Assembly (NCBI GenBank): GCA_938085105.1
Contig: CALKGK010000043.1
Coordinates: 18,949-82,948 of the forward strand
Direction of reading: 5' to 3'
From: an uncultured Flavobacteriales bacterium
Lineage (GTDB): Bacteria > Bacteroidota > Bacteroidia > Flavobacteriales_D > Sanyastnellaceae
DNA length: 64,000 nt
Positions 1 to 64,000 of the stretch are shown here, one piece after another. The notes below the pieces were generated by a model. The model saw only the letters and a list, made by a program, of their open reading frames with translations, searched no databases and was not told where the DNA came from. Within the stretch, counting starts at the first letter, position 1; each line of letters begins with the position of its first letter. The position numbers and the translations under genes were made by a program.

Positions 1-2
1 AT

Positions 3-1046
3 AACTTCCCCCTTTCCTTGAATACATCTACTGGTTTCTATCAGCATGACTTTGCACTAAACAGTGGATTACGTGATGAAAACCCGGCCATTCTTCCGTT
101 TGCACCTTTACTAAGCTATGATTCTTGGATTACGATTGGTTCAGATCCAAGAGTAGGTTCAAATGGTGACATCGCAACAACCAGTAGTTTGAATCAATTA
201 TCCAACATTTTTGAAGTCCAGTGCTCCAGCTTTACTATTGATGACAACGTTGGAACTGTACTTTATTCTCTTGTGATTCCTGCTCCCGGCGTTCCATCAC
301 CGGGTATTCCCAATGCAGATGCAAGAGTGCTTTTTGCACAGTTAACAACAGACGAAGTAGTTACGGGAAACATTAACTTACAATACCGTTTTTTGAATCC
401 TGATGGTTCTTTATATGATCCTCCAGGACTTGATCCTATTATCGTGCAAGTGACAAACATTCCTTTGGACCTTACCCCTGGAGTTCTCCCAATTGAGTGT
501 TCGATTCAATTTCTTCCTGTAGAGCTGACCAGTTTCGATGCCTATCCGCAAGAAACAGACGTTGTGATTCGTTGGGAAACCGCTTCTGAAAAAGACAATG
601 ATTATTTTATCGTGCAGAGGAGTACAGACCTGCAGAACTGGGAAGACATCGGCCAAATTGATGGTGCAGGGAATTCAGACCTTCACCGCTACTATGTAAC
701 CAAAGACGAGAAACCCATTTGGGGAGAAAGCTACTACCGACTAAAGCAAGTCGATTTTAACGGACAGAGCGAAACTCATGCGCCCAAGACCATCTTGTTT
801 CAGCCAGAAAACGGCATTGAAGTCTATCCCAACCCGGCGAAAGACCGCATTTCCATTGATGGATTGAACGATCAAGTACTGCAAGTAGAGCTGATCAATG
901 CTCACGGACAAATCGTCAAGACTTGGGCCTCCACAAAGGAGATTCGCAGAGAATTGGATTTGCAACAACTCACACCGGGCATGTACATCGTTCAAATCGT
1001 TTTCGAACGAGGTGAAGCAGTACGAAAGCGCCTCGTCATTCAATAA
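3..1046 (+). CDS. T9SS-sorted secreted protein, C-terminal part
   Basis: The reading frame is open to the left edge of the window, so this is the C-terminal ~348 residues of a longer gene; the TTG at 18 is not a convincing start. The visible part has a beta-rich region with no recognised enzyme motif, then the LTSFDAY...VVIRWETASEKDNDYF segment that commonly precedes type IX secretion tails in Bacteroidota. The end is a type A sorting domain, with VYPNPAKD and a final GMYIVQ...KRLVIQ strand. By family knowledge such proteins cross the outer membrane through the T9SS and the tail is removed on surface attachment. The passenger function is not recognised. Confidence 0.8.
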   Translation, partial: NFPLSLNTSTGFYQHDFALNSGLRDENPAILPFAPLLSYDSWITIGSDPRVGSNGDIATTSSLNQLSNIFEVQCSSFTIDDNVGTVLYSLVIPAPGVPSPGIPNADARVLFAQLTTDEVVTGNINLQYRFLNPDGSLYDPPGLDPIIVQVTNIPLDLTPGVLPIECSIQFLPVELTSFDAYPQETDVVIRWETASEKDNDYFIVQRSTDLQNWEDIGQIDGAGNSDLHRYYVTKDEKPIWGESYYRLKQVDFNGQSETHAPKTILFQPENGIEVYPNPAKDRISIDGLNDQVLQVELINAHGQIVKTWASTKEIRRELDLQQLTPGMYIVQIVFERGEAVRKRLVIQ

Positions 1047-1088
1047 AAAAAGCCCTTCATCGTTTTTCAACAGAAGAAAGGCTTTGAG
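1045..1088. terminator. Hairpin terminator between convergent genes
   Basis: AAAGCC (1049-1054) pairs with GGCTTT (1080-1085), extended by CTTC/GAAG with a small bulge. Reading leftwards the stem is followed by a run of Ts, so it suits rimO best. Reading rightwards the T run is short, so termination of the secreted-protein gene here would be weaker. Confidence 0.7.
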
Positions 1089-1114
1089 CTAATCCAATAT
1101 GTTTTAAGCAAGTT

Positions 1115-2431
1115 CTAACCTGCTACGGAACCATATAAATCATAGTGATCTGCATCGTGAATTTCGATGTTCGCGAAGTCCCCAATGCGCAGGTAAGTAT
1201 CGTTTTCCGCCTTGATCAATACTTCATTGTCTACCTCCGGCGAATCAAATTCTGTTCTCCCAATAAAGAAGTCACCTTCCTTGCGATCGATCAGTACTTT
1301 GAACGTTTGACCAATTTTGGCTTGGTTGAGTTCGTATGAAATCTGGGATTGAATCTCCATGATCTCTTCAGCACGGGCTTTCTTCACTGCAGGAGGCACA
1401 TCGTCTTCGAAATTGTGTGCATGGGTATTCTCCTCATGAGAATACTCGAATATCCCAAGGCGGTCAAAACGCATCTCCTTCACCCAAGCCTTCATCTCTT
1501 CAAAATCCGCTTCGGTTTCTCCTGGGTATCCACTGATGAGTGTGGTACGCATCGCAATTCCAGGAACGGTTTCGCGAATTTTCGCCATTAGTTCCGTTGT
1601 TTTCTCGCGTGTAATTCCTCTCCTCATGGCCTTCAACATGTTTGTACTTCCATGCTGAAGCGGCATATCGAGGTAGTTGCAAATGTTCTCGCGCTCGGCC
1701 ATCACCTCCAAAGCATCCATCGGGAATCCACTTGGGAAGGCGTAATGCACACGAATCCAATCAATTCCTTCTACATCTGAAAGCTGTCTGAGCAATTCCG
1801 CCAACTTGCGTTCCTTGTATAAATCGAGTCCGTAATACGTACTGTCTTGTGCAATGAGCATCAACTCCTTCACTCCCTTAGCCGCCAAACTCTTCGCCTG
1901 CACAACAAGGTCTTCAATGGGAGTTGAACGGTGCTTTCCACGCATGAGGGGAATGGCGCAAAAAGAGCAAGGACGATCACACCCTTCTGAAATTTTAAAG
2001 TAAGCAAAGTGGTTTGGTGTGGTCAACAAACGTTCCCCCACCAACTCGTGCTTGTAATCTGCTTTTAAAGTCTTGAGTAATCGGGGGAGCTCACGCGTGC
2101 CGAAGTAGGCATCCACATTCGAAATTTCTTCGGTGAGTTCATCCTTGTAGCGTTCAGAAAGACAACCGGTCACATAAACCTTGTCTACCAAACCCTTCTC
2201 TTTTGCATCCGAAAATTGCAAAATTGTGTTGATGGATTCTTCCTTGGCATTGTCGATAAACCCGCAAGTATTGATGATCACAATCGCAGCATCGTCACTG
2301 TCTGATTCGTGCTCGACGTCGAAAGAATTCGCTTTGAGTTGAGCCATCATCACTTCAGAATCAAAAATATTCTTTGCACATCCAAGGGTCACCACGTTCA
2401 CCTTGTTCTTTTTGAGTGTTTTCGTTTTCAC
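1115..2431 (-). CDS. rimO: Ribosomal protein S12 methylthiotransferase RimO
   Basis: A radical-SAM enzyme that methylthiolates an aspartate of ribosomal protein S12. The 438-residue protein has the full family layout: an N-terminal UPF0004 domain with cysteines 18, 56 and 90 for the auxiliary cluster, the radical-SAM CxxxCxxC at residues 151-158 (EGCDRPCSFCAIP), and a C-terminal TRAM domain. It starts with GTG and overlaps the ftsY stop by four bases (GTGA), so the two are translationally coupled. The family also contains MiaB, but the short TRAM region and the GCDRPCSFC context favour RimO. Confidence 0.95.
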   Translation of the reverse strand: MKTKTLKKNKVNVVTLGCAKNIFDSEVMMAQLKANSFDVEHESDSDDAAIVIINTCGFIDNAKEESINTILQFSDAKEKGLVDKVYVTGCLSERYKDELTEEISNVDAYFGTRELPRLLKTLKADYKHELVGERLLTTPNHFAYFKISEGCDRPCSFCAIPLMRGKHRSTPIEDLVVQAKSLAAKGVKELMLIAQDSTYYGLDLYKERKLAELLRQLSDVEGIDWIRVHYAFPSGFPMDALEVMAERENICNYLDMPLQHGSTNMLKAMRRGITREKTTELMAKIRETVPGIAMRTTLISGYPGETEADFEEMKAWVKEMRFDRLGIFEYSHEENTHAHNFEDDVPPAVKKARAEEIMEIQSQISYELNQAKIGQTFKVLIDRKEGDFFIGRTEFDSPEVDNEVLIKAENDTYLRIGDFANIEIHDADHYDLYGSVAG

Positions 2432-3393
2432 GCTTTGTCGCTGCTAAATAATGAATCTACAAATTCTGTTCGGTTGAAGACCTGGAGGTCGTTCATCCCT
2501 TCACCAACTCCAATGTACTTCACTGGAATCTTAAATTGATCGGAAATTCCAATCACCACCCCTCCTTTTGCAGTCCCATCAATTTTGGTTAGCGCCAAGG
2601 CAGTTACCTCCGTTGCTTTGGTGAACTGTTTTGCCTGTTCGATGGCATTTTGTCCGGTTGATCCGTCCAACACCAAAAGCACTTCGTGGGGCGCATCTGG
2701 AATGACCTTCTGCATTACACGCTTAATTTTGGATAGCTCGTTCATGAGGTTCACCTTATTATGGAGTCTTCCCGCAGTGTCAATCAGCACCACGTCGGCA
2801 TTTTGACCGACAGCAGATTGCAGCGTATCGAAGGCAACTGAAGCGGGGTCGGCGTTCATTCCTTGGGAAACGATGGGAACCCCTGCTCGTTCACTCCAAA
2901 TGATGAGCTGATCAACGGCTGCCGCACGAAAAGTATCTGCCGCACCCAAAACCACTTTATTTCCAGCTGTTTTGAATTGATGAGCGAGCTTACCAATGGT
3001 TGTGGTCTTCCCCACACCGTTCACACCAACCACCATGATCACGTGAGGAACTGATTTCTCTGGAACCTTAAATTCTTCTCCATCTTCAGAGTTGTTCTCA
3101 CTCAAAAGAGCAGCAATCTCCTCCTTCAAGAGTTCGTGCAGTTCCGAAGTACCGAGGTACTTGTCTTTTGCCACACGTGCCTCGATGCGTTCAATAATTT
3201 TCAAGGTGGTTTCTACACCAACATCGGAAGAAACCAATACTTCTTCCAAGTTGTCGAGCACCTCATCGTCCACCTTGCTTTTACCGGCAATGGCTTTAGA
3301 CAATTTTGAGAAAACGCTTGTTTTGGTCTTTTCTAGACCTTTATCAAGGGTTTCTTTTTTCTCACGCGAGAATATTTTTTTGAAAAAACTCAT
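2428..3393 (-). CDS. ftsY: Signal recognition particle receptor FtsY
   Basis: An SRP-receptor GTPase that docks ribosome-nascent chain complexes at the inner membrane. The 321 residues comprise a short charged N-terminus, a helical N domain (about 30-100) and the GTPase G domain, with P-loop GVNGVGKT (123-130), DTAGR (205-209) and TKID (269-272). It lacks the long acidic A domain of the E. coli protein, as is usual outside Gammaproteobacteria. It lies between DUF4295 and rimO in the order commonly conserved in Bacteroidota; a hairpin upstream (3421-3453) may reduce readthrough from the ribosomal genes. Confidence 0.95.
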   Translation of the reverse strand: MSFFKKIFSREKKETLDKGLEKTKTSVFSKLSKAIAGKSKVDDEVLDNLEEVLVSSDVGVETTLKIIERIEARVAKDKYLGTSELHELLKEEIAALLSENNSEDGEEFKVPEKSVPHVIMVVGVNGVGKTTTIGKLAHQFKTAGNKVVLGAADTFRAAAVDQLIIWSERAGVPIVSQGMNADPASVAFDTLQSAVGQNADVVLIDTAGRLHNKVNLMNELSKIKRVMQKVIPDAPHEVLLVLDGSTGQNAIEQAKQFTKATEVTALALTKIDGTAKGGVVIGISDQFKIPVKYIGVGEGMNDLQVFNRTEFVDSLFSSDKA

Positions 3394-3420
3394 GGGTGTA
3401 TGTTGGGGAGAGTAAAATAC

Positions 3421-3453
3421 AAAAAAGGCCTTTTCACATGGAAAAAGCCTTTA
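3421..3453 (-). terminator. Hairpin between DUF4295 and ftsY
   Basis: On the minus strand an imperfect stem (AAAGGC... pairing with ...GCCTTT) is followed by a T-rich run. It sits between the small ribosomal genes and ftsY, so it probably attenuates rather than fully ends transcription. Confidence 0.55.
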
Positions 3454-3476
3454 AATATCGTGCGTATTCAGCGATC

Positions 3477-3629
3477 TTAACCTTTGAAAAAGGCTTCGAT
3501 GTTATCGTTGTGTACAATTTCTTCAGTGAAGACGTAAGCTCCTGATTTCTCAGAACGAACCATCTTAATCACTTTTGAGTGTTGTTTACCTCCACCTTTC
3601 TGGAGCGATGCTACCGTTTTCTTTGCCAT
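3477..3629 (-). CDS. DUF4295 family small protein
   Basis: A 50-residue basic protein (MAKKTVASLQKGGGKQHSKV... ending DNIEAFFKG). It matches the DUF4295 family, known from Bacteroidota and almost always encoded between rpmG and ftsY. The location implies a role connected with the ribosome, but the function is not established. Eight bases separate its start from the rpmG stop, so the two are surely co-transcribed. Confidence 0.9.
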   Translation of the reverse strand: MAKKTVASLQKGGGKQHSKVIKMVRSEKSGAYVFTEEIVHNDNIEAFFKG

Positions 3630-3637
3630 GGTTCAGC

Positions 3638-3826
3638 TTATTTAATTTCTTTATGAACAGTCATTTTACGCAAGATCGGATTGAATTTCTTGATCTCCAT
3701 ACGATCTGGTGTATTCTTGCGGTTCTTTGTTGTCACGTATCGTGAAGTTCCAGGCATCCCGGAATCTTTGTGCTCGGTGCACTCAAGAATAACCTGTACT
3801 CTATTTCCTTTTCCTTTCTTGGCCAT
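3638..3826 (-). CDS. rpmG: 50S ribosomal protein L33
   Basis: A 62-residue protein with the L33 signature: [18 protein letters not shown], then [21 protein letters not shown]. It has only one of the zinc-ribbon cysteines, so it is the zinc-independent type. The start was set at 3826 because a perfect -7 promoter element lies 27 bases upstream and the family begins with MAKK; the longer open frame upstream overlaps the divergent ftsK. In many Bacteroidota rpmB sits directly upstream; here the position is taken by the divergent promoter region. Confidence 0.95.
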
Positions 3827-3853
3827 TTCTGTTACTTTAACTTTTAAGGAGTG

Positions 3854-3861
3854 CAAAGATA
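3854..3861 (-). promoter_or_regulatory. -7 promoter element for rpmG operon
   Basis: TATCTTTG exactly matches the Bacteroidota -7 consensus TAnnTTTG. The predicted RNA start is about 3849, giving a leader of roughly 24 bases. Confidence 0.7.
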
Positions 3862-3964
3862 CGAAGTTCCATTGAATTAAAAAACATTCCAGTGCATTTC
3901 GCGTTTTCACCTTTGTATGTTGATACTTACTTGCAATGCTCCCCGCAGCCGTGGCGACTTCTGC

Positions 3965-3972
3965 TACCTTTG
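3965..3972 (+). promoter_or_regulatory. -7 promoter element for ftsK
   Basis: TACCTTTG matches TAnnTTTG exactly and ends 18 bases before the ATG at 3991. This supports 3991 as the ftsK start rather than the GTG at 3892, which lies upstream of the promoter. Confidence 0.7.
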
Positions 3973-3990
3973 AACATTGGTAAATTTTAT

Positions 3991-6600
3991 ATGGCGAAGA
4001 AACGAAATAAGGCGCAAAGCTCGACCGAGCCCAAGAAAAACAGGGTGAAAGGCAGCGAACCTGCTCCGTCGAAGAAAAAGGCAAAAGCAAAAATGTCCGA
4101 AAAGCTGAAGTTTATTCGAGACGAACGTTTTCGAAAAATTCTTGGTATCGTCCTCCTAATTATAGCGGTATTCCTTTCCATCTCCGGCATCAGCTTCCTG
4201 TTTACCGGTGCGCACGACCTGCATATTCTTGCTGGTGAGGTGTTGGACTTGGAAGAAACGCCTCGGTTTAAAAATGTTGCTGGTCGACTGGGTGCCAGTT
4301 CCGCCAAGGCTTTGATGCATGATGGATTTGGTTTGGCCGGACTCATTATTCCTTTTTTGATTTTTCTCATAGGTGTTCGCATCGCCTTCAAAAAGACCTT
4401 ACTTCCTTTTGCGAAGACCTTTAGAATTAGTCTTTTCTCCTTGCTCTTTGTTCCATTGTTGATCGCTTTCTTCTTTCATCATTCACATGCTGAAAATGGA
4501 CAAATCATCCTTTCCTGCAATGACAATCTTGTGGGTGCTTTCGGGGTATCGATAACACGTTGGTTCGTTTTTACCATTGGTTGGTTTGGAACCTTGTTGT
4601 TCATCCTCGTCATTTTAGCCGGGTTTGTCATCATCAACTTCAACCCAAGTATTCCTTCTCTCGCTTTTTTGAATGGAATTTTCCCTTCAAAGAAACAAGC
4701 GGCTGAGAACGATGAAACGGAGGAAGAACAAGAAGAAACTGCTCCTGCTCCGGTTCAGAACCGAAGAAACGTTGCCCACACTGATGAAGCTTTAAACAGC
4801 AACAACATGGACGATCTTCTGGATGAAATGATTGGCAGTACCGAAAAGGAGGTCCCTTCTCCCCCACCGAACGAGATCACACTTGAAGAGCAGGAAGAAA
4901 CCACTGAAGCCGAAGAGACTCCTCCCTTCAGCCTCGATACCACCACTGAAATTGAAGCGCAGGATCTTGAATTGGATGCCAGTGTTCCTGAACCTCAGGA
5001 AAAGAAATTCGAAGCCGACGATGAACTCGAAATTGAGAGTATCAAAGAGGAAGTTGAGCTGAGCGAGGATCAAATCGACCAAAAAGTTCAAGAATTTGGA
5101 GAGTACGACCCAACGCTGGACCTCTCTCGTTACGAACTCCCCAACATCGACCTTCTTGAAGCACACGGCACAGGGACGCTCGCTGTGGACAAGGATGAAT
5201 TGGAGAACAACAAAAACCGAATTGTTGAAACGCTCAACCATTACAAAATTGAGATCAGCAAGATCAAGGCAACCATTGGTCCTACAGTGACCCTCTATGA
5301 AATTGTTCCCGCTCCAGGTGTTCGAATTTCGAAGATCAAGAACTTGGAAGATGACATTGCATTGAGTTTGGCCGCGCTTGGAATTCGAATCATTGCCCCA
5401 ATTCCTGGAAAAGGAACCATTGGTATTGAAGTACCGAACTCCAATGCAGATGTGGTCTCCATGCGTTCGCTTATTGCTTCAGACAAGTTTCAGAATGCGA
5501 AAATGGAATTGCCCATTGCCATCGGTAAAAGCATCTCCAACGAAACGCACGTCTTTGACCTCGCCAAAATGCCTCACCTTTTGATGGCCGGTGCTACCGG
5601 ACAAGGTAAATCGGTTGGATTGAACGCCATGTTGGTTTCACTCCTATATAAAAAGCATCCGGCGCAACTCAAATTCGTGTTGGTCGATCCCAAAAAAGTA
5701 GAGCTTACCCTTTACAACAGGATCGAACGTCACTTCCTCGCGAAGCTTCCCGACGAAGAAGAAGCCATCATTACCGACACCAGTAAAGTGGTGAAAACCC
5801 TCAATTCCCTGTGCATTGAGATGGATGACCGATATGAATTGCTGAAAGAAGCACAATGCCGAAACATCAAAGAATACAACGTCAAATTCATTAAACGAAA
5901 ATTGAATCCGGAGAATGGACACCGTTACTTACCTTACATTGTTTTGGTGGTGGATGAGTTTGCCGATTTGATCATGACTGCGGGAAAAGAAGTGGAAACA
6001 CCCATTGCCCGATTGGCGCAGTTGGCCCGAGCCATTGGAATTCACCTGATCATCGCAACACAGCGTCCGTCAGTGAACATCATTACCGGAACCATCAAAG
6101 CCAACTTCCCCGCCAGAATTGCCTTCCGTGTGACCAGTAAGATTGACAGTAGAACCATTCTCGATGCGGGAGGTGCGGATCAATTGATTGGTAGGGGGGA
6201 TATGTTGATGTCCACAGGGAACGATTTGATCCGACTCCAATGTGGTTTTGTGGACACTCCCGAAGTGGAAGAGATCACCGACTTTATCGGAACACAGCAA
6301 GGATATCCGGACGCTTTTCATCTTCCTGAGGTGGCTGACGAAGGTGGCTCGGAAATTGGTAATATTGCAGACGAAGATCGCGACGTTTTATTTGAAGAAG
6401 CAGCACGTATGATTGTGATGCATCAACAAGGATCGGCCTCGCTGCTTCAACGAAAATTAAAGCTAGGGTACAATCGTGCCGGACGAATCATCGATCAACT
6501 CGAAGCGGCGGGAGTTATTGGTCCGTTCGAAGGAAGCAAGGCAAGAAAGGTTTTGGTTCCCGATGAAATGAGTTTGGAACAGTTATTGAAACAACCCTAA
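3991..6600 (+). CDS. ftsK: DNA translocase FtsK
   Basis: A septum-anchored hexameric ATPase that pumps chromosomal DNA during division. From ATG 3991 the protein has 869 residues: a Lys-rich N-terminus, four membrane segments (about 50-72, 112-132, 145-165, 190-215), an acidic Glu-rich linker to about residue 400, the motor with Walker A GATGQGKS (about 533-540) and Walker [11 protein letters not shown] (about 649-658), and a C-terminal winged-helix gamma domain (about 805-869) that reads KOPS-type sites. The linker is short compared with E. coli, as usual in this phylum. A lolA-like gene follows 45 bases downstream. Confidence 0.95.
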
Positions 6601-6645
6601 TAAATTTAGAACACACCACTGTAAAGTTCTGTAAAGTAAAGAACC

Positions 6646-7287
6646 ATGAAAAAAATAAGTTTCCTTTTGTTGCTCATGATTGCAGCCCTTGGCACCCAAG
6701 CTCAAGATGCTGACAAAATCCTCAATGAGCTCAGCGCCAAAGCGAAAAAATACCAGTCCATTGAAGCAGAATACACTTCAAGAATGGTTGATCAAATGAA
6801 CGGGATTGACCTCTCTACCAAGGGAAGCATCAAAATCAAAGGGGAAAAGTACCATCTAAACCTCGGAGATTACACCCTCATTTCAGACGGATCTACGCTC
6901 TGGACCATTCAGAAAGAAAGCAACGAATGCATGATTGACGATTTGGCCGACATGGAAGACGAAGCGTTCAAACCTTCGGACATGTTCACGCTTTGGGAAC
7001 AAGGCTTTAAGAATGAATACAAAGGCGAAATCAACGTTGACGGTGTTGACTGTTACCTCATCCACCTTTACCCTACAGACACAGAGGAACGCGATTTTCA
7101 CACCATCAAAATGTACATCGATAAGAACAGAATGGAATTGTTCAAAATGGAAGTGAAAGGAAGAGAAGGCAGCGACATGATTTACAAAGTGAAGAGCTTT
7201 AAAACCAACAGCGCTTTGAGCGACGGGGTGTTCCAATTTAAGGAAAGTGACTATCCCGGAATTGAGATTATTGATAATCGTTTCTAG
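6646..7287 (+). CDS. LolA-like outer-membrane lipoprotein carrier
   Basis: A 213-residue exported protein with a clean signal peptide (MKKISFLLLLMIAALG, cleavage after TQAQ). The rest fits the LolA-like fold of about 190 residues, with alternating beta strands such as KGSIKIKGEKYHLN and GSTLWTIQKES. LolA proteins carry lipoproteins across the periplasm. The ftsK-lolA pairing recurs in Bacteroidota. Sequence similarity in this family is low, so cargo specificity cannot be judged. A strong terminator follows at 7312. Confidence 0.8.
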   Translation: MKKISFLLLLMIAALGTQAQDADKILNELSAKAKKYQSIEAEYTSRMVDQMNGIDLSTKGSIKIKGEKYHLNLGDYTLISDGSTLWTIQKESNECMIDDLADMEDEAFKPSDMFTLWEQGFKNEYKGEINVDGVDCYLIHLYPTDTEERDFHTIKMYIDKNRMELFKMEVKGREGSDMIYKVKSFKTNSALSDGVFQFKESDYPGIEIIDNRF

Positions 7288-7311
7288 AGAAGCACAAGAT
7301 TTAAGGAATTC

Positions 7312-7340
7312 AAAAGCCTCCCAATTGGGGGGCTTTTTTT
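7312..7340 (+). terminator. Rho-independent terminator after lolA-like gene
   Basis: A ten-base-pair stem (AAAGCCTCCC with GGGGGGCTTT, loop AATT) is followed by seven Ts. It ends the ftsK-lolA unit. Confidence 0.9.
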
Positions 7341-7644
7341 GTGCATCGCCTTTTTTCGAGAGCAGCGCAGAGCTCTTCAACCATTCTGTTGAGGTGAACT
7401 TCTCTCAAATCATCAAAAGCCCTAAATCGAGCATCAGCGATTAAAATTTCGGTACAGAAAAATTCCCTGCCCCCACTGAATAGCGGGCAAACACCTTCAT
7501 TTTAAAGGAATTAAAGCCAAAATTGAAGACAAGTATTCTAAAAATTTTGTTAGCTTGTAAGAACCTTAGTACTTAAAAACCAACTAAACCATTTAATCAA
7601 CCTTGGGCCGACTACTCTCCAAAGGCTCAGCAACACACTCTACA
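7341..7644. other. Intergenic stretch upstream of giant surface protein
   Basis: No convincing ORF or RNA was seen here. It holds an AT-rich tract (about 7500-7600) and the 11-mer GTTAGCTTGTA at 7549-7559, whose TAGCTTG resembles a degenerate -7 element. The same 11-mer lies upstream of the gene that ends at 16306. Confidence 0.5.
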
Positions 7645-10600
7645 ATGAACACTTTCCCGCGCTATCTCGTAGCATTCGTTTGCTGCTTAGGCTTTGTATT
7701 TCTCAATATTGGAGAACTGAAGGCTCAAGTCAATTGCGGTGGTTGTACCGACCCCACTGCCTGTAACTACAACCCCTCTGCTACTGAAGATGATGGGTCT
7801 TGTATATCCACTCCCGATTGTGGGCTATGGGCGGCAGATGACATTTTGTGCATCAATGAAGGAGAAAACTTGTCTTACAACGTACTTTGCAACGACAATG
7901 TTTCCGACTTTCCATTCGTTATTGAAGCCCAAGGAAACGATTGTTTTTCCATCAGCGAAAACGGTGATGTGATTCAAAACAATCTCCAAGACATCGACTG
8001 CTGTGGAGAGCATTTCATTCCTTACACCATCTTTTTTCAAGACGGCACCCAACAAGTGCTCCAGGCCAATTTGCGCATTACTGTCAAATGTGGAAAGCCG
8101 GACTGTTCCATCATCGATTTAGAAACCGTGATTGGCAGTCCAGTAGGTGATGGAGGCTTAAGTGTGGTGGATTGTTTTGACGTTTGTGAAAATTCGGTAA
8201 GTACACTTCAATACCCTTTCAACCCTTCTTTTTCCTACGATTGGACGGGCGTCATCGGTGGAGTTGGGAGTCTGGGAGCGAATCCTGCAGAACTTATTGT
8301 CTCTTGGAATAATTTCGGCAGTGGTTTCGTGAGTTTGGATGTGTATGACGGAAACGGAAACGTCACAAGCTTCAACTTTTGTGTGAACATCTTAGAAGGT
8401 CCTGTTGCTGATTTTAGCTCCACGGGATACGTTTGTTTGGATTCACCCATCTGCTTCACCAATTTGAGCAGCAATGCAGATGGTTATCAGTGGGACTTTG
8501 GAGACGGTGTTGTTTCGAACATGTCTGATCCATGCCACACGTACTCTTCACCCGGAACCTACACAGTAACCCTCACTGCCACCAAAGCCAATTTTGATGC
8601 AGAAGGAAACCCGCTATGCTGTTGCACCGATGTGTCAACAGCCACTGTCGTTGTAGACGATCTTCCAGGACCAAACATCTATTGGATTTCTACTTTATGC
8701 GAAGGAGACAACTCCAACTATTGGACCGATGCGGCCAACTGTGGAAGTTACTTTTGGACGGTTGAAGATGCCGATGGAAACCCTGTACTTTTCACTGGGC
8801 AAGGAACTCCAGACATCAATGTAACGTGGGGAGCGGGTCCGGTGGGTACCGTTACTCTCGCCGTTACTGATTGCGATGATGATTACTGCTCCAACCCAAC
8901 AAGCGTCACTGTTCCTATTATTTCAGCCAACGGCACCATTGATGGCTCCGATGCTGTATGTGAATTTAGTACTCAGACTTACTGCGTTCCGAAATGGCAA
9001 AGCACCGTTTACAATTGGACCATCACGGGAGGAAGCATTGTTTCTTCACCCGATGGCAACTGCATTACCGTAGTTTGGGGTCCTGCTGGCGTGGGAACAC
9101 TTCATGTTGACTACTCAAGTGCTTTTCTAGCTGGATTGCCGAATCACAGTGCTGGAGATTGTGAAGGCTCTGCCGACCTTACGGTTAACATCATTCCTTC
9201 ATACGATGTGATTAACACAGGTCCATCCGTGGTTTGTGTTGGAGATGTATCCAACATCATCACCAGTTCTAGCCCGAACCCCAATTGCACGTGGAACATC
9301 AGTCCTGCTCATCCCTTCACTGGAGATGGAACAGATCAGATCAGCATCAACTGGACCACACCTGGAACTTACATCATTGAAGCAGTACCAGTGAACCCAA
9401 TGGATTATTGCAACGGTCCGGAGTCCATCATCATTCAAGTTCAAGACATCCCGGCACCAACGGCCATTGATGGAAACCTCTCCGTTTGTCCGAACTCCAC
9501 CCACTACTACAGCATTCCTAGTCCAAATCCGAGTTACAGCTACTTTTGGTCGACAACCAACGGCACACCTGTATCGGGCACAGGGACCAGTATCGGAGTA
9601 ACTTGGGACAATATCCCTGGTCCGTTCAGCTTGACCGTTTATGCTCAGTCGAATGGGACTTCAGGCTGTCAATCGGAAGATTTCACCATCACCATCGAAC
9701 CAAAAACCATTGATGGTCCGCTAGCCATCTCACCTGATGTTGCTTGTTCCAACACCATCAGCTCACACAGTTTAACGCCAATGCAGGATGATGATGCCAC
9801 CATCACTTGGTCTGTTGTTCCTGCCGTTGCCGGGAGCGTATTGGTTCAGAACGATGAGAACACTCAAATTCAATGGAACGATTGGTCGGGAAGTGCACAG
9901 ATTATCGTGGAAGTTGAACTTTGCGGAATCACGGACAGTGAAAGCATCACCGTGCCTGTCAATCAGCCGATCGTCCCTGTGATCACACAAACAGGAGTAC
10001 TTTGCACGGGCTCCAATGCGACCCTTTCGACCACGGTTCCGTTCAGTTCATACGATTGGTCAACGTTCGACACGAGCCCAACAACGGTCATTTCGAGCCA
10101 AGGAAATTACGCTGTGACGACCGTAGATGGGAACGGATGTGTTGCCACGTCCAGCTTTGATGCCAACGAAATACCCGGACCAAGCGCATCGATCTCCACA
10201 GGAAACAATACCACCATCTGCCTATCGAACCCACACACGGTTACCCTCATTGCTCAGTTCAATGCCAACTTCAGTTATCAGTGGTATTGCGGCGGAGTCC
10301 TTGTGCCGGGTGCAACTGGAGACACTTATGATCACCCTTTCCAAGGAGTAGCAGGCTCCTATCCTTATTGGGTTGTGGTGACCGACAATACTTCTGGTTG
10401 CATGAACACCTCCGACACGATTGTGGTGAACGAATCCACCTGCCCACCCAACCCATGCACACCTGAACCGCATTCGTTCAACATCACGACCGCTCAAAAT
10501 CAAGCTACAAACTGCAACGTTATTGATTTTGAAACCACCATGAGCAATGCCACCTTCAGCACATGGAGCTTTGGGGATGGTGCCTTATCGGGCTTAAACC

Positions 10601-13600
10601 CAACTTCTCACACCTACACCACAGCTGGGTGTTACAACGTGATTGCTACGGGTTCAGCTCCTGACGTGAACGGAAATGGAAATTGTTCCGTGAATGATCA
10701 AGTCACCGTATGCGTTCCTGTAGCTGCTGAATTTGACTTCGCTTTCTTGAGCTGTACCAATGTTCAATTCAACGAATTCGCAACCTTCATCAATACAGAC
10801 CCCGCCAATACGATTGTGTCTTACCTTTGGGACTTCGATGGTTTTGGTACTTCAACTGCCATGAACCCCAGCTTTGATTTTGCGCTGCCCATTCCTCCAG
10901 GAAATCACCCCGTAACACTTACGGTCACTACCGATGGTGGTTGTCAAGCAAGCATTACTCACGACGTCTTCATTGATTCTGTCGGAGCCACAGCAATTAA
11001 CGTTGTTCCCGGACCAACATGCGTTGGTGACCCCATTGCCATGAGCGCTTCTGCCAGTGGTGCAACTACTTATGATTGGGACTTTGGAGATCTTTCCTAC
11101 TTCCTTGGAGCATCTACAACGCATACCTATACTGCACCTGGGAACTACACAATCACAGTGGTTTCAACGAACGCCGCTGGATGCAGTTCAAGCACGAGCA
11201 TCCCCATCACCATTTTCCCAGCCATTCCCGACCTCAGCATCACTGCGAGTCCCGATTTGGCTATTTGTGAAGGCCAAACCACCACGCTTTCTGCTCCTCC
11301 AGGATATGCTTATCAATGGTCCAATGGAATGACCACACAGAGCATTACTGTTGGTGCAGGTTTGTATTCGGTATTGATTACCGATGGCAATGGATGTGAA
11401 TCAGAGTTGGAAGAAGTTGAAGTTACAGAACTTCCTCTTCCAGATGCTAGCATTAGTGGAAATACCTTCATTTGTGATGCCGGATGCTCCTTGTTGAGCG
11501 CCCCTTCCGGTGTTGGGCTCTCTTATGAGTGGTACGATGCCCTTTCGAACTCTTTGGGTACAGGAAGTCAGATCAACGTTTGCACGCCCTTGCTTTCGAA
11601 TCAGTTCTTTGTGGAAATTACTGATCAAAATGGATGCAAAAATGTTTCGGCACCGTTTGATGTTTTCCAAGCGACATCGCCCTCTTTCAGTGTAACTGTT
11701 GCCCCTAATGGATGTGCAGGAGAGTTGAATACCTTGAGTGTTGTTCCTGTTCAGCCGGGTGTATCCTACGTTTGGAGCGATGGTACCACAGGTCCTAGCA
11801 TGACAACAACCCAAGCAGGCACGTATTACGTTACTGGAACCGACGACGCCACTGGGTGTAGCTTCAGTTCTCAAGGAACGGTAAACCCGCAGCCAGATCT
11901 TTGTTTGGTTCCTGTAGGATGTTATACCGCTTGCGAGCCCTATGAATTGTGTGCTCCGATTGGTTTTGTGAGCTACCAATGGAATCTTGATGGCAATCCT
12001 ATTCCTGGTGCTACAATGCCATGCTATACCGCTACCATGAGTGGAACTTATACGGTGACGGCGATGAACAACTTTAATTGTTCGGACACTTCGGGCGACC
12101 TCGTCTTGGAAATCATTCCTTGCAATGGCTGTGAAGATGTGAGCGTGAGCTCAACGCCAGCGGTGAACAATAACGAGCCCGACCCTTGCTGTTTTGACCT
12201 CCACTACAGCAATGGATATAGTGGTCCGCTCCAAGGCTTGTCGGTTTACACTTCAGACAGCGACTTTGCCTTTGACGTGGCCTCCATCAATCCTCTTCTT
12301 GGTTTGACAGGCAGCACCTCCAATTCGGTGGATCTTATCTCCATCACCCCCGGTTCACCTATTCCAACAGGCACCTTAAGCAATGTGATCTCCTTGTGTT
12401 TGGAAAATGTGGTGAACAGTCCGCAAACAGTGTACATTGACTGGTATGATTTCGATAATGAAGTGGTTTGTCAAGATTCCTTGATTTTCGATTGTCCTGT
12501 TGAGCCGGACTGCCTCTATCTAAGCGATCAAGATATCTATTGTGAGAACGGTCAAACCGTTTACGAGTTTACTGTTTGCAACCCGAACGACGCGGATTGG
12601 CCTGTTGCATATTTCAGTATGGATGCCATTACCCCAGGATTCTTGGTTTCCAGTCCATCTGACTTCACCCCTTCTCCTGCAATCGCTCCTGGATCTTGTC
12701 AAAGCTTCACGGCTATATTAAGCGGACCTGGTATTGGTGGGGAAGTGTTCTGCTTCAACCTCATCGCTCATGAATTTGATCCTTTGGAAGTACCCAACAC
12801 AGAATGTTGCAGTTTGGACACACTGTATTGCATTGATATTCCACCGTGCGATCCTTGTGAAGACGTGGGCGTATTTGATGTAACGAGTACCGATCCTGAT
12901 GACTGCTGTTTGAGCGTGGACCTCTTTAACAACTACTCTTCTTCCTTCTTTGATGAGATTGCTGTTTGTGCCATCACGCCTTCCACTACACTTACTGTAG
13001 GTAACTACATTGGTTCTGGATGGACCACCAGCAATTACACGGGAACTTCATTCAGTTTGATTCCAGATGCCACTTTTGGGAATTTTGTTCCAGGTGGGAA
13101 TTTCACCTTGCCTGAAATATGTGCTCAAACCAGCGTTGCTCCGCCCCAATTGATGGAAATCAAGTGGATGGTGGAAGGAGAAATTGTTTGTAGGGACACC
13201 ATTGCGAATTTCTGCGAACCGGATTGTGCCTATTTCCAAGACGAGATCATAGAATGCAATCAAAACACTTGGAACTGGTCAGCAAACATTAAGAACACCT
13301 CCGACTTCGTTGTTTCAGAAGCCGTAATCAACTTCAATGACCCCGCCCTTGCCGCCTATAACCAAGTGGTGAGCACAGGCTCTCTGGCACCGGGGGCTAC
13401 ATTCGGACCTATCAATCTGTCCATTGGTTCACCAGCATTGGCAGGACAAACCATCTGCTTTACGGTAACCATTCATGAGATTGGTTCGAACGGACAATAC
13501 CTGAGCTGTTGTAATTTTGAACATTGCATCACGCTTCCCGACTGTGGATTTGCCAGTGAGTGTTCCTGTGATGAGAGTTTCTTCGATGCGGTTAATCTTG

Positions 13601-14118
13601 GATTCACTACCGCGTCGATTGGTCCCAATACCCTCGGCTTCACCATGACCGACTACCTCTACTTTGGTGAGTGTGATATCATGTATTGGAAGTTTGGTGA
13701 TGGAACGCCAATTGAAACTTCTCTCGGAAACCAATCCATCATTCACACCTATCCTGGTCCTGGTATTTACACCGTTTGTGTTCGCGTGTACCGAACGGCA
13801 GCAGACGGCAGTACTTGTGTTCGAAAAGTATGCACTGAGATCTTTGTTCCAAGTGCCTTCGGATTGGAGGACCTCATCACGGTGTTCCCCAACCCGAACA
13901 ATGGTGACTTTAAAATCGCCATTAACCAAGCCTTGGATGAAGGAATGGACATCAATATCTATGATGGAACGCAGCGATTGATTCACTCCAGATCATTGTC
14001 AAGCATCAAGGAGGCTCAAGTTCAGCGATTCGACTTGAAAGAATATGGTAAAGGGCTCTACTTTATTCATTTCAGACGAGGGAATGAGCTGCACATTGAG
14101 AAGATTATTGTGTTCTAG
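7645..14118 (+). CDS. Giant Cys-rich PKD-repeat protein, T9SS cargo
   Basis: A 2,157-residue surface or secreted protein. ATG 7645 was chosen over TTG 7603 because it begins a proper signal peptide (MNTFPRYLVAFVCCLGFVF... ending LKAQ). After it comes a CTDPTACNYNPSATEDDGSC motif common in marine Bacteroidota adhesins, then a long series of Ig-like/PKD modules; at least five carry the WDFGDG-type signature (near 8490, 10570, 10830, 11080, 13690). Two homologous units of about 240 residues follow (12124-12849, 12850-13550), then a last PKD module and a type A sorting domain (VFPNPNNGDF...). No catalytic motif was seen. Adhesion or gliding-related scaffolding is an inference from architecture. 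Confidence 0.85.
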   Translation: MNTFPRYLVAFVCCLGFVFLNIGELKAQVNCGGCTDPTACNYNPSATEDDGSCISTPDCGLWAADDILCINEGENLSYNVLCNDNVSDFPFVIEAQGNDCFSISENGDVIQNNLQDIDCCGEHFIPYTIFFQDGTQQVLQANLRITVKCGKPDCSIIDLETVIGSPVGDGGLSVVDCFDVCENSVSTLQYPFNPSFSYDWTGVIGGVGSLGANPAELIVSWNNFGSGFVSLDVYDGNGNVTSFNFCVNILEGPVADFSSTGYVCLDSPICFTNLSSNADGYQWDFGDGVVSNMSDPCHTYSSPGTYTVTLTATKANFDAEGNPLCCCTDVSTATVVVDDLPGPNIYWISTLCEGDNSNYWTDAANCGSYFWTVEDADGNPVLFTGQGTPDINVTWGAGPVGTVTLAVTDCDDDYCSNPTSVTVPIISANGTIDGSDAVCEFSTQTYCVPKWQSTVYNWTITGGSIVSSPDGNCITVVWGPAGVGTLHVDYSSAFLAGLPNHSAGDCEGSADLTVNIIPSYDVINTGPSVVCVGDVSNIITSSSPNPNCTWNISPAHPFTGDGTDQISINWTTPGTYIIEAVPVNPMDYCNGPESIIIQVQDIPAPTAIDGNLSVCPNSTHYYSIPSPNPSYSYFWSTTNGTPVSGTGTSIGVTWDNIPGPFSLTVYAQSNGTSGCQSEDFTITIEPKTIDGPLAISPDVACSNTISSHSLTPMQDDDATITWSVVPAVAGSVLVQNDENTQIQWNDWSGSAQIIVEVELCGITDSESITVPVNQPIVPVITQTGVLCTGSNATLSTTVPFSSYDWSTFDTSPTTVISSQGNYAVTTVDGNGCVATSSFDANEIPGPSASISTGNNTTICLSNPHTVTLIAQFNANFSYQWYCGGVLVPGATGDTYDHPFQGVAGSYPYWVVVTDNTSGCMNTSDTIVVNESTCPPNPCTPEPHSFNITTAQNQATNCNVIDFETTMSNATFSTWSFGDGALSGLNPTSHTYTTAGCYNVIATGSAPDVNGNGNCSVNDQVTVCVPVAAEFDFAFLSCTNVQFNEFATFINTDPANTIVSYLWDFDGFGTSTAMNPSFDFALPIPPGNHPVTLTVTTDGGCQASITHDVFIDSVGATAINVVPGPTCVGDPIAMSASASGATTYDWDFGDLSYFLGASTTHTYTAPGNYTITVVSTNAAGCSSSTSIPITIFPAIPDLSITASPDLAICEGQTTTLSAPPGYAYQWSNGMTTQSITVGAGLYSVLITDGNGCESELEEVEVTELPLPDASISGNTFICDAGCSLLSAPSGVGLSYEWYDALSNSLGTGSQINVCTPLLSNQFFVEITDQNGCKNVSAPFDVFQATSPSFSVTVAPNGCAGELNTLSVVPVQPGVSYVWSDGTTGPSMTTTQAGTYYVTGTDDATGCSFSSQGTVNPQPDLCLVPVGCYTACEPYELCAPIGFVSYQWNLDGNPIPGATMPCYTATMSGTYTVTAMNNFNCSDTSGDLVLEIIPCNGCEDVSVSSTPAVNNNEPDPCCFDLHYSNGYSGPLQGLSVYTSDSDFAFDVASINPLLGLTGSTSNSVDLISITPGSPIPTGTLSNVISLCLENVVNSPQTVYIDWYDFDNEVVCQDSLIFDCPVEPDCLYLSDQDIYCENGQTVYEFTVCNPNDADWPVAYFSMDAITPGFLVSSPSDFTPSPAIAPGSCQSFTAILSGPGIGGEVFCFNLIAHEFDPLEVPNTECCSLDTLYCIDIPPCDPCEDVGVFDVTSTDPDDCCLSVDLFNNYSSSFFDEIAVCAITPSTTLTVGNYIGSGWTTSNYTGTSFSLIPDATFGNFVPGGNFTLPEICAQTSVAPPQLMEIKWMVEGEIVCRDTIANFCEPDCAYFQDEIIECNQNTWNWSANIKNTSDFVVSEAVINFNDPALAAYNQVVSTGSLAPGATFGPINLSIGSPALAGQTICFTVTIHEIGSNGQYLSCCNFEHCITLPDCGFASECSCDESFFDAVNLGFTTASIGPNTLGFTMTDYLYFGECDIMYWKFGDGTPIETSLGNQSIIHTYPGPGIYTVCVRVYRTAADGSTCVRKVCTEIFVPSAFGLEDLITVFPNPNNGDFKIAINQALDEGMDINIYDGTQRLIHSRSLSSIKEAQVQRFDLKEYGKGLYFIHFRRGNELHIEKIIVF
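12124..13550 (+). repeat. Diverged tandem duplication within the giant gene
   Basis: Two consecutive coding units of about 720 bases share a protein pattern: CEDV, then a CC pair followed by NGYS/NNYS, then EPDC, then a region ending in C(F)xxxxHE and CC. The nucleotide sequence is strongly diverged, so this is an old duplication. Confidence 0.7.
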
Positions 14119-14154
14119 GTTTCTAGGCACCACTTCTAAAAGTGAAAATAAAAC

Positions 14155-14186
14155 AAGAGCGTCGGCAAGTGAGCCGACGCTTTTGT
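14155..14186. terminator. Bidirectional terminator
   Basis: GCGTCGGC pairs perfectly with GCCGACGC around a six-base loop, with T-rich sequence after the stem on both strands. It separates the giant gene from the convergent regulator operon. Confidence 0.9.
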
Positions 14187-14261
14187 TATGCAATGCTTTT
14201 TATCGTTCGGGAAAAGAGAAAAACAAGTGGTACTGGGTGAAGGTTAATGGCTTTCGAGTGG

Positions 14262-14903
14262 CTACTCCACCAAGTTGTTTCTCATTGCAAAAAGCACGAT
14301 TCCTACCCTTGTTTTCACGTTGAGTTTATCGCAGATGGCTTTTCTCCAACCCTCTGAAGTTCTGGGCGAAACGTGCATTTCTCCCGCAATTTCTTTGTTA
14401 GACAATTCAGTGCAGAGGTATTGAATGAATTTGATCTCTTGCTCTGAGAAGGAAATGCCTGCTTGAGCTTCAGGGCTGAGCTGATTGGTGTGCACTGTTT
14501 TGATCAATTTTCCTGAGACGAGATCTGAAAAATGATAGCCTGTGTTGTGTACATCTCGAATAGCCCTTTGCATTTGTTCTCTTCTTGAGCTTTTGAGCAG
14601 GTAAGCTCTTGCTCCGGCCTTGAGCATGCGAATCACATTGATGTCGTCTTCGAGGGCGCTGAGAGCGATTACTTTGAGTTCTGGACGATGTTCCTGAAGC
14701 CAGAGTGTGGTTTCTATGCCATCCATCTCTGGCATGTTGATATCCATCAGCACCAAATCCAAAGAAACGCCTTCCATCTTTTTGATCAAATCTGCACCGT
14801 TATTGGCGTGGATCAATACTTCGGCATCTTCCTCCTCCACGAGTCGGGCAATTCCCTCCCGAATTAAATCGTGGTCGTCAACAATGGCAATTTTTAATTT
14901 CAT
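14262..14903 (-). CDS. NarL/LuxR-family response regulator
   Basis: A 213-residue two-component regulator. The receiver domain (1-120) shows the acidic pair D9-D10, the phospho-acceptor D54 (VLMDINMPEMDG) and the conserved Lys in YLLKSS. The C-terminal LuxR-type helix-turn-helix (about 150-205) has the typical SNKEIAGEMHVS segment. It overlaps the upstream kinase gene by four bases, so the kinase at 14900 is its obvious partner. The target genes are unknown; the promoter region upstream of 16965 is a reasonable first guess for autoregulation. Confidence 0.92.
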   Translation of the reverse strand: MKLKIAIVDDHDLIREGIARLVEEEDAEVLIHANNGADLIKKMEGVSLDLVLMDINMPEMDGIETTLWLQEHRPELKVIALSALEDDINVIRMLKAGARAYLLKSSRREQMQRAIRDVHNTGYHFSDLVSGKLIKTVHTNQLSPEAQAGISFSEQEIKFIQYLCTELSNKEIAGEMHVSPRTSEGWRKAICDKLNVKTRVGIVLFAMRNNLVE

Positions 14904-15652
14904 GGATGATTTTCTTGTGGCAAGACGATTTCAACTCGTGTTCCTTTGCCTAAGGTACTTTGAATATTCAGCTCTCCCCCCATCATGTCCACCCGATTTT
15001 TCAAACTTTTCATTCCTAGTCCGGAAAATTCCAAGCTTGGATCAAAGCCCACACCAAAGTCCTCTATGGTAAGTGTGAGTGATTGATTTTGGAGACTCAA
15101 GCTGACTAAGATTTTGTCAGTTTGAGCGTGCTTCATCACATTGGAAAGCATTTCTTGTGCGCAGCGGTAGAGAATGATCTCTTCTTGCTCGCTCAAGGCG
15201 AAGTGTTCTGTGGGGGGCGAATAGATGCAGCTTTTCCCGGTAGCCTTTTCGATGAGTTGACATTCTTTCTCCAAAGCCAAATCGAGCCCCATGTCCTTAA
15301 CTCGGGGAGAATGAAGGCTTCGTGATAGGTCTCTCAAATCGCTCAACATTTCTTGAAGAAGCAGTTTCATCTCCTCCCCTCCAAGTCCTTGTTGATTCAT
15401 TTGAATGGCGAGGGTCATTCGTTGACCAATGTTGTCATGAATTTCTTGAGCAATTTGATTCATGGTGATTTGCGCCGTTTCCAACTGAGAACTCAGCAAT
15501 TCTGATTGAAACTCTTTTTGAAGAAGTACCCGGTCTTTTAGATATGACTTTTGAGTTTTCCTGTATAGCAGGACAAACATCACTAGGGCAACAGCTAGCA
15601 TCAGAAATAAGAGAGCACCTCCATATATCACTATTCGAGCCTCTGGGGTCAT
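14900..15652 (-). CDS. NarX-type (HisKA_3) sensor histidine kinase
   Basis: A compact 250-residue kinase with one membrane helix (about 8-30), a coiled linker, the HisKA_3 phospho-acceptor helix with H72 (AQEIHDNIGQR), and a HATPase domain with an N box (MLSNVMKHAQ) and GxG motifs (DFGVGFD, GLGMKSLKNR). It has no sensory domain of its own, so input presumably comes from the membrane protein encoded just upstream, which overlaps it by four bases. It should phosphorylate the NarL-type regulator encoded downstream. Confidence 0.92.
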   Translation of the reverse strand: MTPEARIVIYGGALLFLMLAVALVMFVLLYRKTQKSYLKDRVLLQKEFQSELLSSQLETAQITMNQIAQEIHDNIGQRMTLAIQMNQQGLGGEEMKLLLQEMLSDLRDLSRSLHSPRVKDMGLDLALEKECQLIEKATGKSCIYSPPTEHFALSEQEEIILYRCAQEMLSNVMKHAQTDKILVSLSLQNQSLTLTIEDFGVGFDPSLEFSGLGMKSLKNRVDMMGGELNIQSTLGKGTRVEIVLPQENHP

Positions 15653-16290
15653 AGATGAAATGCATTAACTGATGGCGTAGGACTTTTTTGTGGAAGAAGA
15701 AAAGCGATGCCAAAACACAGGTAATATAAAATCGAAAACGAAATGTGTAAATCAACAATGAGGGGGCCATTTCCCAAGGAGGACATAACGGTGTTGAAAT
15801 ACCCCAAATAGGTGAAGAAGGTGCATTGATAGACAATAATATTGGAGGCCATCAAAAAGTGCACGTTTTGATACAAAGGCCTATCGTCTGATTTCTCAAG
15901 AAGCGCGAATAAACCAAGGAGGGCCGAAAAAACAATCAGCAAGATGCTTGAAAGAATAAAGGCAGACGGAAACCGTGTTGAAATTGAAAAGAATTTGACA
16001 ACACCAATTGCGGCTATGGCAATCGCGAAGACCAGAAGTAGTGTTTTTTGCTTCTCACGTACCAATATATTTCGGAAAGCAAGAACATAAAATGCTGCAC
16101 TGATTCCGCCATAAAGCCAATACAGCCTGAAATCACTGAAAAGTGGATCGACTTGCCCAACCCACTCATGAATTGCAGTATAGACCAATAAAGCACTGAT
16201 GATCTTCATGGAAGTATCCAGTTGCCGAAATCGATAGACCCCCACGAAAGCGACGAATATTAGAACAAAAAGATAGGCCTGTATGAGCAT
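15649..16290 (-). CDS. Polytopic membrane protein, putative sensor partner
   Basis: I do not recognise a family. The 213 residues contain six to seven hydrophobic segments (starting near 1, 30, 57, 80, 106, 145 and 180) with short loops, reminiscent of the stand-alone membrane sensing domains found next to NarX-type kinases in Bacteroidota. Four-base overlap with the kinase gene and 15 bases from the upstream gene place it in a four-gene operon. A role as the signal-input subunit is inference from that coupling. Confidence 0.7.
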   Translation of the reverse strand: MLIQAYLFVLIFVAFVGVYRFRQLDTSMKIISALLVYTAIHEWVGQVDPLFSDFRLYWLYGGISAAFYVLAFRNILVREKQKTLLLVFAIAIAAIGVVKFFSISTRFPSAFILSSILLIVFSALLGLFALLEKSDDRPLYQNVHFLMASNIIVYQCTFFTYLGYFNTVMSSLGNGPLIVDLHISFSILYYLCFGIAFLLPQKSPTPSVNAFHL

Positions 16291-16305
16291 GAAAATGATT
16301 ATCGT

Positions 16306-16965
16306 TTACTGACAGGGTTCTGCACAATTGGTTTGAGGGTAGTTTTCCCGAGCCAAATCAAGTTTCCCCAAGTATTCAGAGGGACATATCTCAGGACACG
16401 TAGGCAAGAATTCAAAAGCAACAATGTTGGTATCACCCGCAGTGATGCTGTATTGATTTTCATACGTTCCACCCTTTTCGAAGGTAGGGCAAATTACCAA
16501 AGTCATTGCATTTTCCAAAAGGCCTTGTGTTTGACCTAATTTGTAAGGTTGCTGACGAAGTGCAGGATAGATGCGTATGCCTGAGAATGAATCGGGTGCT
16601 CCACTTTGACGTTTTTTCAGCAAGGCTTTTAAGTCATCTTCAGAAATGAACCAGGAGTGCACGAATGCATCAGGCACCGAATCTACCGTGGAACAGACAT
16701 TGGGTTCTGAGGCAATGGGCGCCATTAAAGGAGCATTGATGGATTTATTAAAATCTCGAAAGCCGTTCACCCAACACAGCGCTTTTTTGGTGGCAATGGG
16801 ATGCATGGTTGGAGCTGGAGACAGTGGCACTTGGAGAATGGCCAACTCAGGTACCCCTGAAGTAGATTCTTTTGCAGTGGCTTCCTTCATGTTCATGATC
16901 ATGACAGCCATTAAGGAGCCGAGGACACCTCCTAGAAGCAGATAATATAAGCCGCTGATTTTCAT
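16306..16965 (-). CDS. Membrane-anchored protein of unknown function
   Basis: Not recognised. The 219 residues start with a membrane segment (about 5-27, LYYLLLGGVLGSLMAVMI) that could be an anchor or uncleaved signal, leaving a periplasmic domain of about 190 residues. It carries eight or nine cysteines, including a C-terminal cluster (LPTCPEICPSE ... NCAEPC), which suggests disulfides or metal binding. It is the first gene of the sensor operon and so may bind the stimulus; that is inference only. Confidence 0.65.
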   Translation of the reverse strand: MKISGLYYLLLGGVLGSLMAVMIMNMKEATAKESTSGVPELAILQVPLSPAPTMHPIATKKALCWVNGFRDFNKSINAPLMAPIASEPNVCSTVDSVPDAFVHSWFISEDDLKALLKKRQSGAPDSFSGIRIYPALRQQPYKLGQTQGLLENAMTLVICPTFEKGGTYENQYSITAGDTNIVAFEFLPTCPEICPSEYLGKLDLARENYPQTNCAEPCQ

Positions 16966-17330
16966 AATACTTGTCTTTAGTAGTTCATATTAGAGTGGGA
17001 ATCAAAAGTGCAGACTTTTCATACTGAATACAAGCTAACTGAAAAAGATGAGTAAATACACTTGATGCGTGCGTAAATCTACGGTGCGACATTCCGTAAT
17101 GCCGCTCTTGAATTTAAGGCAAGGGATTATGAATATTTGAATAACTGAAAAACAATCTTCCTCGTTTGGTGGATACTAGCGGAATCGGAACTAATGCACA
17201 CGGCTTGTTCGGAGTAAATTGTTTTAAGTTTTACAAAGGATTGTTTTGAAGGTTCTGAGCTCAAGACAAGTAAGACTCTCGAAACTAACATCTTTGAACC
17301 AACGACCCATTCACTCATCGCACCAAACTC
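16966..17330. other. Intergenic region with weak promoter candidate
   Basis: No supported gene was seen. On the minus strand TAGCTTG within the 11-mer GTTAGCTTGTA (17029-17039) lies about 65 bases upstream of the gene starting at 16965 and could be a degenerate -7 element. A 63-codon minus frame here (17127-17318) has no start context or family resemblance. Confidence 0.4.
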
Positions 17331-17357
17331 AAAAAAGCTCCAACGGGAGCTTTTTTT
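17331..17357. terminator. Terminator downstream of hemF
   Basis: AAAAAGCTCC pairs with GGGAGCTTTTT around a short loop, with T runs on both strands. It ends the guaA-LysM-hemF unit, which is transcribed leftwards. Confidence 0.85.
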
Positions 17358-17392
17358 GATGATTAATCTTTTCTAGGTGCCTTCAATGATGA

Positions 17393-18289
17393 TTACACCC
17401 AATCAATTCCCTTCTTCAACAATGACAAAGTTCGTGCTTCTTCACTTCCTTCTTCTGTTTCATGCTGATAGGCCCAATTGGCGGTGTTTGGAAGACTCAT
17501 CAAGATGCTTTCTGTTCTTCCATTCGATACCAAACCAAAACGAGTTCCGCGATCGTGCACGAGGTTGAACTCGACATAGCGCCCTCTACGAAGCAACTGC
17601 CACTCGCGGTCTGCGTCTGTTCGTTCAAGGTTCCTGTTTTTGTTAACGAGCGCAGTGTACACTGGTGCAAATTGTTGAGCCAGATCAATGGTAAACGCTT
17701 TGATTTCATCCATGGCACTCTGGTCGTTCTTGCCCAAATGGTCATAAAAAACGCCACCTATTCCGCGGGTTTCTTCTCTGTGCGGCAAATAGAAGTAATC
17801 GTCTGCCCAAGCTTTGAACTTGCTGTAATTGGCCACTTCACTGTGCTGATCGCATACCTTTTTTAAAGCTTGATGGAAAAAGTGGGCGTCTTCGTCGTTA
17901 ATGAAATGTGGGGTGAGATCAATTCCACCGCCAAACCAAGCCACTCCGTCTGACAACTCGAAATAACGAACGTTCATGTGGATGATGGGCACTCTGGGGT
18001 GGTTGGGATGAATAACAATGGATACCCCTGTGGCATAAAATCGCTCGGCTTTGGTGTCCAGTTGTTTCTGGAGTCCGACGGTCACTTCACCGTGAACCTC
18101 ACTAAAGTTCACTCCACCTTTTTCGAAAATGTCACCTTCAGCGATCACACGCGATCTTCCCCCGCCGCCGCCTTCTCTTTCCCAAGAATCTTCTTGAAAA
18201 CCCGCTTTCCCATCGCATTCGGCCAAAGCCATACAGATGTCGTCTTGAATTTGCTGAAAGGAGGCTTTCAACTGCTCTTTATCCACCAT
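17393..18289 (-). CDS. hemF: Oxygen-dependent coproporphyrinogen III oxidase
   Basis: Converts coproporphyrinogen III to protoporphyrinogen IX with O2 in heme synthesis. The 298-residue protein has the family's typical length and motifs: WEREGGGGGRSRVI near residue 38, VHMNVRYFE-type strand (IHMNVRYFEL), FGGGIDLTPHF, DDYFYLPHREETRGIGG, and a C-terminal RGRYVEFNLVHDRGT. The use of the aerobic isozyme points to an aerobic host. It overlaps the end of the LysM gene by eleven bases and is last in the operon. Confidence 0.96.
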   Translation of the reverse strand: MVDKEQLKASFQQIQDDICMALAECDGKAGFQEDSWEREGGGGGRSRVIAEGDIFEKGGVNFSEVHGEVTVGLQKQLDTKAERFYATGVSIVIHPNHPRVPIIHMNVRYFELSDGVAWFGGGIDLTPHFINDEDAHFFHQALKKVCDQHSEVANYSKFKAWADDYFYLPHREETRGIGGVFYDHLGKNDQSAMDEIKAFTIDLAQQFAPVYTALVNKNRNLERTDADREWQLLRRGRYVEFNLVHDRGTRFGLVSNGRTESILMSLPNTANWAYQHETEEGSEEARTLSLLKKGIDWV

Positions 18290-20120
18290 GTACTATTTCG
18301 AGTTGATAGTTATCGTAGCGCAGGAGAACGGTACTCTCGTTTTCGTAGCCCGACTCCATTCCGGTTTTGTAATAATCCATTCCCAGGTGCAGTAAGCCTT
18401 TTTGCTTCACCGCATCAAATTCATTGGGGAAATTCAATCCAAATTGCAGCAGTGCTTGTCCGTAAAAAAGCATCACATCATACCCCAAGAATCCATAATC
18501 TCCAGGTTCTGTCGCGTAATTTCTCTTGAAGTTCTTCACGAGCGTTTGTACTTCTGCGTTATCGTAATCAATGTGCATGGAGGTAGGAACGCACAAATGG
18601 ATCTTGTTTTTAAAAGCAGCATCAAGAAAGTCGAAGCTCATCCAGTCTTCCGTTCCGAAAACAACCACATCGTAAACCTCATCATCCAAAAGTTGAAGAA
18701 TGGTTTGAAGGTTCGCAATCATGGATCGACTTTCTTTTCCGGCCGGAACCACCAATACGTTTCTTCTGAACTTGCTCAACTTACCTTGCAGTTCACCAAC
18801 AAACTTTGAAGAAGCTGTGAATTCCACAAATCCCCGCTGCGCTGAGTCGGCAAGATTCACGGTGTATTCTCCGTAATATTTTTTGAACAACTGCACTTTT
18901 CGAGCATCAGAAACGTCCATACTGTTAATCAAAATCACTTGATCTTGGCTGTGATTTTTCGCAATGAACTTGGCCATCGTTTTGATGTGTGAACTTTCTG
19001 AACTTTTCACTTTAGAAAGGTTAGAGCTCGCCAAAAGGATGCTGTTTTTACTGATGGTAGGGCACACCACATGGATGCCTCGTGGATTGGCAAATTTCGA
19101 GATGCTGATCAAGGTGCTTTTCTGAAGCGGACCAATGATCAAATCGCAGTTGTCTAGTTTTTTCGAAGTGATGAGCGCATTCACATCATCATCACTACTG
19201 ACATCCAATACTTGAACTTTCAGGTTGGCACCACGAGCTTTCAAACTGTCAAGGGCCATGCTCGCTCCTCGGTAAAAACTCATCCCAATTTCTTGGAGTC
19301 TGCGACTTTTCGAATCCAGCTCCATGTCTGGGTCCTTGAGGCTTTCCAAATAAAACGGAAGCATGATGGCCACATTGTATTCCTCTTTCAGCAATAGGGA
19401 ATCTGGCAAATCAAGCTTGAAGTCCATTTTTCCGCCCCCCATAAAATCTTCTTTCACTTCAGGTAAACGAAGCACTTGACCGATATCCAAACCTAGCTCT
19501 GCTCCGGGGTTAAGGGCAACAATGTCATCCACACGGTGTCCGTATAATTTTGAAATGCTGTACAAGGTTTCACCAGCAAGGACAATGTGGGTTTCGAGGG
19601 AATCTTCAGGTATTTCTGGAAGATCGATGGCCACGCTCTCAATCTCGATTTGCTTGGGGATGCGCAATTCCACACCTTCCTTCAAACCCAATTCAATTCC
19701 TGGATTCAAAGCGAGCATGTCGTTCATGTCCACCTTATATTGCTTGCTGATGCTATAGAGCGTCTCTTTTCGTTGAACTCGGTGAATCATGAACCCGTTC
19801 TCAATACGAATGGGGTTTTCCCAACGATCATCACGATAAGAATTGGGAACGGGGATGTACAAGGTTTGTCCAATGCTTAGGCCCTGATCTGCCCCTTTGT
19901 TGTGCTTCACGATGTCTTCTACTTCCACTCCATACAATTTCGAAAGGGAATAGAGGGTGTGTCCGCTTGCTACCTGATGTACGAAGAAGGATTCTCCATT
20001 TCGCTCTTCAATTACTCGATCTTGACCAAACGAGGTGGCCGCGATGAGGAAGAAGATGAGCAGGAGTACTCCCGTTTTTAGTTTTTCGTTCAATCCTTTT
20101 ATTTTATCCATTATTCCCAT
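18279..20120 (-). CDS. LysM-repeat protein with periplasmic-binding domain
   Basis: A 613-residue exported protein with a signal peptide after a short basic start ([18 protein letters not shown]). Three LysM domains follow (about 46-92, 110-154, 178-222), each with the GxTLYSxSKxYxVxxxDI pattern that binds peptidoglycan. The rest (about 250-613) resembles a type I periplasmic-binding fold (branched amino-acid/LivK-like), with [11 protein letters not shown] and [10 protein letters not shown]. This LysM-PBP combination occurs in Bacteroidota and its role is not established; the fused binding domain probably senses or scaffolds rather than transports. It overlaps guaA by ten bases and hemF by eleven. 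Confidence 0.85.
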
Positions 20121-21643
20121 TCAATGGTTGCTGGTGGTTTACTGCTGATGTCGTACACCACGCGGTTCACTCCTTTCACCCGATTGATGATTTCATTCGA
20201 AACTCGTGCCAAAAATTCATAGGGGAGGTGACACCAGTCTGCCGTCATTCCATCGGTGGAGCTCACGGCTCTCAAAGCAACGGCTTGTTCGTAGGTTCTT
20301 TCGTCTCCCATTACACCAACGCTCTGCACGGGCAACAATATTGCACCTGCTTGCCAAACATCATCGTAGAGATTGGCTTTTTTCAATCCTTGAATCCAGA
20401 TGTGGTCTACTTCCTGAAGGATACGCACTTTTTCTGGAGTGATGTCTCCCAAGATACGAATTCCCAATCCAGGCCCTGGGAAAGGGTGTCGGCCCAAAAT
20501 ACTTTGCTTAATTCCAAGTGCTTTCCCCACGCGTCTCACCTCATCTTTGAAAAGCAAACGCAACGGTTCAACCACTTGTAATTTCATATAATCGGGCAAT
20601 CCTCCTACGTTGTGGTGTGATTTGATGGTGGCTGATGGTCCGCCACTGGCAGAAACCGACTCAATCACATCCGGGTAAATGGTTCCTTGTCCGAGCCACT
20701 TTGCATCGCTCACCAAGTGAGATTCTTCATCAAAAACATCGATGAATACTTTCCCAATTGCCTTTCTTTTCTTTTCTGGATCAGTGTGTCCTTCAAGTTC
20801 AGCATAAAAACGATCTGCGGCGCGCACCCCTTTCACGTTCAAGCCCATATCTTTATAACTCTCCAAGACCTCTTCAAATTCATTCTTACGAAGGAGTCCA
20901 TTATCTACAAAAATGCAATGCAAGTTTTTTCCAATTGCCTTGTGCAGGAGCATTGCAGCTACAGAGCTATCTACTCCGCCTGAAAGACCCAGAATCACCT
21001 TATCGGAACCCAATTTAGTCTTCAGAGCATCCACCGTTTCTTCAACAAAAGACATCGGTGTCCAATCCTGCTTGCATCCTGCAATGTTCACTACAAAATT
21101 CTTCAACAAAACTGCCCCATCTGTGCTGTGGTACACCTCCGGGTGGAATTGAATTCCGAAAGTTTCTTCTCCTTCAATGGCGTAACCGGCAAATTCCACA
21201 TCGGAAGTACTGCAAATGGTTTTGAAATTGGCAGGAGCGCTTTTGATGGTATCTCCGTGGGACATCCACACCTGAGAACCGCTATTCACGCCACTCACCA
21301 ATGGGTGTTGATCATCCACAAAGGAAAGGTTGGCTCTTCCATACTCACGAATCTCTGAGGGGAGCACCTCACCTCCATTGGATTGGGCCAAGTATTGAGC
21401 ACCAAAGCAAACACCGAGCAAAGGCAATTTCCCTCGGTAGGCAGACAAATCGGGCTTGGGCGCCTTCTCATCGCGCACTGAGTGTGGGCTTCCAGAAAGG
21501 ATAATGGCTTTCACTGAATCGTCCAACTCTGGAGCTTTGTTCCAGGGGTGGATCTCTGAATAAATGTTCAGTTCACGGATTCTTCGGGCAATCAACTGTG
21601 TGTATTGCGAACCGAAATCGAGGATAATGACCTTCTCTTGCAT
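20111..21643 (-). CDS. guaA: GMP synthase (glutamine-hydrolysing)
   Basis: Makes GMP from XMP, ATP and glutamine. The 510 residues comprise a class I amidotransferase (C79 in GVCFGAQ, H167 and E169 in FHPE), an ATP-pyrophosphatase domain with P-loop SGGVDSS (221-227), and the C-terminal GMPS dimerization domain ending in TIEWE. Length and order are standard. A perfect -7 element ends four bases before the ATG, so the mRNA is predicted to be leaderless. It heads an overlapping operon with the LysM protein and hemF. Confidence 0.97.
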
Positions 21644-21647
21644 GTTG

Positions 21648-21655
21648 CAAAATTA
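21648..21655 (-). promoter_or_regulatory. -7 element of guaA, leaderless geometry
   Basis: TAATTTTG matches TAnnTTTG exactly, with CAAC between it and the ATG. RNA would begin at or next to the start codon. Confidence 0.65.
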
Positions 21656-21742
21656 GTCTTATTGAGGCTTGTGCAAAAGCGACTTATTAACCTTTTATCC
21701 CAAAGCCACTATTTTTCCATTCTTCGCTACCTTGCGGGCACT

Positions 21743-22345
21743 ATGCGCAGCCTACTAAAAAAGACCCTCGACGGTCGGAAAATCATTCTTGCTAGCAAAT
21801 CTCCACGCCGACAAGAACTCTTGAAAATGTTGGAATTGGACTTTGAAATTCGGACCAAAGAAACCGACGAATCGTACTCCGAAAACCTCAAAGGCGCTGA
21901 AGTTGCAAGGTATTTGGCTGAAAAAAAAGCCCTGGCCTTTCAAGGTGAATTAAATGCGGACGACCTCCTCATCACCTCCGATACTACCGTTTGCGTTGAC
22001 GATCAAATATTGAATAAACCCGAGAATAAAGAGGAGGCCATGAAGATGCTGAAGCAATTGAGTGGAAGGAAACATGAGGTGATCACGGCCTGCGCGCTAT
22101 TCAGTAAAGAAGGTTTGAAGGTGTTTCACGACAGCACTGAAGTCCATTTTCGCGAACTCAGTTTGGAGGAAATCGAACATTATGTAGATGGTTATGCACC
22201 TTTTGACAAAGCTGGAGCATATGGAATTCAGGATTTTATTGGAGCCATCGGAGTAGATCGCATTCACGGTTCCTATTATACCGTTATGGGCTTACCTTTG
22301 CACCTGCTTTACAAGGAGCTCAAAAATCTCCTGGAGAAAAAGTAG
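21743..22345 (+). CDS. maf: Maf family nucleotide pyrophosphatase
   Basis: A 200-residue Maf/HAM1-superfamily house-cleaning enzyme that hydrolyses dTTP, UTP or modified nucleotides. Motifs are ILASKSPRRQELL near the N-terminus, the conserved SDTTV, FDKAGAYGIQ (general catalytic region) and a final GLPLHLLY. ATG 21743 was chosen because the family starts just before the ASxSPRR motif and because a -7-like box (TACCTTGC, 21728-21735) sits upstream; the longer frame from 21605 overlaps guaA. It diverges from guaA. Confidence 0.93.
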   Translation: MRSLLKKTLDGRKIILASKSPRRQELLKMLELDFEIRTKETDESYSENLKGAEVARYLAEKKALAFQGELNADDLLITSDTTVCVDDQILNKPENKEEAMKMLKQLSGRKHEVITACALFSKEGLKVFHDSTEVHFRELSLEEIEHYVDGYAPFDKAGAYGIQDFIGAIGVDRIHGSYYTVMGLPLHLLYKELKNLLEKK

Positions 22346-22346
22346 A

Positions 22347-22376
22347 TAAATACCGCTTAATAGGTATTGGTTTTTG
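22347..22376 (+). terminator. Weak terminator candidate after maf
   Basis: AATACC pairs with GGTATT around an eight-base loop, followed by GGTTTTTG. The stem is short, so support is modest. Confidence 0.4.
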
Positions 22377-22419
22377 ATGAATTAGGAACGAATTTCGCAG
22401 TCCAATCTGCCACAGAAGC

Positions 22420-24516
22420 ATGCTAAAAATTGCCCTCGTAGGAAACCCCAATTGTGGAAAGACATCTTTGTTCAATGTGCTCACTGGGCTCAAGCAAAAG
22501 GTGGGCAACTTTGCCGGCGTAACGGTGGACAAAAAGTTGGGGCACTTTTCACTTCCTTCGGGAAATAAAGTGCAAGTGACCGATCTTCCTGGAGCTTATA
22601 GTTTGTATCCCAAAAGTTTGGATGAACAAGTGGTGCACGATGCCCTTTTGAATCATGACTCTCCAGAATACCCCCAACTACTTGTCCTTGTGCTCGATGC
22701 ATCTAACCTCAAAAGAAACCTCTTCCTTGCCTCCCAAGTTTTGGACCTCGGCATCCCCGCCATTTGTGTTTTGAACATGACCGATTTGGCTGAGGAAAAA
22801 GGATTTCAGATCGATTTAGAAGGATTGGAAAGCACCATCGGTATTCCTGTTCTTAGTTTGAACGCATCCACAGGCCTTGGGATTGAAAAGCTCAAATCTG
22901 CTTTGGACCAAGCCAACTTTCGCACGGGAACTACAGGTCTTCAATATGGAGACTGGTTGCGAGAGGAAGAGGGGCATCAACCTGATTTGACGGGCTATCG
23001 AAGATTTCACACCTTGGCCTCACTTCCTTTGAAAACTTGGATTTCCGAAGAGGATAAAGCTGTTTTTCAAGACGAGTTCGCAGCACTGGGCAAATCAGAA
23101 AGCGAGTGGCAACTTTGGGAAATCAGTGAGCGCTATCATTGGATCAATCAAGTGCATAAAGATTTTGTGCACCGACCAAGAGCCAGTGAAAAGAGTGCTT
23201 TGATGAGCAAGCGCTTGGACAGAGTTCTGACCCATAAAGTGTGGGGTACTTTGATCTTTTTGGGGGTGTTCTTCCTTTTGTTTCAAGCCGTATTCACGCT
23301 CGCGGCCTACCCTATGGAGTGGATCGATTCTGGAATGGCTTGGTTGATTGAAGCTGTGGGAACAGCCATGCCTGAGGGTTTACTGAATAGCTTTGTTACC
23401 GACGGCATTCTCGCTGGGCTGGCTGGAGTGGTGATCTTTATTCCACAGATCATGATCCTCTTTGGACTCATTACAGCTTTGGAAGACAGCGGTTACATGT
23501 CGCGCGTGAGCTTCATTAACGACCGACTGCTCAGCAAAGTAGGTTTGAACGGCAAGAGCATTGTTCCCTTGGTTGGAGGGTTCGCTTGTGCTGTTCCTGC
23601 GGTGATGGCAGCAAGAAGCATTGAGAATGTGAAAGAGCGTTTGCTCACCATCTTCATTACTCCGCTCATGAGTTGCTCTGCTCGATTACCGGTTTACGTC
23701 TTCTTAGTGGCCTTTATCGTTCCTGATAAAAACCTGTTTGGATTGATCAACCTACAAGGTTTATTCATGCTGGGACTTTACCTGTTGGGCATTTTCATGT
23801 CAGCAGCCGTGGCTTGGGTAATGAACCGATTCATTCAACAAAATCAGCGCTCTACCTTTGTCATGGAGCTCCCATTGTTCAAAAAACCGACCTATAAAAA
23901 TGTTTTGAGTAGCATGTGGGCGAAGGGAAGAACATTTGTGACGGAAGCCGGTAAAGTCATCATGGTGGTTTCCATGATTCTTTGGGTACTGAGTAGCTTT
24001 GGTCCTGGAGACACCTTCGAGAAAATCGAAGAAAAATATGCCATCGAAAGCAACAAACTCTCGCTTTCGGAAGAAGAAATTCAAGTTCAGATCAACAGTG
24101 AAAAACTGCGAGAAAGTTACGCCGGACAAATGGGACGCTTAATTGAACCGGCCATTCGTCCTTTGGGCTTCGATTGGAAAATTGGAATTGCTTTGATTAC
24201 CTCTTTTGCTGCAAGAGAAGTGTTTGTGGGAACAATGAGTACCATTTACAGTGTTGAAGGAGATGAAGCTCACAGCATTCAAGGCCTGCAAGATAAACTG
24301 ATGAACCAAGTTGATCCAGACACGGGAAAAGCCGTCTTTTCTCGAGCTACCGCACTTAGTTTGGTCATCTTTTACGTTTTTGCAATGCAATGCATGAGTA
24401 CAGTTGCCATCGTGAAGAAAGAGACCGGCGGTTGGAAATGGGCGCTTGCTCAATTAATTTTCCTCACAGCTTTGGCCTATGTAGCTAGCTTGATTACATA
24501 TCAACTTTTCGCTTAA
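22420..24516 (+). CDS. feoB: Ferrous iron transport protein FeoB
   Basis: An inner-membrane Fe(II) importer with a cytoplasmic G domain. The 698 residues start with G1 GNPNCGKTS (8-16), a switch region with GNFAGVTVDKK, G3 DLPGAYSL and G4 NMTD, followed by the helical NFeoB part and then the membrane domain of about eight segments. The latter contains the two Gate repeats, with GFACAVPAVMAAR and FAAREVFVGTMSTIY. The length is slightly short of the usual 700-770. Unusually, feoA is not upstream but on the opposite strand immediately downstream (36-base gap). Confidence 0.95.
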   Translation: MLKIALVGNPNCGKTSLFNVLTGLKQKVGNFAGVTVDKKLGHFSLPSGNKVQVTDLPGAYSLYPKSLDEQVVHDALLNHDSPEYPQLLVLVLDASNLKRNLFLASQVLDLGIPAICVLNMTDLAEEKGFQIDLEGLESTIGIPVLSLNASTGLGIEKLKSALDQANFRTGTTGLQYGDWLREEEGHQPDLTGYRRFHTLASLPLKTWISEEDKAVFQDEFAALGKSESEWQLWEISERYHWINQVHKDFVHRPRASEKSALMSKRLDRVLTHKVWGTLIFLGVFFLLFQAVFTLAAYPMEWIDSGMAWLIEAVGTAMPEGLLNSFVTDGILAGLAGVVIFIPQIMILFGLITALEDSGYMSRVSFINDRLLSKVGLNGKSIVPLVGGFACAVPAVMAARSIENVKERLLTIFITPLMSCSARLPVYVFLVAFIVPDKNLFGLINLQGLFMLGLYLLGIFMSAAVAWVMNRFIQQNQRSTFVMELPLFKKPTYKNVLSSMWAKGRTFVTEAGKVIMVVSMILWVLSSFGPGDTFEKIEEKYAIESNKLSLSEEEIQVQINSEKLRESYAGQMGRLIEPAIRPLGFDWKIGIALITSFAAREVFVGTMSTIYSVEGDEAHSIQGLQDKLMNQVDPDTGKAVFSRATALSLVIFYVFAMQCMSTVAIVKKETGGWKWALAQLIFLTALAYVASLITYQLFA

Positions 24517-24551
24517 AAGAGGATCTTAGATTTTAGAAATGGTGACGAAAC

Positions 24552-24794
24552 TTACAAAGGGCTCACCTGAACCATGATGTATTTGGCATCGCGTTTTCTC
24601 AGAGAGAGTTTATAGCCTGAAAGCGTCACGGCAATGGGGTCGCCAAATGGAGCGATGTGATCCAAACGGAGGGTCTCACCAGGTAAACAGCCCATCTCCA
24701 TGAGCTTGGTTACCTTCTCCGGGCTTCTCACTTCAGTAATGATTCCGCTCTCTCCAAGCAGGAGTTCTGATAAAGCTTTGATGCTTCTTTCCAT
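24552..24794 (-). CDS. feoA: Ferrous iron transport protein FeoA
   Basis: An 80-residue SH3-like cytoplasmic partner of FeoB. It shows the family pattern MGCLPGETLRLDHIAPFGDPIAVTLSGYKLSLRKRDA. It faces feoB tail-to-tail instead of preceding it, so the two are under separate promoters. A perfect -7 element (TACTTTTG) ends four bases before the ATG, predicting a leaderless mRNA. Confidence 0.93.
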   Translation of the reverse strand: MERSIKALSELLLGESGIITEVRSPEKVTKLMEMGCLPGETLRLDHIAPFGDPIAVTLSGYKLSLRKRDAKYIMVQVSPL

Positions 24795-24798
24795 GGCT

Positions 24799-24806
24799 CA
24801 AAAGTA
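24799..24806 (-). promoter_or_regulatory. -7 element of feoA, leaderless geometry
   Basis: TACTTTTG matches the consensus exactly; four bases (AGCC) separate it from the ATG. Confidence 0.65.
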
Positions 24807-24847
24807 AAGCAGAAAATTGGAGCAACTCATCCCCTTTTCGTGGTATT

Positions 24848-26401
24848 TTACAATTGGGACTTGAGTGATTTCTCAATGCTGAAATGAAAAGTACTCCCCT
24901 CTCCATACACTGAGCTCACACTGATCTCTCCCCCGTGCAGTTCAACCACTTTTTTGCAATGGGCTAGGCCAATTCCCGTTCCCTCAAAAGTTTCGCGAGT
25001 ATGCAAGCGTTGGAAGATGAGGAAGATGCGTTCTAAATATTCTGCTTCAATTCCGATACCGTTGTCTGACAGGGCAAATTCCCAATGAGTAGGTCCTTCG
25101 GTACACGACAAGTGAATTTTTGGCGTCTCCCCCTCTTTTTGAAACTTTACTGCATTACTCAAAAGGTTGATTAGCAGCAATCTTAGTTCTGTATTGAGCG
25201 CATTTAAAGTGGGTAAAGGGTCTGAAGTAAAAACAACCTTTTTCTCTTGGCACGTCGCATTGAGGTCGGCAAGCACATCTGCCACCAGATGCTCCATGTT
25301 GCACGGCGTGAAGTTCAAATTGTTCCCAATTTTTGAATATTCTAGGATGTCTTGAATTTGCCTACTCATTCTTCTCGAAGCCCCATCAACAAAACCCAAA
25401 TGCCTTTTGATCTCGCCAACTCCCTCTGGAGTTAAAGGTTCAGAAAGAGCATCTCCGATGATTTCACTAAAAGCAATTACGGTTCTTAAGGGTTCTTGTA
25501 AATCGTGTGAAGTGAGGTAAGCAAACTGCTCCAATTCTTTGTTTGATCGCTCCAATGATTCCAAGGCCTCGTGTTTATCACTGGTATCCCTGAGAATAAC
25601 AATCACCTGCACTACCTCTGAAGAAGTGGGATCTTTTACTGTAGAGAGCGTAACGTTCGCCCAAAACACCTCGCCATTGCTTCTTTGAAGCTGGCGTTCA
25701 TCTTGAACAACCTTGATGACTCCTGAGATTAAATTGTCGAAACTTACCTTTAATGAAGTTTTGTCTGTAGGAATATCAAATTGGTTGATATTCTTTCCCT
25801 TCAATTTTTCGGAGTCATCCACAGCAAAAAGCGCAGACATCTTTCCGTTTGAAGAAGTGATCTCTCCATTTACATTCACCAATGCCATCCCAACGCCTGC
25901 ATTCTCAAAGGCACTTCTAAATCGCTCCTCACTGGATTTGAGGGCGATTTCAAAATTCTTCCGTTCGGTGATGTCTACATGACTCCCAACTGCACGCAAA
26001 GGAGCTCCATTAGCATCCCACTCAATCACTTTCCCTTTGCACCAAACCCAAACGATGGATCCGTTTTTATGAAAATACCTCACTTCACAGGTAAAAGGAA
26101 TCTCTCCCCTACTAGCAACATGCGCTTCGAAGGCCGCGAAAGTAATGGCCAAGTCGTCTGGATGCATGATGCGTTGCCAAGAGTCTGGAGCGTTTTCCAT
26201 TTCATGGTCTTGATATCCAAACATTTCTTTGAAAGTAGGGCTTAAGAACTCTTTATTGCTGGGAATATCCCAATCCCAATATCCTGCAAGTGTGCCTTCG
26301 ATAACGGACTGAAGCACCTGATTTTTATCGTGAAGTTCTTGCTTTAAGCTTTGAATTTCCTCGTGAACCGTTGAGGAGACTGAATTTGGAGAGCTGCCCA
26401 T
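24848..26401 (-). CDS. Cytoplasmic PAS-PAS sensor histidine kinase
   Basis: A 517-residue soluble kinase without a membrane segment. A short coiled start is followed by a PAS_3/PAC domain (about 30-150, with WDWDIPSNKEFLSP and HVDITERK), a second PAS (about 160-280), a HisKA helix with H299 (YLTSHDLQEPLR) and a HATPase domain with N box (NLLSNAVKFQ), NGIGIE and GTGIGLAHCKKVV. This layout is typical of phytochrome-like or light/redox-independent orphan kinases in Bacteroidota. No response regulator is adjacent, so the partner is unknown. Confidence 0.92.
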   Translation of the reverse strand: MGSSPNSVSSTVHEEIQSLKQELHDKNQVLQSVIEGTLAGYWDWDIPSNKEFLSPTFKEMFGYQDHEMENAPDSWQRIMHPDDLAITFAAFEAHVASRGEIPFTCEVRYFHKNGSIVWVWCKGKVIEWDANGAPLRAVGSHVDITERKNFEIALKSSEERFRSAFENAGVGMALVNVNGEITSSNGKMSALFAVDDSEKLKGKNINQFDIPTDKTSLKVSFDNLISGVIKVVQDERQLQRSNGEVFWANVTLSTVKDPTSSEVVQVIVILRDTSDKHEALESLERSNKELEQFAYLTSHDLQEPLRTVIAFSEIIGDALSEPLTPEGVGEIKRHLGFVDGASRRMSRQIQDILEYSKIGNNLNFTPCNMEHLVADVLADLNATCQEKKVVFTSDPLPTLNALNTELRLLLINLLSNAVKFQKEGETPKIHLSCTEGPTHWEFALSDNGIGIEAEYLERIFLIFQRLHTRETFEGTGIGLAHCKKVVELHGGEISVSSVYGEGSTFHFSIEKSLKSQL

Positions 26402-26490
26402 AGTGAAGTACTTCTGCGTTTGGTTAAAGTAGGTCCTTTAAAATAATGAAAAATATTGAATAATAAAAACGAACAAATGAAGCTTTGATT

Positions 26491-27993
26491 TTAAGGTGCT
26501 TTGTAAACCCGGAGATGTTCATCTTTGAAAACCAGCGGGAAGAATGGCGGTAAATCACATGCTGTTCCTTCGAAAATGACAATAAAATTGAGACTTTGTT
26601 CTAAATATGGGCGAAGAAAAGATTCATTTACATCCTGTTGCGAACTCGTCCACCCTTTTCTCCCGAGGGCTAATAAAGAACCATTTCTGCTTCGGTCTCC
26701 AAGAGCGAGGATGCGCTTATTTTCATCAATCCCCAAACTTTTAAGATGCGGTTTTAGGGATTGAGCCTGACGATAGGCAATTGCATAAACGGGATCTTGA
26801 TGTACTACTCTTTGATTAAACTTCTTGTGAGCATAATTCCCGCTGAGCACTGTGATGATGATCAAAAGTGATGGAAGAAGAAAGCGAAACCTCCCGTTTT
26901 TTAATGTTTCACGAAGAATATAGACCCCTACCGTCACCCACAAAAAAAGAACAGGGAGAAGATTGAGGATGTAATAATCGTGGTCTTTGAACTGAGCATA
27001 GAAGAGGAGAAAGTAACTCAAGCTACCCAAGGTGAGCAGGATGAATAAAGGTGCCAGTTGTTTGCATTTCTTCCAGCTAAACAAAACTCCAAGGACCATG
27101 AGCCCATAAAATGCGTGCCAAGTGCTCATGTAGTAGTATTCCACCCGCCAAAAACTGCTCATATAATTCCAAACTTCCTTTACTTCTGTCCCGTTCAAGT
27201 TCCAAATCGGACGAGGATGAGTGAGGAAATAATCATCGTGATGCAACTCATTGAAGTACAGGACATACATGTTCCACAGCACCACAAACAGGAATCCACT
27301 TCCAAAAAACAACAAAACTGAACGGTAAGCCTGAATAAAATCTTTTACGCTGCCTTTTTTGAGGAAATGGTTCAAGAATAAAAACCCAAAAGCCGCCAAT
27401 GGATGGATGAGAAAGCTCACTTTTAGTAGTCCGGCTGCAGCAAATAGAACGAAGGCGCGCATCCCGACCTTTTTTTGATCAGAAAGCCAAAAACGTGCAA
27501 AGGCATGCCATCCCATCAAACATAAACCCAAGGCCGAAGCGTCTGGGAGGAAGCTCGCCGAATAATAGAGCAAAACGGTTGATGTTAGGAACCAGACACC
27601 AAGTATTGTAGGGATCAGTTGATTTCGGAAAACAAGCTCCAGTGTTTTAAACAGGGCAAGAAAACCGAGAGTACTAATGAGCAGTGTCAGGCCTCGCAAT
27701 ACCCAAGGTTGTTCGCCAACCAAGAAATACATCAGTGCACTAATGTAATAGAGCATGGGGAATTCGCACGCCGCTTTGGCCTCTTCGCTTTGAAGGTTGA
27801 AAAGTCCTGGACTGAAGAAATCCATTCCAAAATGGTAATAATGACTTGCGAAGGAAAGACTATCGCTTTGGCGCACGAAATGGATACCTGAAGGGTCCAT
27901 GTTGAGCATGGAAAACAAGCCCATCATCAGGTAAAATACAAGAATCACCGAAAGGTAAAACCAGGAAGAGTTTCCATTGAGCAGGCGCTTCAT
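26491..27993 (-). CDS. GT-C family membrane glycosyltransferase
   Basis: A 500-residue integral membrane protein with roughly ten to eleven helices and a small soluble C-terminus. The first periplasmic loop carries acidic residues after a short RQSDSLSFASHYY segment, which fits the GT39/GT83 (PMT/ArnT-like) fold that uses lipid-linked sugar donors. The acceptor cannot be predicted. No glycan cluster surrounds it. An exact -7 element (TAAATTTG) ends four bases before the ATG. Confidence 0.75.
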   Translation of the reverse strand: MKRLLNGNSSWFYLSVILVFYLMMGLFSMLNMDPSGIHFVRQSDSLSFASHYYHFGMDFFSPGLFNLQSEEAKAACEFPMLYYISALMYFLVGEQPWVLRGLTLLISTLGFLALFKTLELVFRNQLIPTILGVWFLTSTVLLYYSASFLPDASALGLCLMGWHAFARFWLSDQKKVGMRAFVLFAAAGLLKVSFLIHPLAAFGFLFLNHFLKKGSVKDFIQAYRSVLLFFGSGFLFVVLWNMYVLYFNELHHDDYFLTHPRPIWNLNGTEVKEVWNYMSSFWRVEYYYMSTWHAFYGLMVLGVLFSWKKCKQLAPLFILLTLGSLSYFLLFYAQFKDHDYYILNLLPVLFLWVTVGVYILRETLKNGRFRFLLPSLLIIITVLSGNYAHKKFNQRVVHQDPVYAIAYRQAQSLKPHLKSLGIDENKRILALGDRSRNGSLLALGRKGWTSSQQDVNESFLRPYLEQSLNFIVIFEGTACDLPPFFPLVFKDEHLRVYKAP

Positions 27994-27997
27994 TTTC

Positions 27998-28005
27998 CAA
28001 ATTTA
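27998..28005 (-). promoter_or_regulatory. -7 element of glycosyltransferase gene
   Basis: TAAATTTG is an exact consensus match followed by GAAA and then ATG, the same four-base spacing seen at guaA and feoA. Confidence 0.65.
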
Positions 28006-28030
28006 GGCTTTTGCGCGATAGCTCCTAAGA

Positions 28031-28945
28031 CTAATGAATGATACTTGTACCACGTTGTTGAAACTCCAAAGGAGAATGCTTGTGCATGCGCTTGAAAAGT
28101 CGGTTAAAATAAGAACGGTTTTCGAAGCCGCACTCGATAAACACTTCTTTGATGGAGTAGTTCGGGTTTCTCAGCATTTTCGCCGCTTTTTGCAGTCGTT
28201 CAGTATTGATAAAGTCTACTGGCGACATGCCCATTTCATGGCGAAAAACCTTTCTGAAATTGGACTCGCTCATGCACGCCATGTTGCTCAGTTGCTTCAA
28301 AGAAATGCTTTGGTGCAGATTACTTTTGATGAATTCAATCACATGGGCCAAGCGGCTTTGAGTGGCGTTTTTACTCGAATTGTCCAAGTGCATTTGACGG
28401 GAGTTCGTCTGCATCACACGCACAATTAGTTCCTCCAGCATATTGTTGACAAACAATTCTTTTGAGGGGTGATTTTCTGCAAAGAGATAAATCAAACGTT
28501 GCAAGATTTGATAAATCCCTTGATCGTTCGTGAAGTGAAAATTGTAATCCAAAATACCCCATGTTTTTGAATCGCACTTGCTCATGTCTTCGTTCATAAA
28601 ATCGATAACTTTATGAATCTTCTCTTCGTCTATTGCCATCGCCAAACAACGTGTGGGAGTGTCTACCGTAGCCTCGGGAAAATCGATGCACATGAGCTCT
28701 TTGGAAGGGAGAATTAAGGATTCCCCTGGGAGGAAGGTAAAGGACTCGTCTTCTCTCAGGTGCATCACTTTTTTACCCGTAATCATGCTTGCCAAAACCG
28801 GCTGATCAAATTGGAGCAACACTTTATCTGCATTTTGATGGGTTTCAAAAACATGCAAAGCAGCTTGATCCAAAGTGTAGGACGTTTGGTTCTCAACGAG
28901 GGTCTCTAATTTTCGTTGTGCTAGAAACTGATTGGGTAAATTCAT
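28031..28945 (-). CDS. AraC-family regulator of the aldehyde dehydrogenase
   Basis: A 304-residue transcription factor. The N-terminal ~190 residues form a cupin-like effector domain with no strong signature; the C-terminal ~100 residues are the double helix-turn-helix of the AraC family (ISLKQLSNMACMSESNFRKVF, then the conserved SIKEVFIECGFENRSYFNRLFKRMH). It diverges from the aldehyde dehydrogenase gene with a 258-base spacer that holds a 21-bp-spaced direct repeat. That arrangement is known for AraC-type activators of exaC-like aldehyde dehydrogenases, so it most likely controls that gene. Confidence 0.92.
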   Translation of the reverse strand: MNLPNQFLAQRKLETLVENQTSYTLDQAALHVFETHQNADKVLLQFDQPVLASMITGKKVMHLREDESFTFLPGESLILPSKELMCIDFPEATVDTPTRCLAMAIDEEKIHKVIDFMNEDMSKCDSKTWGILDYNFHFTNDQGIYQILQRLIYLFAENHPSKELFVNNMLEELIVRVMQTNSRQMHLDNSSKNATQSRLAHVIEFIKSNLHQSISLKQLSNMACMSESNFRKVFRHEMGMSPVDFINTERLQKAAKMLRNPNYSIKEVFIECGFENRSYFNRLFKRMHKHSPLEFQQRGTSIIH

Positions 28946-29054
28946 CTTTCTTCGATAAGGTGGTCTTTAATACTACCATTTGGGGGGAATGGCCCTCCTT
29001 TGAGGACTTATAAGTTACAAAAATCGACGGGGTCCGCAATGCTTTTTACGATTC

Positions 29055-29090
29055 GATCGAATTGTTCACTTCCTTGATCGAATTGTTCAC
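29055..29090 (+). promoter_or_regulatory. AraC-type operator: 15-bp direct repeat, 21-bp spacing
   Basis: GATCGAATTGTTCAC occurs at 29055-29069 and again at 29076-29090, exactly 21 bp apart (two helical turns). Relative to the predicted RNA start near 29125 the pair spans about -70 to -35, the classic position for an AraC-family activator dimer. Confidence 0.8.
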
Positions 29091-29112
29091 GAATCGAAGC
29101 TCTTCCTTGATG

Positions 29113-29120
29113 TAGTTTTG
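29113..29120 (+). promoter_or_regulatory. -7 element of aldehyde dehydrogenase promoter
   Basis: TAGTTTTG is an exact TAnnTTTG match placed just downstream of the direct-repeat operator. It predicts a leader of about 80 bases. Confidence 0.6.
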
Positions 29121-29203
29121 AGAACCGCCTAAGAATCAAGCCATTGAAATAGAGGGAGAAAACGGCGGAGCTTCTCTCTTTCGAACTTTATAAATACAAG
29201 ATC

Positions 29204-30727
29204 ATGAGTACAACAGAAACCATGAATAAAGCTCAAATCGAGCGACCAAAATTCAAAGATCAGTACGAAAACTATATCGGTGGAAAGTGGACAGCTCCTT
29301 TGAGCGGACAATATTTCGACAACGTGTCTCCGGTTGACGGGAACAGCTTTACAAAAATTGCACGTTCGAACGAGGACGACATCAACCTTGCCGTTGACGC
29401 TGCGTGGCGTGCCGCTCCATCTTGGAACAGCTCATCAGCGACCAGCAGAAGCAACATGCTTTTGAAAATTGCGGACGTTATGGAAGCCAACATGGAAGTA
29501 TTGGCCCGTGCGGAAACCTGGGACAATGGAAAGGCTGTAAGAGAAACCATGGCTGCCGATATGCCATTGGCCATTGATCACTTTCGCTACTTCGCGGGTG
29601 TTATTCGCGCAGAAGAAGGATCAGTAAGTGAATTGGATTCGAGCACTGTTTCGATGAATGTTTTAGAGCCCCTCGGTGTTGTAGGACAAATTATTCCTTG
29701 GAACTTCCCTATCCTAATGGCTGCTTGGAAAATTGCTCCAGCACTTGCTGCAGGAAACTGTATAATTCTCAAGCCAGCAGAGCAAACGCCCGTTGGTATT
29801 CTCATCCTGGCAGAGTTGATTGAAGGAATTCTACCTGACGGTGTATTGAACATCGTGAACGGATTTGGAATCGAAGCCGGTAAGCCACTCGCATCGCACC
29901 CAAAAATCAACAAAATTGCCTTTACTGGAGAAACCACTACTGGACAATTGATCATGCAATACGCATCGAAAAACATCATTCCGGTGACTTTGGAATTGGG
30001 AGGTAAATCACCCAACATTTTCTTCGAAAGTATCATGGAAGCGGACGATGAGTACTTCGATAAGTGCATTGAAGGAGCGGTGATGTTTGCCTTGAATCAA
30101 GGGGAAGTATGCACTTGTCCGTCAAGACTTCTCGTTCAAGAAAGCATTTATGATGCCTTCATCGAGCGTGTCATTGAGCGCACAAAAGCCATCAAAATTG
30201 GTCACCCACTCGATCCTTCAACCATGATGGGAGCTCAAGCATCGAACGATCAGTATGAGAAGATTTTGAACTACATCAAAATTGGAAAAGAAGAAGGTTG
30301 TGAAGTATTGACTGGAGGTGAAGCTGCTTTCAATGAAGGGCTTACTGGAGGATACTACATCCAACCAACCATCTTGAAAGGGAACAACAAAATGCGTGTA
30401 TTCCAAGAAGAAATCTTTGGTCCTGTACTTTGTGTTACCACTTTTAAGGATGAAGCGGAAGCCATTGAAATTGCCAACGACACCCCTTATGGATTGGGTG
30501 CTGGAGTTTGGACAAGAGACACGCATCAAGCTTACCAAATTTCGAGAGCTGTTCAAGCAGGTAGAGTTTGGGTGAATTGCTACCACGCTTATCCAGCACA
30601 TGCTCCATTTGGAGGATACAAGAAATCTGGAATCGGTCGTGAAACGCACAAAATGATGCTCAACCACTATCGTCAAACGAAGAACATGTTGATTTCTTAC
30701 GACAAGAAAGCGCTTGGATTCTTCTAA
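29204..30727 (+). CDS. NAD(P)-dependent aldehyde dehydrogenase
   Basis: A 507-residue enzyme oxidising aldehydes to carboxylic acids. The Rossmann part contains [21 protein letters not shown] and the catalytic domain LELGGKSPN (catalytic Glu near residue 266) and [11 protein letters not shown] (catalytic Cys near residue 303). It resembles the ExaC/acetaldehyde-type dehydrogenases that are followed by a DUF779 gene, as here. The divergent AraC regulator and the repeat operator suggest induction by aldehyde or alcohol. The substrate is not readable from sequence. Confidence 0.93.
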
Positions 30728-30748
30728 AGATTAAATCACATTTCATGC

Positions 30749-30779
30749 TGCGGGAGGTCATTGATCTCCCGCATTTTTT
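30749..30779 (+). terminator. Terminator between aldehyde dehydrogenase and DUF779
   Basis: TGCGGGAG pairs with CTCCCGCA around a nine-base loop, followed by six Ts. It lies inside the presumed operon, so DUF779 expression would depend on readthrough. Confidence 0.85.
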
Positions 30780-30799
30780 CATCCAAAAATCGAAGAACC

Positions 30800-31195
30800 A
30801 TGAATGTTCAACGCATCAGTATCAGTGAAGCCGCTTTGGAACTGCTGGAAAAACTCAAAGGACAACACGGCGAACTCATTTTTCATCAAAGTGGCGGGTG
30901 TTGCGATGGGTCTGCCCCCATGTGTTTGCCCAAAAGTGACTTTTACATTGACGATAACGATTACCACCTTGGAGCCATTGGAAATTGCGACTTTTTCATC
31001 AGTGCAGAGCAATATGAATACTGGCAATACAGTCACCTTCACGTCGATGTTTGTGAAGGAAGAGGCTCAAGTTTTTCTTTAGAAATCCCTCACGGTTTGC
31101 GGTTCATTACCAAGTCCCGACTCTTCACCCCAACAGAACAATTGCATTTAAAAGCTGCAAAAAAAGGACTCCCAGCCGAGTTTCCATCGGCCTAA
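30800..31195 (+). CDS. DUF779 family protein
   Basis: A 131-residue protein with the DUF779 hallmark HQSGGCCDGSAPMCLP near residue 25-40 and a later YEYWQYSHLHVDVCEGRGSSFS. Conserved cysteines suggest metal or redox chemistry, but the function is not established. The family is found beside exaC-like aldehyde dehydrogenases, matching this context. ATG 30800 was chosen because the upstream extension runs through the terminator region. Confidence 0.9.
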   Translation: MNVQRISISEAALELLEKLKGQHGELIFHQSGGCCDGSAPMCLPKSDFYIDDNDYHLGAIGNCDFFISAEQYEYWQYSHLHVDVCEGRGSSFSLEIPHGLRFITKSRLFTPTEQLHLKAAKKGLPAEFPSA

Positions 31196-31230
31196 AAAAA
31201 ACCTCCAAATCAACGTTTTGACTTGGAGGT
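31194..31230 (-). terminator. Terminator downstream of bicarbonate transporter gene
   Basis: ACCTCCAA pairs with TTGGAGGT, with an extended inner pairing, and on the minus strand is followed by eight Ts. It ends the transcript of the leftward transporter gene. Confidence 0.85.
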
Positions 31231-31278
31231 ATGGCTAACAGTTCTCGGCAAAAGGATCATACTGCCCGAGAAAAGATC

Positions 31279-32241
31279 TTAAGTACTTTGTACGATGAGG
31301 AAATACAATGGCATTCCAATCGTAATGTTTACTGGAAACGTAATGGCCAGTGCCATGGGGATATATAAACTTGGGTTGGCCTTCGGAACCACCAAACGCA
31401 TGGCAGCTGGAACCGCAATGTAAGACGCTCCCGCCGCCAAAATAGAGAGGAGGAACCGGTTACCAATTTCATCACTCAAGCCCGAACTCACAAAAGCAAC
31501 GATGCTTCCATTGATGAGCGGAACGATAACCGCAAATGCAAAAGGAAACCATCCCTTTTTGAAAAAGGACCGCAATTTTTGTCCGCTAGATATCCCCATA
31601 TCCAGCAAGAAAATTGCCAAGAATCCTTTAAAAATATCAGTAGTGAACGGCTTAATTCCCGCTGCTTGTGCGTCGCTAGCAATAAACCCAATCAACAAAC
31701 TTCCCATAATCAACAAGACGCTTCCGTTGGTCAGGGAATGTTTGAGCAAACTCAAAAAAGGCACCCCTTCTTTTTTATCCTTTGAGAACCACGAAATCAG
31801 CAATACACCGATGATAATACTCGGGGCTTCCATCAATGCCATGGTAGCCACCATGTGTCCGCCAAAAGCAATGTCGTGCAAATCCAAATAAGACACCGCT
31901 GTAATAAAAGTAACGGCCGAAACCGAACCATAAGCGGCAGCCACTGCCCCAGAGTTTTCCACGCTAAACTTTCTTCGCAAGACAAAAAAAGCAAGTACAG
32001 GAACCGCCAAGGCTAAAAAAACACCGAAAAAGAGGGTTTGAAAAACTTCGGCATCGAGCGGACTGTGGGCCAATTCTTGTCCACCTTTGAAACCAATACT
32101 GAAGAGCAGATAAATGGAAATGAACTTCGACGAATTCGGCGGAATTTGAAGGTCGCTCTTGAGTTGCACAGCAATGATCCCCAAGAAAAAGAAGAGCAAA
32201 GCTGGATTGGTTAGGTTATCAATAAGTAAATGTAAATCCAT
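31279..32241 (-). CDS. SbtA-type sodium-dependent bicarbonate transporter
   Basis: A 320-residue polytopic membrane protein of the Na+-dependent bicarbonate transporter family (SbtA). It has about ten helices in two inverted halves, an N-terminal NPALLFFFLGIIA segment, FSIGFKGG and the conserved GSVSAVTFITA signature, with an MALMEAPSIIIG segment. It imports HCO3- for carboxylation reactions or pH balance. No PII-like SbtB is adjacent; instead a small unknown gene lies 33 bases upstream and a LysR regulator diverges beyond it. Confidence 0.88.
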   Translation of the reverse strand: MDLHLLIDNLTNPALLFFFLGIIAVQLKSDLQIPPNSSKFISIYLLFSIGFKGGQELAHSPLDAEVFQTLFFGVFLALAVPVLAFFVLRRKFSVENSGAVAAAYGSVSAVTFITAVSYLDLHDIAFGGHMVATMALMEAPSIIIGVLLISWFSKDKKEGVPFLSLLKHSLTNGSVLLIMGSLLIGFIASDAQAAGIKPFTTDIFKGFLAIFLLDMGISSGQKLRSFFKKGWFPFAFAVIVPLINGSIVAFVSSGLSDEIGNRFLLSILAAGASYIAVPAAMRLVVPKANPSLYIPMALAITFPVNITIGMPLYFLIVQST

Positions 32242-32274
32242 TACAGAGAGAGAAATGCGCTAGAACTTCAGGTT

Positions 32275-32553
32275 TTACGACTGAGGAACTTTGAGTTTGA
32301 TGTCAATGGATGAGTGGATTTCTAAAGTTGCACCTGCATCTTGAGCCATTTTGAGAATCTCTGCAATTTGCGTTTTGGCGGCATTTAATTCTTCCAAGCG
32401 CTCCTCCGAGTGCGAAGTATCGCCATTAAAGCGCTCACGAATACTGAGCATTTGAATGTTGTGAAAACGGATTTTATCACTAATTACTGAAAACAATACA
32501 TCGGCTGCTTCCGATACATTGTAGGTTCCGTCGATGAGTTTGATTTGATCCAT
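32275..32553 (-). CDS. Small protein of unknown function next to sbtA
   Basis: A 92-residue soluble protein (from ATG 32553; a TTG at 32571 would add six residues). It is predicted mostly helical, with a central SIRERFNGDTSHSEERLEEL segment and a strand-forming C-terminal tail. I do not recognise a family. It sits between the LysR regulator and the bicarbonate transporter, 33 bases from the latter, so it is probably co-transcribed and may modulate the transporter; this is inference. Confidence 0.75.
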   Translation of the reverse strand: MDQIKLIDGTYNVSEAADVLFSVISDKIRFHNIQMLSIRERFNGDTSHSEERLEELNAAKTQIAEILKMAQDAGATLEIHSSIDIKLKVPQS

Positions 32554-32620
32554 GCCATTAATTTTGGGCAAAGTTGAAGAGGATTATCCATATATTTTTA
32601 TTTAACTTTCGAATACAAAT

Positions 32621-32637
32621 CATAAGCTCTACTTATG
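32621..32637. promoter_or_regulatory. LysR-type palindrome over the regulator's start codon
   Basis: CATAAG-CTCTA-CTTATG is a perfect inverted repeat containing the T-N11-A core of LysR-family boxes (T32623, A32635). Its right arm includes the ATG of the LysR gene, fitting autorepression and control of the divergent genes. Confidence 0.7.
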
Positions 32638-33546
32638 CACTATACCTTGAATCAGTTGCGGATTTTTCGAATGATCGTGGAAAAAAAGAGCATAACCAAG
32701 GCAGCTGAGGCGCTTCATTTAACCCAGCCTGCGGTGTCCATTCAACTTCGAAAACTTCAAGATCAATTTGATATTCCATTGACGGAGGTGATTGGCAGGA
32801 AAATTTACATTACTGACTTTGGCTACGAAATTGCCGATGCTGCGGACCGAATTATGGATGAAGTGAGCGCCATCAAACACCGAGCAGCTTCCCATCAAGG
32901 CAAAATCAGCGGCCGACTCAAACTCGCTATTGTTTCTACAGCAAAATATGTAATGCCATTCTTTTTGAGTGATTTCCTCTCCAACAATGAGGATGTGGAG
33001 CTTGAAATGGACGTGACGAACAAAGCCAAGGTAGTTGAAAGTCTTGGGGCGAATGAAGTCGACTTCGCTTTGGTTTCGGTACTTCCCGAACAGCTCCAAT
33101 GTGAAACAGAAACCCTCATGGAAAATCGTCTTTACTTGGTGGGGCCTGCGGGCATTGACATCGAAGAGCATCAAGATATTCACCTTCTCGAATCCTTGCC
33201 ACTCATCTTTCGAGAGTCGGGATCTGCCACGAGAAGAACCATGGAAGAATTCACCAATCAACAATCCCTTCAGGTGAACATCAAAATGGAACTCACCAGC
33301 AACGAAGCAGTAAAACAAGCGGTGATAGCTGGTTTGGGATTTAGCATCATGCCGCTGATTGGTATTCGAAATGAACTCAATTCAGGTCGATTAAAAATCA
33401 TCGAAATTCCCGGACTCCCCCTCGTCACTTCTTGGAACTTGGTTTGGCTCAAAGGAAAGCAGCCCGCTCCAGTCGCCTCGGCTTTTTTGGAAGACCTTCG
33501 CAAAAACAAAAGCAAGATCATCACCAAAGCCTTTCCAGGATTTTAA
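32635..33546 (+). CDS. LysR-family regulator, CbbR/CysB-like
   Basis: A 303-residue LysR-type regulator. The winged helix is at the N-terminus (HYTLNQLRIFRMIVEKKSI..., ALHLTQPAVSIQLRKLQ) and the periplasmic-binding-like effector domain covers residues 90-300. It resembles CbbR-type regulators that respond to carbon status, and its divergence from an SbtA-type gene supports control of bicarbonate uptake. A matching palindrome lies on its own start codon. Confidence 0.9.
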   Translation: MHYTLNQLRIFRMIVEKKSITKAAEALHLTQPAVSIQLRKLQDQFDIPLTEVIGRKIYITDFGYEIADAADRIMDEVSAIKHRAASHQGKISGRLKLAIVSTAKYVMPFFLSDFLSNNEDVELEMDVTNKAKVVESLGANEVDFALVSVLPEQLQCETETLMENRLYLVGPAGIDIEEHQDIHLLESLPLIFRESGSATRRTMEEFTNQQSLQVNIKMELTSNEAVKQAVIAGLGFSIMPLIGIRNELNSGRLKIIEIPGLPLVTSWNLVWLKGKQPAPVASAFLEDLRKNKSKIITKAFPGF

Positions 33547-33583
33547 ATTGCATCTCTTCCCGCACTCAAAACGCTTGAAAATC

Positions 33584-34180
33584 ATGAAAACACCCCTCCT
33601 CTCTACCCCTTTTCTCACCCTCTGTTTTTTCTGTCTAATTAGCGCCTGTTCCCTCTTTGAATCCAAACCAAAAGTGGAAGAACGTTTTGCAGACATCATT
33701 GGTATTTCTGAAGTCACCACCCATCCTGAAGATCAAGTCAAACTGCATCAATACTTGGAAGATACCTTGAACAAATACCCTCGTTTGAGTCAAGACTCCC
33801 TATTTTACAGCCAGGAGTTTGACGATTTCCTTTACAAGAATCAAATCGAATTGGCCGAGTACATCGATTGGAAAAGCATCACCACACCACGGATTGAGTC
33901 CTTCGCTGAAGATCGCTTGGAGGAGTTTTATTCCGCTGAACTACCTTACGAACGTCAGCTGAAATTCGAAGGCTCGATACCGGACAGCCTCTATGAACTG
34001 ACCGAAGAATGGGTCGTTCGCGTTGGTGATTATCTGATGGAGCGAGATTTCGCCTTATGCAATTTGGACTGCAATTGTGACTGTGTTCGGATGATGCTCA
34101 TTCCTGATGAATCCTATGAAAAAACCCGAATGCACGCCTTCAACCTGGGCTGCAATTTGGAGCATTGGGGAAAGGATTAG
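33584..34180 (+). CDS. Lipoprotein of unknown function
   Basis: A 198-residue putative lipoprotein: a hydrophobic signal with lipobox LISAC, followed by SLFESKPK. The mature part is acidic and helical; the end is Cys-rich (LCNLDCNCDCVRMM and NLGC), suggesting a disulfide or metal site. ATG 33584 gives the proper signal peptide; the upstream start would bury it. No family recognised, and it stands alone between the LysR gene and a peptidase gene. Confidence 0.75.
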   Translation: MKTPLLSTPFLTLCFFCLISACSLFESKPKVEERFADIIGISEVTTHPEDQVKLHQYLEDTLNKYPRLSQDSLFYSQEFDDFLYKNQIELAEYIDWKSITTPRIESFAEDRLEEFYSAELPYERQLKFEGSIPDSLYELTEEWVVRVGDYLMERDFALCNLDCNCDCVRMMLIPDESYEKTRMHAFNLGCNLEHWGKD

Positions 34181-34271
34181 TGGGAGCCGTTTGAAGTTCG
34201 GATAATCAGAATTTCTGAGCGAATTTTGGAACCGCAATAAAACCAATGGTTTTTGAACGATTTTCGACCTC

Positions 34272-34808
34272 ATGAAGAAACACAGAAAAAAAACAATTAA
34301 CCGACGAGTCCTCTGGGTTTTGGTACTTTTCTTCTTGTTGGGGTTCATCCTTCCTGAAAACTTCAAAATGCCCGTAGAAGGAGCCACCAAGGGCGATTAT
34401 AATCAAAAGAGTTTTTGGTTTTACCCCTGGGGGAAATCGGTAACCCATAAGGGAGTTGATGTATTTGCTCCTACGGGAACGCGCTTGAATTCTGCTACCA
34501 ATGGAGTTGTGCTTTACGCAGGAGAAATTAGTTTCGGAGGAAAAGTCGTTGTGGTGCTCGGACCAAAATGGCGCTTGCATTACTATGCCCATTTAGATCA
34601 AATTGAAACTCAGCCCTTAAACTTTGTAGGCTCTTCCACAAAAATTGGAAGTGTTGGCAGTTCGGGGAATGCCGCGGGAAAAGCGCCCCACCTGCATTAT
34701 TCTATCATGACTCCACTCCCTCATTTTTGGAAAATGGATGACGACCATCAGGCTTGGAAAAAAATGTTTTACATCGACCCTACCCCTTTGCTTAATGCTG
34801 GATATTGA
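34272..34808 (+). CDS. M23 family metallopeptidase
   Basis: A 178-residue LytM-type peptidase with an N-terminal membrane anchor (about 12-28). The zinc site shows HKGVDVFAPTGT (HxxxD) and HLHYS (HxH) with the GNAAGKAPHLHY turn, so the catalytic residues are all present. It should cleave peptidoglycan cross-bridges in the periplasm. There is no LysM or coiled-coil regulator domain, making it a minimal form. Confidence 0.9.
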   Translation: MKKHRKKTINRRVLWVLVLFFLLGFILPENFKMPVEGATKGDYNQKSFWFYPWGKSVTHKGVDVFAPTGTRLNSATNGVVLYAGEISFGGKVVVVLGPKWRLHYYAHLDQIETQPLNFVGSSTKIGSVGSSGNAAGKAPHLHYSIMTPLPHFWKMDDDHQAWKKMFYIDPTPLLNAGY

Positions 34809-34833
34809 TAAATCGAAGAGTCAGGACGGGATA

Positions 34834-35592
34834 TTAGTCCATTTCTGAATTTCCAGCATTTGGATCTTCTTCCACATGTATTTTGCTTGAACCCTCGCTC
34901 AAACGATTGATTTCGTCCAATTCATCTTGGGTGAGGAAGCGCCATTTTCCTACTGGAAGGTCTAGGCGAACGTTCATAATTCGGATACGCTTGAGCTTGG
35001 TTACCTCATAACCGAGATACTCGCACATTCGACGAATTTGTCGGTTCAATCCTTGGGTAAGGATAATTCTGAATTTGAAACGCCCCAGCTGCTCCACTTC
35101 GCAATCCCTTGTCACTTGATCGAGGATGGGAATTCCATTGCTCATTTTGTGTACGAAGTCTTTATTGATGGGCTTGTCCACGGTAACGATGTATTCCTTC
35201 TCGTGGTTGTTTCGTGCACGTAAGATTTTGTTGACGATATCCCCATCATTGGTCAAGAAAATCAAACCTTCGCTCGGCTTATCGAGTCGGCCAATAGGGA
35301 AGATTCGCTTTTTGAAGCCAATGTAATCGATGATGTTGTCTCGTTCAACCCTTCGATCCGTGGTACACACAATGCCGATGGGCTTATTGAAAGCGATGTA
35401 CACCGGTTGTTCGTTACTGTGCTTCACCAGCTCGCCATTCACACGAACCTCATCCCCTTCTTTGACCTTGGTTCCCATTTCTGGCACCTTTCCATTGATG
35501 GTTACCTTTCCTTGGTCGATCAATTTATCTGCTGCTCTTCTTGAACAGTAGCCAACTTCACTGAGGTATTTGTTGATTCGGGTTTCTGACAT
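34834..35592 (-). CDS. rluF: 23S rRNA pseudouridine synthase, RluF-like
   Basis: A 252-residue pseudouridine synthase. The N-terminal S4 domain ([21 protein letters not shown]) is followed by the catalytic core with the Asp of [17 protein letters not shown] and the C-terminal [17 protein letters not shown] motif. The [10 protein letters not shown] variant is characteristic of RluF (position 2604) rather than RluB or RluE. A -7-like TATTTTCG lies 18 bases upstream (35611-35618). Confidence 0.88.
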
Positions 35593-35635
35593 GCTTTATT
35601 CTTCTGGTGGCGAAAATACAACATTTCGTTGCAGC

Positions 35636-36544
35636 CTAAATGTCTTCCGGCGCTTGATCATCTGGATAAATCTCAAACTGAAGGGTGATGTGATCGAGCT
35701 TGAACTCTTCTTTTAGGCTTCGTTCCAATTGAGATCGAATTCGCCCGATTTCTTCCAATCGAATTTCAGGATCGGCCTGAATGTGCGCTGAAAGCAATGA
35801 ATACTCTCCGTCCAAAGTCCATACATGAATGTCATGCGCCTCCTTCACTTCAGGAATTTTTTCCATGGCTAATTTCAACTTCTTCACCTCCAAATGCTCC
35901 GGTACCCTTTCCAGCATGATTTTAAAACCGCGGAGTAAATTCTTCAGCACGTTAAACAAAATGTAAAGGGTGATCAAGATCGAAAGAGCGGCATCCATCC
36001 AGGGAATGTGGAAGAAATACATCAATACTGATCCCAAAAGCACCACCACCCAGCCCAAGACATCTTCAATGAGGTGCCAAGTGATCATCGTTTCATTCAA
36101 GGAGGTTCCCGCCTTTTTCATTCTCCAAACAGCAAGACTGTTCACCAACAAACCCAGCACCGCAATGCCAATCATGCCTTCTACTTCCACTTCTTCTGGT
36201 GCGAAAAGACGAGGAATAGCTTCGCTAAGAATAACGACTGAACCCGTAGCAAGGATGGTCCCGGTAATCAGAGCTCCAAGAATGTTGAACCGTTTGTAAC
36301 CAAAGGTGTAGGTAGTGCTCCTACCCTTTCTCGACAATCCTTGTAAATACCAAGCTAGTCCCAGTGCCAGAGTGTCTCCAGCATCGTGAAGGGCATCGGA
36401 TTGTATGGCAATGGAATTGGTCCAAAAAGCACCCACAAATTCCACCAAAGTGAAGCCCAAGTTGAGGAAAAAAGCAATTGCTATGTTCCGGTTAAGCACT
36501 TCAGGGACCTCGTTTCCTCCCTCTTTGTTTGAATTCTGACTCAT
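35636..36544 (-). CDS. CDF-family divalent cation exporter (CzcD-like)
   Basis: A 302-residue cation diffusion facilitator with six membrane helices and a cytoplasmic C-terminal domain. The metal site is visible as SDALHDAGDTLALG (TM2) and HLIEDVLGWVVVLLG (TM5), i.e. the HxxxD pairs typical of zinc exporters. It likely expels Zn(II) or Co(II) in exchange for protons. The His-rich loop between TM4 and TM5 is absent. Confidence 0.9.
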   Translation of the reverse strand: MSQNSNKEGGNEVPEVLNRNIAIAFFLNLGFTLVEFVGAFWTNSIAIQSDALHDAGDTLALGLAWYLQGLSRKGRSTTYTFGYKRFNILGALITGTILATGSVVILSEAIPRLFAPEEVEVEGMIGIAVLGLLVNSLAVWRMKKAGTSLNETMITWHLIEDVLGWVVVLLGSVLMYFFHIPWMDAALSILITLYILFNVLKNLLRGFKIMLERVPEHLEVKKLKLAMEKIPEVKEAHDIHVWTLDGEYSLLSAHIQADPEIRLEEIGRIRSQLERSLKEEFKLDHITLQFEIYPDDQAPEDI

Positions 36545-36592
36545 TACCGAAAAGGTCGGTCAATTTGAATCAATAAAAAAGGGGGCTTCAAC

Positions 36593-38080
36593 TTATTTTC
36601 CGAGGTGTTTTTGAAAGAAGGCAAAAGATTTATGCGCTACATCTCTACCCAGTCGTAGTCCGGCAACATTGTCTGCCTGAATGTGATACCCTCCCAATAC
36701 ACGGGAGAATCCGGCCATTTCTGCAGTTTCAGTAAAGGTGGGAAAAACAATTTTCACCGTATCTCCTAAACTTTCGGGATGGGTCAATGCGCCTGCCACA
36801 AGTTCTACTTCAGCTCCAAATTCTTCACTTCCCGTAAAAAGTTTCAAGGCTTCAGCACAAGCCCCGCTCACACAACTGTGTCCGGAAACATAGCTCGGGA
36901 AAGGTGGACAAAGAAAAGCGGCCGGTGAATAAGGGCGCCATTCTTCCCCCAAAATGGTGGTCATGCCCGCTTCCGGACCCGCCCAAGCTTGAATGCTGTC
37001 ACCCTCGAATTGAGCGTGAACCAAAGCGTAGGGTCGGGCAAAATCATAGTACATTTTTGAATCCCACGAAGCGATAAAAGCATCCATGGCCGTGACTTGA
37101 TTGAGGAAATACATCTTCACATCCTCATCCAAACTGTTTTGATCTCTTCGGGAAACCTCTTGGGCAAACAAAAGCCAGTGACCGGCCTGTTGTACCGATT
37201 TCGGTCCGTCTCGCATGAACTCTACCAAAGCTTTCTGCATATCGGTGAGCCCTGCTTGCAGTTCAACCACTTCTTCAACCTCTCGGATCAACTGAGGAGA
37301 GTCCAAACTTGGTGGCGGACCCGGTCGAAACTCGCTTGCAGAATCCAAGCTGATGGGCTTCACCTGCGGCCAAAATGGCGTGAGACATCCCGGAGCAAAA
37401 CGCTCACCTTCAAGGGTTTCGAAGTACTTGGGTTGCCAACGTTCTAAATCGGTAAGTTGATCTGCGTCGTTCACGGGGAAATAGCCCGAATAATCAAAAT
37501 AGGGCATCCCATTGCTTCCGGGAGCCTCTGCGTATTGATTTGCACCGTCATTCTTTCGAGCTTCGATGACCGCCCGTGCTGCCAAATACCCAATACCTTC
37601 AGGAGTGTTGGGATCTAAACTGATCAGAGAAGGATCCAAACCAAATTGATTCATCTGTTCTTTGAAGTACGTAGAGTCGGCGTAATAGTATTCTTTCAAT
37701 GTGTGAAAGGCCGCATAAGAGATGGCGATGGCCTTGTTTTCTTCTGTGCGTTGTAATGCTTCTTGACGCTCGATTTCAGTGAGGTAAACCGGGATTGCGC
37801 TTTCGTCGTATCGGCTCCAAGCATCAAAAACTGCCGTAAAAATCAAACCCAAGTAGCGCGAGGTAATCGTTGGTCGGGGAGAGTTCCTCTCCGTATCTCT
37901 CGCGGTCGCCTCCAAGGCAATTTCGCCAATAGCATAAGCCCTGTTGCCTTCCCAAGTGTTCGCCTCAACACTCTTCTGAACAGGTTCTTCTTTATTTTGT
38001 GACTTCTCTCCACAAGCGATGAAAGAGAATGCCAATAGTAGAAGCACGAAAGTGCTCCACCGACTTGAATTGATATTCAT
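36593..38080 (-). CDS. Vanadium haloperoxidase/PAP2-family lipoprotein
   Basis: A 495-residue protein with a lipoprotein signal (LLLLAFSFIAC). The C-terminal third holds the vanadate/phosphate pocket: PPFPSYVSGHSCVSGACAEAL and RVLGGYHIQADN (catalytic His), as in vanadium-dependent haloperoxidases and related PAP2 phosphatases. The first arm (usually K/R before the PSYxSGHS) is not clear-cut by eye, so haloperoxidase and phosphatase activity cannot be separated. A box CAAATTTG ends four bases before the ATG, like the leaderless set but with C for T. Confidence 0.85.
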   Translation of the reverse strand: MNINSSRWSTFVLLLLAFSFIACGEKSQNKEEPVQKSVEANTWEGNRAYAIGEIALEATARDTERNSPRPTITSRYLGLIFTAVFDAWSRYDESAIPVYLTEIERQEALQRTEENKAIAISYAAFHTLKEYYYADSTYFKEQMNQFGLDPSLISLDPNTPEGIGYLAARAVIEARKNDGANQYAEAPGSNGMPYFDYSGYFPVNDADQLTDLERWQPKYFETLEGERFAPGCLTPFWPQVKPISLDSASEFRPGPPPSLDSPQLIREVEEVVELQAGLTDMQKALVEFMRDGPKSVQQAGHWLLFAQEVSRRDQNSLDEDVKMYFLNQVTAMDAFIASWDSKMYYDFARPYALVHAQFEGDSIQAWAGPEAGMTTILGEEWRPYSPAAFLCPPFPSYVSGHSCVSGACAEALKLFTGSEEFGAEVELVAGALTHPESLGDTVKIVFPTFTETAEMAGFSRVLGGYHIQADNVAGLRLGRDVAHKSFAFFQKHLGK

Positions 38081-38140
38081 AGAACAAATTTGTGCACGAG
38101 TTTATGAAATACTACTAGGATAATCATCTAAATCATGAAC

Positions 38141-39730
38141 TCAAGGCGCAATAAAGATTTGTTCTGTATTAAAGAATACGTGATCGAGTGATAGTGTGAG
38201 GAAGTAAGTTCCCTGCGCTGGCACATTGGAAAAGCGAAGGTATTCTTGGTTTTCTCCAGCCACTCCACCCAGTTTTCCTTCTTGGATGAGCTCGCCGCGA
38301 ACGTTGGTGAGAAAGTACCTCACATCTCTTTCCAGTTCCAATTGATAATCGAGGGCGATCCGCTGTGAATCCGGCTCGTAGCGGGCCTTAAAAGTGAAGT
38401 CGTTTTGACCCGGAACTGCAACCACTCCAACACTACCGCTTCGCACCAAACGCACCTCGTAAACACTGTTGTCTGCGCTTGTAACCCCAGTATTATTGAA
38501 CGAGAAAGCATGGGCTTCTTCACTTTGGATTCCACCAACAATGTGACCAATGAAAAGCGTATCGGCTGAATTTTCATCAAACACAAGCACATCATTTTCC
38601 AAAAGTGATGCTTGTTCTAAAGGGATGAACTCCGCACTGGACCCTTTCAGGTTGGGCATGGATGTGGACATCACGAATTCTTCCAAGATGCCGTCTTCGC
38701 GTCGTTCCAAACGAGAGATGGTGTTAACGAAAGGCACCAAATCGTCTTGCATGAGCACTCCGTTTTGATAAAAATACTGACTCATTCCGCCAAAAAACAA
38801 ATGGTGCATGCTGTTGTCGTCTTCATTCAAGAAAGATGCATGAGCACTGTGGTAATTGCTGAGGTATTGATTGAAGCCGGTTTCAGGTGTTACCCCTTCA
38901 TCATCAATAAAAACAGGATATAAATAAGGAAGGTCTGCGTTGGTTTGGAATACTCCAGAAGAAATCATCAGACCAAAATCACCGTTGGCTTTCACTTCAG
39001 GCATCAGGTTGTAATCTCTTCGGTGCAAGTGCACGGCATCACTAATGCTCGATTCAAAAGTCACTTCCAAAGGGTCAAAACTGATTTGAAAGCGTCTAAT
39101 TTCATTGCTGTAAGTTTGGGTGTAGGTGGGCATTCCCATGGGGTTGTAACGACCATCGAAACGGTGTCCGCCAACCAAATAAAACATCCCATTAAGAACA
39201 TTCAATTGAGCGCCAGTAATCGCAAATTCGTCGTTTTCTTCTTGTTGAAAAGGAGCCTCAGTTAAAGCATTTTGCATCACTTCATCAATCAAACTGGGAA
39301 CGTGCACCGCCGTGAGGTAGGGAAAAGTGATGTGATCCTGCACCGTTTCTGAATAGGCATAACCACCAATTAAAACAAGGTGGTCGCCTTCTTGATGAAA
39401 ATTCATGTTGCTGCTTCTCAACTGTTCTTTGAGAACATCTGGAAGTTGATCGATGCTGGCAGACCAAACATTTTCGCCCTCGAAATCGACCACAAAAATA
39501 GCGTCATTGTTATCGGAAGAAGGAAAAGCATTGAAGGGTTGTCGAGCATGCAGTCCGTCCGTCCGTCCTCCCAAAATTACCCAATACCCTTCATGTTGGG
39601 CATAAGCATAGGAGTGAATTCCTGGAAGGCCAGGGAGTTCTTTGGGGGTGAGTTGAACTTCGTAGGGGAAGGAAATTTGTGCAGTGGTAGACAATGACCA
39701 CAGCATCATCAAAAAAAGCAATCGTTTCAT
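38141..39730 (-). CDS. Secreted Kelch-like repeat protein of unknown function
   Basis: A 529-residue exported protein: signal peptide (MKRLLFLMMLWSLSTTAQ), then repeats of GGYAY, GGHRFDGRY, GGMSQYF and GGIQ that resemble a Kelch propeller. The last ~80 residues (LELERDVRYFLTNVRGEL... ending FNTEQIFIAP) look like a type IX sorting tail, although the canonical YPNP motif is absent. Function not recognised. A CRP-type palindrome lies about 53 bases upstream of its start. Confidence 0.75.
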   Translation of the reverse strand: MKRLLFLMMLWSLSTTAQISFPYEVQLTPKELPGLPGIHSYAYAQHEGYWVILGGRTDGLHARQPFNAFPSSDNNDAIFVVDFEGENVWSASIDQLPDVLKEQLRSSNMNFHQEGDHLVLIGGYAYSETVQDHITFPYLTAVHVPSLIDEVMQNALTEAPFQQEENDEFAITGAQLNVLNGMFYLVGGHRFDGRYNPMGMPTYTQTYSNEIRRFQISFDPLEVTFESSISDAVHLHRRDYNLMPEVKANGDFGLMISSGVFQTNADLPYLYPVFIDDEGVTPETGFNQYLSNYHSAHASFLNEDDNSMHHLFFGGMSQYFYQNGVLMQDDLVPFVNTISRLERREDGILEEFVMSTSMPNLKGSSAEFIPLEQASLLENDVLVFDENSADTLFIGHIVGGIQSEEAHAFSFNNTGVTSADNSVYEVRLVRSGSVGVVAVPGQNDFTFKARYEPDSQRIALDYQLELERDVRYFLTNVRGELIQEGKLGGVAGENQEYLRFSNVPAQGTYFLTLSLDHVFFNTEQIFIAP

Positions 39731-39782
39731 AGCGTAGGTGTTATTCTAGCTGACAATATTAAACACCTTTGTTGTCTTAGAA

Positions 39783-39798
39783 TGTGACTTAAATCACA
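39783..39798. promoter_or_regulatory. CRP/FNR-type palindrome
   Basis: TGTGA-CTTAAA-TCACA has both half-sites of the classic CRP box with the correct six-base centre. It lies between the secreted protein gene (start 39730) and arsR (start 39895), at a plausible distance to activate either. The window encodes one Crp-family protein (60697-61287), whose recognition sequence is unknown. Confidence 0.55.
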
Positions 39799-39872
39799 TT
39801 TCCGGAAAAATTCCGATGAAAAACACAATTAACATGAATTTCACCCTGAATTTACCTCCCCCCGATTTTATT

Positions 39873-39888
39873 ATCGTAATATTGCAAT
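39873..39888. promoter_or_regulatory. ArsR operator candidate
   Basis: ATCGTAATATTGCAAT is a near-palindrome centred on AATATT, six bases before the arsR ATG. It resembles known ArsR/SmtB-family operators with ATCG...CGAT-like arms. Confidence 0.65.
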
Positions 39889-39894
39889 GAAGCT

Positions 39895-40224
39895 ATGGGG
39901 ACAACAAAAACAGATCTTTTTACGGCAGAGCAAAACGCCTTGGCCCGACTTGCGAAAGCACTCGGTCATCCAGCGCGCATCGCCATTTTGCAGCACCTTT
40001 TGAACGCGAAGGCCTGCATTAACTCTGATCTCGTGCAGGAAACCGGACTAGCGCAAGCCACCGTTTCTCAGCACTTGAGGGAGCTCAAAGACCTTGGCTT
40101 AATTCAAGGAAACATTGAAGGGAGCTCGATGAATTACTGCATCAATCCTGAAGCATGGAAAGCCAGTGCTGACCAGTTCAAAGATCTTTTTGTTCACCTC
40201 CCTTCGGATCAACCATGTTGTTAA
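39895..40224 (+). CDS. arsR: ArsR-family arsenic-responsive repressor
   Basis: A 109-residue winged-helix repressor. The recognition region reads CINSDLVQETGLAQATVSQHLRELKDLGLI. It lacks the classic ELCVCDL motif of plasmid ArsR (a single C follows the AK), but ends in PSDQPCC, so a C-terminal Cys pair could be the As(III) site. It opens the operon with DUF6428, an ArsC-like gene and an ACR3 pump. Confidence 0.9.
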   Translation: MGTTKTDLFTAEQNALARLAKALGHPARIAILQHLLNAKACINSDLVQETGLAQATVSQHLRELKDLGLIQGNIEGSSMNYCINPEAWKASADQFKDLFVHLPSDQPCC

Positions 40225-40234
40225 AACGAATATT

Positions 40235-40717
40235 ATGAAACTGAGCACCCTCAAGAATTATCTGGTTCAAATGGAACAACTCCAGTTTGACCTCCCCAAC
40301 AACACCAGCATTCCAGCACACTTCCACATCACCGAAGTGGGCAAGGTGGACAAAACCTTCATCGATTGTGGAGGAACGCTTCGCAGTGAGCTGAAAATTG
40401 GGTTGCAATTGTGGTACAGTGTTGACACCGATCACCGTTTGTCTGCTCAAAAATTGCTTTCCATTTTGAATATGGCTGAAGATCAACTTGACCTTCCCAA
40501 TGCAGAAATCGAGGTGGAATATCAAGCAGAAAGCATTGGGAAATACGGACTCGGTTTCGTTGAAGATGAAAACGGTGCACGATTCAAACTTCTGAACACC
40601 CAAACGACTTGTCTTGCAGAAGACCAATGCAGTATCACCGAAGCCAAAGAGCAGGTGACTTTCCAAACCATGGGCACCTCCAGCAACACTTGTGCTCCAG
40701 GCTCTGGATGCTGTTAA
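40235..40717 (+). CDS. DUF6428 family protein in arsenic operon
   Basis: A 160-residue protein matching the DUF6428 family (HFHITEVGKVDKTFIDCGGT, FQ/LQLW, IEVEYQAESIGKYGL, TQTTCLA), which is commonly encoded between arsR and arsC in Bacteroidota. Function not established. It carries several cysteines and ends in NTCAPGSGCC, again a Cys-Cys tail, which suggests metalloid binding. Only ten bases separate it from arsR. Confidence 0.85.
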   Translation: MKLSTLKNYLVQMEQLQFDLPNNTSIPAHFHITEVGKVDKTFIDCGGTLRSELKIGLQLWYSVDTDHRLSAQKLLSILNMAEDQLDLPNAEIEVEYQAESIGKYGLGFVEDENGARFKLLNTQTTCLAEDQCSITEAKEQVTFQTMGTSSNTCAPGSGCC

Positions 40718-40729
40718 TGACTCCCTGAA

Positions 40730-41335
40730 ATGAATAACTTGATTCCTTTGATACAGGAAGAAGCATTGAGCGCAGAACGTCGTGAACGCCTTCTTCCTTT
40801 GGTGGACTATTTGCGCCAGAAAAGCAGCGAGAATGCTCCCATTCAATTGAATTTCATCTGCACGCACAACTCGAGAAGGAGTCAGTTTGCGCAATTTTGG
40901 AGTGCGGTATGGGCCAATCATTTTGGCATTGCAGTGAACAGTTTTTCCGGCGGAACGGAAGCTACTGCGGTCTATTCTGACGTACTGAACAGCTTGGAGC
41001 GTTTTGGCTTTAAGGTGAACAGATCATCAGGCAGTAATCCAAAACACATGGTGCACCTTTCGAACTCAAATTCGATCGAGCTTTTTTCAAAGGTGTTTGA
41101 CGATCCCAGCAATCCAACACAGGATTTTGCCGCGGTCATGACCTGTGCAGATGCCGACGAAAACTGTCCGTTCATCCCCGGATGTGAGGCGCGGATCGCC
41201 CTCAACTATTCCGATCCAAAAGCATTTGATAACACCCCCATTCAATCCAGCATGTATGATGCCCGATCTTGGCAAATCGCCACGGAATTGTACCATGTTT
41301 ATCAAACCCTTCAAAACGAACACCATGTCGGATAA
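40730..41335 (+). CDS. ArsC-like low-molecular-weight phosphatase
   Basis: A 201-residue protein of the LMW tyrosine phosphatase/thioredoxin-linked arsenate reductase fold. The P-loop is present (FICTHNSRRSQFAQ, C-x5-R-S), and further conserved Cys occur in MTCADADENCPFIPGCEAR. The Cys pair expected in the classic ArsC resolving loop is not obvious, so it may use the DENCPF...GC cysteines. It is expected to reduce arsenate to arsenite for the ACR3 pump. Eleven bases overlap with the downstream gene. Confidence 0.85.
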   Translation: MNNLIPLIQEEALSAERRERLLPLVDYLRQKSSENAPIQLNFICTHNSRRSQFAQFWSAVWANHFGIAVNSFSGGTEATAVYSDVLNSLERFGFKVNRSSGSNPKHMVHLSNSNSIELFSKVFDDPSNPTQDFAAVMTCADADENCPFIPGCEARIALNYSDPKAFDNTPIQSSMYDARSWQIATELYHVYQTLQNEHHVG

Positions 41336-42389
41336 AGACCAAACACAAAGCATCGGATTTTTTGAAAAGTACCTCACACTTTGGGTACTCTTATGCATTG
41401 GCGTAGGCATTGCCTTGGGTTCTTCTTTGGGCGATGACATCAAAGTGCTCAGCGATTGGAACATTGGAACCGTGAACCTGCCCGTAGCCATCTTGGTGTG
41501 GTTGATGATTTATCCCATGATGGTACAAATCGACTTCTCCTCCCTCAAGTACGTTTCTCGAAATTGGAAAGGCCTTGCCCTTACCGTAGCGGTGAATTGG
41601 TTGATCAAACCCTTCACCATGGCCCTGTTTGCTGCCCTGTTTTTTTACGGCATTTACAAGTCCATAATCAGTCCTGAAGACGCCGAGCACTACCTTGCCG
41701 GAGCCATTCTCCTTGGAGCCGCGCCGTGCACCGCCATGGTTTTTGTGTGGTCTTACTTAACGAAGGGCGACGCCAATTATACCTTGGTTCAAGTATCGGT
41801 AAACGACCTCATTCTGCTCATCGCCTTTGTGCCCATCGTGGGCTTTCTCTTTTCCGTGTTTGGAATTGACTTTGTGAATGAAGCTGGCGAAAGCATCGGC
41901 ATCCCCTATAAAACACTCCTTACCTCCGTGATTGTCTTTGTGGTGATTCCCTTGTTCACAGGCTACCTTTCGAACCGCTTCCTCATCCGCACGAAAGGAC
42001 AAGCTTGGTTTGAGAACGTCTTTTTGAAGCGATTAAAGCCCATTTCCATATTCGCCCTGCTCTCTACCCTCGTGTTGATTTTTGCTTTTCAGGGTGAAAC
42101 GATCTTGGCTAATCCACTTGCGATTGTGCTGATCTCCATCCCCTTGGCGCTTCAAACTTATTTTATCTTTTTCGTTTCGTGGTTTGCTGGAAGATGGATG
42201 AAACTCCCACATCAAATCTGCGCACCTGCCGCCATGATTGGAGCCAGCAATTTCTTTGAACTTGCGGTTGCCGTGGCTATTGCCCTTTTCGGACTCAATT
42301 CTGGAGCTTCTCTAGCCACCGTTGTTGGGGTGTTGATTGAAGTTCCCGTGATGTTGTCTTTGGTGAGTTTGGCGAATCGTTGGCGCTGA
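41325..42389 (+). CDS. arsB: ACR3-family arsenite efflux permease
   Basis: A 354-residue membrane permease with ten helices that exports As(III). Characteristic segments are LVWLMIYPMMVQIDF near residue 55, the conserved Cys in GAAPCTAMVFVWSY and the C-terminal GASNFFELAVAVAI. ATG 41325 was chosen, within the arsC-like gene end; an alternative ATG at 41295 is less likely. The gene lies last in the arsR-DUF6428-arsC operon. Confidence 0.93.
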   Translation: MSDKDQTQSIGFFEKYLTLWVLLCIGVGIALGSSLGDDIKVLSDWNIGTVNLPVAILVWLMIYPMMVQIDFSSLKYVSRNWKGLALTVAVNWLIKPFTMALFAALFFYGIYKSIISPEDAEHYLAGAILLGAAPCTAMVFVWSYLTKGDANYTLVQVSVNDLILLIAFVPIVGFLFSVFGIDFVNEAGESIGIPYKTLLTSVIVFVVIPLFTGYLSNRFLIRTKGQAWFENVFLKRLKPISIFALLSTLVLIFAFQGETILANPLAIVLISIPLALQTYFIFFVSWFAGRWMKLPHQICAPAAMIGASNFFELAVAVAIALFGLNSGASLATVVGVLIEVPVMLSLVSLANRWR

Positions 42390-42402
42390 GTTGGGATTAT
42401 AG

Positions 42403-42419
42403 GGTGAAGTAGCTTCACC
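42403..42419 (+). terminator. Hairpin after the arsenite permease gene
   Basis: GGTGAAG pairs with CTTCACC around a three-base loop, but no T run follows, so it is a weak terminator or an mRNA 3' end. Confidence 0.4.
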
Positions 42420-42518
42420 TCAAAAACTAATGATTTTTATTCACCCTCGACAAAACCTCCTGCGTTTTGTTTTTATTCAATAACTTAAGGGATTGATAAT
42501 GGTCTCAATCTGAATCAC

Positions 42519-42788
42519 ATGAAAAAAATCATTTCCCTTAGCTCTTTCGTCTTTTTGTTATCACTCGGATTCATTTCTTGTTCGAAGAATGAGGACAAAC
42601 CAAGCCAGGTTCAAAACACCATCCAAGAAGACTCGAACCCCTCCAGCTTTTCGTACAGCATTCCTAAAGACATGCTTGAACAAGAGTTACTGTCTTTGAT
42701 GGAAGCCAAAGAAGAAGGCGAAAGTAAGTACCAAAAAGCCAGCATTCAGGCCTTGGGTGATCATTATGAGATTACGATTTCTGAATAA
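42519..42788 (+). CDS. Small lipoprotein of unknown function
   Basis: An 89-residue lipoprotein with lipobox LGFISC and a Ser/Lys-rich linker. The mature part has about 65 residues, Glu-rich with a QALGDHYEITISE tail. No family recognised. It starts 129 bases after the arsenite permease gene and may be independent. Confidence 0.65.
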   Translation: MKKIISLSSFVFLLSLGFISCSKNEDKPSQVQNTIQEDSNPSSFSYSIPKDMLEQELLSLMEAKEEGESKYQKASIQALGDHYEITISE

Positions 42789-42837
42789 GCTGTGTTCCAT
42801 TCATCTGAAGTCAGGATTTCCTATGGAGAAGTCTTAC

Positions 42838-42894
42838 TGCTTCGAACCCGCGATCCTCCTGATGAAAAATCGGGATGCACTATCCAGCTGAGCA
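42838..42894 (-). pseudogene. Decayed tRNA remnant
   Basis: On the minus strand this stretch keeps a tRNA D-arm (GCTCAGCTGGATAGTGC), an anticodon-like hairpin with a TTTTTCA loop (stem CCCGA/TCAGG, one mismatch) and the GCGGGTTCGAA of a T-arm. The T-stem 3' strand and the acceptor stem are destroyed. The loop would fit tRNA-Lys(TTT) or -Glu(TTC). It lies directly downstream of the intact tRNA-Arg and shares a 14-base D-arm identity with it. Confidence 0.6.
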
Positions 42895-42904
42895 AATTGT
42901 TGGA

Positions 42905-42935
42905 CAAAAAAAAGAGGCCTCGTATTGAGACCTCC
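42905..42935 (-). terminator. Terminator of tRNA-Arg
   Basis: GAGGTCTC pairs with GAGGCCTC-type sequence around AATAC on the minus strand, followed by eight Ts. Confidence 0.8.
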
Positions 42936-42940
42936 TTGAG

Positions 42941-43014
42941 TGATCGCGCCAGGATTCGAACCTGGGACCGTCTGCTTAGAAGGCAGATGCTCTATCCAGC
43001 TGAGCTACGCGACC
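42941..43014 (-). tRNA. tRNA-Arg (anticodon TCT)
   Basis: A complete 74-base cloverleaf: acceptor GGTCGCG/CGCGATC (with one G-T pair), D-arm GCTC/GAGC, anticodon stem TCTGC/GCAGA enclosing CTTCTAA with TCT, and T-arm CCAGG-TTCGAAT-CCTGG, discriminator A. CCA is not encoded. Confidence 0.95.
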
Positions 43015-43031
43015 AAATTAAATTTGGAGTG

Positions 43032-43039
43032 CAAAAATA
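43032..43039 (-). promoter_or_regulatory. -7 element of tRNA-Arg
   Basis: TATTTTTG matches TAnnTTTG exactly and lies 17 bases upstream of the tRNA 5' end. Confidence 0.7.
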
Positions 43040-43195
43040 CAAATTCGTGCTAATTTGCCTAAGTAATTCTCACAAATCAATCGCTCAACTCGAAAAATCA
43101 CCCTTTCCTCGAGGATAATCTATACTCTAAGCCTTTGGAAAAGAAAGTCTTTGCTCAAAGTGAAAAAAAGATTTCGTAGCTTAAATCTGATTAAC

Positions 43196-43203
43196 TACTT
43201 TTG
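43196..43203 (+). promoter_or_regulatory. -7 element of tRNA-Ser
   Basis: TACTTTTG is an exact consensus match 19 bases before the tRNA. A TTTC about 20 bases further upstream could be the -33 box. Confidence 0.7.
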
Positions 43204-43222
43204 TCGTCCACAAAATCACAGA

Positions 43223-43305
43223 GGAGAGGTGGCAGAGTGGTAATGCAGCAGCCTGCTAAGCTGTGCACCGTTTAGGTGTCCTGGGTTCGAATCCCAGTCT
43301 CTCCG
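43223..43305 (+). tRNA. tRNA-Ser (anticodon GCT)
   Basis: An 83-base class II tRNA: acceptor GGAGAGG/TCTCTCC, anticodon loop CTGCTAA with GCT, a variable arm (GTGCACCGTTTAGGTGT region) and T-arm CTGGG-TTCGAAT-CCCAG, discriminator G. Confidence 0.95.
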
Positions 43306-43311
43306 CTCCTT

Positions 43312-43348
43312 AAAAAGTCCTTTTGCATTTGCAGAAGGGCTTTTTGTT
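43312..43348 (+). terminator. Terminator of tRNA-Ser
   Basis: AAAAAGTCCTT pairs with AAGGGCTTTTT over an inner TGC/GCA pairing, followed by GTTT. Confidence 0.8.
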
Positions 43349-43432
43349 TGGTGGAAACACTTTAAAATCAGGACTTAAGAGAAAAAGGGTGAATTTTTCT
43401 TCTGAAACACGTTCAATTTAAATCAAAACCAC

Positions 43433-43440
43433 TAAATTTG
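43433..43440 (+). promoter_or_regulatory. -7 element of tRNA-Pro
   Basis: TAAATTTG is an exact consensus match, 39 bases before the mature 5' end, implying a 5' leader of about 33 bases. Confidence 0.65.
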
Positions 43441-43479
43441 CCGTCCAATTCAGAACAAGGAAACTTGTTTTGATAATGG

Positions 43480-43554
43480 CGGGGCGTAGCGCAGTCCGGT
43501 TAGCGCACCTGGTTTGGGACCAGGGGGTCGCAGGTTCGAATCCTGCCGCCCCGA
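43480..43554 (+). tRNA. tRNA-Pro (anticodon TGG)
   Basis: A 75-base tRNA: acceptor CGGGGCG/CGCCCCG, anticodon stem CCTGG/CCAGG around TTTGGGA with TGG, T-arm GCAGG-TTCGAAT-CCTGC, discriminator A. Confidence 0.95.
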
Positions 43555-43560
43555 CGAAAC

Positions 43561-43600
43561 AAAAAAAGCTGATTCATTGAGAGTCAGCTTTTTTTGTTTT
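43561..43600 (+). terminator. Terminator of tRNA-Pro
   Basis: AAAAAAAGCTGA pairs with TCAGCTTTTTTT, with a long T run after the stem. Confidence 0.85.
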
Positions 43601-43873
43601 TAAACCTTTTCATTATTCGCGGTGGGGTGCATTGCGCTGAGCCCATCCCTTCTTTGGAAAATGAAACCTAAGACTTGAACTTCAAAACGTTCTAAGCAGG
43701 ATCTCTGCCACAGCGGTCACTCCAAGAGACATCATACCGATGTAGTGACTGTTTTCTGCTCATTATCATAGACTCATAACTAAAAAAAGCTCTTCAAAGC
43801 TTGAATACTCCCCACCACACCCTCTCTTTATTATTGTAGGATGGCGACTTACACATATGTATCCGAGAAAAAC
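43601..43873. other. Intergenic stretch with nested hairpin before sensor cluster
   Basis: No ORF of note. At 43716-43749 a bulged stem of eleven pairs is present: GTCACT (43716-43721) with AGTGAC (43744-43749), and ACATC with GATGT around ATACC, with a seven-base bulge between the arms. It lies about 155 bases upstream of the receiver gene and could be an RNA structure or protein site. Confidence 0.45.
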
Positions 43874-43881
43874 TATCTTTG
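43874..43881 (+). promoter_or_regulatory. -7 element of the sensor cluster
   Basis: TATCTTTG is an exact match, ending 23 bases before the GTG start at 43905. It likely drives all four genes of the cluster. Confidence 0.65.
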
Positions 43882-43904
43882 CTTTACCTAACTAATTTTA
43901 TACT

Positions 43905-44324
43905 GTGCAAGTAGTCTATTGTATTGATGATAACGAGATGATCGTAAAGATGCTCTCTTATCAATTGGAGAAATTTTTCGACCCGACATGTTTTGTCGTA
44001 GAAGGGCATTCCTGTCCTTTGAAGGCCATTGAATCTATCAGAAAAAATTATTCAGACGGCTTCCCGCCCATTGTTTGCATCGTTGATTTTCAAATGCCAA
44101 ACATGAATGGTGATGAATTCATCAAAGTCATTCGTTCCGAGTTCCCAATGAGTAAAGCATTGATGTTATCTGGTGAATCCAATGCCTTCGCTGTTTCTGA
44201 TTTAGTAGAAGAAAATTTGCTTGATCACTACATGAGTAAGCCTTGGGATGAAAGAGACCTTTTTACAAAAGTCAAAAGTTGTTTACCTCTTAATTTACAA
44301 ATGAAGACCAATGACCCTAGCTAG
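43905..44324 (+). CDS. Stand-alone receiver-domain response regulator
   Basis: A 139-residue receiver with no output domain. The acidic pair D8-D9, phospho-acceptor Asp in CIVDFQMPNMNG (about 61), the S of MLSGES and the Lys of MSKPWDE are all present; the KPW motif is typical of receivers paired with large sensor kinases. It starts with GTG. It overlaps the porin gene by 14 bases and is first in a four-gene cluster whose last gene encodes a histidine kinase, its likely phosphodonor. Confidence 0.9.
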   Translation: MQVVYCIDDNEMIVKMLSYQLEKFFDPTCFVVEGHSCPLKAIESIRKNYSDGFPPIVCIVDFQMPNMNGDEFIKVIRSEFPMSKALMLSGESNAFAVSDLVEENLLDHYMSKPWDERDLFTKVKSCLPLNLQMKTNDPS

Positions 44325-45372
44325 ACTACTCACTTTCCTGGCGCTGGTTTCTGTAAGTGTAATTGCTTCAGCTCAAAAAAAAGTTCAAATTAATGGTTTC
44401 GGACACATTGAAAGTCATTTAGAATACTTCAATGAAGAAGAAACGATTAACAGTTACTTTTCACTGGGTGAGCAAGACCTTTTTATTAACGCCATCATCA
44501 ATAAGCGATTAAGTTTCTTGGGAGAAACTGTTGTGAAATTTGATTCTGAAACAGCAGCTAATTTTGCCCCCAGTATTGAGCGAGCCCGTTTTAAGTACGA
44601 GTACCGCAATAATCATTCGATACTTCTAGGGAAAATGCACACCCCAGTTAATTATTGGAACGATGTTTACCACCATGGAAGGTTGTTCTTTCCTACCATC
44701 GATCGTCCGCAGATGTTTTCCTACTTTTTACCCGTACACACATTAGGAATTCGAGCTCAAGGACAAAATTTGGGTAAATTGAATTTCGGCTACGATGTAC
44801 AAGTTGGAAATGGAATCGAGTCAAGTGACGTGTTTGATGCTGGTGCGAATTATTCCTTTCTCGCTGCCATGCACATCAAACCCCAGTATGGAACGCGCAT
44901 TGGGGCCTCGTATTATTACGACCACCTGAGCACCAATTCTTACGGTGTTCATGCTCACTCGCATGGTTCACACAACACTGAATACCGGGGTCCGGTTGAC
45001 TTCCAAATGATTGCCGTAAGCATTGCAAGGTTTGAGAAAAAAATTGAGGTGTTAAGTGAAACTGCATTGAACATTACCAGAACTGACACCCTCGGCTATG
45101 CCAATTCGTTCAATACCTATCTTTATGTAGGGTACAACTTCAAAGAAAATCACACACCATACCTCATGGGGGACCTTCTTCACATTGGGGAGAATGATCT
45201 TCATTCCGACCACGCTTCAAAAATAAAATTTTCATTAGGCTACAAGTATGAGTTCGATCCTTTTGCTAACATCAAATTTCAAGTAGAACAATATCTCAGT
45301 TCGCCTTGGAATCATCATGGAGATTACACTCCTAAGACAGAGTTCAAAATTCAGTTTTCCTATGGCATCTAA
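44311..45372 (+). CDS. Porin-like outer-membrane beta-barrel
   Basis: A 353-residue exported protein (signal peptide ending ASAQ) made of alternating amphipathic strands with a C-terminal FKIQFSYGI, typical of a barrel. I recognise no specific family; it resembles phosphate-selective (OprO/P) or general porins of similar size. A His-rich surface loop (HAHSHGSHN, about residues 213-221) could bind metal. It sits between the receiver and the PstS-like gene, overlapping both, so it is probably the outer-membrane part of one system. Confidence 0.75.
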   Translation: MTLARLLTFLALVSVSVIASAQKKVQINGFGHIESHLEYFNEEETINSYFSLGEQDLFINAIINKRLSFLGETVVKFDSETAANFAPSIERARFKYEYRNNHSILLGKMHTPVNYWNDVYHHGRLFFPTIDRPQMFSYFLPVHTLGIRAQGQNLGKLNFGYDVQVGNGIESSDVFDAGANYSFLAAMHIKPQYGTRIGASYYYDHLSTNSYGVHAHSHGSHNTEYRGPVDFQMIAVSIARFEKKIEVLSETALNITRTDTLGYANSFNTYLYVGYNFKENHTPYLMGDLLHIGENDLHSDHASKIKFSLGYKYEFDPFANIKFQVEQYLSSPWNHHGDYTPKTEFKIQFSYGI

Positions 45373-45802
45373 TATAATCAAGTACTTGATCGTGATGTTG
45401 GTGGTGAGCGTCAGCGCACATAGCTTCGGCCAAAAGGAGTGGGACTCAATTAAGGTTATTGGCAATAACATTGGAGAGAAATCAATGTCGCAAAAATCAC
45501 TTATTGAGGTATTTAGGGGACAAAAGAATTATTGGGAAACCAATGAAGGTGTGTTACTTATTTTGCCTTCAGATAAACATCCTGGTGCAGGAATAGCATC
45601 AGCCATACTGTACGACATGAGCATCTCTGAAATGCAAAAATTCTGGCTGGCAATGGTATTTCAAGGTAGAACGAATCCGCCCGTTTTTGAGCTTAACAAC
45701 GCAGATATTCTAACAATAGTTTCGGAAACACCCGGTGCAATTGGCATCTTGATCAACTATCAAGGACAAATTCCACCCGAACTTTTGATCAACATTCAAT
45801 AG
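45362..45802 (+). CDS. Short PstS-like periplasmic protein
   Basis: A 146-residue exported protein (signal peptide MASNIIKYLIVMLVVSVSAHSFG). The mature part reads like the second lobe of a phosphate-type (PBP_like) binding protein: SQKSLIEVFRGQKNYW, FWLAMVFQGRTNPP and TPGAIGILI. It is half the length of PstS, so it cannot form a full two-lobe transporter subunit; short forms like this are known beside sensor kinases. ATG 45362 overlaps the porin gene end by eleven bases; the kinase gene starts at the next base after its stop. Confidence 0.8.
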   Translation: MASNIIKYLIVMLVVSVSAHSFGQKEWDSIKVIGNNIGEKSMSQKSLIEVFRGQKNYWETNEGVLLILPSDKHPGAGIASAILYDMSISEMQKFWLAMVFQGRTNPPVFELNNADILTIVSETPGAIGILINYQGQIPPELLINIQ

Positions 45803-48049
45803 ATGAGGATTCTCAGATCACTTGCTTTTAAAATTTGGTTGATATTCACCATTGTAGGCTTAAGTTTATCTGTCCCCATGGCAGTGCATTACAATAAAGT
45901 GCATTTTGATTTGCTAAAAAATCATTCCCAAGAATCACTGTATTCAAATGCCCTAATTACCAAACAAGCCATTTCCATCGCCATAGAAAATTCCGACCTT
46001 CAGGGACTGAAAAGGCAGTTAGATGAGATTAAAAAAAGCAGCGAATTCTCCTACATTGCACTCATCGAGGGAGAGGGCAGAGAAAGGCACATCTTTGCAT
46101 GCTATCCCGATTCACTACAAGCCTACGTATTCGTTGAAAATGAAAATTACATTTCAATAGAAGAACCTCTAGACTCAAAACTGCTCAAAGGTAGTATCAT
46201 CATGGCCTCCTCACTTGATGAAGACCTAAAAACACTCTCCCAAATCAACAGACCGGTAATCTATCTCAGTACCATCGCGATAATAAGTTCTATTATTCTT
46301 TTTGGCTTCTCTTTGTTCTTCATCAGCAGGCCCATTTCTAGGGCTGTTTTGTTCGCTAAAAACTTAGAAGACAAGAAATATGACCATGGTTTTAAACGGA
46401 AACAAGGAAAAGATGAAATATCTACCTTAAACAACGCTTTAATTTCTTTGAGCTCAAATTTAGAAAATCTCGAAAAGCAAAACGCCCAGCTTCTGCACAA
46501 CTTGGAAGATGAAGTAGAAATTAAAACAGCTCAACTTAGGACACAAAATGAGTTAAACAAGGCACTTTTTGAAATGTCAAAATCATTCATCAATGCCAAT
46601 ACTGAAAACTACCGTGAAATTGTTGCAGCCGGACTCCAAAGCCTCATCGGTTTTTTCAACTTGGATTTGGTCATGTTTTGCGACCTGTACGAAGAGTCTG
46701 TTGTGGTGAGTCACTCCAACAGGATTAAGCTCATCAACACAGAAATCAACAAATTACATAAAACACTTTTAGAAGCAGAAAACTTACATCCCGTATCTAT
46801 TCCAGAAAATCTCGGTGGAGTATTGGACAGCAATCAAAACCTTTTTCTAATTTCAGGAATGATTGGTGTAAAAGACAAACGCCGTATTCTCATTTTCAGT
46901 TGCGCACACCAAGAAAAGAAAAAGTTGATTGAAATCGGGCAATCATTTCTTGCGATATCAACCATCATTAGCAACCTAGAACAAAGAGTAAACCACGAAG
47001 CTGAGCTGCGCTTATTAAACAGCAATTTGGAATCAAAAGTAATTGAAAACACGAGGGTAAATCTTGACCTTTCAAACAACATTGTGGCTCAAGACAAACT
47101 GGCAACGATTGGTGAAGTAGCTGCTGGAGTAGCGCACGACTTGAACTCCCCCTTGGGTGCCATTAAAGCTTCGAATACTAACCTCTACTCATTGCTCAGA
47201 CAGATATTCAAAAATCCGAATGAAATCGACTGGGAGCATGGCCAACTCGCTTTCAAAATATACGACAAAGGACAAAGGGAACTATTTACTAGCGGAATAA
47301 AACTAATTCAAAGTGGTCGAGAATTTGAAACGCAATTAAGTTCAAAAATCCAAGACGAAACCCTGCTTTCAGAAATCGCTATGACCTTCGTCAAATGCGG
47401 GATTCATAAAGATGAGACGGACCTTATCAACCAAGTAATAGAGCTCGACAGACCGCTTCATTTCTTAAAAAGTCTTCGGCAAATCCAACTCATTGGGATG
47501 TTCCAGCAGAGCATTGAAGAGTCAATTGCTCGCGCTAGTGAAGTTGTTTCGAATCTAACCCTATTTGTTCGAGAAGATCTGACCCAAGAAAAGTCCAATA
47601 TTGAATTAAAATCCAGTATTGACTCTGTAGCTAAAGTCTTTAGGTATCGCACCAAGAACCAAATTCAATTCGTCAATAACATATCGAACGAGGTTCTGAT
47701 TTATGGTATTGAAGTAAAATTACTGCAATTGTGGTCTAACATCATCAAGAATGCCATTGATGCCCTGGACGAAAGTGACCGTCCAGACAAGTACATTATG
47801 GTGAGCAGCAGCACTGATGATTCAGCTTTAACCGTGTGCATAGAAAACAACGGCCCCATGATTGATGAAGAACACCAAAAAAAGATTCTGAAGAAATTTT
47901 TCACCACAAAAGAGAAAAAGAAAGGTACTGGTCTCGGTATGAGTATTGTGAAAAACGTGGTCGATGAACATCGAGGGATACTCTCATTTACCTCAACTGA
48001 AGAAAAAACGATATTCAGCATTCGTTTTCCATTGAACGAAGCCAATTGA
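45803..48049 (+). CDS. Large membrane sensor histidine kinase with DHp insert
   Basis: A 748-residue kinase: TM1 (about 11-29), a periplasmic sensor region (30-150), TM2 (about 152-174), a HAMP-like segment, a coiled coil to about 250, a GAF-like domain (about 255-395), a second coil, then DHp helix 1 with H445 (AAGVAHDLNSPLGA) and a HATPase domain with N650 (NIIKNAIDAL) and GTGLGMSIV. Helix 2 (SIARASEVVSNLTLFVR) begins only near 570, so about 90 residues (470-560) are inserted between the helices. Adjacency suggests that the PstS-like protein and porin feed its input. Confidence 0.9.
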   Translation: MRILRSLAFKIWLIFTIVGLSLSVPMAVHYNKVHFDLLKNHSQESLYSNALITKQAISIAIENSDLQGLKRQLDEIKKSSEFSYIALIEGEGRERHIFACYPDSLQAYVFVENENYISIEEPLDSKLLKGSIIMASSLDEDLKTLSQINRPVIYLSTIAIISSIILFGFSLFFISRPISRAVLFAKNLEDKKYDHGFKRKQGKDEISTLNNALISLSSNLENLEKQNAQLLHNLEDEVEIKTAQLRTQNELNKALFEMSKSFINANTENYREIVAAGLQSLIGFFNLDLVMFCDLYEESVVVSHSNRIKLINTEINKLHKTLLEAENLHPVSIPENLGGVLDSNQNLFLISGMIGVKDKRRILIFSCAHQEKKKLIEIGQSFLAISTIISNLEQRVNHEAELRLLNSNLESKVIENTRVNLDLSNNIVAQDKLATIGEVAAGVAHDLNSPLGAIKASNTNLYSLLRQIFKNPNEIDWEHGQLAFKIYDKGQRELFTSGIKLIQSGREFETQLSSKIQDETLLSEIAMTFVKCGIHKDETDLINQVIELDRPLHFLKSLRQIQLIGMFQQSIEESIARASEVVSNLTLFVREDLTQEKSNIELKSSIDSVAKVFRYRTKNQIQFVNNISNEVLIYGIEVKLLQLWSNIIKNAIDALDESDRPDKYIMVSSSTDDSALTVCIENNGPMIDEEHQKKILKKFFTTKEKKKGTGLGMSIVKNVVDEHRGILSFTSTEEKTIFSIRFPLNEAN

Positions 48050-48104
48050 TCTGTATCGTAAATCACCGATAGTGCTTTTCGAAGCGGACCAGCAATTTGT
48101 TTCC

Positions 48105-48112
48105 TACCTTCG
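48105..48112 (+). promoter_or_regulatory. -7-like element of SDR gene
   Basis: TACCTTCG (one change from the consensus) ends eight bases before the ATG at 48121, giving a leader of only a few bases. Confidence 0.5.
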
Positions 48113-48120
48113 CCCCGAAT

Positions 48121-49179
48121 ATGACAGATGGAAAAAAAGTACTGGTTACTGGAGCTACAGGATATGTGGCTTCCTGGATTGTAAAACGACTCTTGGAAGA
48201 AGGGCACCACGTTCATGCTACTGCTCGCAACATCAGCCAGAAAAATAAAACTGCCCATCTACAGTCTTTGGCGGATTCATCTCCGGGAGAGATTACTTTT
48301 TTTGAGGCAGATCTTTTAATTGATGGTGACTTTGGAACAGCCATGAAAGACTGTGAAATTGTGTATCACACCGCTTCTCCGTTCATTACCGTGGTGAAGG
48401 ATGCTCAAAAGGACCTCATCGACCCGGCCTTAATTGGCACCCGCAATGTGCTGCACCAAGCAAGTGCTTGTCCGACGGTCAAAAGAGTCGTTCTCACTAG
48501 CTCTTGCGCTGCGATGTACACGGATGCTATTGACTGTAAGAAGGGTCCGAACGGTGAACTTGACGAAAGTATTTGGAACGATACGGCATCCATCAACTAT
48601 CAACCCTACAATTACTCCAAAACGCTGGCAGAACAGGCCGCTTGGGAAATTGCCGATGCTCAAAACCAATGGAAACTCGTTTGCATCAACCCAAGTTTGA
48701 TCTTTGGCCCTGCAATGGCTCCAGAATTCAGCAAATCGGAGAGTTTGGCGATCTTCAAACAACTGGCAGATGGAAGCCTAAGTACCGGCGTTCCTCGAGT
48801 TGGCATTGGGATTACCGATGTGCGCGATGTGGCCGAGGCTCATGTTCAGGCCGGCTTTAGAGCGGAGGCCAACGGTAGGAATATTGTTTCAGGACACAAT
48901 ACCAACATGCTCGAAATGGCGCGTCTATTGCACGATAAATTCGGCAAAGAGTACAAAGTTCCACACAGCCTCGCCCCCAAATGGTTGCTCTACCTCGTAG
49001 GTCCTATGGTGAACAAAGTCATTACCTGGAAATTCGTAAAAAACAATGTGGACGTTGAATGGAAGGCAAACTCCAGCAAAGCGCAAAAAGAACTGGGTGT
49101 AACTTACCGACCTTTGGAGCAAACTTTAACCGACACCTTCGAACAAGTCATTGAACAAGGCATTGTGAAATCAAGATAG
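48121..49179 (+). CDS. NAD-dependent epimerase/dehydratase (dihydroflavonol reductase-like)
   Basis: A 352-residue extended SDR. GATGYVASW (N-terminal Gly-rich motif), the active-site SS/C region (RVVLTSSCAAMY) and YNYSKTLAEQAAW (YxxxK) are clear. It resembles dihydroflavonol-4-reductase and cinnamoyl-CoA reductase-like SDRs that reduce carbonyl compounds with NADPH. ATG 48121 was chosen because the -7-like box is inside the longer frame from 48097. Substrate unknown. Confidence 0.88.
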   Translation: MTDGKKVLVTGATGYVASWIVKRLLEEGHHVHATARNISQKNKTAHLQSLADSSPGEITFFEADLLIDGDFGTAMKDCEIVYHTASPFITVVKDAQKDLIDPALIGTRNVLHQASACPTVKRVVLTSSCAAMYTDAIDCKKGPNGELDESIWNDTASINYQPYNYSKTLAEQAAWEIADAQNQWKLVCINPSLIFGPAMAPEFSKSESLAIFKQLADGSLSTGVPRVGIGITDVRDVAEAHVQAGFRAEANGRNIVSGHNTNMLEMARLLHDKFGKEYKVPHSLAPKWLLYLVGPMVNKVITWKFVKNNVDVEWKANSSKAQKELGVTYRPLEQTLTDTFEQVIEQGIVKSR

Positions 49180-49201
49180 GCGGAGCTCCTTCTTCCATTC
49201 G

Positions 49202-51253
49202 CTAGTCGGGATAAGCCACCCGTGAATGATAAATGTTCATGAGTTTTTGCTTGAAGATATCTTTGATGATGCTGATCTCTTGGAGCGTAATGCTCGCGTT
49301 ATCGAATTGCTCCATCTTCATCAAATGTGCAATGATGCTGTTGATTAAACCTTCAATGCGCTCCTCAGAATATTCACCCAAGGAACGGGAAGCCGCTTCT
49401 ACCCCGTCTGCCATCATCAAAATGGCGGTTTCTTTGGAATAGGGTTTCGGACCCGGGTATCGGAAGTCTTCCTCATTCACTTCGTCCTCCCCCATTTTCT
49501 TCAGTGCATTGCGATAGAAATACTCCGTACGGGTCGTTCCGTGATGTGTTCGGATAAAATCGATGATTTCTTCTGGGAGTTTGGCTTTCTTCGCCATTTC
49601 AATTCCAATGAGCACATGGTCAATGATGATGCGAGCACTTTCTTCTTCGGGAAGCTCATCGTGAGGATTCATGCCGTGCTGATTTTCGGTAAAAAAGCCC
49701 GGATTCTCCATTTTTCCAATGTCGTGATACAAAGCACCGGCCCTCACCAAGAGTACATTTCCACCAACTGCTCTGGTTGCTTCTTCCGCCAGGTTTGCGA
49801 CTTGTAAGGTGTGCTGAAAAGTTCCTGGCGCCTTTTCATTCAAGTTTCTCAAGAGCGCATGATTGGTATCGCTAATCTCCATCAAACGAATTTCAGAGAT
49901 AAAGCCAAAGCTCTTTTCGAACATGTAAATCATGGGATAGGCCAAAAGACTCAAAGCTGCATTTCCAGCAAACCATGCGAAAATCCCCCAATGCATTTGC
50001 TCCCAACTTCCCTCTTGCACCATGTTGATGCCCACATAGGTGAAACTGTAACTGGCAAAAATCACAATGGCTGAAGCGAAAAATTGCGAACGACGATAGA
50101 GATTGGTCATCCCAAATTGCAAGAGTATCCCAGCAAAAATTTGGAGAAAGACAAATTCAAAAGGATCGGGAACGATGAAACTGATCATGAACACCGCTAT
50201 CACATGAAGCATGAGCGCCGTTCGCGTATCGTAAAAGGTTCTTACAATGATGGGAAGGATGCATAAAGGACTCAAATAAATGTGCAAACCTTCTACTCCA
50301 GCGATGGCTTTAACCATGACGACCATCAAAATGATCAGCAACAGAACAAAGCTCACTTTTCCGGCTTGAACAAGACTTTGGGGTTGAAAAAGCCTCAAAA
50401 TGATGCTGATCGAAACCAAAGAGAGCAAGATGAGGATTGCTTGTCCAAAATTCAACCACCACGACGATGCACTGCTTTGTAAATCTCCCCCAACAGCCAT
50501 TTTCAAACTTTCCAAAGAACGCAATTCAGAAGCACCAATCACCTGTCCTTTCCGCACAAGCACCTCCCCTTTCACCACTTCTCGGATGGGCTGTTTGAGC
50601 TGATTCATCTCGGCGGAAACCAACAATTCGCTTTGATCTTCAGAATACCGGTAATTGGGCAGCATGGCTTTTTCAAAACTTTCCAAGAACCAAGCCTTGC
50701 TTTCCCCTGCTGACAATCCCTCTTCTAAACTGTTCAAGGCCAATGAAAGGTCCATGATTCTTCCCCTCTTCTTGCTTTTCAGCACCCCGTTTTTGGACAG
50801 CGCAATGCTCTGATCGGGATCTTGGTCTTCAGGACGGAATTGAAGGATCTCCTTTTGATACAACTTCCGAAGACGATCCAAGCCCAAGTCCGATAAACTA
50901 TCTACCTGCCTTTCCGAGTAAGCTTCCCTTCCCAAAAACAAAGACCTGAACTCAGTCTCAAAGCTACTCGAAACCTGTTTTAGAACATCTCCTTCTACTT
51001 CCGTATACACTGGGATTTGCTGACCTTGTAGTCGGGATTTCGCCTGTTCCAATTCCTCTTCTGTACGATGAATCTCGAAAGAATAGGGCGCGAGGACATC
51101 TTCATGTTCCCAAACTGCATCCAGTTTTGCCTCAAAACGGAAAGCCGATTCTTTTGGAAAAAGATACAGCAGCACCACAAAGCTGAGCACAAAAAGGAAG
51201 ATGATGTAGATCAAATTGTGCCTATCACGAAGGTATTCGAGCCATTTTTTCAT
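49202..51253 (-). CDS. PgpH-type 7TM HD phosphohydrolase
   Basis: A 683-residue protein of the 7TMR-HDED/HD family, the type of the c-di-AMP phosphodiesterase PgpH. It has a large extracytoplasmic N-terminal region (about 40-270), seven membrane segments (about 270-460) and a cytoplasmic HD domain with YHDIGKMENPGFFTENQ and RTHHGTTRTEYF. Activity on c-di-AMP is expected from the family. A TACCTTCG box lies seven bases before its start, immediately after the stop of the SLC13 gene. Confidence 0.9.
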   Translation of the reverse strand: MKKWLEYLRDRHNLIYIIFLFVLSFVVLLYLFPKESAFRFEAKLDAVWEHEDVLAPYSFEIHRTEEELEQAKSRLQGQQIPVYTEVEGDVLKQVSSSFETEFRSLFLGREAYSERQVDSLSDLGLDRLRKLYQKEILQFRPEDQDPDQSIALSKNGVLKSKKRGRIMDLSLALNSLEEGLSAGESKAWFLESFEKAMLPNYRYSEDQSELLVSAEMNQLKQPIREVVKGEVLVRKGQVIGASELRSLESLKMAVGGDLQSSASSWWLNFGQAILILLSLVSISIILRLFQPQSLVQAGKVSFVLLLIILMVVMVKAIAGVEGLHIYLSPLCILPIIVRTFYDTRTALMLHVIAVFMISFIVPDPFEFVFLQIFAGILLQFGMTNLYRRSQFFASAIVIFASYSFTYVGINMVQEGSWEQMHWGIFAWFAGNAALSLLAYPMIYMFEKSFGFISEIRLMEISDTNHALLRNLNEKAPGTFQHTLQVANLAEEATRAVGGNVLLVRAGALYHDIGKMENPGFFTENQHGMNPHDELPEEESARIIIDHVLIGIEMAKKAKLPEEIIDFIRTHHGTTRTEYFYRNALKKMGEDEVNEEDFRYPGPKPYSKETAILMMADGVEAASRSLGEYSEERIEGLINSIIAHLMKMEQFDNASITLQEISIIKDIFKQKLMNIYHSRVAYPD

Positions 51254-51260
51254 TCTAAAG

Positions 51261-51268
51261 CGAAGGTA
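51261..51268 (-). promoter_or_regulatory. -7-like element of PgpH-type gene
   Basis: TACCTTCG ends seven bases before the ATG and abuts the SLC13 stop codon, so this gene can have its own near-leaderless promoter. Confidence 0.55.
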
Positions 51269-52717
51269 TTATAAGCAATCCAAATATTGATACAAGTAAA
51301 CAAGGAAGGCGACGAGAAAGGCTGCTACAACGTTCAAAAGCACTCCCGTTCTCACCATTTGAGGAATGGTGATGTAGCCCGATGCAAAAACGATGGCATT
51401 GGGCGGAGTGGCCATGGGAAGCATGAACGCACATGAGCTGGCGATGGTCACGGGCACCACCAAAAGAAGTTCGTCCAGCCCCAATCCAACACCAATTGCT
51501 GCCACTACGGGGATGAAAATATTCACGAGAGCGAGGTTGCTCATCAATTCTGTGAGGAAAAGGGCTAAGAGGGCAAAAATCATGAGGAGCACAAATACGG
51601 GCAACTCACTCCACGTGCTGAAATTCGCAGCGATGTGGTCAATGAGTCCGGATTGCTTGAACGCACTTGCCAAGGCCAAGCCTCCACCAAAGAGCAATAA
51701 AATCCCCCAAGGCAATCGCTTGGTATCTTCCCAACGCATGAGAAAGGTATTTTCCTTTTCTTTTTTTCCTGAAGGGATGATGAACAGCAGAATGGCTCCC
51801 GAAATTCCAATCATGGTATCGTCGAGTTGAGCTTGTGGAAAAGCTTGATTGAGCAAGGAACGAAAGATCCATGCTGCGGCGGTTAAACCAAAAACCAAGC
51901 CTACACGTTGTTGTGCTTTCGACCACCTTCCCAATTTGGCTCTCTCCTCATCAATTACGGCTTCTGCAGCGGCAAACTTTCCTTTGGGCAGGGGTAAAAT
52001 GACCCTCGTGAGCAGGTAGTAGCTCAAAAACAACATCAGCAAAGCAAAAGGAAAGCCCAAGCGAAACCACTCGATAAATCCGATTTCAATGCCGTATTGC
52101 TGCGCCATGATTCCCGCCATGCTCGCATTTGGTGGTGTTCCTACGAGGGTAGCAATTCCTCCAACATTGGCGGCGTAGGCCACACTGAGCGTGAGGACCA
52201 AGGCGAAACGCGGACCCAATTTCTGTTCTTCCTTCTCCCCTTTCATCAGCAGTGCAATGACTGAAGTGGCGATGGGCAGCATCATGAGTGTGCTTGCGGT
52301 ATTGCTGATCCACATGCTCAAGAAAGCGGTGGCGAGCATAAAACCGAGCACGATTTTTCGAAAGCCCGTTCCCGTAGCCGAAATGATGCCCAAAGCAATG
52401 CGTTTGTGTACATTCCAGCGCTCCAGCGCTAAAGCAATCACAAAACCTCCAAGAAAAAGAAAAACATACTTGTTCCCATACGGAGTGCAGATTTCTTGCA
52501 CGCTGCTCACCCCCATCAAAGGGAAGAGCACAATGGGCAAAAGCGAGGTAACGGGAATGGGCACGGCTTCGGTGATCCACCACACCACCATCCAAGCGGC
52601 TATGGCGAGGGTATGCATGGCGTCAGTGCTCATTCCTTGAACGGGCATCATGGTGATGAAGAGGAAAAGTAGCGGACCCAGTGCTATTTTTATCCAAGCC
52701 AATTTGATCATCTTCAC
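51269..52717 (-). CDS. SLC13/DASS-family anion symporter
   Basis: A 482-residue membrane carrier for dicarboxylates or sulfate. It has the family repeats with STLMMLPIATS and MSNLALVNIFIPVV helix hairpins and the first-helix signature WWITEAVPIPVTSLLP. A GTG at 52717 starts it within the upstream stop (GTGA, four-base overlap); an ATG at 52711 is an alternative. It is co-transcribed with the endonuclease-like gene upstream. Confidence 0.9.
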   Translation of the reverse strand: MKMIKLAWIKIALGPLLFLFITMMPVQGMSTDAMHTLAIAAWMVVWWITEAVPIPVTSLLPIVLFPLMGVSSVQEICTPYGNKYVFLFLGGFVIALALERWNVHKRIALGIISATGTGFRKIVLGFMLATAFLSMWISNTASTLMMLPIATSVIALLMKGEKEEQKLGPRFALVLTLSVAYAANVGGIATLVGTPPNASMAGIMAQQYGIEIGFIEWFRLGFPFALLMLFLSYYLLTRVILPLPKGKFAAAEAVIDEERAKLGRWSKAQQRVGLVFGLTAAAWIFRSLLNQAFPQAQLDDTMIGISGAILLFIIPSGKKEKENTFLMRWEDTKRLPWGILLLFGGGLALASAFKQSGLIDHIAANFSTWSELPVFVLLMIFALLALFLTELMSNLALVNIFIPVVAAIGVGLGLDELLLVVPVTIASSCAFMLPMATPPNAIVFASGYITIPQMVRTGVLLNVVAAFLVAFLVYLYQYLDCL

Positions 52718-53496
52718 AGCGATAAAATGATGAACAATGGAGCGTGTGTGGACAAGTAGTAGCCATACTTGATGCGCTCCTCAATGCAAATCCAACGCAC
52801 TTGGCACCCCGAACTGAAACAATAATCTACCCGCATGTTGATTTTGGCGGCGGGATCGAAGGTGTTGTAGGTAGAGAATTCGTTTTGACAGCGCATTTCG
52901 GCACTGTGAAAGGTATCTGGCAAGCGCACATCATTCAACTCCTGGTACATTTCTTCATGCGCTTGAATGGGAAAATAACCGAGGAGCACATTCACATCCG
53001 CCCGAGAAACCAAGAGGTGCTTGCGAAGATCTCTCAATGCACTCAACTGAATGTCTTGAGGTGCTTTTTGAAATTGAGTATTCACCACACGCATGTTTTT
53101 ATTGCTTTCGAGGTGATGCAAACCCGCGTAAATGGCAAGGTCCTTTTGCTGATTTTGGGCAAAATCCATCGGCTCAAAAACCTTTTGATACTGCAAAACA
53201 AAGGCACTTCTTCGGTAAAGGATGGGCACGTTGCTGTGGCTTTGCGATTCACCTAAAATAAAGGCAAACTCGGGCAAAGCTTCTTGAAGATCGACCAGTT
53301 GCTCCTCATCCACATCTTGTAAACCAATGAGGTCGTAATCCTTCAACAAGACCACGATTTCTGGGAGACGTTCTTCCCATGTGAGATCGTCGTATTCTTG
53401 GTTGGCGTGAATGAAAAAACTCATGATCGGCACATCTTTGGCCGACAAGTTGAGCGTTAAAACCAGGAGTGAGAGTAAAAAAAGTGCACTTCGCAT
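52714..53496 (-). CDS. Exported endonuclease/exonuclease/phosphatase-fold protein, degenerate active site
   Basis: A 260-residue exported protein (signal MRSALFLLSLLVLTLNLSAKD) with the strand order of the EEP fold. Catalytic landmarks look altered: LQE has become LQD (GLQDVDEEQL), the NTH motif is NTQF, the GDFN motif is GYFP (LLGYFPI), and the final SDH is STH (YLSTHAPLF). RVDYCFSS keeps the Asp. It is therefore likely inactive or binds without cleaving. ATG 53496 has a TACCTTCG box four bases upstream. Confidence 0.8.
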   Translation of the reverse strand: MRSALFLLSLLVLTLNLSAKDVPIMSFFIHANQEYDDLTWEERLPEIVVLLKDYDLIGLQDVDEEQLVDLQEALPEFAFILGESQSHSNVPILYRRSAFVLQYQKVFEPMDFAQNQQKDLAIYAGLHHLESNKNMRVVNTQFQKAPQDIQLSALRDLRKHLLVSRADVNVLLGYFPIQAHEEMYQELNDVRLPDTFHSAEMRCQNEFSTYNTFDPAAKINMRVDYCFSSGCQVRWICIEERIKYGYYLSTHAPLFIILSL

Positions 53497-53500
53497 CTTA

Positions 53501-53508
53501 CGAAGGTA
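53501..53508 (-). promoter_or_regulatory. -7-like element of EEP-fold gene, leaderless geometry
   Basis: TACCTTCG ends four bases before the ATG at 53496. It is back-to-back with the rlmD box at 53542-53549. Confidence 0.6.
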
Positions 53509-53541
53509 TCCAAATGCTTCCAACTTGCAGACGAATTGATG

Positions 53542-53549
53542 TACTTTTG
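53542..53549 (+). promoter_or_regulatory. -7 element of rlmD
   Basis: TACTTTTG is an exact consensus match and ends seven bases before the ATG at 53557; it lies inside the longer frame from TTG 53536, which argues against that start. Confidence 0.65.
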
Positions 53550-53556
53550 CGCACTT

Positions 53557-54996
53557 ATGGGAGCAAATAGAAAACGGCTTTTGAAGCGCGGACAGCAATT
53601 GGAACTGACCATCAAAGACATGGCATTTGGTGGTGTGGGTATTGCAGAATTGGAAACCGAAGAAGGGCTTTTCAAGGTTTTTGTACAGAACACCATTCCG
53701 GGTCAGAAAGTGCGTGCCCGCGTTGTCAAATCAAAACGACGCCATGCCGAATGCAAGCTCGATGAAGTCTTGGAAGCCGCACCCGATGAGCGTGACGTTC
53801 CGTTCCAAAGCATTCCCGGTGCTCCCTACGCGCGCTTGCCCATTGAACTGCAGCGCGAATTCAAACAAAAAACCACCTTCGAGCTTTTTAAACGCATTGG
53901 CGGTATTGGTGATATTGAGAGCTATTTCGATACTTACATCGAATCGCCCCAAGATTGGCACTACCGCAACAAGATGGAGTACTCCTTCAGTGTGATTCGG
54001 TACGATCTGGAGGCGAAAGAAGAACGAGATGATTTCGGGCTGGGCTTCAAACACCGCGGCACCTGGTGGGCCGTTGAGAACTTGGATGCAGACAGTGGCT
54101 TGTTTGATGAAGAGCTTGAGTCGAAGCTGAAAGACTTGAGAGTTTGGTGTGATGCAAGCGGACTACCTGCATGGCACCCGCCGAAACGCGAGGGATTCTA
54201 TCGCTTTTTTGTGGTGAGAAAAAGTCGGCGAACCAATCAATTGCTTTTCAATTTAGTGACCACCTCAGACGATCTTCACCTCTTCGATCGCGATGACTTT
54301 GTGGCCAAGTGCGTTGAATTGTGGGGAGATCGCATTGCGGGAATCTTGCACAGCATTAACGACGACAAAGGCGAACGTGTTCAATCGAGCGCGGGAAGTA
54401 GCACCTTGATTCACGGTAGAGAAACCATTTCGGAAAGCATCAACGGTTTGAACTTTGAGGTGTCCATGGGCAGCTTCTTCCAAACCAACCCAGCAAGTGC
54501 AGAACGACTTTACAACAAAGCCATTGACTACGCCGGCGATTTGAATCAAGGCGATGGGGTGATTATGGACTTGTTTTGCGGAACGGGAACCATCACCCAA
54601 TTGCTTGCTCGAGGAATCGATCGTGAGGTGATTGGAGTAGACATTGTCGAAAGTGCCATCGAAGACGCTCGCGTGAATGCTCAAATGAACGGTATCTCCA
54701 ACGTCAAGTTTCACGCTGCGGATGTGGGTAAGTTTTTAAATGAATTCCCAGAATACCAAGGGAAGATTTCAACCATCGTTCTGGATCCACCCCGTGGAGG
54801 AATCGCCCCAAAAACACTGCGAAAAGTGATTGCCATTGATGCTCCACGCATGGTTTATATTTCGTGCAATCCAGCAACACAAGCGCGCGACACCGAAACC
54901 CTAATTGAAAATGGATACCGCTTGGTGAAATGGTCTTTGGTAGATCAATTCCCCCACACTTCCCACGTTGAATGCGTGGCCCTTTTTGAGAAATAA
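53557..54996 (+). CDS. rlmD: 23S rRNA (uracil-5-)-methyltransferase RlmD
   Basis: A 479-residue TrmA-family enzyme that methylates uracil 1939 of 23S rRNA. An N-terminal TRAM domain (ELTIKDMAFGGVGIAEL) is followed by the methyltransferase core: FCGTGT near the SAM site, LDPPRGG and the nucleophile ISCNPATQ. The usual CxHFGxCGGC iron-sulfur motif is missing; the corresponding region reads VPFQSIPGAPYARLP without cysteines. It shares TAATG with the next gene. Confidence 0.9.
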   Translation: MGANRKRLLKRGQQLELTIKDMAFGGVGIAELETEEGLFKVFVQNTIPGQKVRARVVKSKRRHAECKLDEVLEAAPDERDVPFQSIPGAPYARLPIELQREFKQKTTFELFKRIGGIGDIESYFDTYIESPQDWHYRNKMEYSFSVIRYDLEAKEERDDFGLGFKHRGTWWAVENLDADSGLFDEELESKLKDLRVWCDASGLPAWHPPKREGFYRFFVVRKSRRTNQLLFNLVTTSDDLHLFDRDDFVAKCVELWGDRIAGILHSINDDKGERVQSSAGSSTLIHGRETISESINGLNFEVSMGSFFQTNPASAERLYNKAIDYAGDLNQGDGVIMDLFCGTGTITQLLARGIDREVIGVDIVESAIEDARVNAQMNGISNVKFHAADVGKFLNEFPEYQGKISTIVLDPPRGGIAPKTLRKVIAIDAPRMVYISCNPATQARDTETLIENGYRLVKWSLVDQFPHTSHVECVALFEK

Positions 54997-55583
54997 TGGA
55001 AGAATTGAATGAAAAATATTGGTCCAAGCGCTACGAGCAAGGCCAAACAGGATGGGACATAGGTTATGCGAGCACCCCCATCAAAGAATATGTTGACCAG
55101 CTTTCCAACAAGGATTTGAAGATCCTCATTCCGGGTTGTGGGAACGGACATGAGGCAGCCTACCTCTGGGAGCAGGGATTTAAGAATGTTCATGTGGTCG
55201 ATCTTTCTGCTTTGCCTTTGGACGATTTGAAAAAACGCTGTCCTGACTTCCCCTCAGAACAACTCATTCACGGTGATTTTTTCGATTTGGAGGAAGATTT
55301 TGATTTGATCTTGGAACAGACTTTCTACTGTGCTTTGAATCCAGAGCTTCGACCGAAATATGCCTCAAAAATGCATGATTTGCTTCGCGAAGGTGGACAA
55401 TTGGTGGGACTCCTTTTCGACTTCCCTCTCACTTCAGAAGGACCACCCTTTGGCGGAAGTGAAGAAGAGTATCGGGAACGATTCACCCCAGAATTTGAGC
55501 TTCGAACCCTTGCCAAAGCACACAACAGCATTCCACCGCGCGCAGGGAAGGAATTCTTCATCATCCTCAAAAAAAATAGCTAA
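54996..55583 (+). CDS. TPMT-like SAM methyltransferase
   Basis: A 195-residue class I methyltransferase of the thiopurine S-methyltransferase family. WDIGYASTPIKEY, ILIPGCGNGHEAAYLWEQG (SAM-binding motif I), FFDLEEDFDLILEQTFYCAL and GPPFGGSEEEYRERF match the family. It acts on small thiol, halide or other acceptors; the acceptor cannot be read. Start ATG overlaps the rlmD stop by one base (TAATG). Confidence 0.88.
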   Translation: MEELNEKYWSKRYEQGQTGWDIGYASTPIKEYVDQLSNKDLKILIPGCGNGHEAAYLWEQGFKNVHVVDLSALPLDDLKKRCPDFPSEQLIHGDFFDLEEDFDLILEQTFYCALNPELRPKYASKMHDLLREGGQLVGLLFDFPLTSEGPPFGGSEEEYRERFTPEFELRTLAKAHNSIPPRAGKEFFIILKKNS

Positions 55584-55588
55584 TTTCG
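55581..55588 (+). promoter_or_regulatory. -7-like element of PyrR-like gene
   Basis: TAATTTCG differs from the consensus at one position and ends five bases before the ATG at 55594. It overlaps the end of the upstream gene. Confidence 0.5.
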
Positions 55589-55593
55589 TGGAC

Positions 55594-56097
55594 ATGAGCG
55601 AAGACAGAACACGCATTCTCGGGACAAAAGAAATTGATCAAAAGATCACCCGAATGGCCCATGAAATCTATGAGCGCCATTACAAAAGCGGTGCTCTCAT
55701 CATTGTTGGAATCAAGGGTGAAGGAGCAGTTCTGGCTCAACGTTTGTCCAAGATCTTGAAGAACATCAGTCCGCTCGAAATTACCGACATGGAACTGAGT
55801 CTGGACAAAAAGAAACCGCTCAACACCGCCGTTTTGAGTGGAGAGCTTTCTGCTTTAAAATCGAAAAGAATCATACTTGTGGATGACGTCCTGAATTCTG
55901 GCCGAACCCTGATTTACGCGGTAAGCTATCTTTTGGAATCCGGACCGAAGAGTTTGGGTACCGCTGTTTTGGTTGATCGCATTCATCGCACCTTTCCGAT
56001 ACGTGCAGACTACGTTGGAATGACCTTGAGCACCAACCTGAAAGAACACATCAGCGTAGAGTTTTCGGGCAAAAGCGCTGCTGCTTATCTCGATTGA
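55594..56097 (+). CDS. PyrR-like phosphoribosyltransferase
   Basis: A 167-residue type I phosphoribosyltransferase with the PRPP loop IILVDDVLNSGRTLIYAV near residues 90-106 and the start motif RILGTKEIDQKITRMA. PyrR binds pyr mRNA and also makes UMP; the family hypothesis fits the length (usually about 180). No pyr genes or pyr leader were seen next to it, so a general uracil phosphoribosyltransferase role is also possible. It overlaps the convergent aroK by thirteen bases. Confidence 0.8.
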   Translation: MSEDRTRILGTKEIDQKITRMAHEIYERHYKSGALIIVGIKGEGAVLAQRLSKILKNISPLEITDMELSLDKKKPLNTAVLSGELSALKSKRIILVDDVLNSGRTLIYAVSYLLESGPKSLGTAVLVDRIHRTFPIRADYVGMTLSTNLKEHISVEFSGKSAAAYLD

Positions 56098-56612
56098 GCC
56101 TGAGCTGCAATCACCGCCATTTTGAGGTCTTCAAACTTCGCCGCACTCAAGCCCAAGGCATTGAAACGAACCTCTGCTTCCTCGTAGTATTCTTGTCGTT
56201 CAGATAAATGTTGCTTCACGAAAGCGAGCAATGCTTCCGGACCCTTGTTCGCGATTAGTGGTCGTTTTTCCTTAGCATGGGTCAGCCGATAAACGATGCT
56301 TGAGGCATCCATTTGGAGATAAACCGTTACCCCTTGTTGCCTCATGAAGCGCATGTTGTCGTAGTAGCAAGGCGTTCCACCTCCGCAAGACACTAAAACC
56401 TGTTCCATTTGCGCCAGCTCATGCAAACTTCTTCGCTCGATTCCACGGAAAGATGATTCCCCCTCTGCTTCAAAAATTTCGGAAATGCTTCTTCTTTCGG
56501 CCGCTTCGATGTAGGCATCCAAATCCACAAAAGCCAAGTCCAATGCTTTGGCCAAACGTTTGCCCACGGTTGTTTTTCCCACGCCCATGTAGCCAATCAA
56601 GAATACCTTCAT
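56085..56612 (-). CDS. aroK: Shikimate kinase
   Basis: Phosphorylates shikimate in aromatic amino acid synthesis. The 175 residues have P-loop GYMGVGKTTVGK (8-19), DLDAYIE (32-38), FRGIERRSL and SCGGGTPCY, and an RPLI lid region. Its stop is inside the end of the convergent PyrR-like gene. A TACCTTCG box ends four bases before the ATG. Confidence 0.94.
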   Translation of the reverse strand: MKVFLIGYMGVGKTTVGKRLAKALDLAFVDLDAYIEAAERRSISEIFEAEGESSFRGIERRSLHELAQMEQVLVSCGGGTPCYYDNMRFMRQQGVTVYLQMDASSIVYRLTHAKEKRPLIANKGPEALLAFVKQHLSERQEYYEEAEVRFNALGLSAAKFEDLKMAVIAAQAQSR

Positions 56613-56616
56613 GGGA

Positions 56617-56624
56617 CGAAGGTA
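56617..56624 (-). promoter_or_regulatory. -7-like element of aroK, leaderless geometry
   Basis: TACCTTCG with TCCC before the ATG; the same motif and spacing occur at the EEP-fold gene. Confidence 0.6.
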
Positions 56625-56751
56625 CGAAGCAATTTTGTCGGGAAAGTGCGATCTAGACTGAAAAAAAGTCAGTTAAGGGCCTAAAGTTCTGCCTTTTCGC
56701 CATAAAAAACATCTTGGCTTGAGATTTGGGCAGAAGGAAGAAAAAAAAACA

Positions 56752-59370
56752 ATGGATTTAAGTAAATATACCATCAAGTCGCAAGAAGCCATTCAGCGCT
56801 CACAAGAGCTGGCAGTGGCCAATGGACAACAATCCATCGAAGTTGCGCACTTGCTAAAAGGAATTCTTGATGTAGATGATCAAGTGAGTCCTTTTCTCTT
56901 GAAAAAACTCGACGTTCCCATGGGCGTGCTCCACTCGGTGCTCGACCGCATGTTGGAACGTTACCCGAAAGTATCTGGAGGTCAACTTCAGCTCTCCAGA
57001 AACGCAAGTACAGTGCTCTTGAAAAGCGTCAGTGTGGCTGAAAAGATGCAAGATGAATTTGTCTCCATCGAACACCTCCTCTTGGCCATTTTGGAAGTAT
57101 CTGACGAAACATCTCAAGTCTTGAAAGATCAAGGAGTGAGTAGAAAGAATCTCGACCTCGCCATCAAAGAATTGCGCAAGGGAAGCAAGGTTAGTTCTGC
57201 GAGCCATGAAGGCAATTACAACTCTCTTGAAAAGTATGCCCGTCATCTAAATGCCCTCGCGAAGGAAGGAAAATTGGACCCCGTTATTGGTAGGGACGAT
57301 GAAATTCGTCGTGTACTCCAAATCCTTACAAGGAGAACCAAAAACAACCCCATTGTGATTGGAGAGCCCGGAGTAGGAAAAACTGCCATCGCCGAAGGAA
57401 TTGCCCACCGCATCATCGATGGAGACGTGCCGGAGAACCTTCAGGACAAACAAATTTACTCTTTGGACATGGGCGCCCTTGTTGCAGGAGCGAAGTACAA
57501 AGGGGAGTTTGAAGAACGTCTGAAGGCGGTAGTGAAAGAAGTGCAGTCTTCGAACGGACAAATTGTGCTCTTCATTGACGAAATCCACACCCTTGTTGGT
57601 GCTGGAGGAGGCGAAGGAGCCATGGACGCTGCCAACATCTTGAAGCCCGCTTTGGCTCGAGGTGAACTGCGCGCAATTGGTGCCACCACCTTGAACGAGT
57701 ATCAGAAATACATCGAAAAAGACAAGGCCTTGGAACGTCGTTTTCAGAAAGTGATGGTGGACGAACCCGATCGTGAATCGGCCATTTCTATTTTGAGAGG
57801 AATCAAAGAGAAGTACGAAAATCACCATAAGGTGCAAATCAAGGACGATGCGATTATCGCCGCAGTGGATCTATCTCAACGCTATATTTCAGACCGCTTC
57901 TTGCCCGACAAAGCCATTGACCTCATCGATGAAGCAGCGAGTAAACTCCGCATGGAGATCAACTCAAAACCGGAAGAACTCGACGAAATCGAACGCAAGA
58001 TCATGCAGTTGGAAATCGAGCGAGAAGCCATCAAGAGGGAGGGTCAGACCGAAAAAGTGAGTGCACTTGGAGAAGAACTGGCCAACCTGAACGAAAAGAA
58101 ATCTGGCCTCAAAGCCAAGTGGCAAGCGGAGAAGGACGTGATCGATAGCATCCAAAGTGCCAAGACCTCCATTGAGCAACTGAAAATTGATGCTGAACGT
58201 GCCGAACGTGAGGGTGATTTTGGGAAGGTGGCCGAAATCCGATACGGTAAACTCAAAGAAGCAGAGCAAGCCATTGAAGAAGGTAAGAAAGAGCTTTCGG
58301 AACTGCAGGCCGACTCAAAAATGATCAAAGAGGAAGTGGATCCGGAAGAAATTGCGGACGTGGTGAGTGCTTGGACTGGAATTCCCGTTTCGAAGATGCT
58401 GGAAAGCGACCGAGCCAAGTTGCTTCGTTTGGAAGACGAATTGGGCAAACGGGTCGTTGGTCAGACAGAAGCCATCAGTGCCATTTCCGATGCCGTGCGA
58501 AGATCTCGAAGCGGGTTGAGTGATGAGAAAAAGCCCATTGGTTCTTTCATCTTTTTGGGAACAACCGGAGTGGGGAAAACCGAATTGGCGAAGGCCTTGA
58601 GCGAGTATCTCTTCAACGATGAAAACTCCATGACCCGCATCGACATGAGCGAGTATCAGGAGCGTCATGCTGTGAGCCGACTCCTTGGTGCACCTCCGGG
58701 ATATGTGGGATATGATGAAGGCGGACAACTCACTGAAGCCGTGAGAAGAAAGCCCTATTCAGTGATCCTTTTGGACGAAATTGAAAAAGCTCACCCCGAC
58801 GTCTTCAACATCCTTTTGCAAGTTTTGGACGACGGAAGGTTGACCGACAACAAAGGTCGTTTGGTGAACTTCAAGAACACCATCATCATCATGACCTCGA
58901 ACATTGGTGCACATAAAATCCAGGAGAACTACAGCAACCTCATTCCCGGCATGGAAGAGGATGTGTTTGATCGAACCAAGATGGAAGTCTTCGAAGAATT
59001 GCGTCAGAGCGTTCGTCCAGAATTCCTCAATCGAATTGACGAGATCATCATGTTCACGCCGCTTACCGCTGGCCAAATTCGAAAGATCGTAGAACTTCAG
59101 CTACATGGATTGAACGAACGATTGAAATCGGCCAACATTGAGCTTATGAGCACAAAAGACGCTATTGATTACCTCGCCGAAAAAGGCTACGACCCACAAT
59201 TTGGGGCCCGTCCGGTGAAGCGAGTGGTTCAAAAAGAAGTGCTCAACGAATTGTCCAAGGCACTGCTTTCAGACAAGATTGACAAATCTGAAAAAGTAGT
59301 TCTGGATGTGTTTGACGGACAAGTGGTTTTCCGAAAAGCATTGGAAGAAGAAGCGCTGATTGAAATATAA
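56752..59370 (+). CDS. clpB: Disaggregase ClpB
   Basis: An 872-residue Hsp104/ClpB chaperone. The N domain (1-145) is followed by AAA+ domain 1 with GEPGVGKTA (about 203-211), a coiled-coil middle domain (about 400-520), AAA+ domain 2 with GTTGVGKTE (about 602-610), and the D2 C-terminal part. It cooperates with DnaK to dissolve aggregates. ATG 56752 is supported by the family start MDLSKYTIK. No heat-shock promoter was recognised upstream. Confidence 0.96.
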
Positions 59371-59396
59371 GTTCGTACAGAACGCAAATGGAATCA

Positions 59397-59434
59397 AAAA
59401 CGGATCGTGAAGTTAAATTCGCGGTCCGTTTTTT
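59397..59434 (+). terminator. Terminator after clpB
   Basis: AAACGGATCG pairs with CGGTCCGTTT around a loop of about 14 bases, followed by Ts. Confidence 0.75.
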
Positions 59435-59516
59435 ATGTCTCTAAGTCAAAGAATCCAACAACAGGCATCTTGGTCATTTCTTAACCAAAGTCAATGCACA
59501 GCGGAAAGTTGCGCTC

Positions 59517-59524
59517 TAGCTTTG
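59517..59524 (+). promoter_or_regulatory. -7 element upstream of the MDR operon
   Basis: TAGCTTTG is an exact match ending 17 bases before the short ORF at 59542. Confidence 0.6.
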
Positions 59525-59541
59525 CCTCAAAACAAAGACGG

Positions 59542-59643
59542 ATGAAAAAACTCAACATGATTGGAAGTGCACTCGCTCTAATGTTGGTGTGGATGCATCG
59601 AAAACAAATTACTTCACTCAATCAAAAAATCAATCAGACCTAA
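59542..59643 (+). CDS. Short ORF (33 residues), possible leader or small membrane peptide
   Basis: A 33-residue frame with a hydrophobic N-terminus (MKKLNMIGSALALMLVW) and a polar tail (KQITSLNQKINQT). It follows a perfect -7 element and ends 4 bases before the MDR reductase ATG, so it is transcribed with it. It may be a small membrane peptide or a leader ORF; no family is recognised and it could be non-functional. Confidence 0.45.
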   Translation: MKKLNMIGSALALMLVWMHRKQITSLNQKINQT

Positions 59644-59647
59644 AACC

Positions 59648-60667
59648 ATGAAAAGAAGCCAGCACATTGACCTGCCCGAAAAAATGAACGCCCTTTTTTG
59701 CGAAGCTTATGGCAATTATCAGAACATTCAAGTAAAAACCTGTCCGCTTCCTAAAATTGCTGCGGATGAAATTCTGATTCAAACCGTAGCCTCGTCCATT
59801 ACCCGTGCAGACAGCCTCATGCGCAGCGGCACGCCAAAGTTTGGTCGCATCATCCTCGGTTGGAAAAAACCCAAGCAGCCCATGATGGGAACGGGATTCT
59901 CGGGACGAGTGATTGCAAAAGGGAAGGACGTCAGCCAATTTGATCTTCTGGACGAAGTGTTTGGTGAAACGGCCACTTGCTTTGGTGCAAATGCAGAATT
60001 CATCGCCATCAAAGAAAGTGCTGTGGTGCTAAAAAAACCGGTTTTTCTCGATCATCAGTCGGCAGCCTTGTTGTGCGATGGTCCGGTCACTTCCTACAAT
60101 TTCCTCCATCACCACGCTCAAATTCAAAAAGGAAGTTCCATTCTCATCAACGGAGCTTCCGGCAGCTTGGGCTCTGCTGCTGTTCAGATTGCGAAGGCGA
60201 AAGGAGCCAATGTTGTTGGAAGGAGTCATTCCAAAAACAAAGCGAAGGCGTTTGCTTTGGGGGTTGATGAATTTCGAGCTTACGATTTGGAGGGAAAATT
60301 TAAAAACTCATCTACGGAAAGCTACGATGTCATCTACGATCCTGCCGGGAAACTGCGCTTCGATGATGCCGCCTCACAACTCGCTCCAAAAGGGAAATTG
60401 CTCTCCCCCGTTTTGAGTATGGGCTTCCTTCGCGATGTGATCTGTACTAGACTCTTCAGTCAGAAAAAAGCAAAATTTGAAGCAACCGGACTCAAGAAAG
60501 CAGCAGAAATCAAAACCATGATTGCAGCCATTTTAACCTTGATTGAGGACGAAAAACTATTCATCCCTATCGAGCGTGCTTTTGAGCTGAATGAAGCCAA
60601 AGAAGCCCATCGTTTGATCGATGAAGGAAAGAAACACGGAAATTTTGTTCTTGCATTTGAGCGCTGA
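59648..60667 (+). CDS. Zinc-less MDR oxidoreductase (quinone oxidoreductase-like)
   Basis: A 339-residue medium-chain dehydrogenase/reductase lacking the catalytic zinc ligands. The GroES-like N-terminus (MNALFCEAYGNYQNIQV) is followed by the cofactor domain with INGASGSLGSAAVQIAKAKGANVVG. The family comprises NADPH-dependent quinone or enal reductases and VAT-1-like proteins. Substrate unknown. The Crp-type gene follows tail-to-tail. Confidence 0.9.
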   Translation: MKRSQHIDLPEKMNALFCEAYGNYQNIQVKTCPLPKIAADEILIQTVASSITRADSLMRSGTPKFGRIILGWKKPKQPMMGTGFSGRVIAKGKDVSQFDLLDEVFGETATCFGANAEFIAIKESAVVLKKPVFLDHQSAALLCDGPVTSYNFLHHHAQIQKGSSILINGASGSLGSAAVQIAKAKGANVVGRSHSKNKAKAFALGVDEFRAYDLEGKFKNSSTESYDVIYDPAGKLRFDDAASQLAPKGKLLSPVLSMGFLRDVICTRLFSQKKAKFEATGLKKAAEIKTMIAAILTLIEDEKLFIPIERAFELNEAKEAHRLIDEGKKHGNFVLAFER

Positions 60668-60696
60668 TGGAATTCAGAGATGCGAAGCTCCTCAGC

Positions 60697-61287
60697 TTAA
60701 GCCTTGACAGCAAGTCGTTTTCGAATTCGGCTGAGCGATTCTGGGGCAACACCGATGTAGCTCGCAATTTGGTGCTGGGGAATGCGTTGGAGAAGCTCTT
60801 TTCTTTCCTTCAAGAGGCGGAGGTAACGCTCTTCGGGGCTTGACATGATAAAAAGATCGTGCTCATCTTGGGCCTTACCCGTCGCCACCTCCACCTCGCG
60901 GCGAATGATGTGCTCCAAGCGGGGAATCAACATGCACATTTTCTGTTCAATCTTCTCATCGCCCACTGTAAGCCAAGCATCTTCAGCACACACCAAATAG
61001 TGTCTGCTTGGTATTGATTGGGTAAAACTGGTGAAGGAATTGACCGGTTCCATTTCGAGGTAAAAAGCCGTGCTGTGTTCTTCTCCATTCTTCAAATAAT
61101 AGGCCCGAACGGCCCCATGCAAGACCATGTAACAGTGCTTTGCTACTTGTCCGGGTTCAAGCAGAACCGTTCCTTTAGGGAAGAATTTGATGGTGGTATT
61201 CTTGGCGATCAGTTCTACTTCATGATCTTCCAAACCAAAGGATTTCACCATCTGGAGAAAAGCCAGATTTACTTCTTTTTCAGTCAT
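60697..61287 (-). CDS. Crp/Fnr-family transcriptional regulator
   Basis: A 196-residue regulator: cyclic-nucleotide-binding beta barrel (about 30-130, LLEPGQVAKHCYMVLHGAVRAYYLKNGEEHSTAFYLEMEP... shortened) and a C-terminal helix-turn-helix (RIPQHQIASYIGVAPESLSRIRK). The usual Arg of the cAMP pocket is not obvious and there is no Fnr Cys set, so the ligand is unknown. The start at 61287 was chosen because the longer frame runs through the promoter. Its -7 box (TACCTTTA) ends five bases before ATG. Confidence 0.9.
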   Translation of the reverse strand: MTEKEVNLAFLQMVKSFGLEDHEVELIAKNTTIKFFPKGTVLLEPGQVAKHCYMVLHGAVRAYYLKNGEEHSTAFYLEMEPVNSFTSFTQSIPSRHYLVCAEDAWLTVGDEKIEQKMCMLIPRLEHIIRREVEVATGKAQDEHDLFIMSSPEERYLRLLKERKELLQRIPQHQIASYIGVAPESLSRIRKRLAVKA

Positions 61288-61292
61288 GGGAC

Positions 61293-61300
61293 TAAAGGTA
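61293..61300 (-). promoter_or_regulatory. -7-like element of Crp-family gene
   Basis: TACCTTTA differs from consensus only at the last base and is five bases before the ATG, giving leaderless geometry. Confidence 0.5.
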
Positions 61301-61347
61301 GATTTTCTATCATAAATTAAAAAACAACATGGCATGAAGGAAAAATC

Positions 61348-61742
61348 GCCTATCCATTTAGGTCGCCAAGAAAGTTCTCGAATCTCACCACCCACTCAAA
61401 AAAACTCTCTACACTTACTCTAACTCTTGCATTCTCCTCAGCTCTCCGCTCTCATTCCCACTCTGAAATAAGCTATCCATTTACGTCGCCAAGAAAACGT
61501 ATTAACCTAAGCATATACTAAAAAAACCTCCCTACTCTTGCTCCAACTCTTGCTCCAACTCTTGCTTTCTCCTCTGCTCTCCGCGCTCATTCTCACTCTG
61601 AAATAAGCTATCCATTTACGTCGCCAAGAAGGCTTTTGAATCTCACCACCCACTCAAAAAAACTCTCTACACTTGCTCCAACTCTTGCTGTACTCTCCCC
61701 AGCTCTCCCCAACTTGCATTCTCATTCCCACACTCACTCTGA
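61348..61742. repeat. Three-unit noncoding tandem repeat
   Basis: Units of about 123, 135 and 134 bases begin at about 61351, 61474 and 61609 with TATCCATTTAsGTCGCCAAGAA and end with a pyrimidine-rich segment finishing in CTCACTCTGAAATAAGC-like sequence. Units 1 and 3 share ACCACCCACTCAAAAAAACT; the middle unit has a different insert and extra TTGCTCCAACTC copies. The + strand is rich in C and T. No frame is maintained through all units. Confidence 0.8.
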
Positions 61743-61776
61743 AAAAAAAGCCCGCTCTCAAAATGAGAACGGGCCA
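61742..61776 (-). terminator. Terminator after serine palmitoyltransferase
   Basis: GCCCG(T)TCTCA pairs with TGAGA(G)CGGGC around a short loop, followed by eight Ts on the minus strand. A second outer pairing with AAAAGGGCTTTTTTT (61784-61798) is possible. Confidence 0.85.
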
Positions 61777-61801
61777 ATTTCTAAAAGGGCTTTTTTTATC
61801 C

Positions 61802-63046
61802 CTAGCTCCAGGAAGCAATCTTCTCTGAAACGTATTCACCGTTTTCAAGCTTGGCTTTCACCTTCGAGAAGGTTTCAATGGTGTACTTCACATCTTCTAG
61901 GGTATGCACCGCTGTTGGAATCAAACGCAGCATGATTACATCTTTCGGTACTACTGGGTAAACCACGATTGAGCAGAAGATTCCGTGGTTCTCACGTAAA
62001 TCCAAGGTCAAATTGGTGGCTTCTCCCAAACCGCCCGACAAGAATACTGGCGTTACACAAGAGTTCGTGTCACCAATGTTGAAGCCTGCTTCGGTGAGTC
62101 CGTTTTGAAGTGAACTGGCGATGTTCCAAAGGTTTTCTTTGTGACTTGAGTCCGTTCTCATCATCTCCAAACGCTTGATTGCACCAATAACGATTGGCAT
62201 TGGGAGCGACTTAGCGAAGGTTTGTGAGCGCATATTGTAGCGAAGGTACTCAATCACGTGTTCGTCTCCAGCAACGAAGGCACCGATGGTAGCCATGGCT
62301 TTTGCGAAAGTTCCGAAGTACACATCGATTTCATCGTGCACACCTTGGTAATCTCCAGCGCCACGACCGTTTTCTCCGATGGTACCAAAACCGTGAGCAT
62401 CATCCACAAAAAGACGGAAACCGTACTCTTTCTTGAATTTCACAATTTCGGCCAACTTCCCTTGGTCTCCGGCCATACCGAACACCCCTTCCGTTACCAC
62501 CAAAATTCCGCCGCCCGACTTCTCGGTGAGGACCGCTGCACGCTTCAATTGCTTTTCGAAGCTTTCCATGTCGTTGTGCTGAAAAACAAAACGTTTTCCT
62601 TGGTGCAAACGAACACCGTCCACCATGCAAGCATGCGATTCGGAATCGTATACAATAACGTCATTACGCGTCACCAAAGCCTCGATAGCACTCTGACACC
62701 CTTGGTACCCGAAATTGAGCAAGAAAGCATCTTCTTTTTGCATGAAATCTGCCAAGTCTGCTTCCAATTTTTCGTGGTATTTGGTTTGGCCCGACATCAT
62801 TCTGGCTCCCATTGGGTAACCCATACCCCATTCTTTGGCAGCATCAGCATCCACCTTGCGAACGTCAGGATGATTGGCTAGGCCGAGGTAGTTGTTGATG
62901 CTCCACACGAGCACATCTTTCCCGCGAAACTGCATGCGGTTTGAAATGTCTCCTTCCAACTTAGGGAAGGTAAAGTAACCATGGGACTCTTTAGCATGTT
63001 GCCCGAGTGGTCCGCGGTTGTTTTTGATCCGTTCGAATATATCCAA
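61802..63046 (-). CDS. spt: Serine palmitoyltransferase (alpha-oxoamine synthase family)
   Basis: A 414-residue PLP enzyme; in Bacteroidota this subtype condenses serine with palmitoyl-CoA to begin sphingolipid synthesis. MDIFERIKNNRGPLG, VWSINNYLGLANHPDVRK, YDSESHACMVDGVRLHQG, VDDAHGFGTIG and the PLP-lysine segment FGTFAKAMATIGAF match the family closely; glycine C-acetyltransferase is the main alternative. The start is TTG at 63046, since the in-frame codon two before it is TAG. Confidence 0.88.
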   Translation of the reverse strand: MDIFERIKNNRGPLGQHAKESHGYFTFPKLEGDISNRMQFRGKDVLVWSINNYLGLANHPDVRKVDADAAKEWGMGYPMGARMMSGQTKYHEKLEADLADFMQKEDAFLLNFGYQGCQSAIEALVTRNDVIVYDSESHACMVDGVRLHQGKRFVFQHNDMESFEKQLKRAAVLTEKSGGGILVVTEGVFGMAGDQGKLAEIVKFKKEYGFRLFVDDAHGFGTIGENGRGAGDYQGVHDEIDVYFGTFAKAMATIGAFVAGDEHVIEYLRYNMRSQTFAKSLPMPIVIGAIKRLEMMRTDSSHKENLWNIASSLQNGLTEAGFNIGDTNSCVTPVFLSGGLGEATNLTLDLRENHGIFCSIVVYPVVPKDVIMLRLIPTAVHTLEDVKYTIETFSKVKAKLENGEYVSEKIASWS

Positions 63047-63707
63047 AGTGATCTATTTTTAGTTGGTGCGAGACAAAAGGCCAAGCACAGTAATTTCTTA
63101 AACAATGGGCAAAATTACAACCTTTCCATTTGGCAAACAAGCACCTGAATACCTTGTGAATAAGTTAAAATTTCTTCTCTGTTAAGTGGGTTTTATTTTT
63201 CTGGGTGATGAAATGGGATTTTTGAACGATGGTTTTGGATGAGATGAGGTCGATCATTTAATTTATCCTCTGGATGCATTCAATGGCCATGAGGAATCTG
63301 GAGTACAACTGGCTGATCATGGGTTTGTCGGCAACTCCGCCGAGTCGCTCACGCTGTTGGACGTGAGCAAAACACCTCCGCTGTTATACGTAAATGCATA
63401 TAAAAATGATTTTAGGTTTTAGATTATATCTAAATGCATATAATGAAGAGCTTAGCAACCTTTATCAAAGACCGAAGAAACACAGTCCAGTCTAAATAAA
63501 TATCATGATGGCACCATCGCACATACCTAAATCAATTCAGACAGTTTACTATTCCAAGCTTGAATAGTGATGAAGTGAAATAAGTTCTTTAAGTTCCAAG
63601 ATCTAATTTCCACGAGTCGAAAACCGCTCATTCTTGATGAAGTTGGATAAAAAAATCTTGCTTTTGGCTGACGGACATAGAGCATAACCACAGAAAACAA
63701 TCAAACC
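63047..63707. other. Long intergenic stretch with hairpins and direct repeat
   Basis: No convincing gene. A GC-rich patch at about 63325-63390 contains CGGC-AACTCC-GCCG (63329-63342) and a seven-pair hairpin GCTCACG/CGTGAGC (63347-63368); a 13-base TAAATGCATATAA occurs at 63391 and 63431. The rest is AT-rich. A remnant of a mobile or attachment element is possible but not shown. Confidence 0.5.
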
Positions 63708-64000
63708 ATGCCAGTATATTTAGATTTAACGAACATCGTGTTCGAGAAACAACTTTTAGAACATAAGTACCCCGGTGGTTGTGATCAGTTCCGGCTTGAT
63801 TGGGATGTCATCAATCATGAAGCTCACCAAGAAGATGACGAACTCATAAGTCTCGCATCGATGAATTTGGATGAATTCCAAATAGAAAAACTGATTGATA
63901 AGGGATTAGAATTTAATTCTGAACTTCAATACTCTTTTGAAAACATTCGAAATCGAATTTTATTCGCTCGCGCTCTTCAACCATCAAATCTTGATCTGAA
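63708..64000 (+). CDS. Unknown gene, N-terminal part (runs off the window)
   Basis: An open frame of at least 97 codons from ATG 63708 (MPVYLDLTNIVFEKQ...) with acidic, polar composition and no recognisable motif. The C-terminus is outside the window. The upstream region is AT-rich and no clear -7 element was found. It could be a toxin-antitoxin or hypothetical protein, but nothing identifies it. Confidence 0.5.
   Translation, partial: MPVYLDLTNIVFEKQLLEHKYPGGCDQFRLDWDVINHEAHQEDDELISLASMNLDEFQIEKLIDKGLEFNSELQYSFENIRNRILFARALQPSNLDL

Follow-up and report, generated by a model that had tools for sequence, protein, structure and literature searches.

What is the function of a set of four packed genes, in an uncultured Flavobacteriales bacterium, that places a predicted outer-membrane barrel and what is predicted to be half of a phosphate-binding protein between the receiver and the sensor kinase of a two-component system? 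The genes lie on the + strand at 43905–48049 of the window, by which we mean the whole stretch of 64,000 nucleotides that was analysed. The open reading frame (ORF) list gives their order as receiver, barrel-like protein, a small protein that we call half-PstS, and sensor kinase. The genome to which the window belongs is 3.17 Mb in size and 99% complete. The features are as follows.

43874..43881, + strand: possible Bacteroidota-type -7 promoter element, TATCTTTG (pattern count; weak)
43905..44324, + strand: single-domain receiver, 139 aa, acceptor Asp61, KPWD at 112 (PF00072, E 2.1e-13)
44311..45372, + strand: predicted outer-membrane barrel, 353 aa, signal-peptide-like N-terminus (tied by iterated profile to relatives that match Porin_4/Porin_O_P)
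45362..45802, + strand: half-PstS, 146 aa, signal-peptide-like N-terminus, fold of PstS lobe 2 only
45803..48049, + strand: sensor histidine kinase, 748 aa, two membrane stretches, His445 (HATPase, E 6.3e-19)
45878..46276, + strand: Cache/CHASE8-like periplasmic domain of the kinase, residues 26–158 with membrane edges (35-transducer alignment; weak CHASE8 matches of relatives; low-confidence model)

The ORF and tRNA calls agree with the compact layout given in a preliminary description of this DNA. The receiver and barrel genes overlap by 14 bases, the barrel and half-PstS genes overlap by 11 bases, and half-PstS and the kinase meet at a zero-base junction, while tRNA-Arg (−), tRNA-Ser (+), and tRNA-Pro (+) are located at 42940–43555, just upstream of the unit. 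The receiver starts with GTG and half-PstS with the ATG at 45362. The single upstream -7 element that had been described is there, as one TANNTTTG sequence, TATCTTTG, 23 bases ahead of the receiver start, and it fits what we take to be the consensus of a Bacteroidota-type -7 element. However, counting both strands, the whole 64 kb contains the TANNTTTG motif 44 times, so the motif alone is weak evidence for a promoter. No phosphate transporter genes were seen among the ORFs at 41145–51253, as had been stated, and the four-gene cluster had no DNA match in the phage collection.

The GC content of the four genes is 0.38–0.41, compared with a mean of 0.456 (SD 0.024) for the 30 window ORFs of at least 250 aa, among which the kinase and barrel genes are the lowest. 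Thus, the AT-richness noted earlier is real, but the acquisition that it had suggested is unsupported as a recent event, because a Flavobacteriales MAG of the same genus (L002) carries the four genes in identical order, likewise low in GC, between the same flanking neighbours. Recent acquisition of the unit was set aside for this reason. The identity to L002 is 90% for the receiver, 84% for the kinase, 82% for the barrel, and 66% for half-PstS, which is thus the fastest changing of the four.

Half-PstS was found in 26 of 200 related genomes, counting its own, and at E ≤ 0.001 in 29 of 395 genomes drawn from the window's phylum. A census was made of the surroundings of the half-PstS matches (except the weak G495 and G218), of some barrel matches (the route by which L111, and also L110, L142, and L143, entered), and of six plasmid loci. 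Directly upstream of 63 of the 69 half-PstS genes, and on the same strand, is a barrel gene belonging to a single iterated profile family. The family and order set contributes 25 of its 26 genes to this count (the remaining one is at a contig edge), the phylum set 34 of 37, and the plasmids 4 of 6, and in one further plasmid locus the barrel is downstream of half-PstS. A kinase, chemoreceptor, or SpoIIE gene is present within three genes on either side of half-PstS in 61 of 69 cases, against a baseline in the window's own genome (3.17 Mb) of 39 HATPase places and no chemoreceptors, and in 46 of 69 the gene immediately after half-PstS, in the same orientation, encodes a transducer. Three of the eight genes with no transducer within this distance are at a contig end, and five are not (L109, L119, L123, L129, and L149). 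Of the 26 loci in the family set, 22 have a kinase immediately after half-PstS in the same orientation, the two genes often overlapping slightly, and three of the remaining four loci lie at a contig end. These counts are of loci that are not independent, since several come from close relatives or from one genome, and near-duplicates such as L036/L037 (one genome) and L053/L056 were counted separately. L045 is unlabelled in the census because the ORF list shows its half-PstS frame in fused form, and a barrel, half-PstS, and kinase are visible there.

Besides the window's phylum, the census takes in plasmids of Pseudoalteromonas and Saccharobesus. A chemoreceptor gene on the opposite strand adjoins the barrel and half-PstS on Pseudoalteromonas plasmids (three of six records), and these plasmids bear out the expectation that similar sets exist in other phyla. 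The core of barrel, half-PstS, and transducer crosses phyla, and the pair recurs in two bacterial phyla. A neighbourhood analysis in which the genes are rarely together had been named as the result that would speak against a unit; the upstream barrels and nearby transducers show the opposite, and the four genes are not a chance cluster.

The barrel protein of the window has no Pfam match of its own, Porin_O_P and Porin_4 included, and the barrel profile did not match any solved structure. Relatives joined to it by the iterated profile match Porin_4 or Porin_O_P above the cut-off; Porin_O_P is matched by some related barrels, one of them above the cut-off. The initial profile was built from genes adjacent to half-PstS, so the label is partly circular; it covers 34 of the 65 upstream genes at the start and 63 once the profile had been iterated, and 9 of the 72 matches of the profile are located elsewhere. 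The pairing is looser when seen from the barrel side, with half-PstS detected in 8 of the 18 genomes that have a barrel match, the rest being mostly weak matches. For strong barrel matches (E < 1e-15), half-PstS is present in six of seven genomes, the exception being G522. The barrel-match loci L110, L142, and L143 have no labelled half-PstS.

What is the small protein encoded between the barrel and the kinase? The predicted structure of half-PstS matches only lobe 2 of PstS, and lobe 1 is absent, so that the two lobes with which PstS encloses its anion are not both there. A closed cleft is unlikely in a protein with a single lobe. Half-PstS has a conserved K-W-L..V-F-Q-G stretch. In a sequence alignment, R135, S139, G140, and T141 of PstS, which we take to be phosphate contacts after matching the residues to the K-12 sequence, are P, H, P, and G in the window protein. 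Among the 67 aligned members (L132 and the frames outside 120–230 aa, L057 and L133, were left out), these residues are retained in 4, 31, 1, and 12, respectively, and none of the 67 has all four. A search for PstC gave no match in the window's own genome, with a positive control search in 14 of 14 genomes, and a Na/Pi cotransporter is present. The sole PF12849 match of this genome was rejected as a true PstS, as its sequence reads like that of a LysR/OxyR-type regulator. Because the phosphate contacts are absent and no PstC is detectable in the genome, phosphate transport by half-PstS appears unlikely on this sequence evidence, and phosphate transport or sensing was dropped as the main reading on the same two grounds. 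The earlier designation as a phosphate-type binding protein is therefore right as to the PstS fold, but it has to be narrowed to lobe 2, and phosphate as the signal is unsupported.

The window kinase has H, N, and G boxes and the receiver has the acceptor Asp, as in a two-component pair, and the output part of the kinase consists of a HATPase and a partial HisKA, with no GGDEF. Across the census, the outputs beside the core are histidine kinases, hybrid kinases, kinases with Hpt, HisKA_2 kinases, chemoreceptors (MCP), and SpoIIE-type phosphatases. Where a family or order locus has a transducer (23 loci), it is always a kinase, and receivers precede it, follow it, or are fused to it. In the phylum set, there is a chemoreceptor at L107, L112, L115, L117, L127, and L134, a HAMP-SpoIIE protein at L122, a hybrid kinase at L111, L131, and L141, a hybrid kinase with Hpt at L138, and a HisKA_2 kinase at L128. 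On the half-PstS tree, labels set by hand, some of them without Pfam support, give two changes of sensor type and five of output type, while labels that a script took from whichever transducer is nearest give six and seven. The idea that the tree follows sensor type more closely than output type was dropped in view of the script labels. Shuffling of the script labels gave means of 15.5 changes for sensor type and 14.0 for output type, and none of 300 shuffles reached the observed values.

An alignment shows that a Cache/CHASE8-like periplasmic domain is common to 35 transducers of differing output, after 11 of 45 collected neighbours, two of which were the wrong neighbour, had been removed by eye. 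The transducers of L130, L136, L137, and L148 have the helical input 4HB_MCP instead of the shared domain. CHASE8 matches are weak, occur in 7 of the 35, and are lacking for the window kinase, and the model of the sensor domain has a low-confidence pLDDT of 64 and also matches LuxQ. The recurrence in the census, together with a periplasmic domain common to transducers of different output, supports the proposal that the set is one envelope-to-cytoplasm sensory unit, and we regard it as very probable that the four genes form a single trans-envelope unit of this kind.

When 395 genomes of the phylum were searched with the sensor domain, 40 of them gave matches, at 63 places in total. The 28 strong matches (E < 1e-13), of which 16 are the alignment's own sequences, have half-PstS within 3 kb in 21 cases and a YfiR-like gene in none. 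For the 12 strong matches from outside the alignment, half-PstS is within 3 kb in five, within 5 kb in seven, and absent in five, where two of the half-PstS proteins were detected only by a wider profile that was run on these 12 loci only. Among the 35 weaker matches, 10 lie within 3 kb of a YfiR/HmsC-like PF13689 gene and none has a detected half-PstS; this comparison of YfiR-like neighbours covered 390 genomes. Three scanned loci (L173, L174, and L176) have the order TonB-dependent receptor, YfiR-like protein, transducer. Thus, two different sets of parts fill the same slots of barrel, small periplasmic protein, and transducer. The two small proteins themselves were compared by hhalign, which gave a probability of 0.3% for half-PstS against three YfiR-like sequences only, and PF13689 does not occur among the 19 families to which 34 half-PstS members show matches. 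In this comparison, the sequences give no support for a descent of half-PstS from YfiR-like proteins, and this reading was rejected.

The YfiBNR system of Pseudomonas (YfiB, YfiN/TpbB, and YfiR) likewise has three parts, in the outer membrane, in the periplasm as a small protein, and in the inner membrane as a receptor. Published work (PMC3375315) reports that YfiR pulls down YfiN and that YfiB is required for the outer-membrane localisation of YfiR, and describes the YfiR–YfiN receptor core as modular and as taking other outputs, kinases included. The fold of YfiR, the periplasmic regulator, has been likened to that of a single ABC binding-protein domain (PMC4655355). A further likeness is that weaker relatives of the window sensor domain adjoin YfiR-like proteins. 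However, the small protein of the window is a PstS lobe and YfiR belongs to PF13689, the outer-membrane part is a predicted barrel whereas YfiB is an OmpA-like lipoprotein (the OmpA family gave no match to the window's four proteins), and the output is a kinase with a receiver rather than the GGDEF of YfiN. The clusters of TonB receptor, YfiR-like protein, and transducer share the part order and a related sensor domain with the window unit, but both of their non-transducer parts come from other families. PstS shares the lobe 2 fold with half-PstS, and differs from it in lobe 1, in the phosphate contacts, and in having PstC. By membership, then, the unit is neither PstS nor YfiBNR, and it plausibly works like YfiBNR. 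No description of the set of barrel, half-PstS, and transducer was found in the openly accessible papers searched.

How might the unit work? The best explanation overall, in which our confidence is evenly balanced, is a YfiBNR-like trans-envelope relay made of other parts. At the outer membrane, the relay would begin with the barrel, which on meeting its signal would bind or release half-PstS, setting the amount that is free for the kinase. Half-PstS would be the messenger, binding the periplasmic domain of the kinase and fixing it in one state, most likely the repressed state by analogy with YfiR. The kinase would then change the phosphorylation of Asp61 in the receiver, which is output-less. 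By the same analogy, a contact between half-PstS and the sensor domain of the kinase seems somewhat likely, and titration of the YfiR type with repression by half-PstS is a tentative suggestion that we would hold loosely. We suggest, as a conjecture that may well be too broad, that single lobes of periplasmic binding proteins were taken into service on at least two occasions (PstS and YfiR) as diffusible messengers from an outer-membrane barrel to one inner-membrane receptor family, and that the half-PstS branch is a widespread, unnamed class of trans-envelope signalling in which kinase, chemotaxis, and phosphatase outputs are freely exchanged.

The main rival to the relay is an indirect ligand receptor in the style of LuxP–LuxQ, TorT–TorS, and PstS–CtpL, in which the barrel admits a solute, the half-cleft of half-PstS binds it, and the loaded form activates the kinase. 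The binding proteins of these known systems have two lobes, and their gene sets are not known to include a dedicated outer-membrane barrel. They have in common with the window unit a periplasmic binding-protein fold joined to a transmembrane kinase or chemoreceptor, and published work describes binding proteins that act together with sensor kinases and with the CtpL chemoreceptor (PMC6321045). The match of the low-confidence sensor model to LuxQ and the porin families touched by several barrels of the set also fit such a receptor, but a single lobe is not expected to close a cleft, and the four PstS residues, replaced in the window protein, are never all kept among the aligned members, so we judge this reading unlikely, although it deserves serious attention. 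A sensor that reports external phosphate or another oxyanion in species without Pst would account for the PstS fold, for the Porin_O_P matches among related barrels, and for a genome that has the Na/Pi cotransporter without PstC. We consider such a sensor very improbable, as half-PstS is missing the phosphate contacts, the window barrel is without a Porin_O_P match, and there are no phosphate genes among the surrounding ORFs.

Half-PstS could instead serve the barrel, in assembly or as a plug or scaffold, with the kinase monitoring the state of the barrel independently of half-PstS. The tightest pair in the census is indeed that of barrel and half-PstS, and it occurs with no nearby transducer in five loci that have sequence on both sides. 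Against this, the kinase stands directly after half-PstS in most of the family loci, often overlapping it slightly, and we know of no assembly factor with the half-PstS fold; we think this explanation improbable. It is scarcely credible that an ordinary two-component pair adjoins two unrelated envelope genes by chance, for although a kinase and a receiver alone make a normal pair, the combination of barrel, half-PstS, and transducer is met with again in different families of the phylum and in Pseudoalteromonas.

If the relay is true, it would offer a generally usable route from an outer-membrane barrel to kinases, chemotaxis, or phosphatases, and the use of binding-protein lobes as periplasmic messengers could be tested in cultivable hosts such as Pseudoalteromonas. 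The relatives of half-PstS on plasmids are annotated as 'phosphate ABC transporter substrate-binding protein' in six of six cases, and the annotation of half-PstS relatives with phosphate transport is probably wrong.

The proteins of the cluster were compared with those of L002, a congener locus with the same four genes. Among the four, the half-PstS (window 45362-45802) is the fastest changing, with 66% identity between the two loci; the other three proteins are 82-90% identical. The tRNA block adjoining the cluster is inverted in one species relative to the other, and its order is Arg-, Ser+, Pro+ in the window versus Pro-, Ser-, Arg+ in L002.

Window 42940-43555, strands -,+,+, tRNA block
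L002 5645-6334, strands -,-,+, tRNA block

In the window's kinase, a Pfam domain search gave a HisKA match confined to residues 437-457. About 110 residues lie between the H-box helix (His445) and what is probably helix two of the dimerisation domain.

Window about 47180-47498, within the kinase gene (about residues 460-565), gap after the H-box helix

At three loci (L119, L123, and L129), which pair a barrel with a half-PstS, no kinase, chemoreceptor, or SpoIIE gene was found within three genes, counting neighbours at the locus only. At L142 and L143, a barrel of the iterated profile, begun from half-PstS neighbours, has beside it a gene encoding 146-148 aa, to which the half-PstS profile gives no label.

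L142 6166-7395, barrel
L143 5782-7008, barrel

Three further loci share one gene order: TonB-dependent receptor, YfiR/HmsC-like protein (PF13689), and a kinase or chemoreceptor, whose sensor domain is related to that of the half-PstS-associated transducers.

L173 2454-6494, cluster of this order
L174 3336-8638, cluster of this order
L176 2621-8008, cluster of this order

A profile search of the window's own genome found a single YfiR/HmsC-like gene, outside the window (G000:C77:2090-2524, E 7.2e-25).
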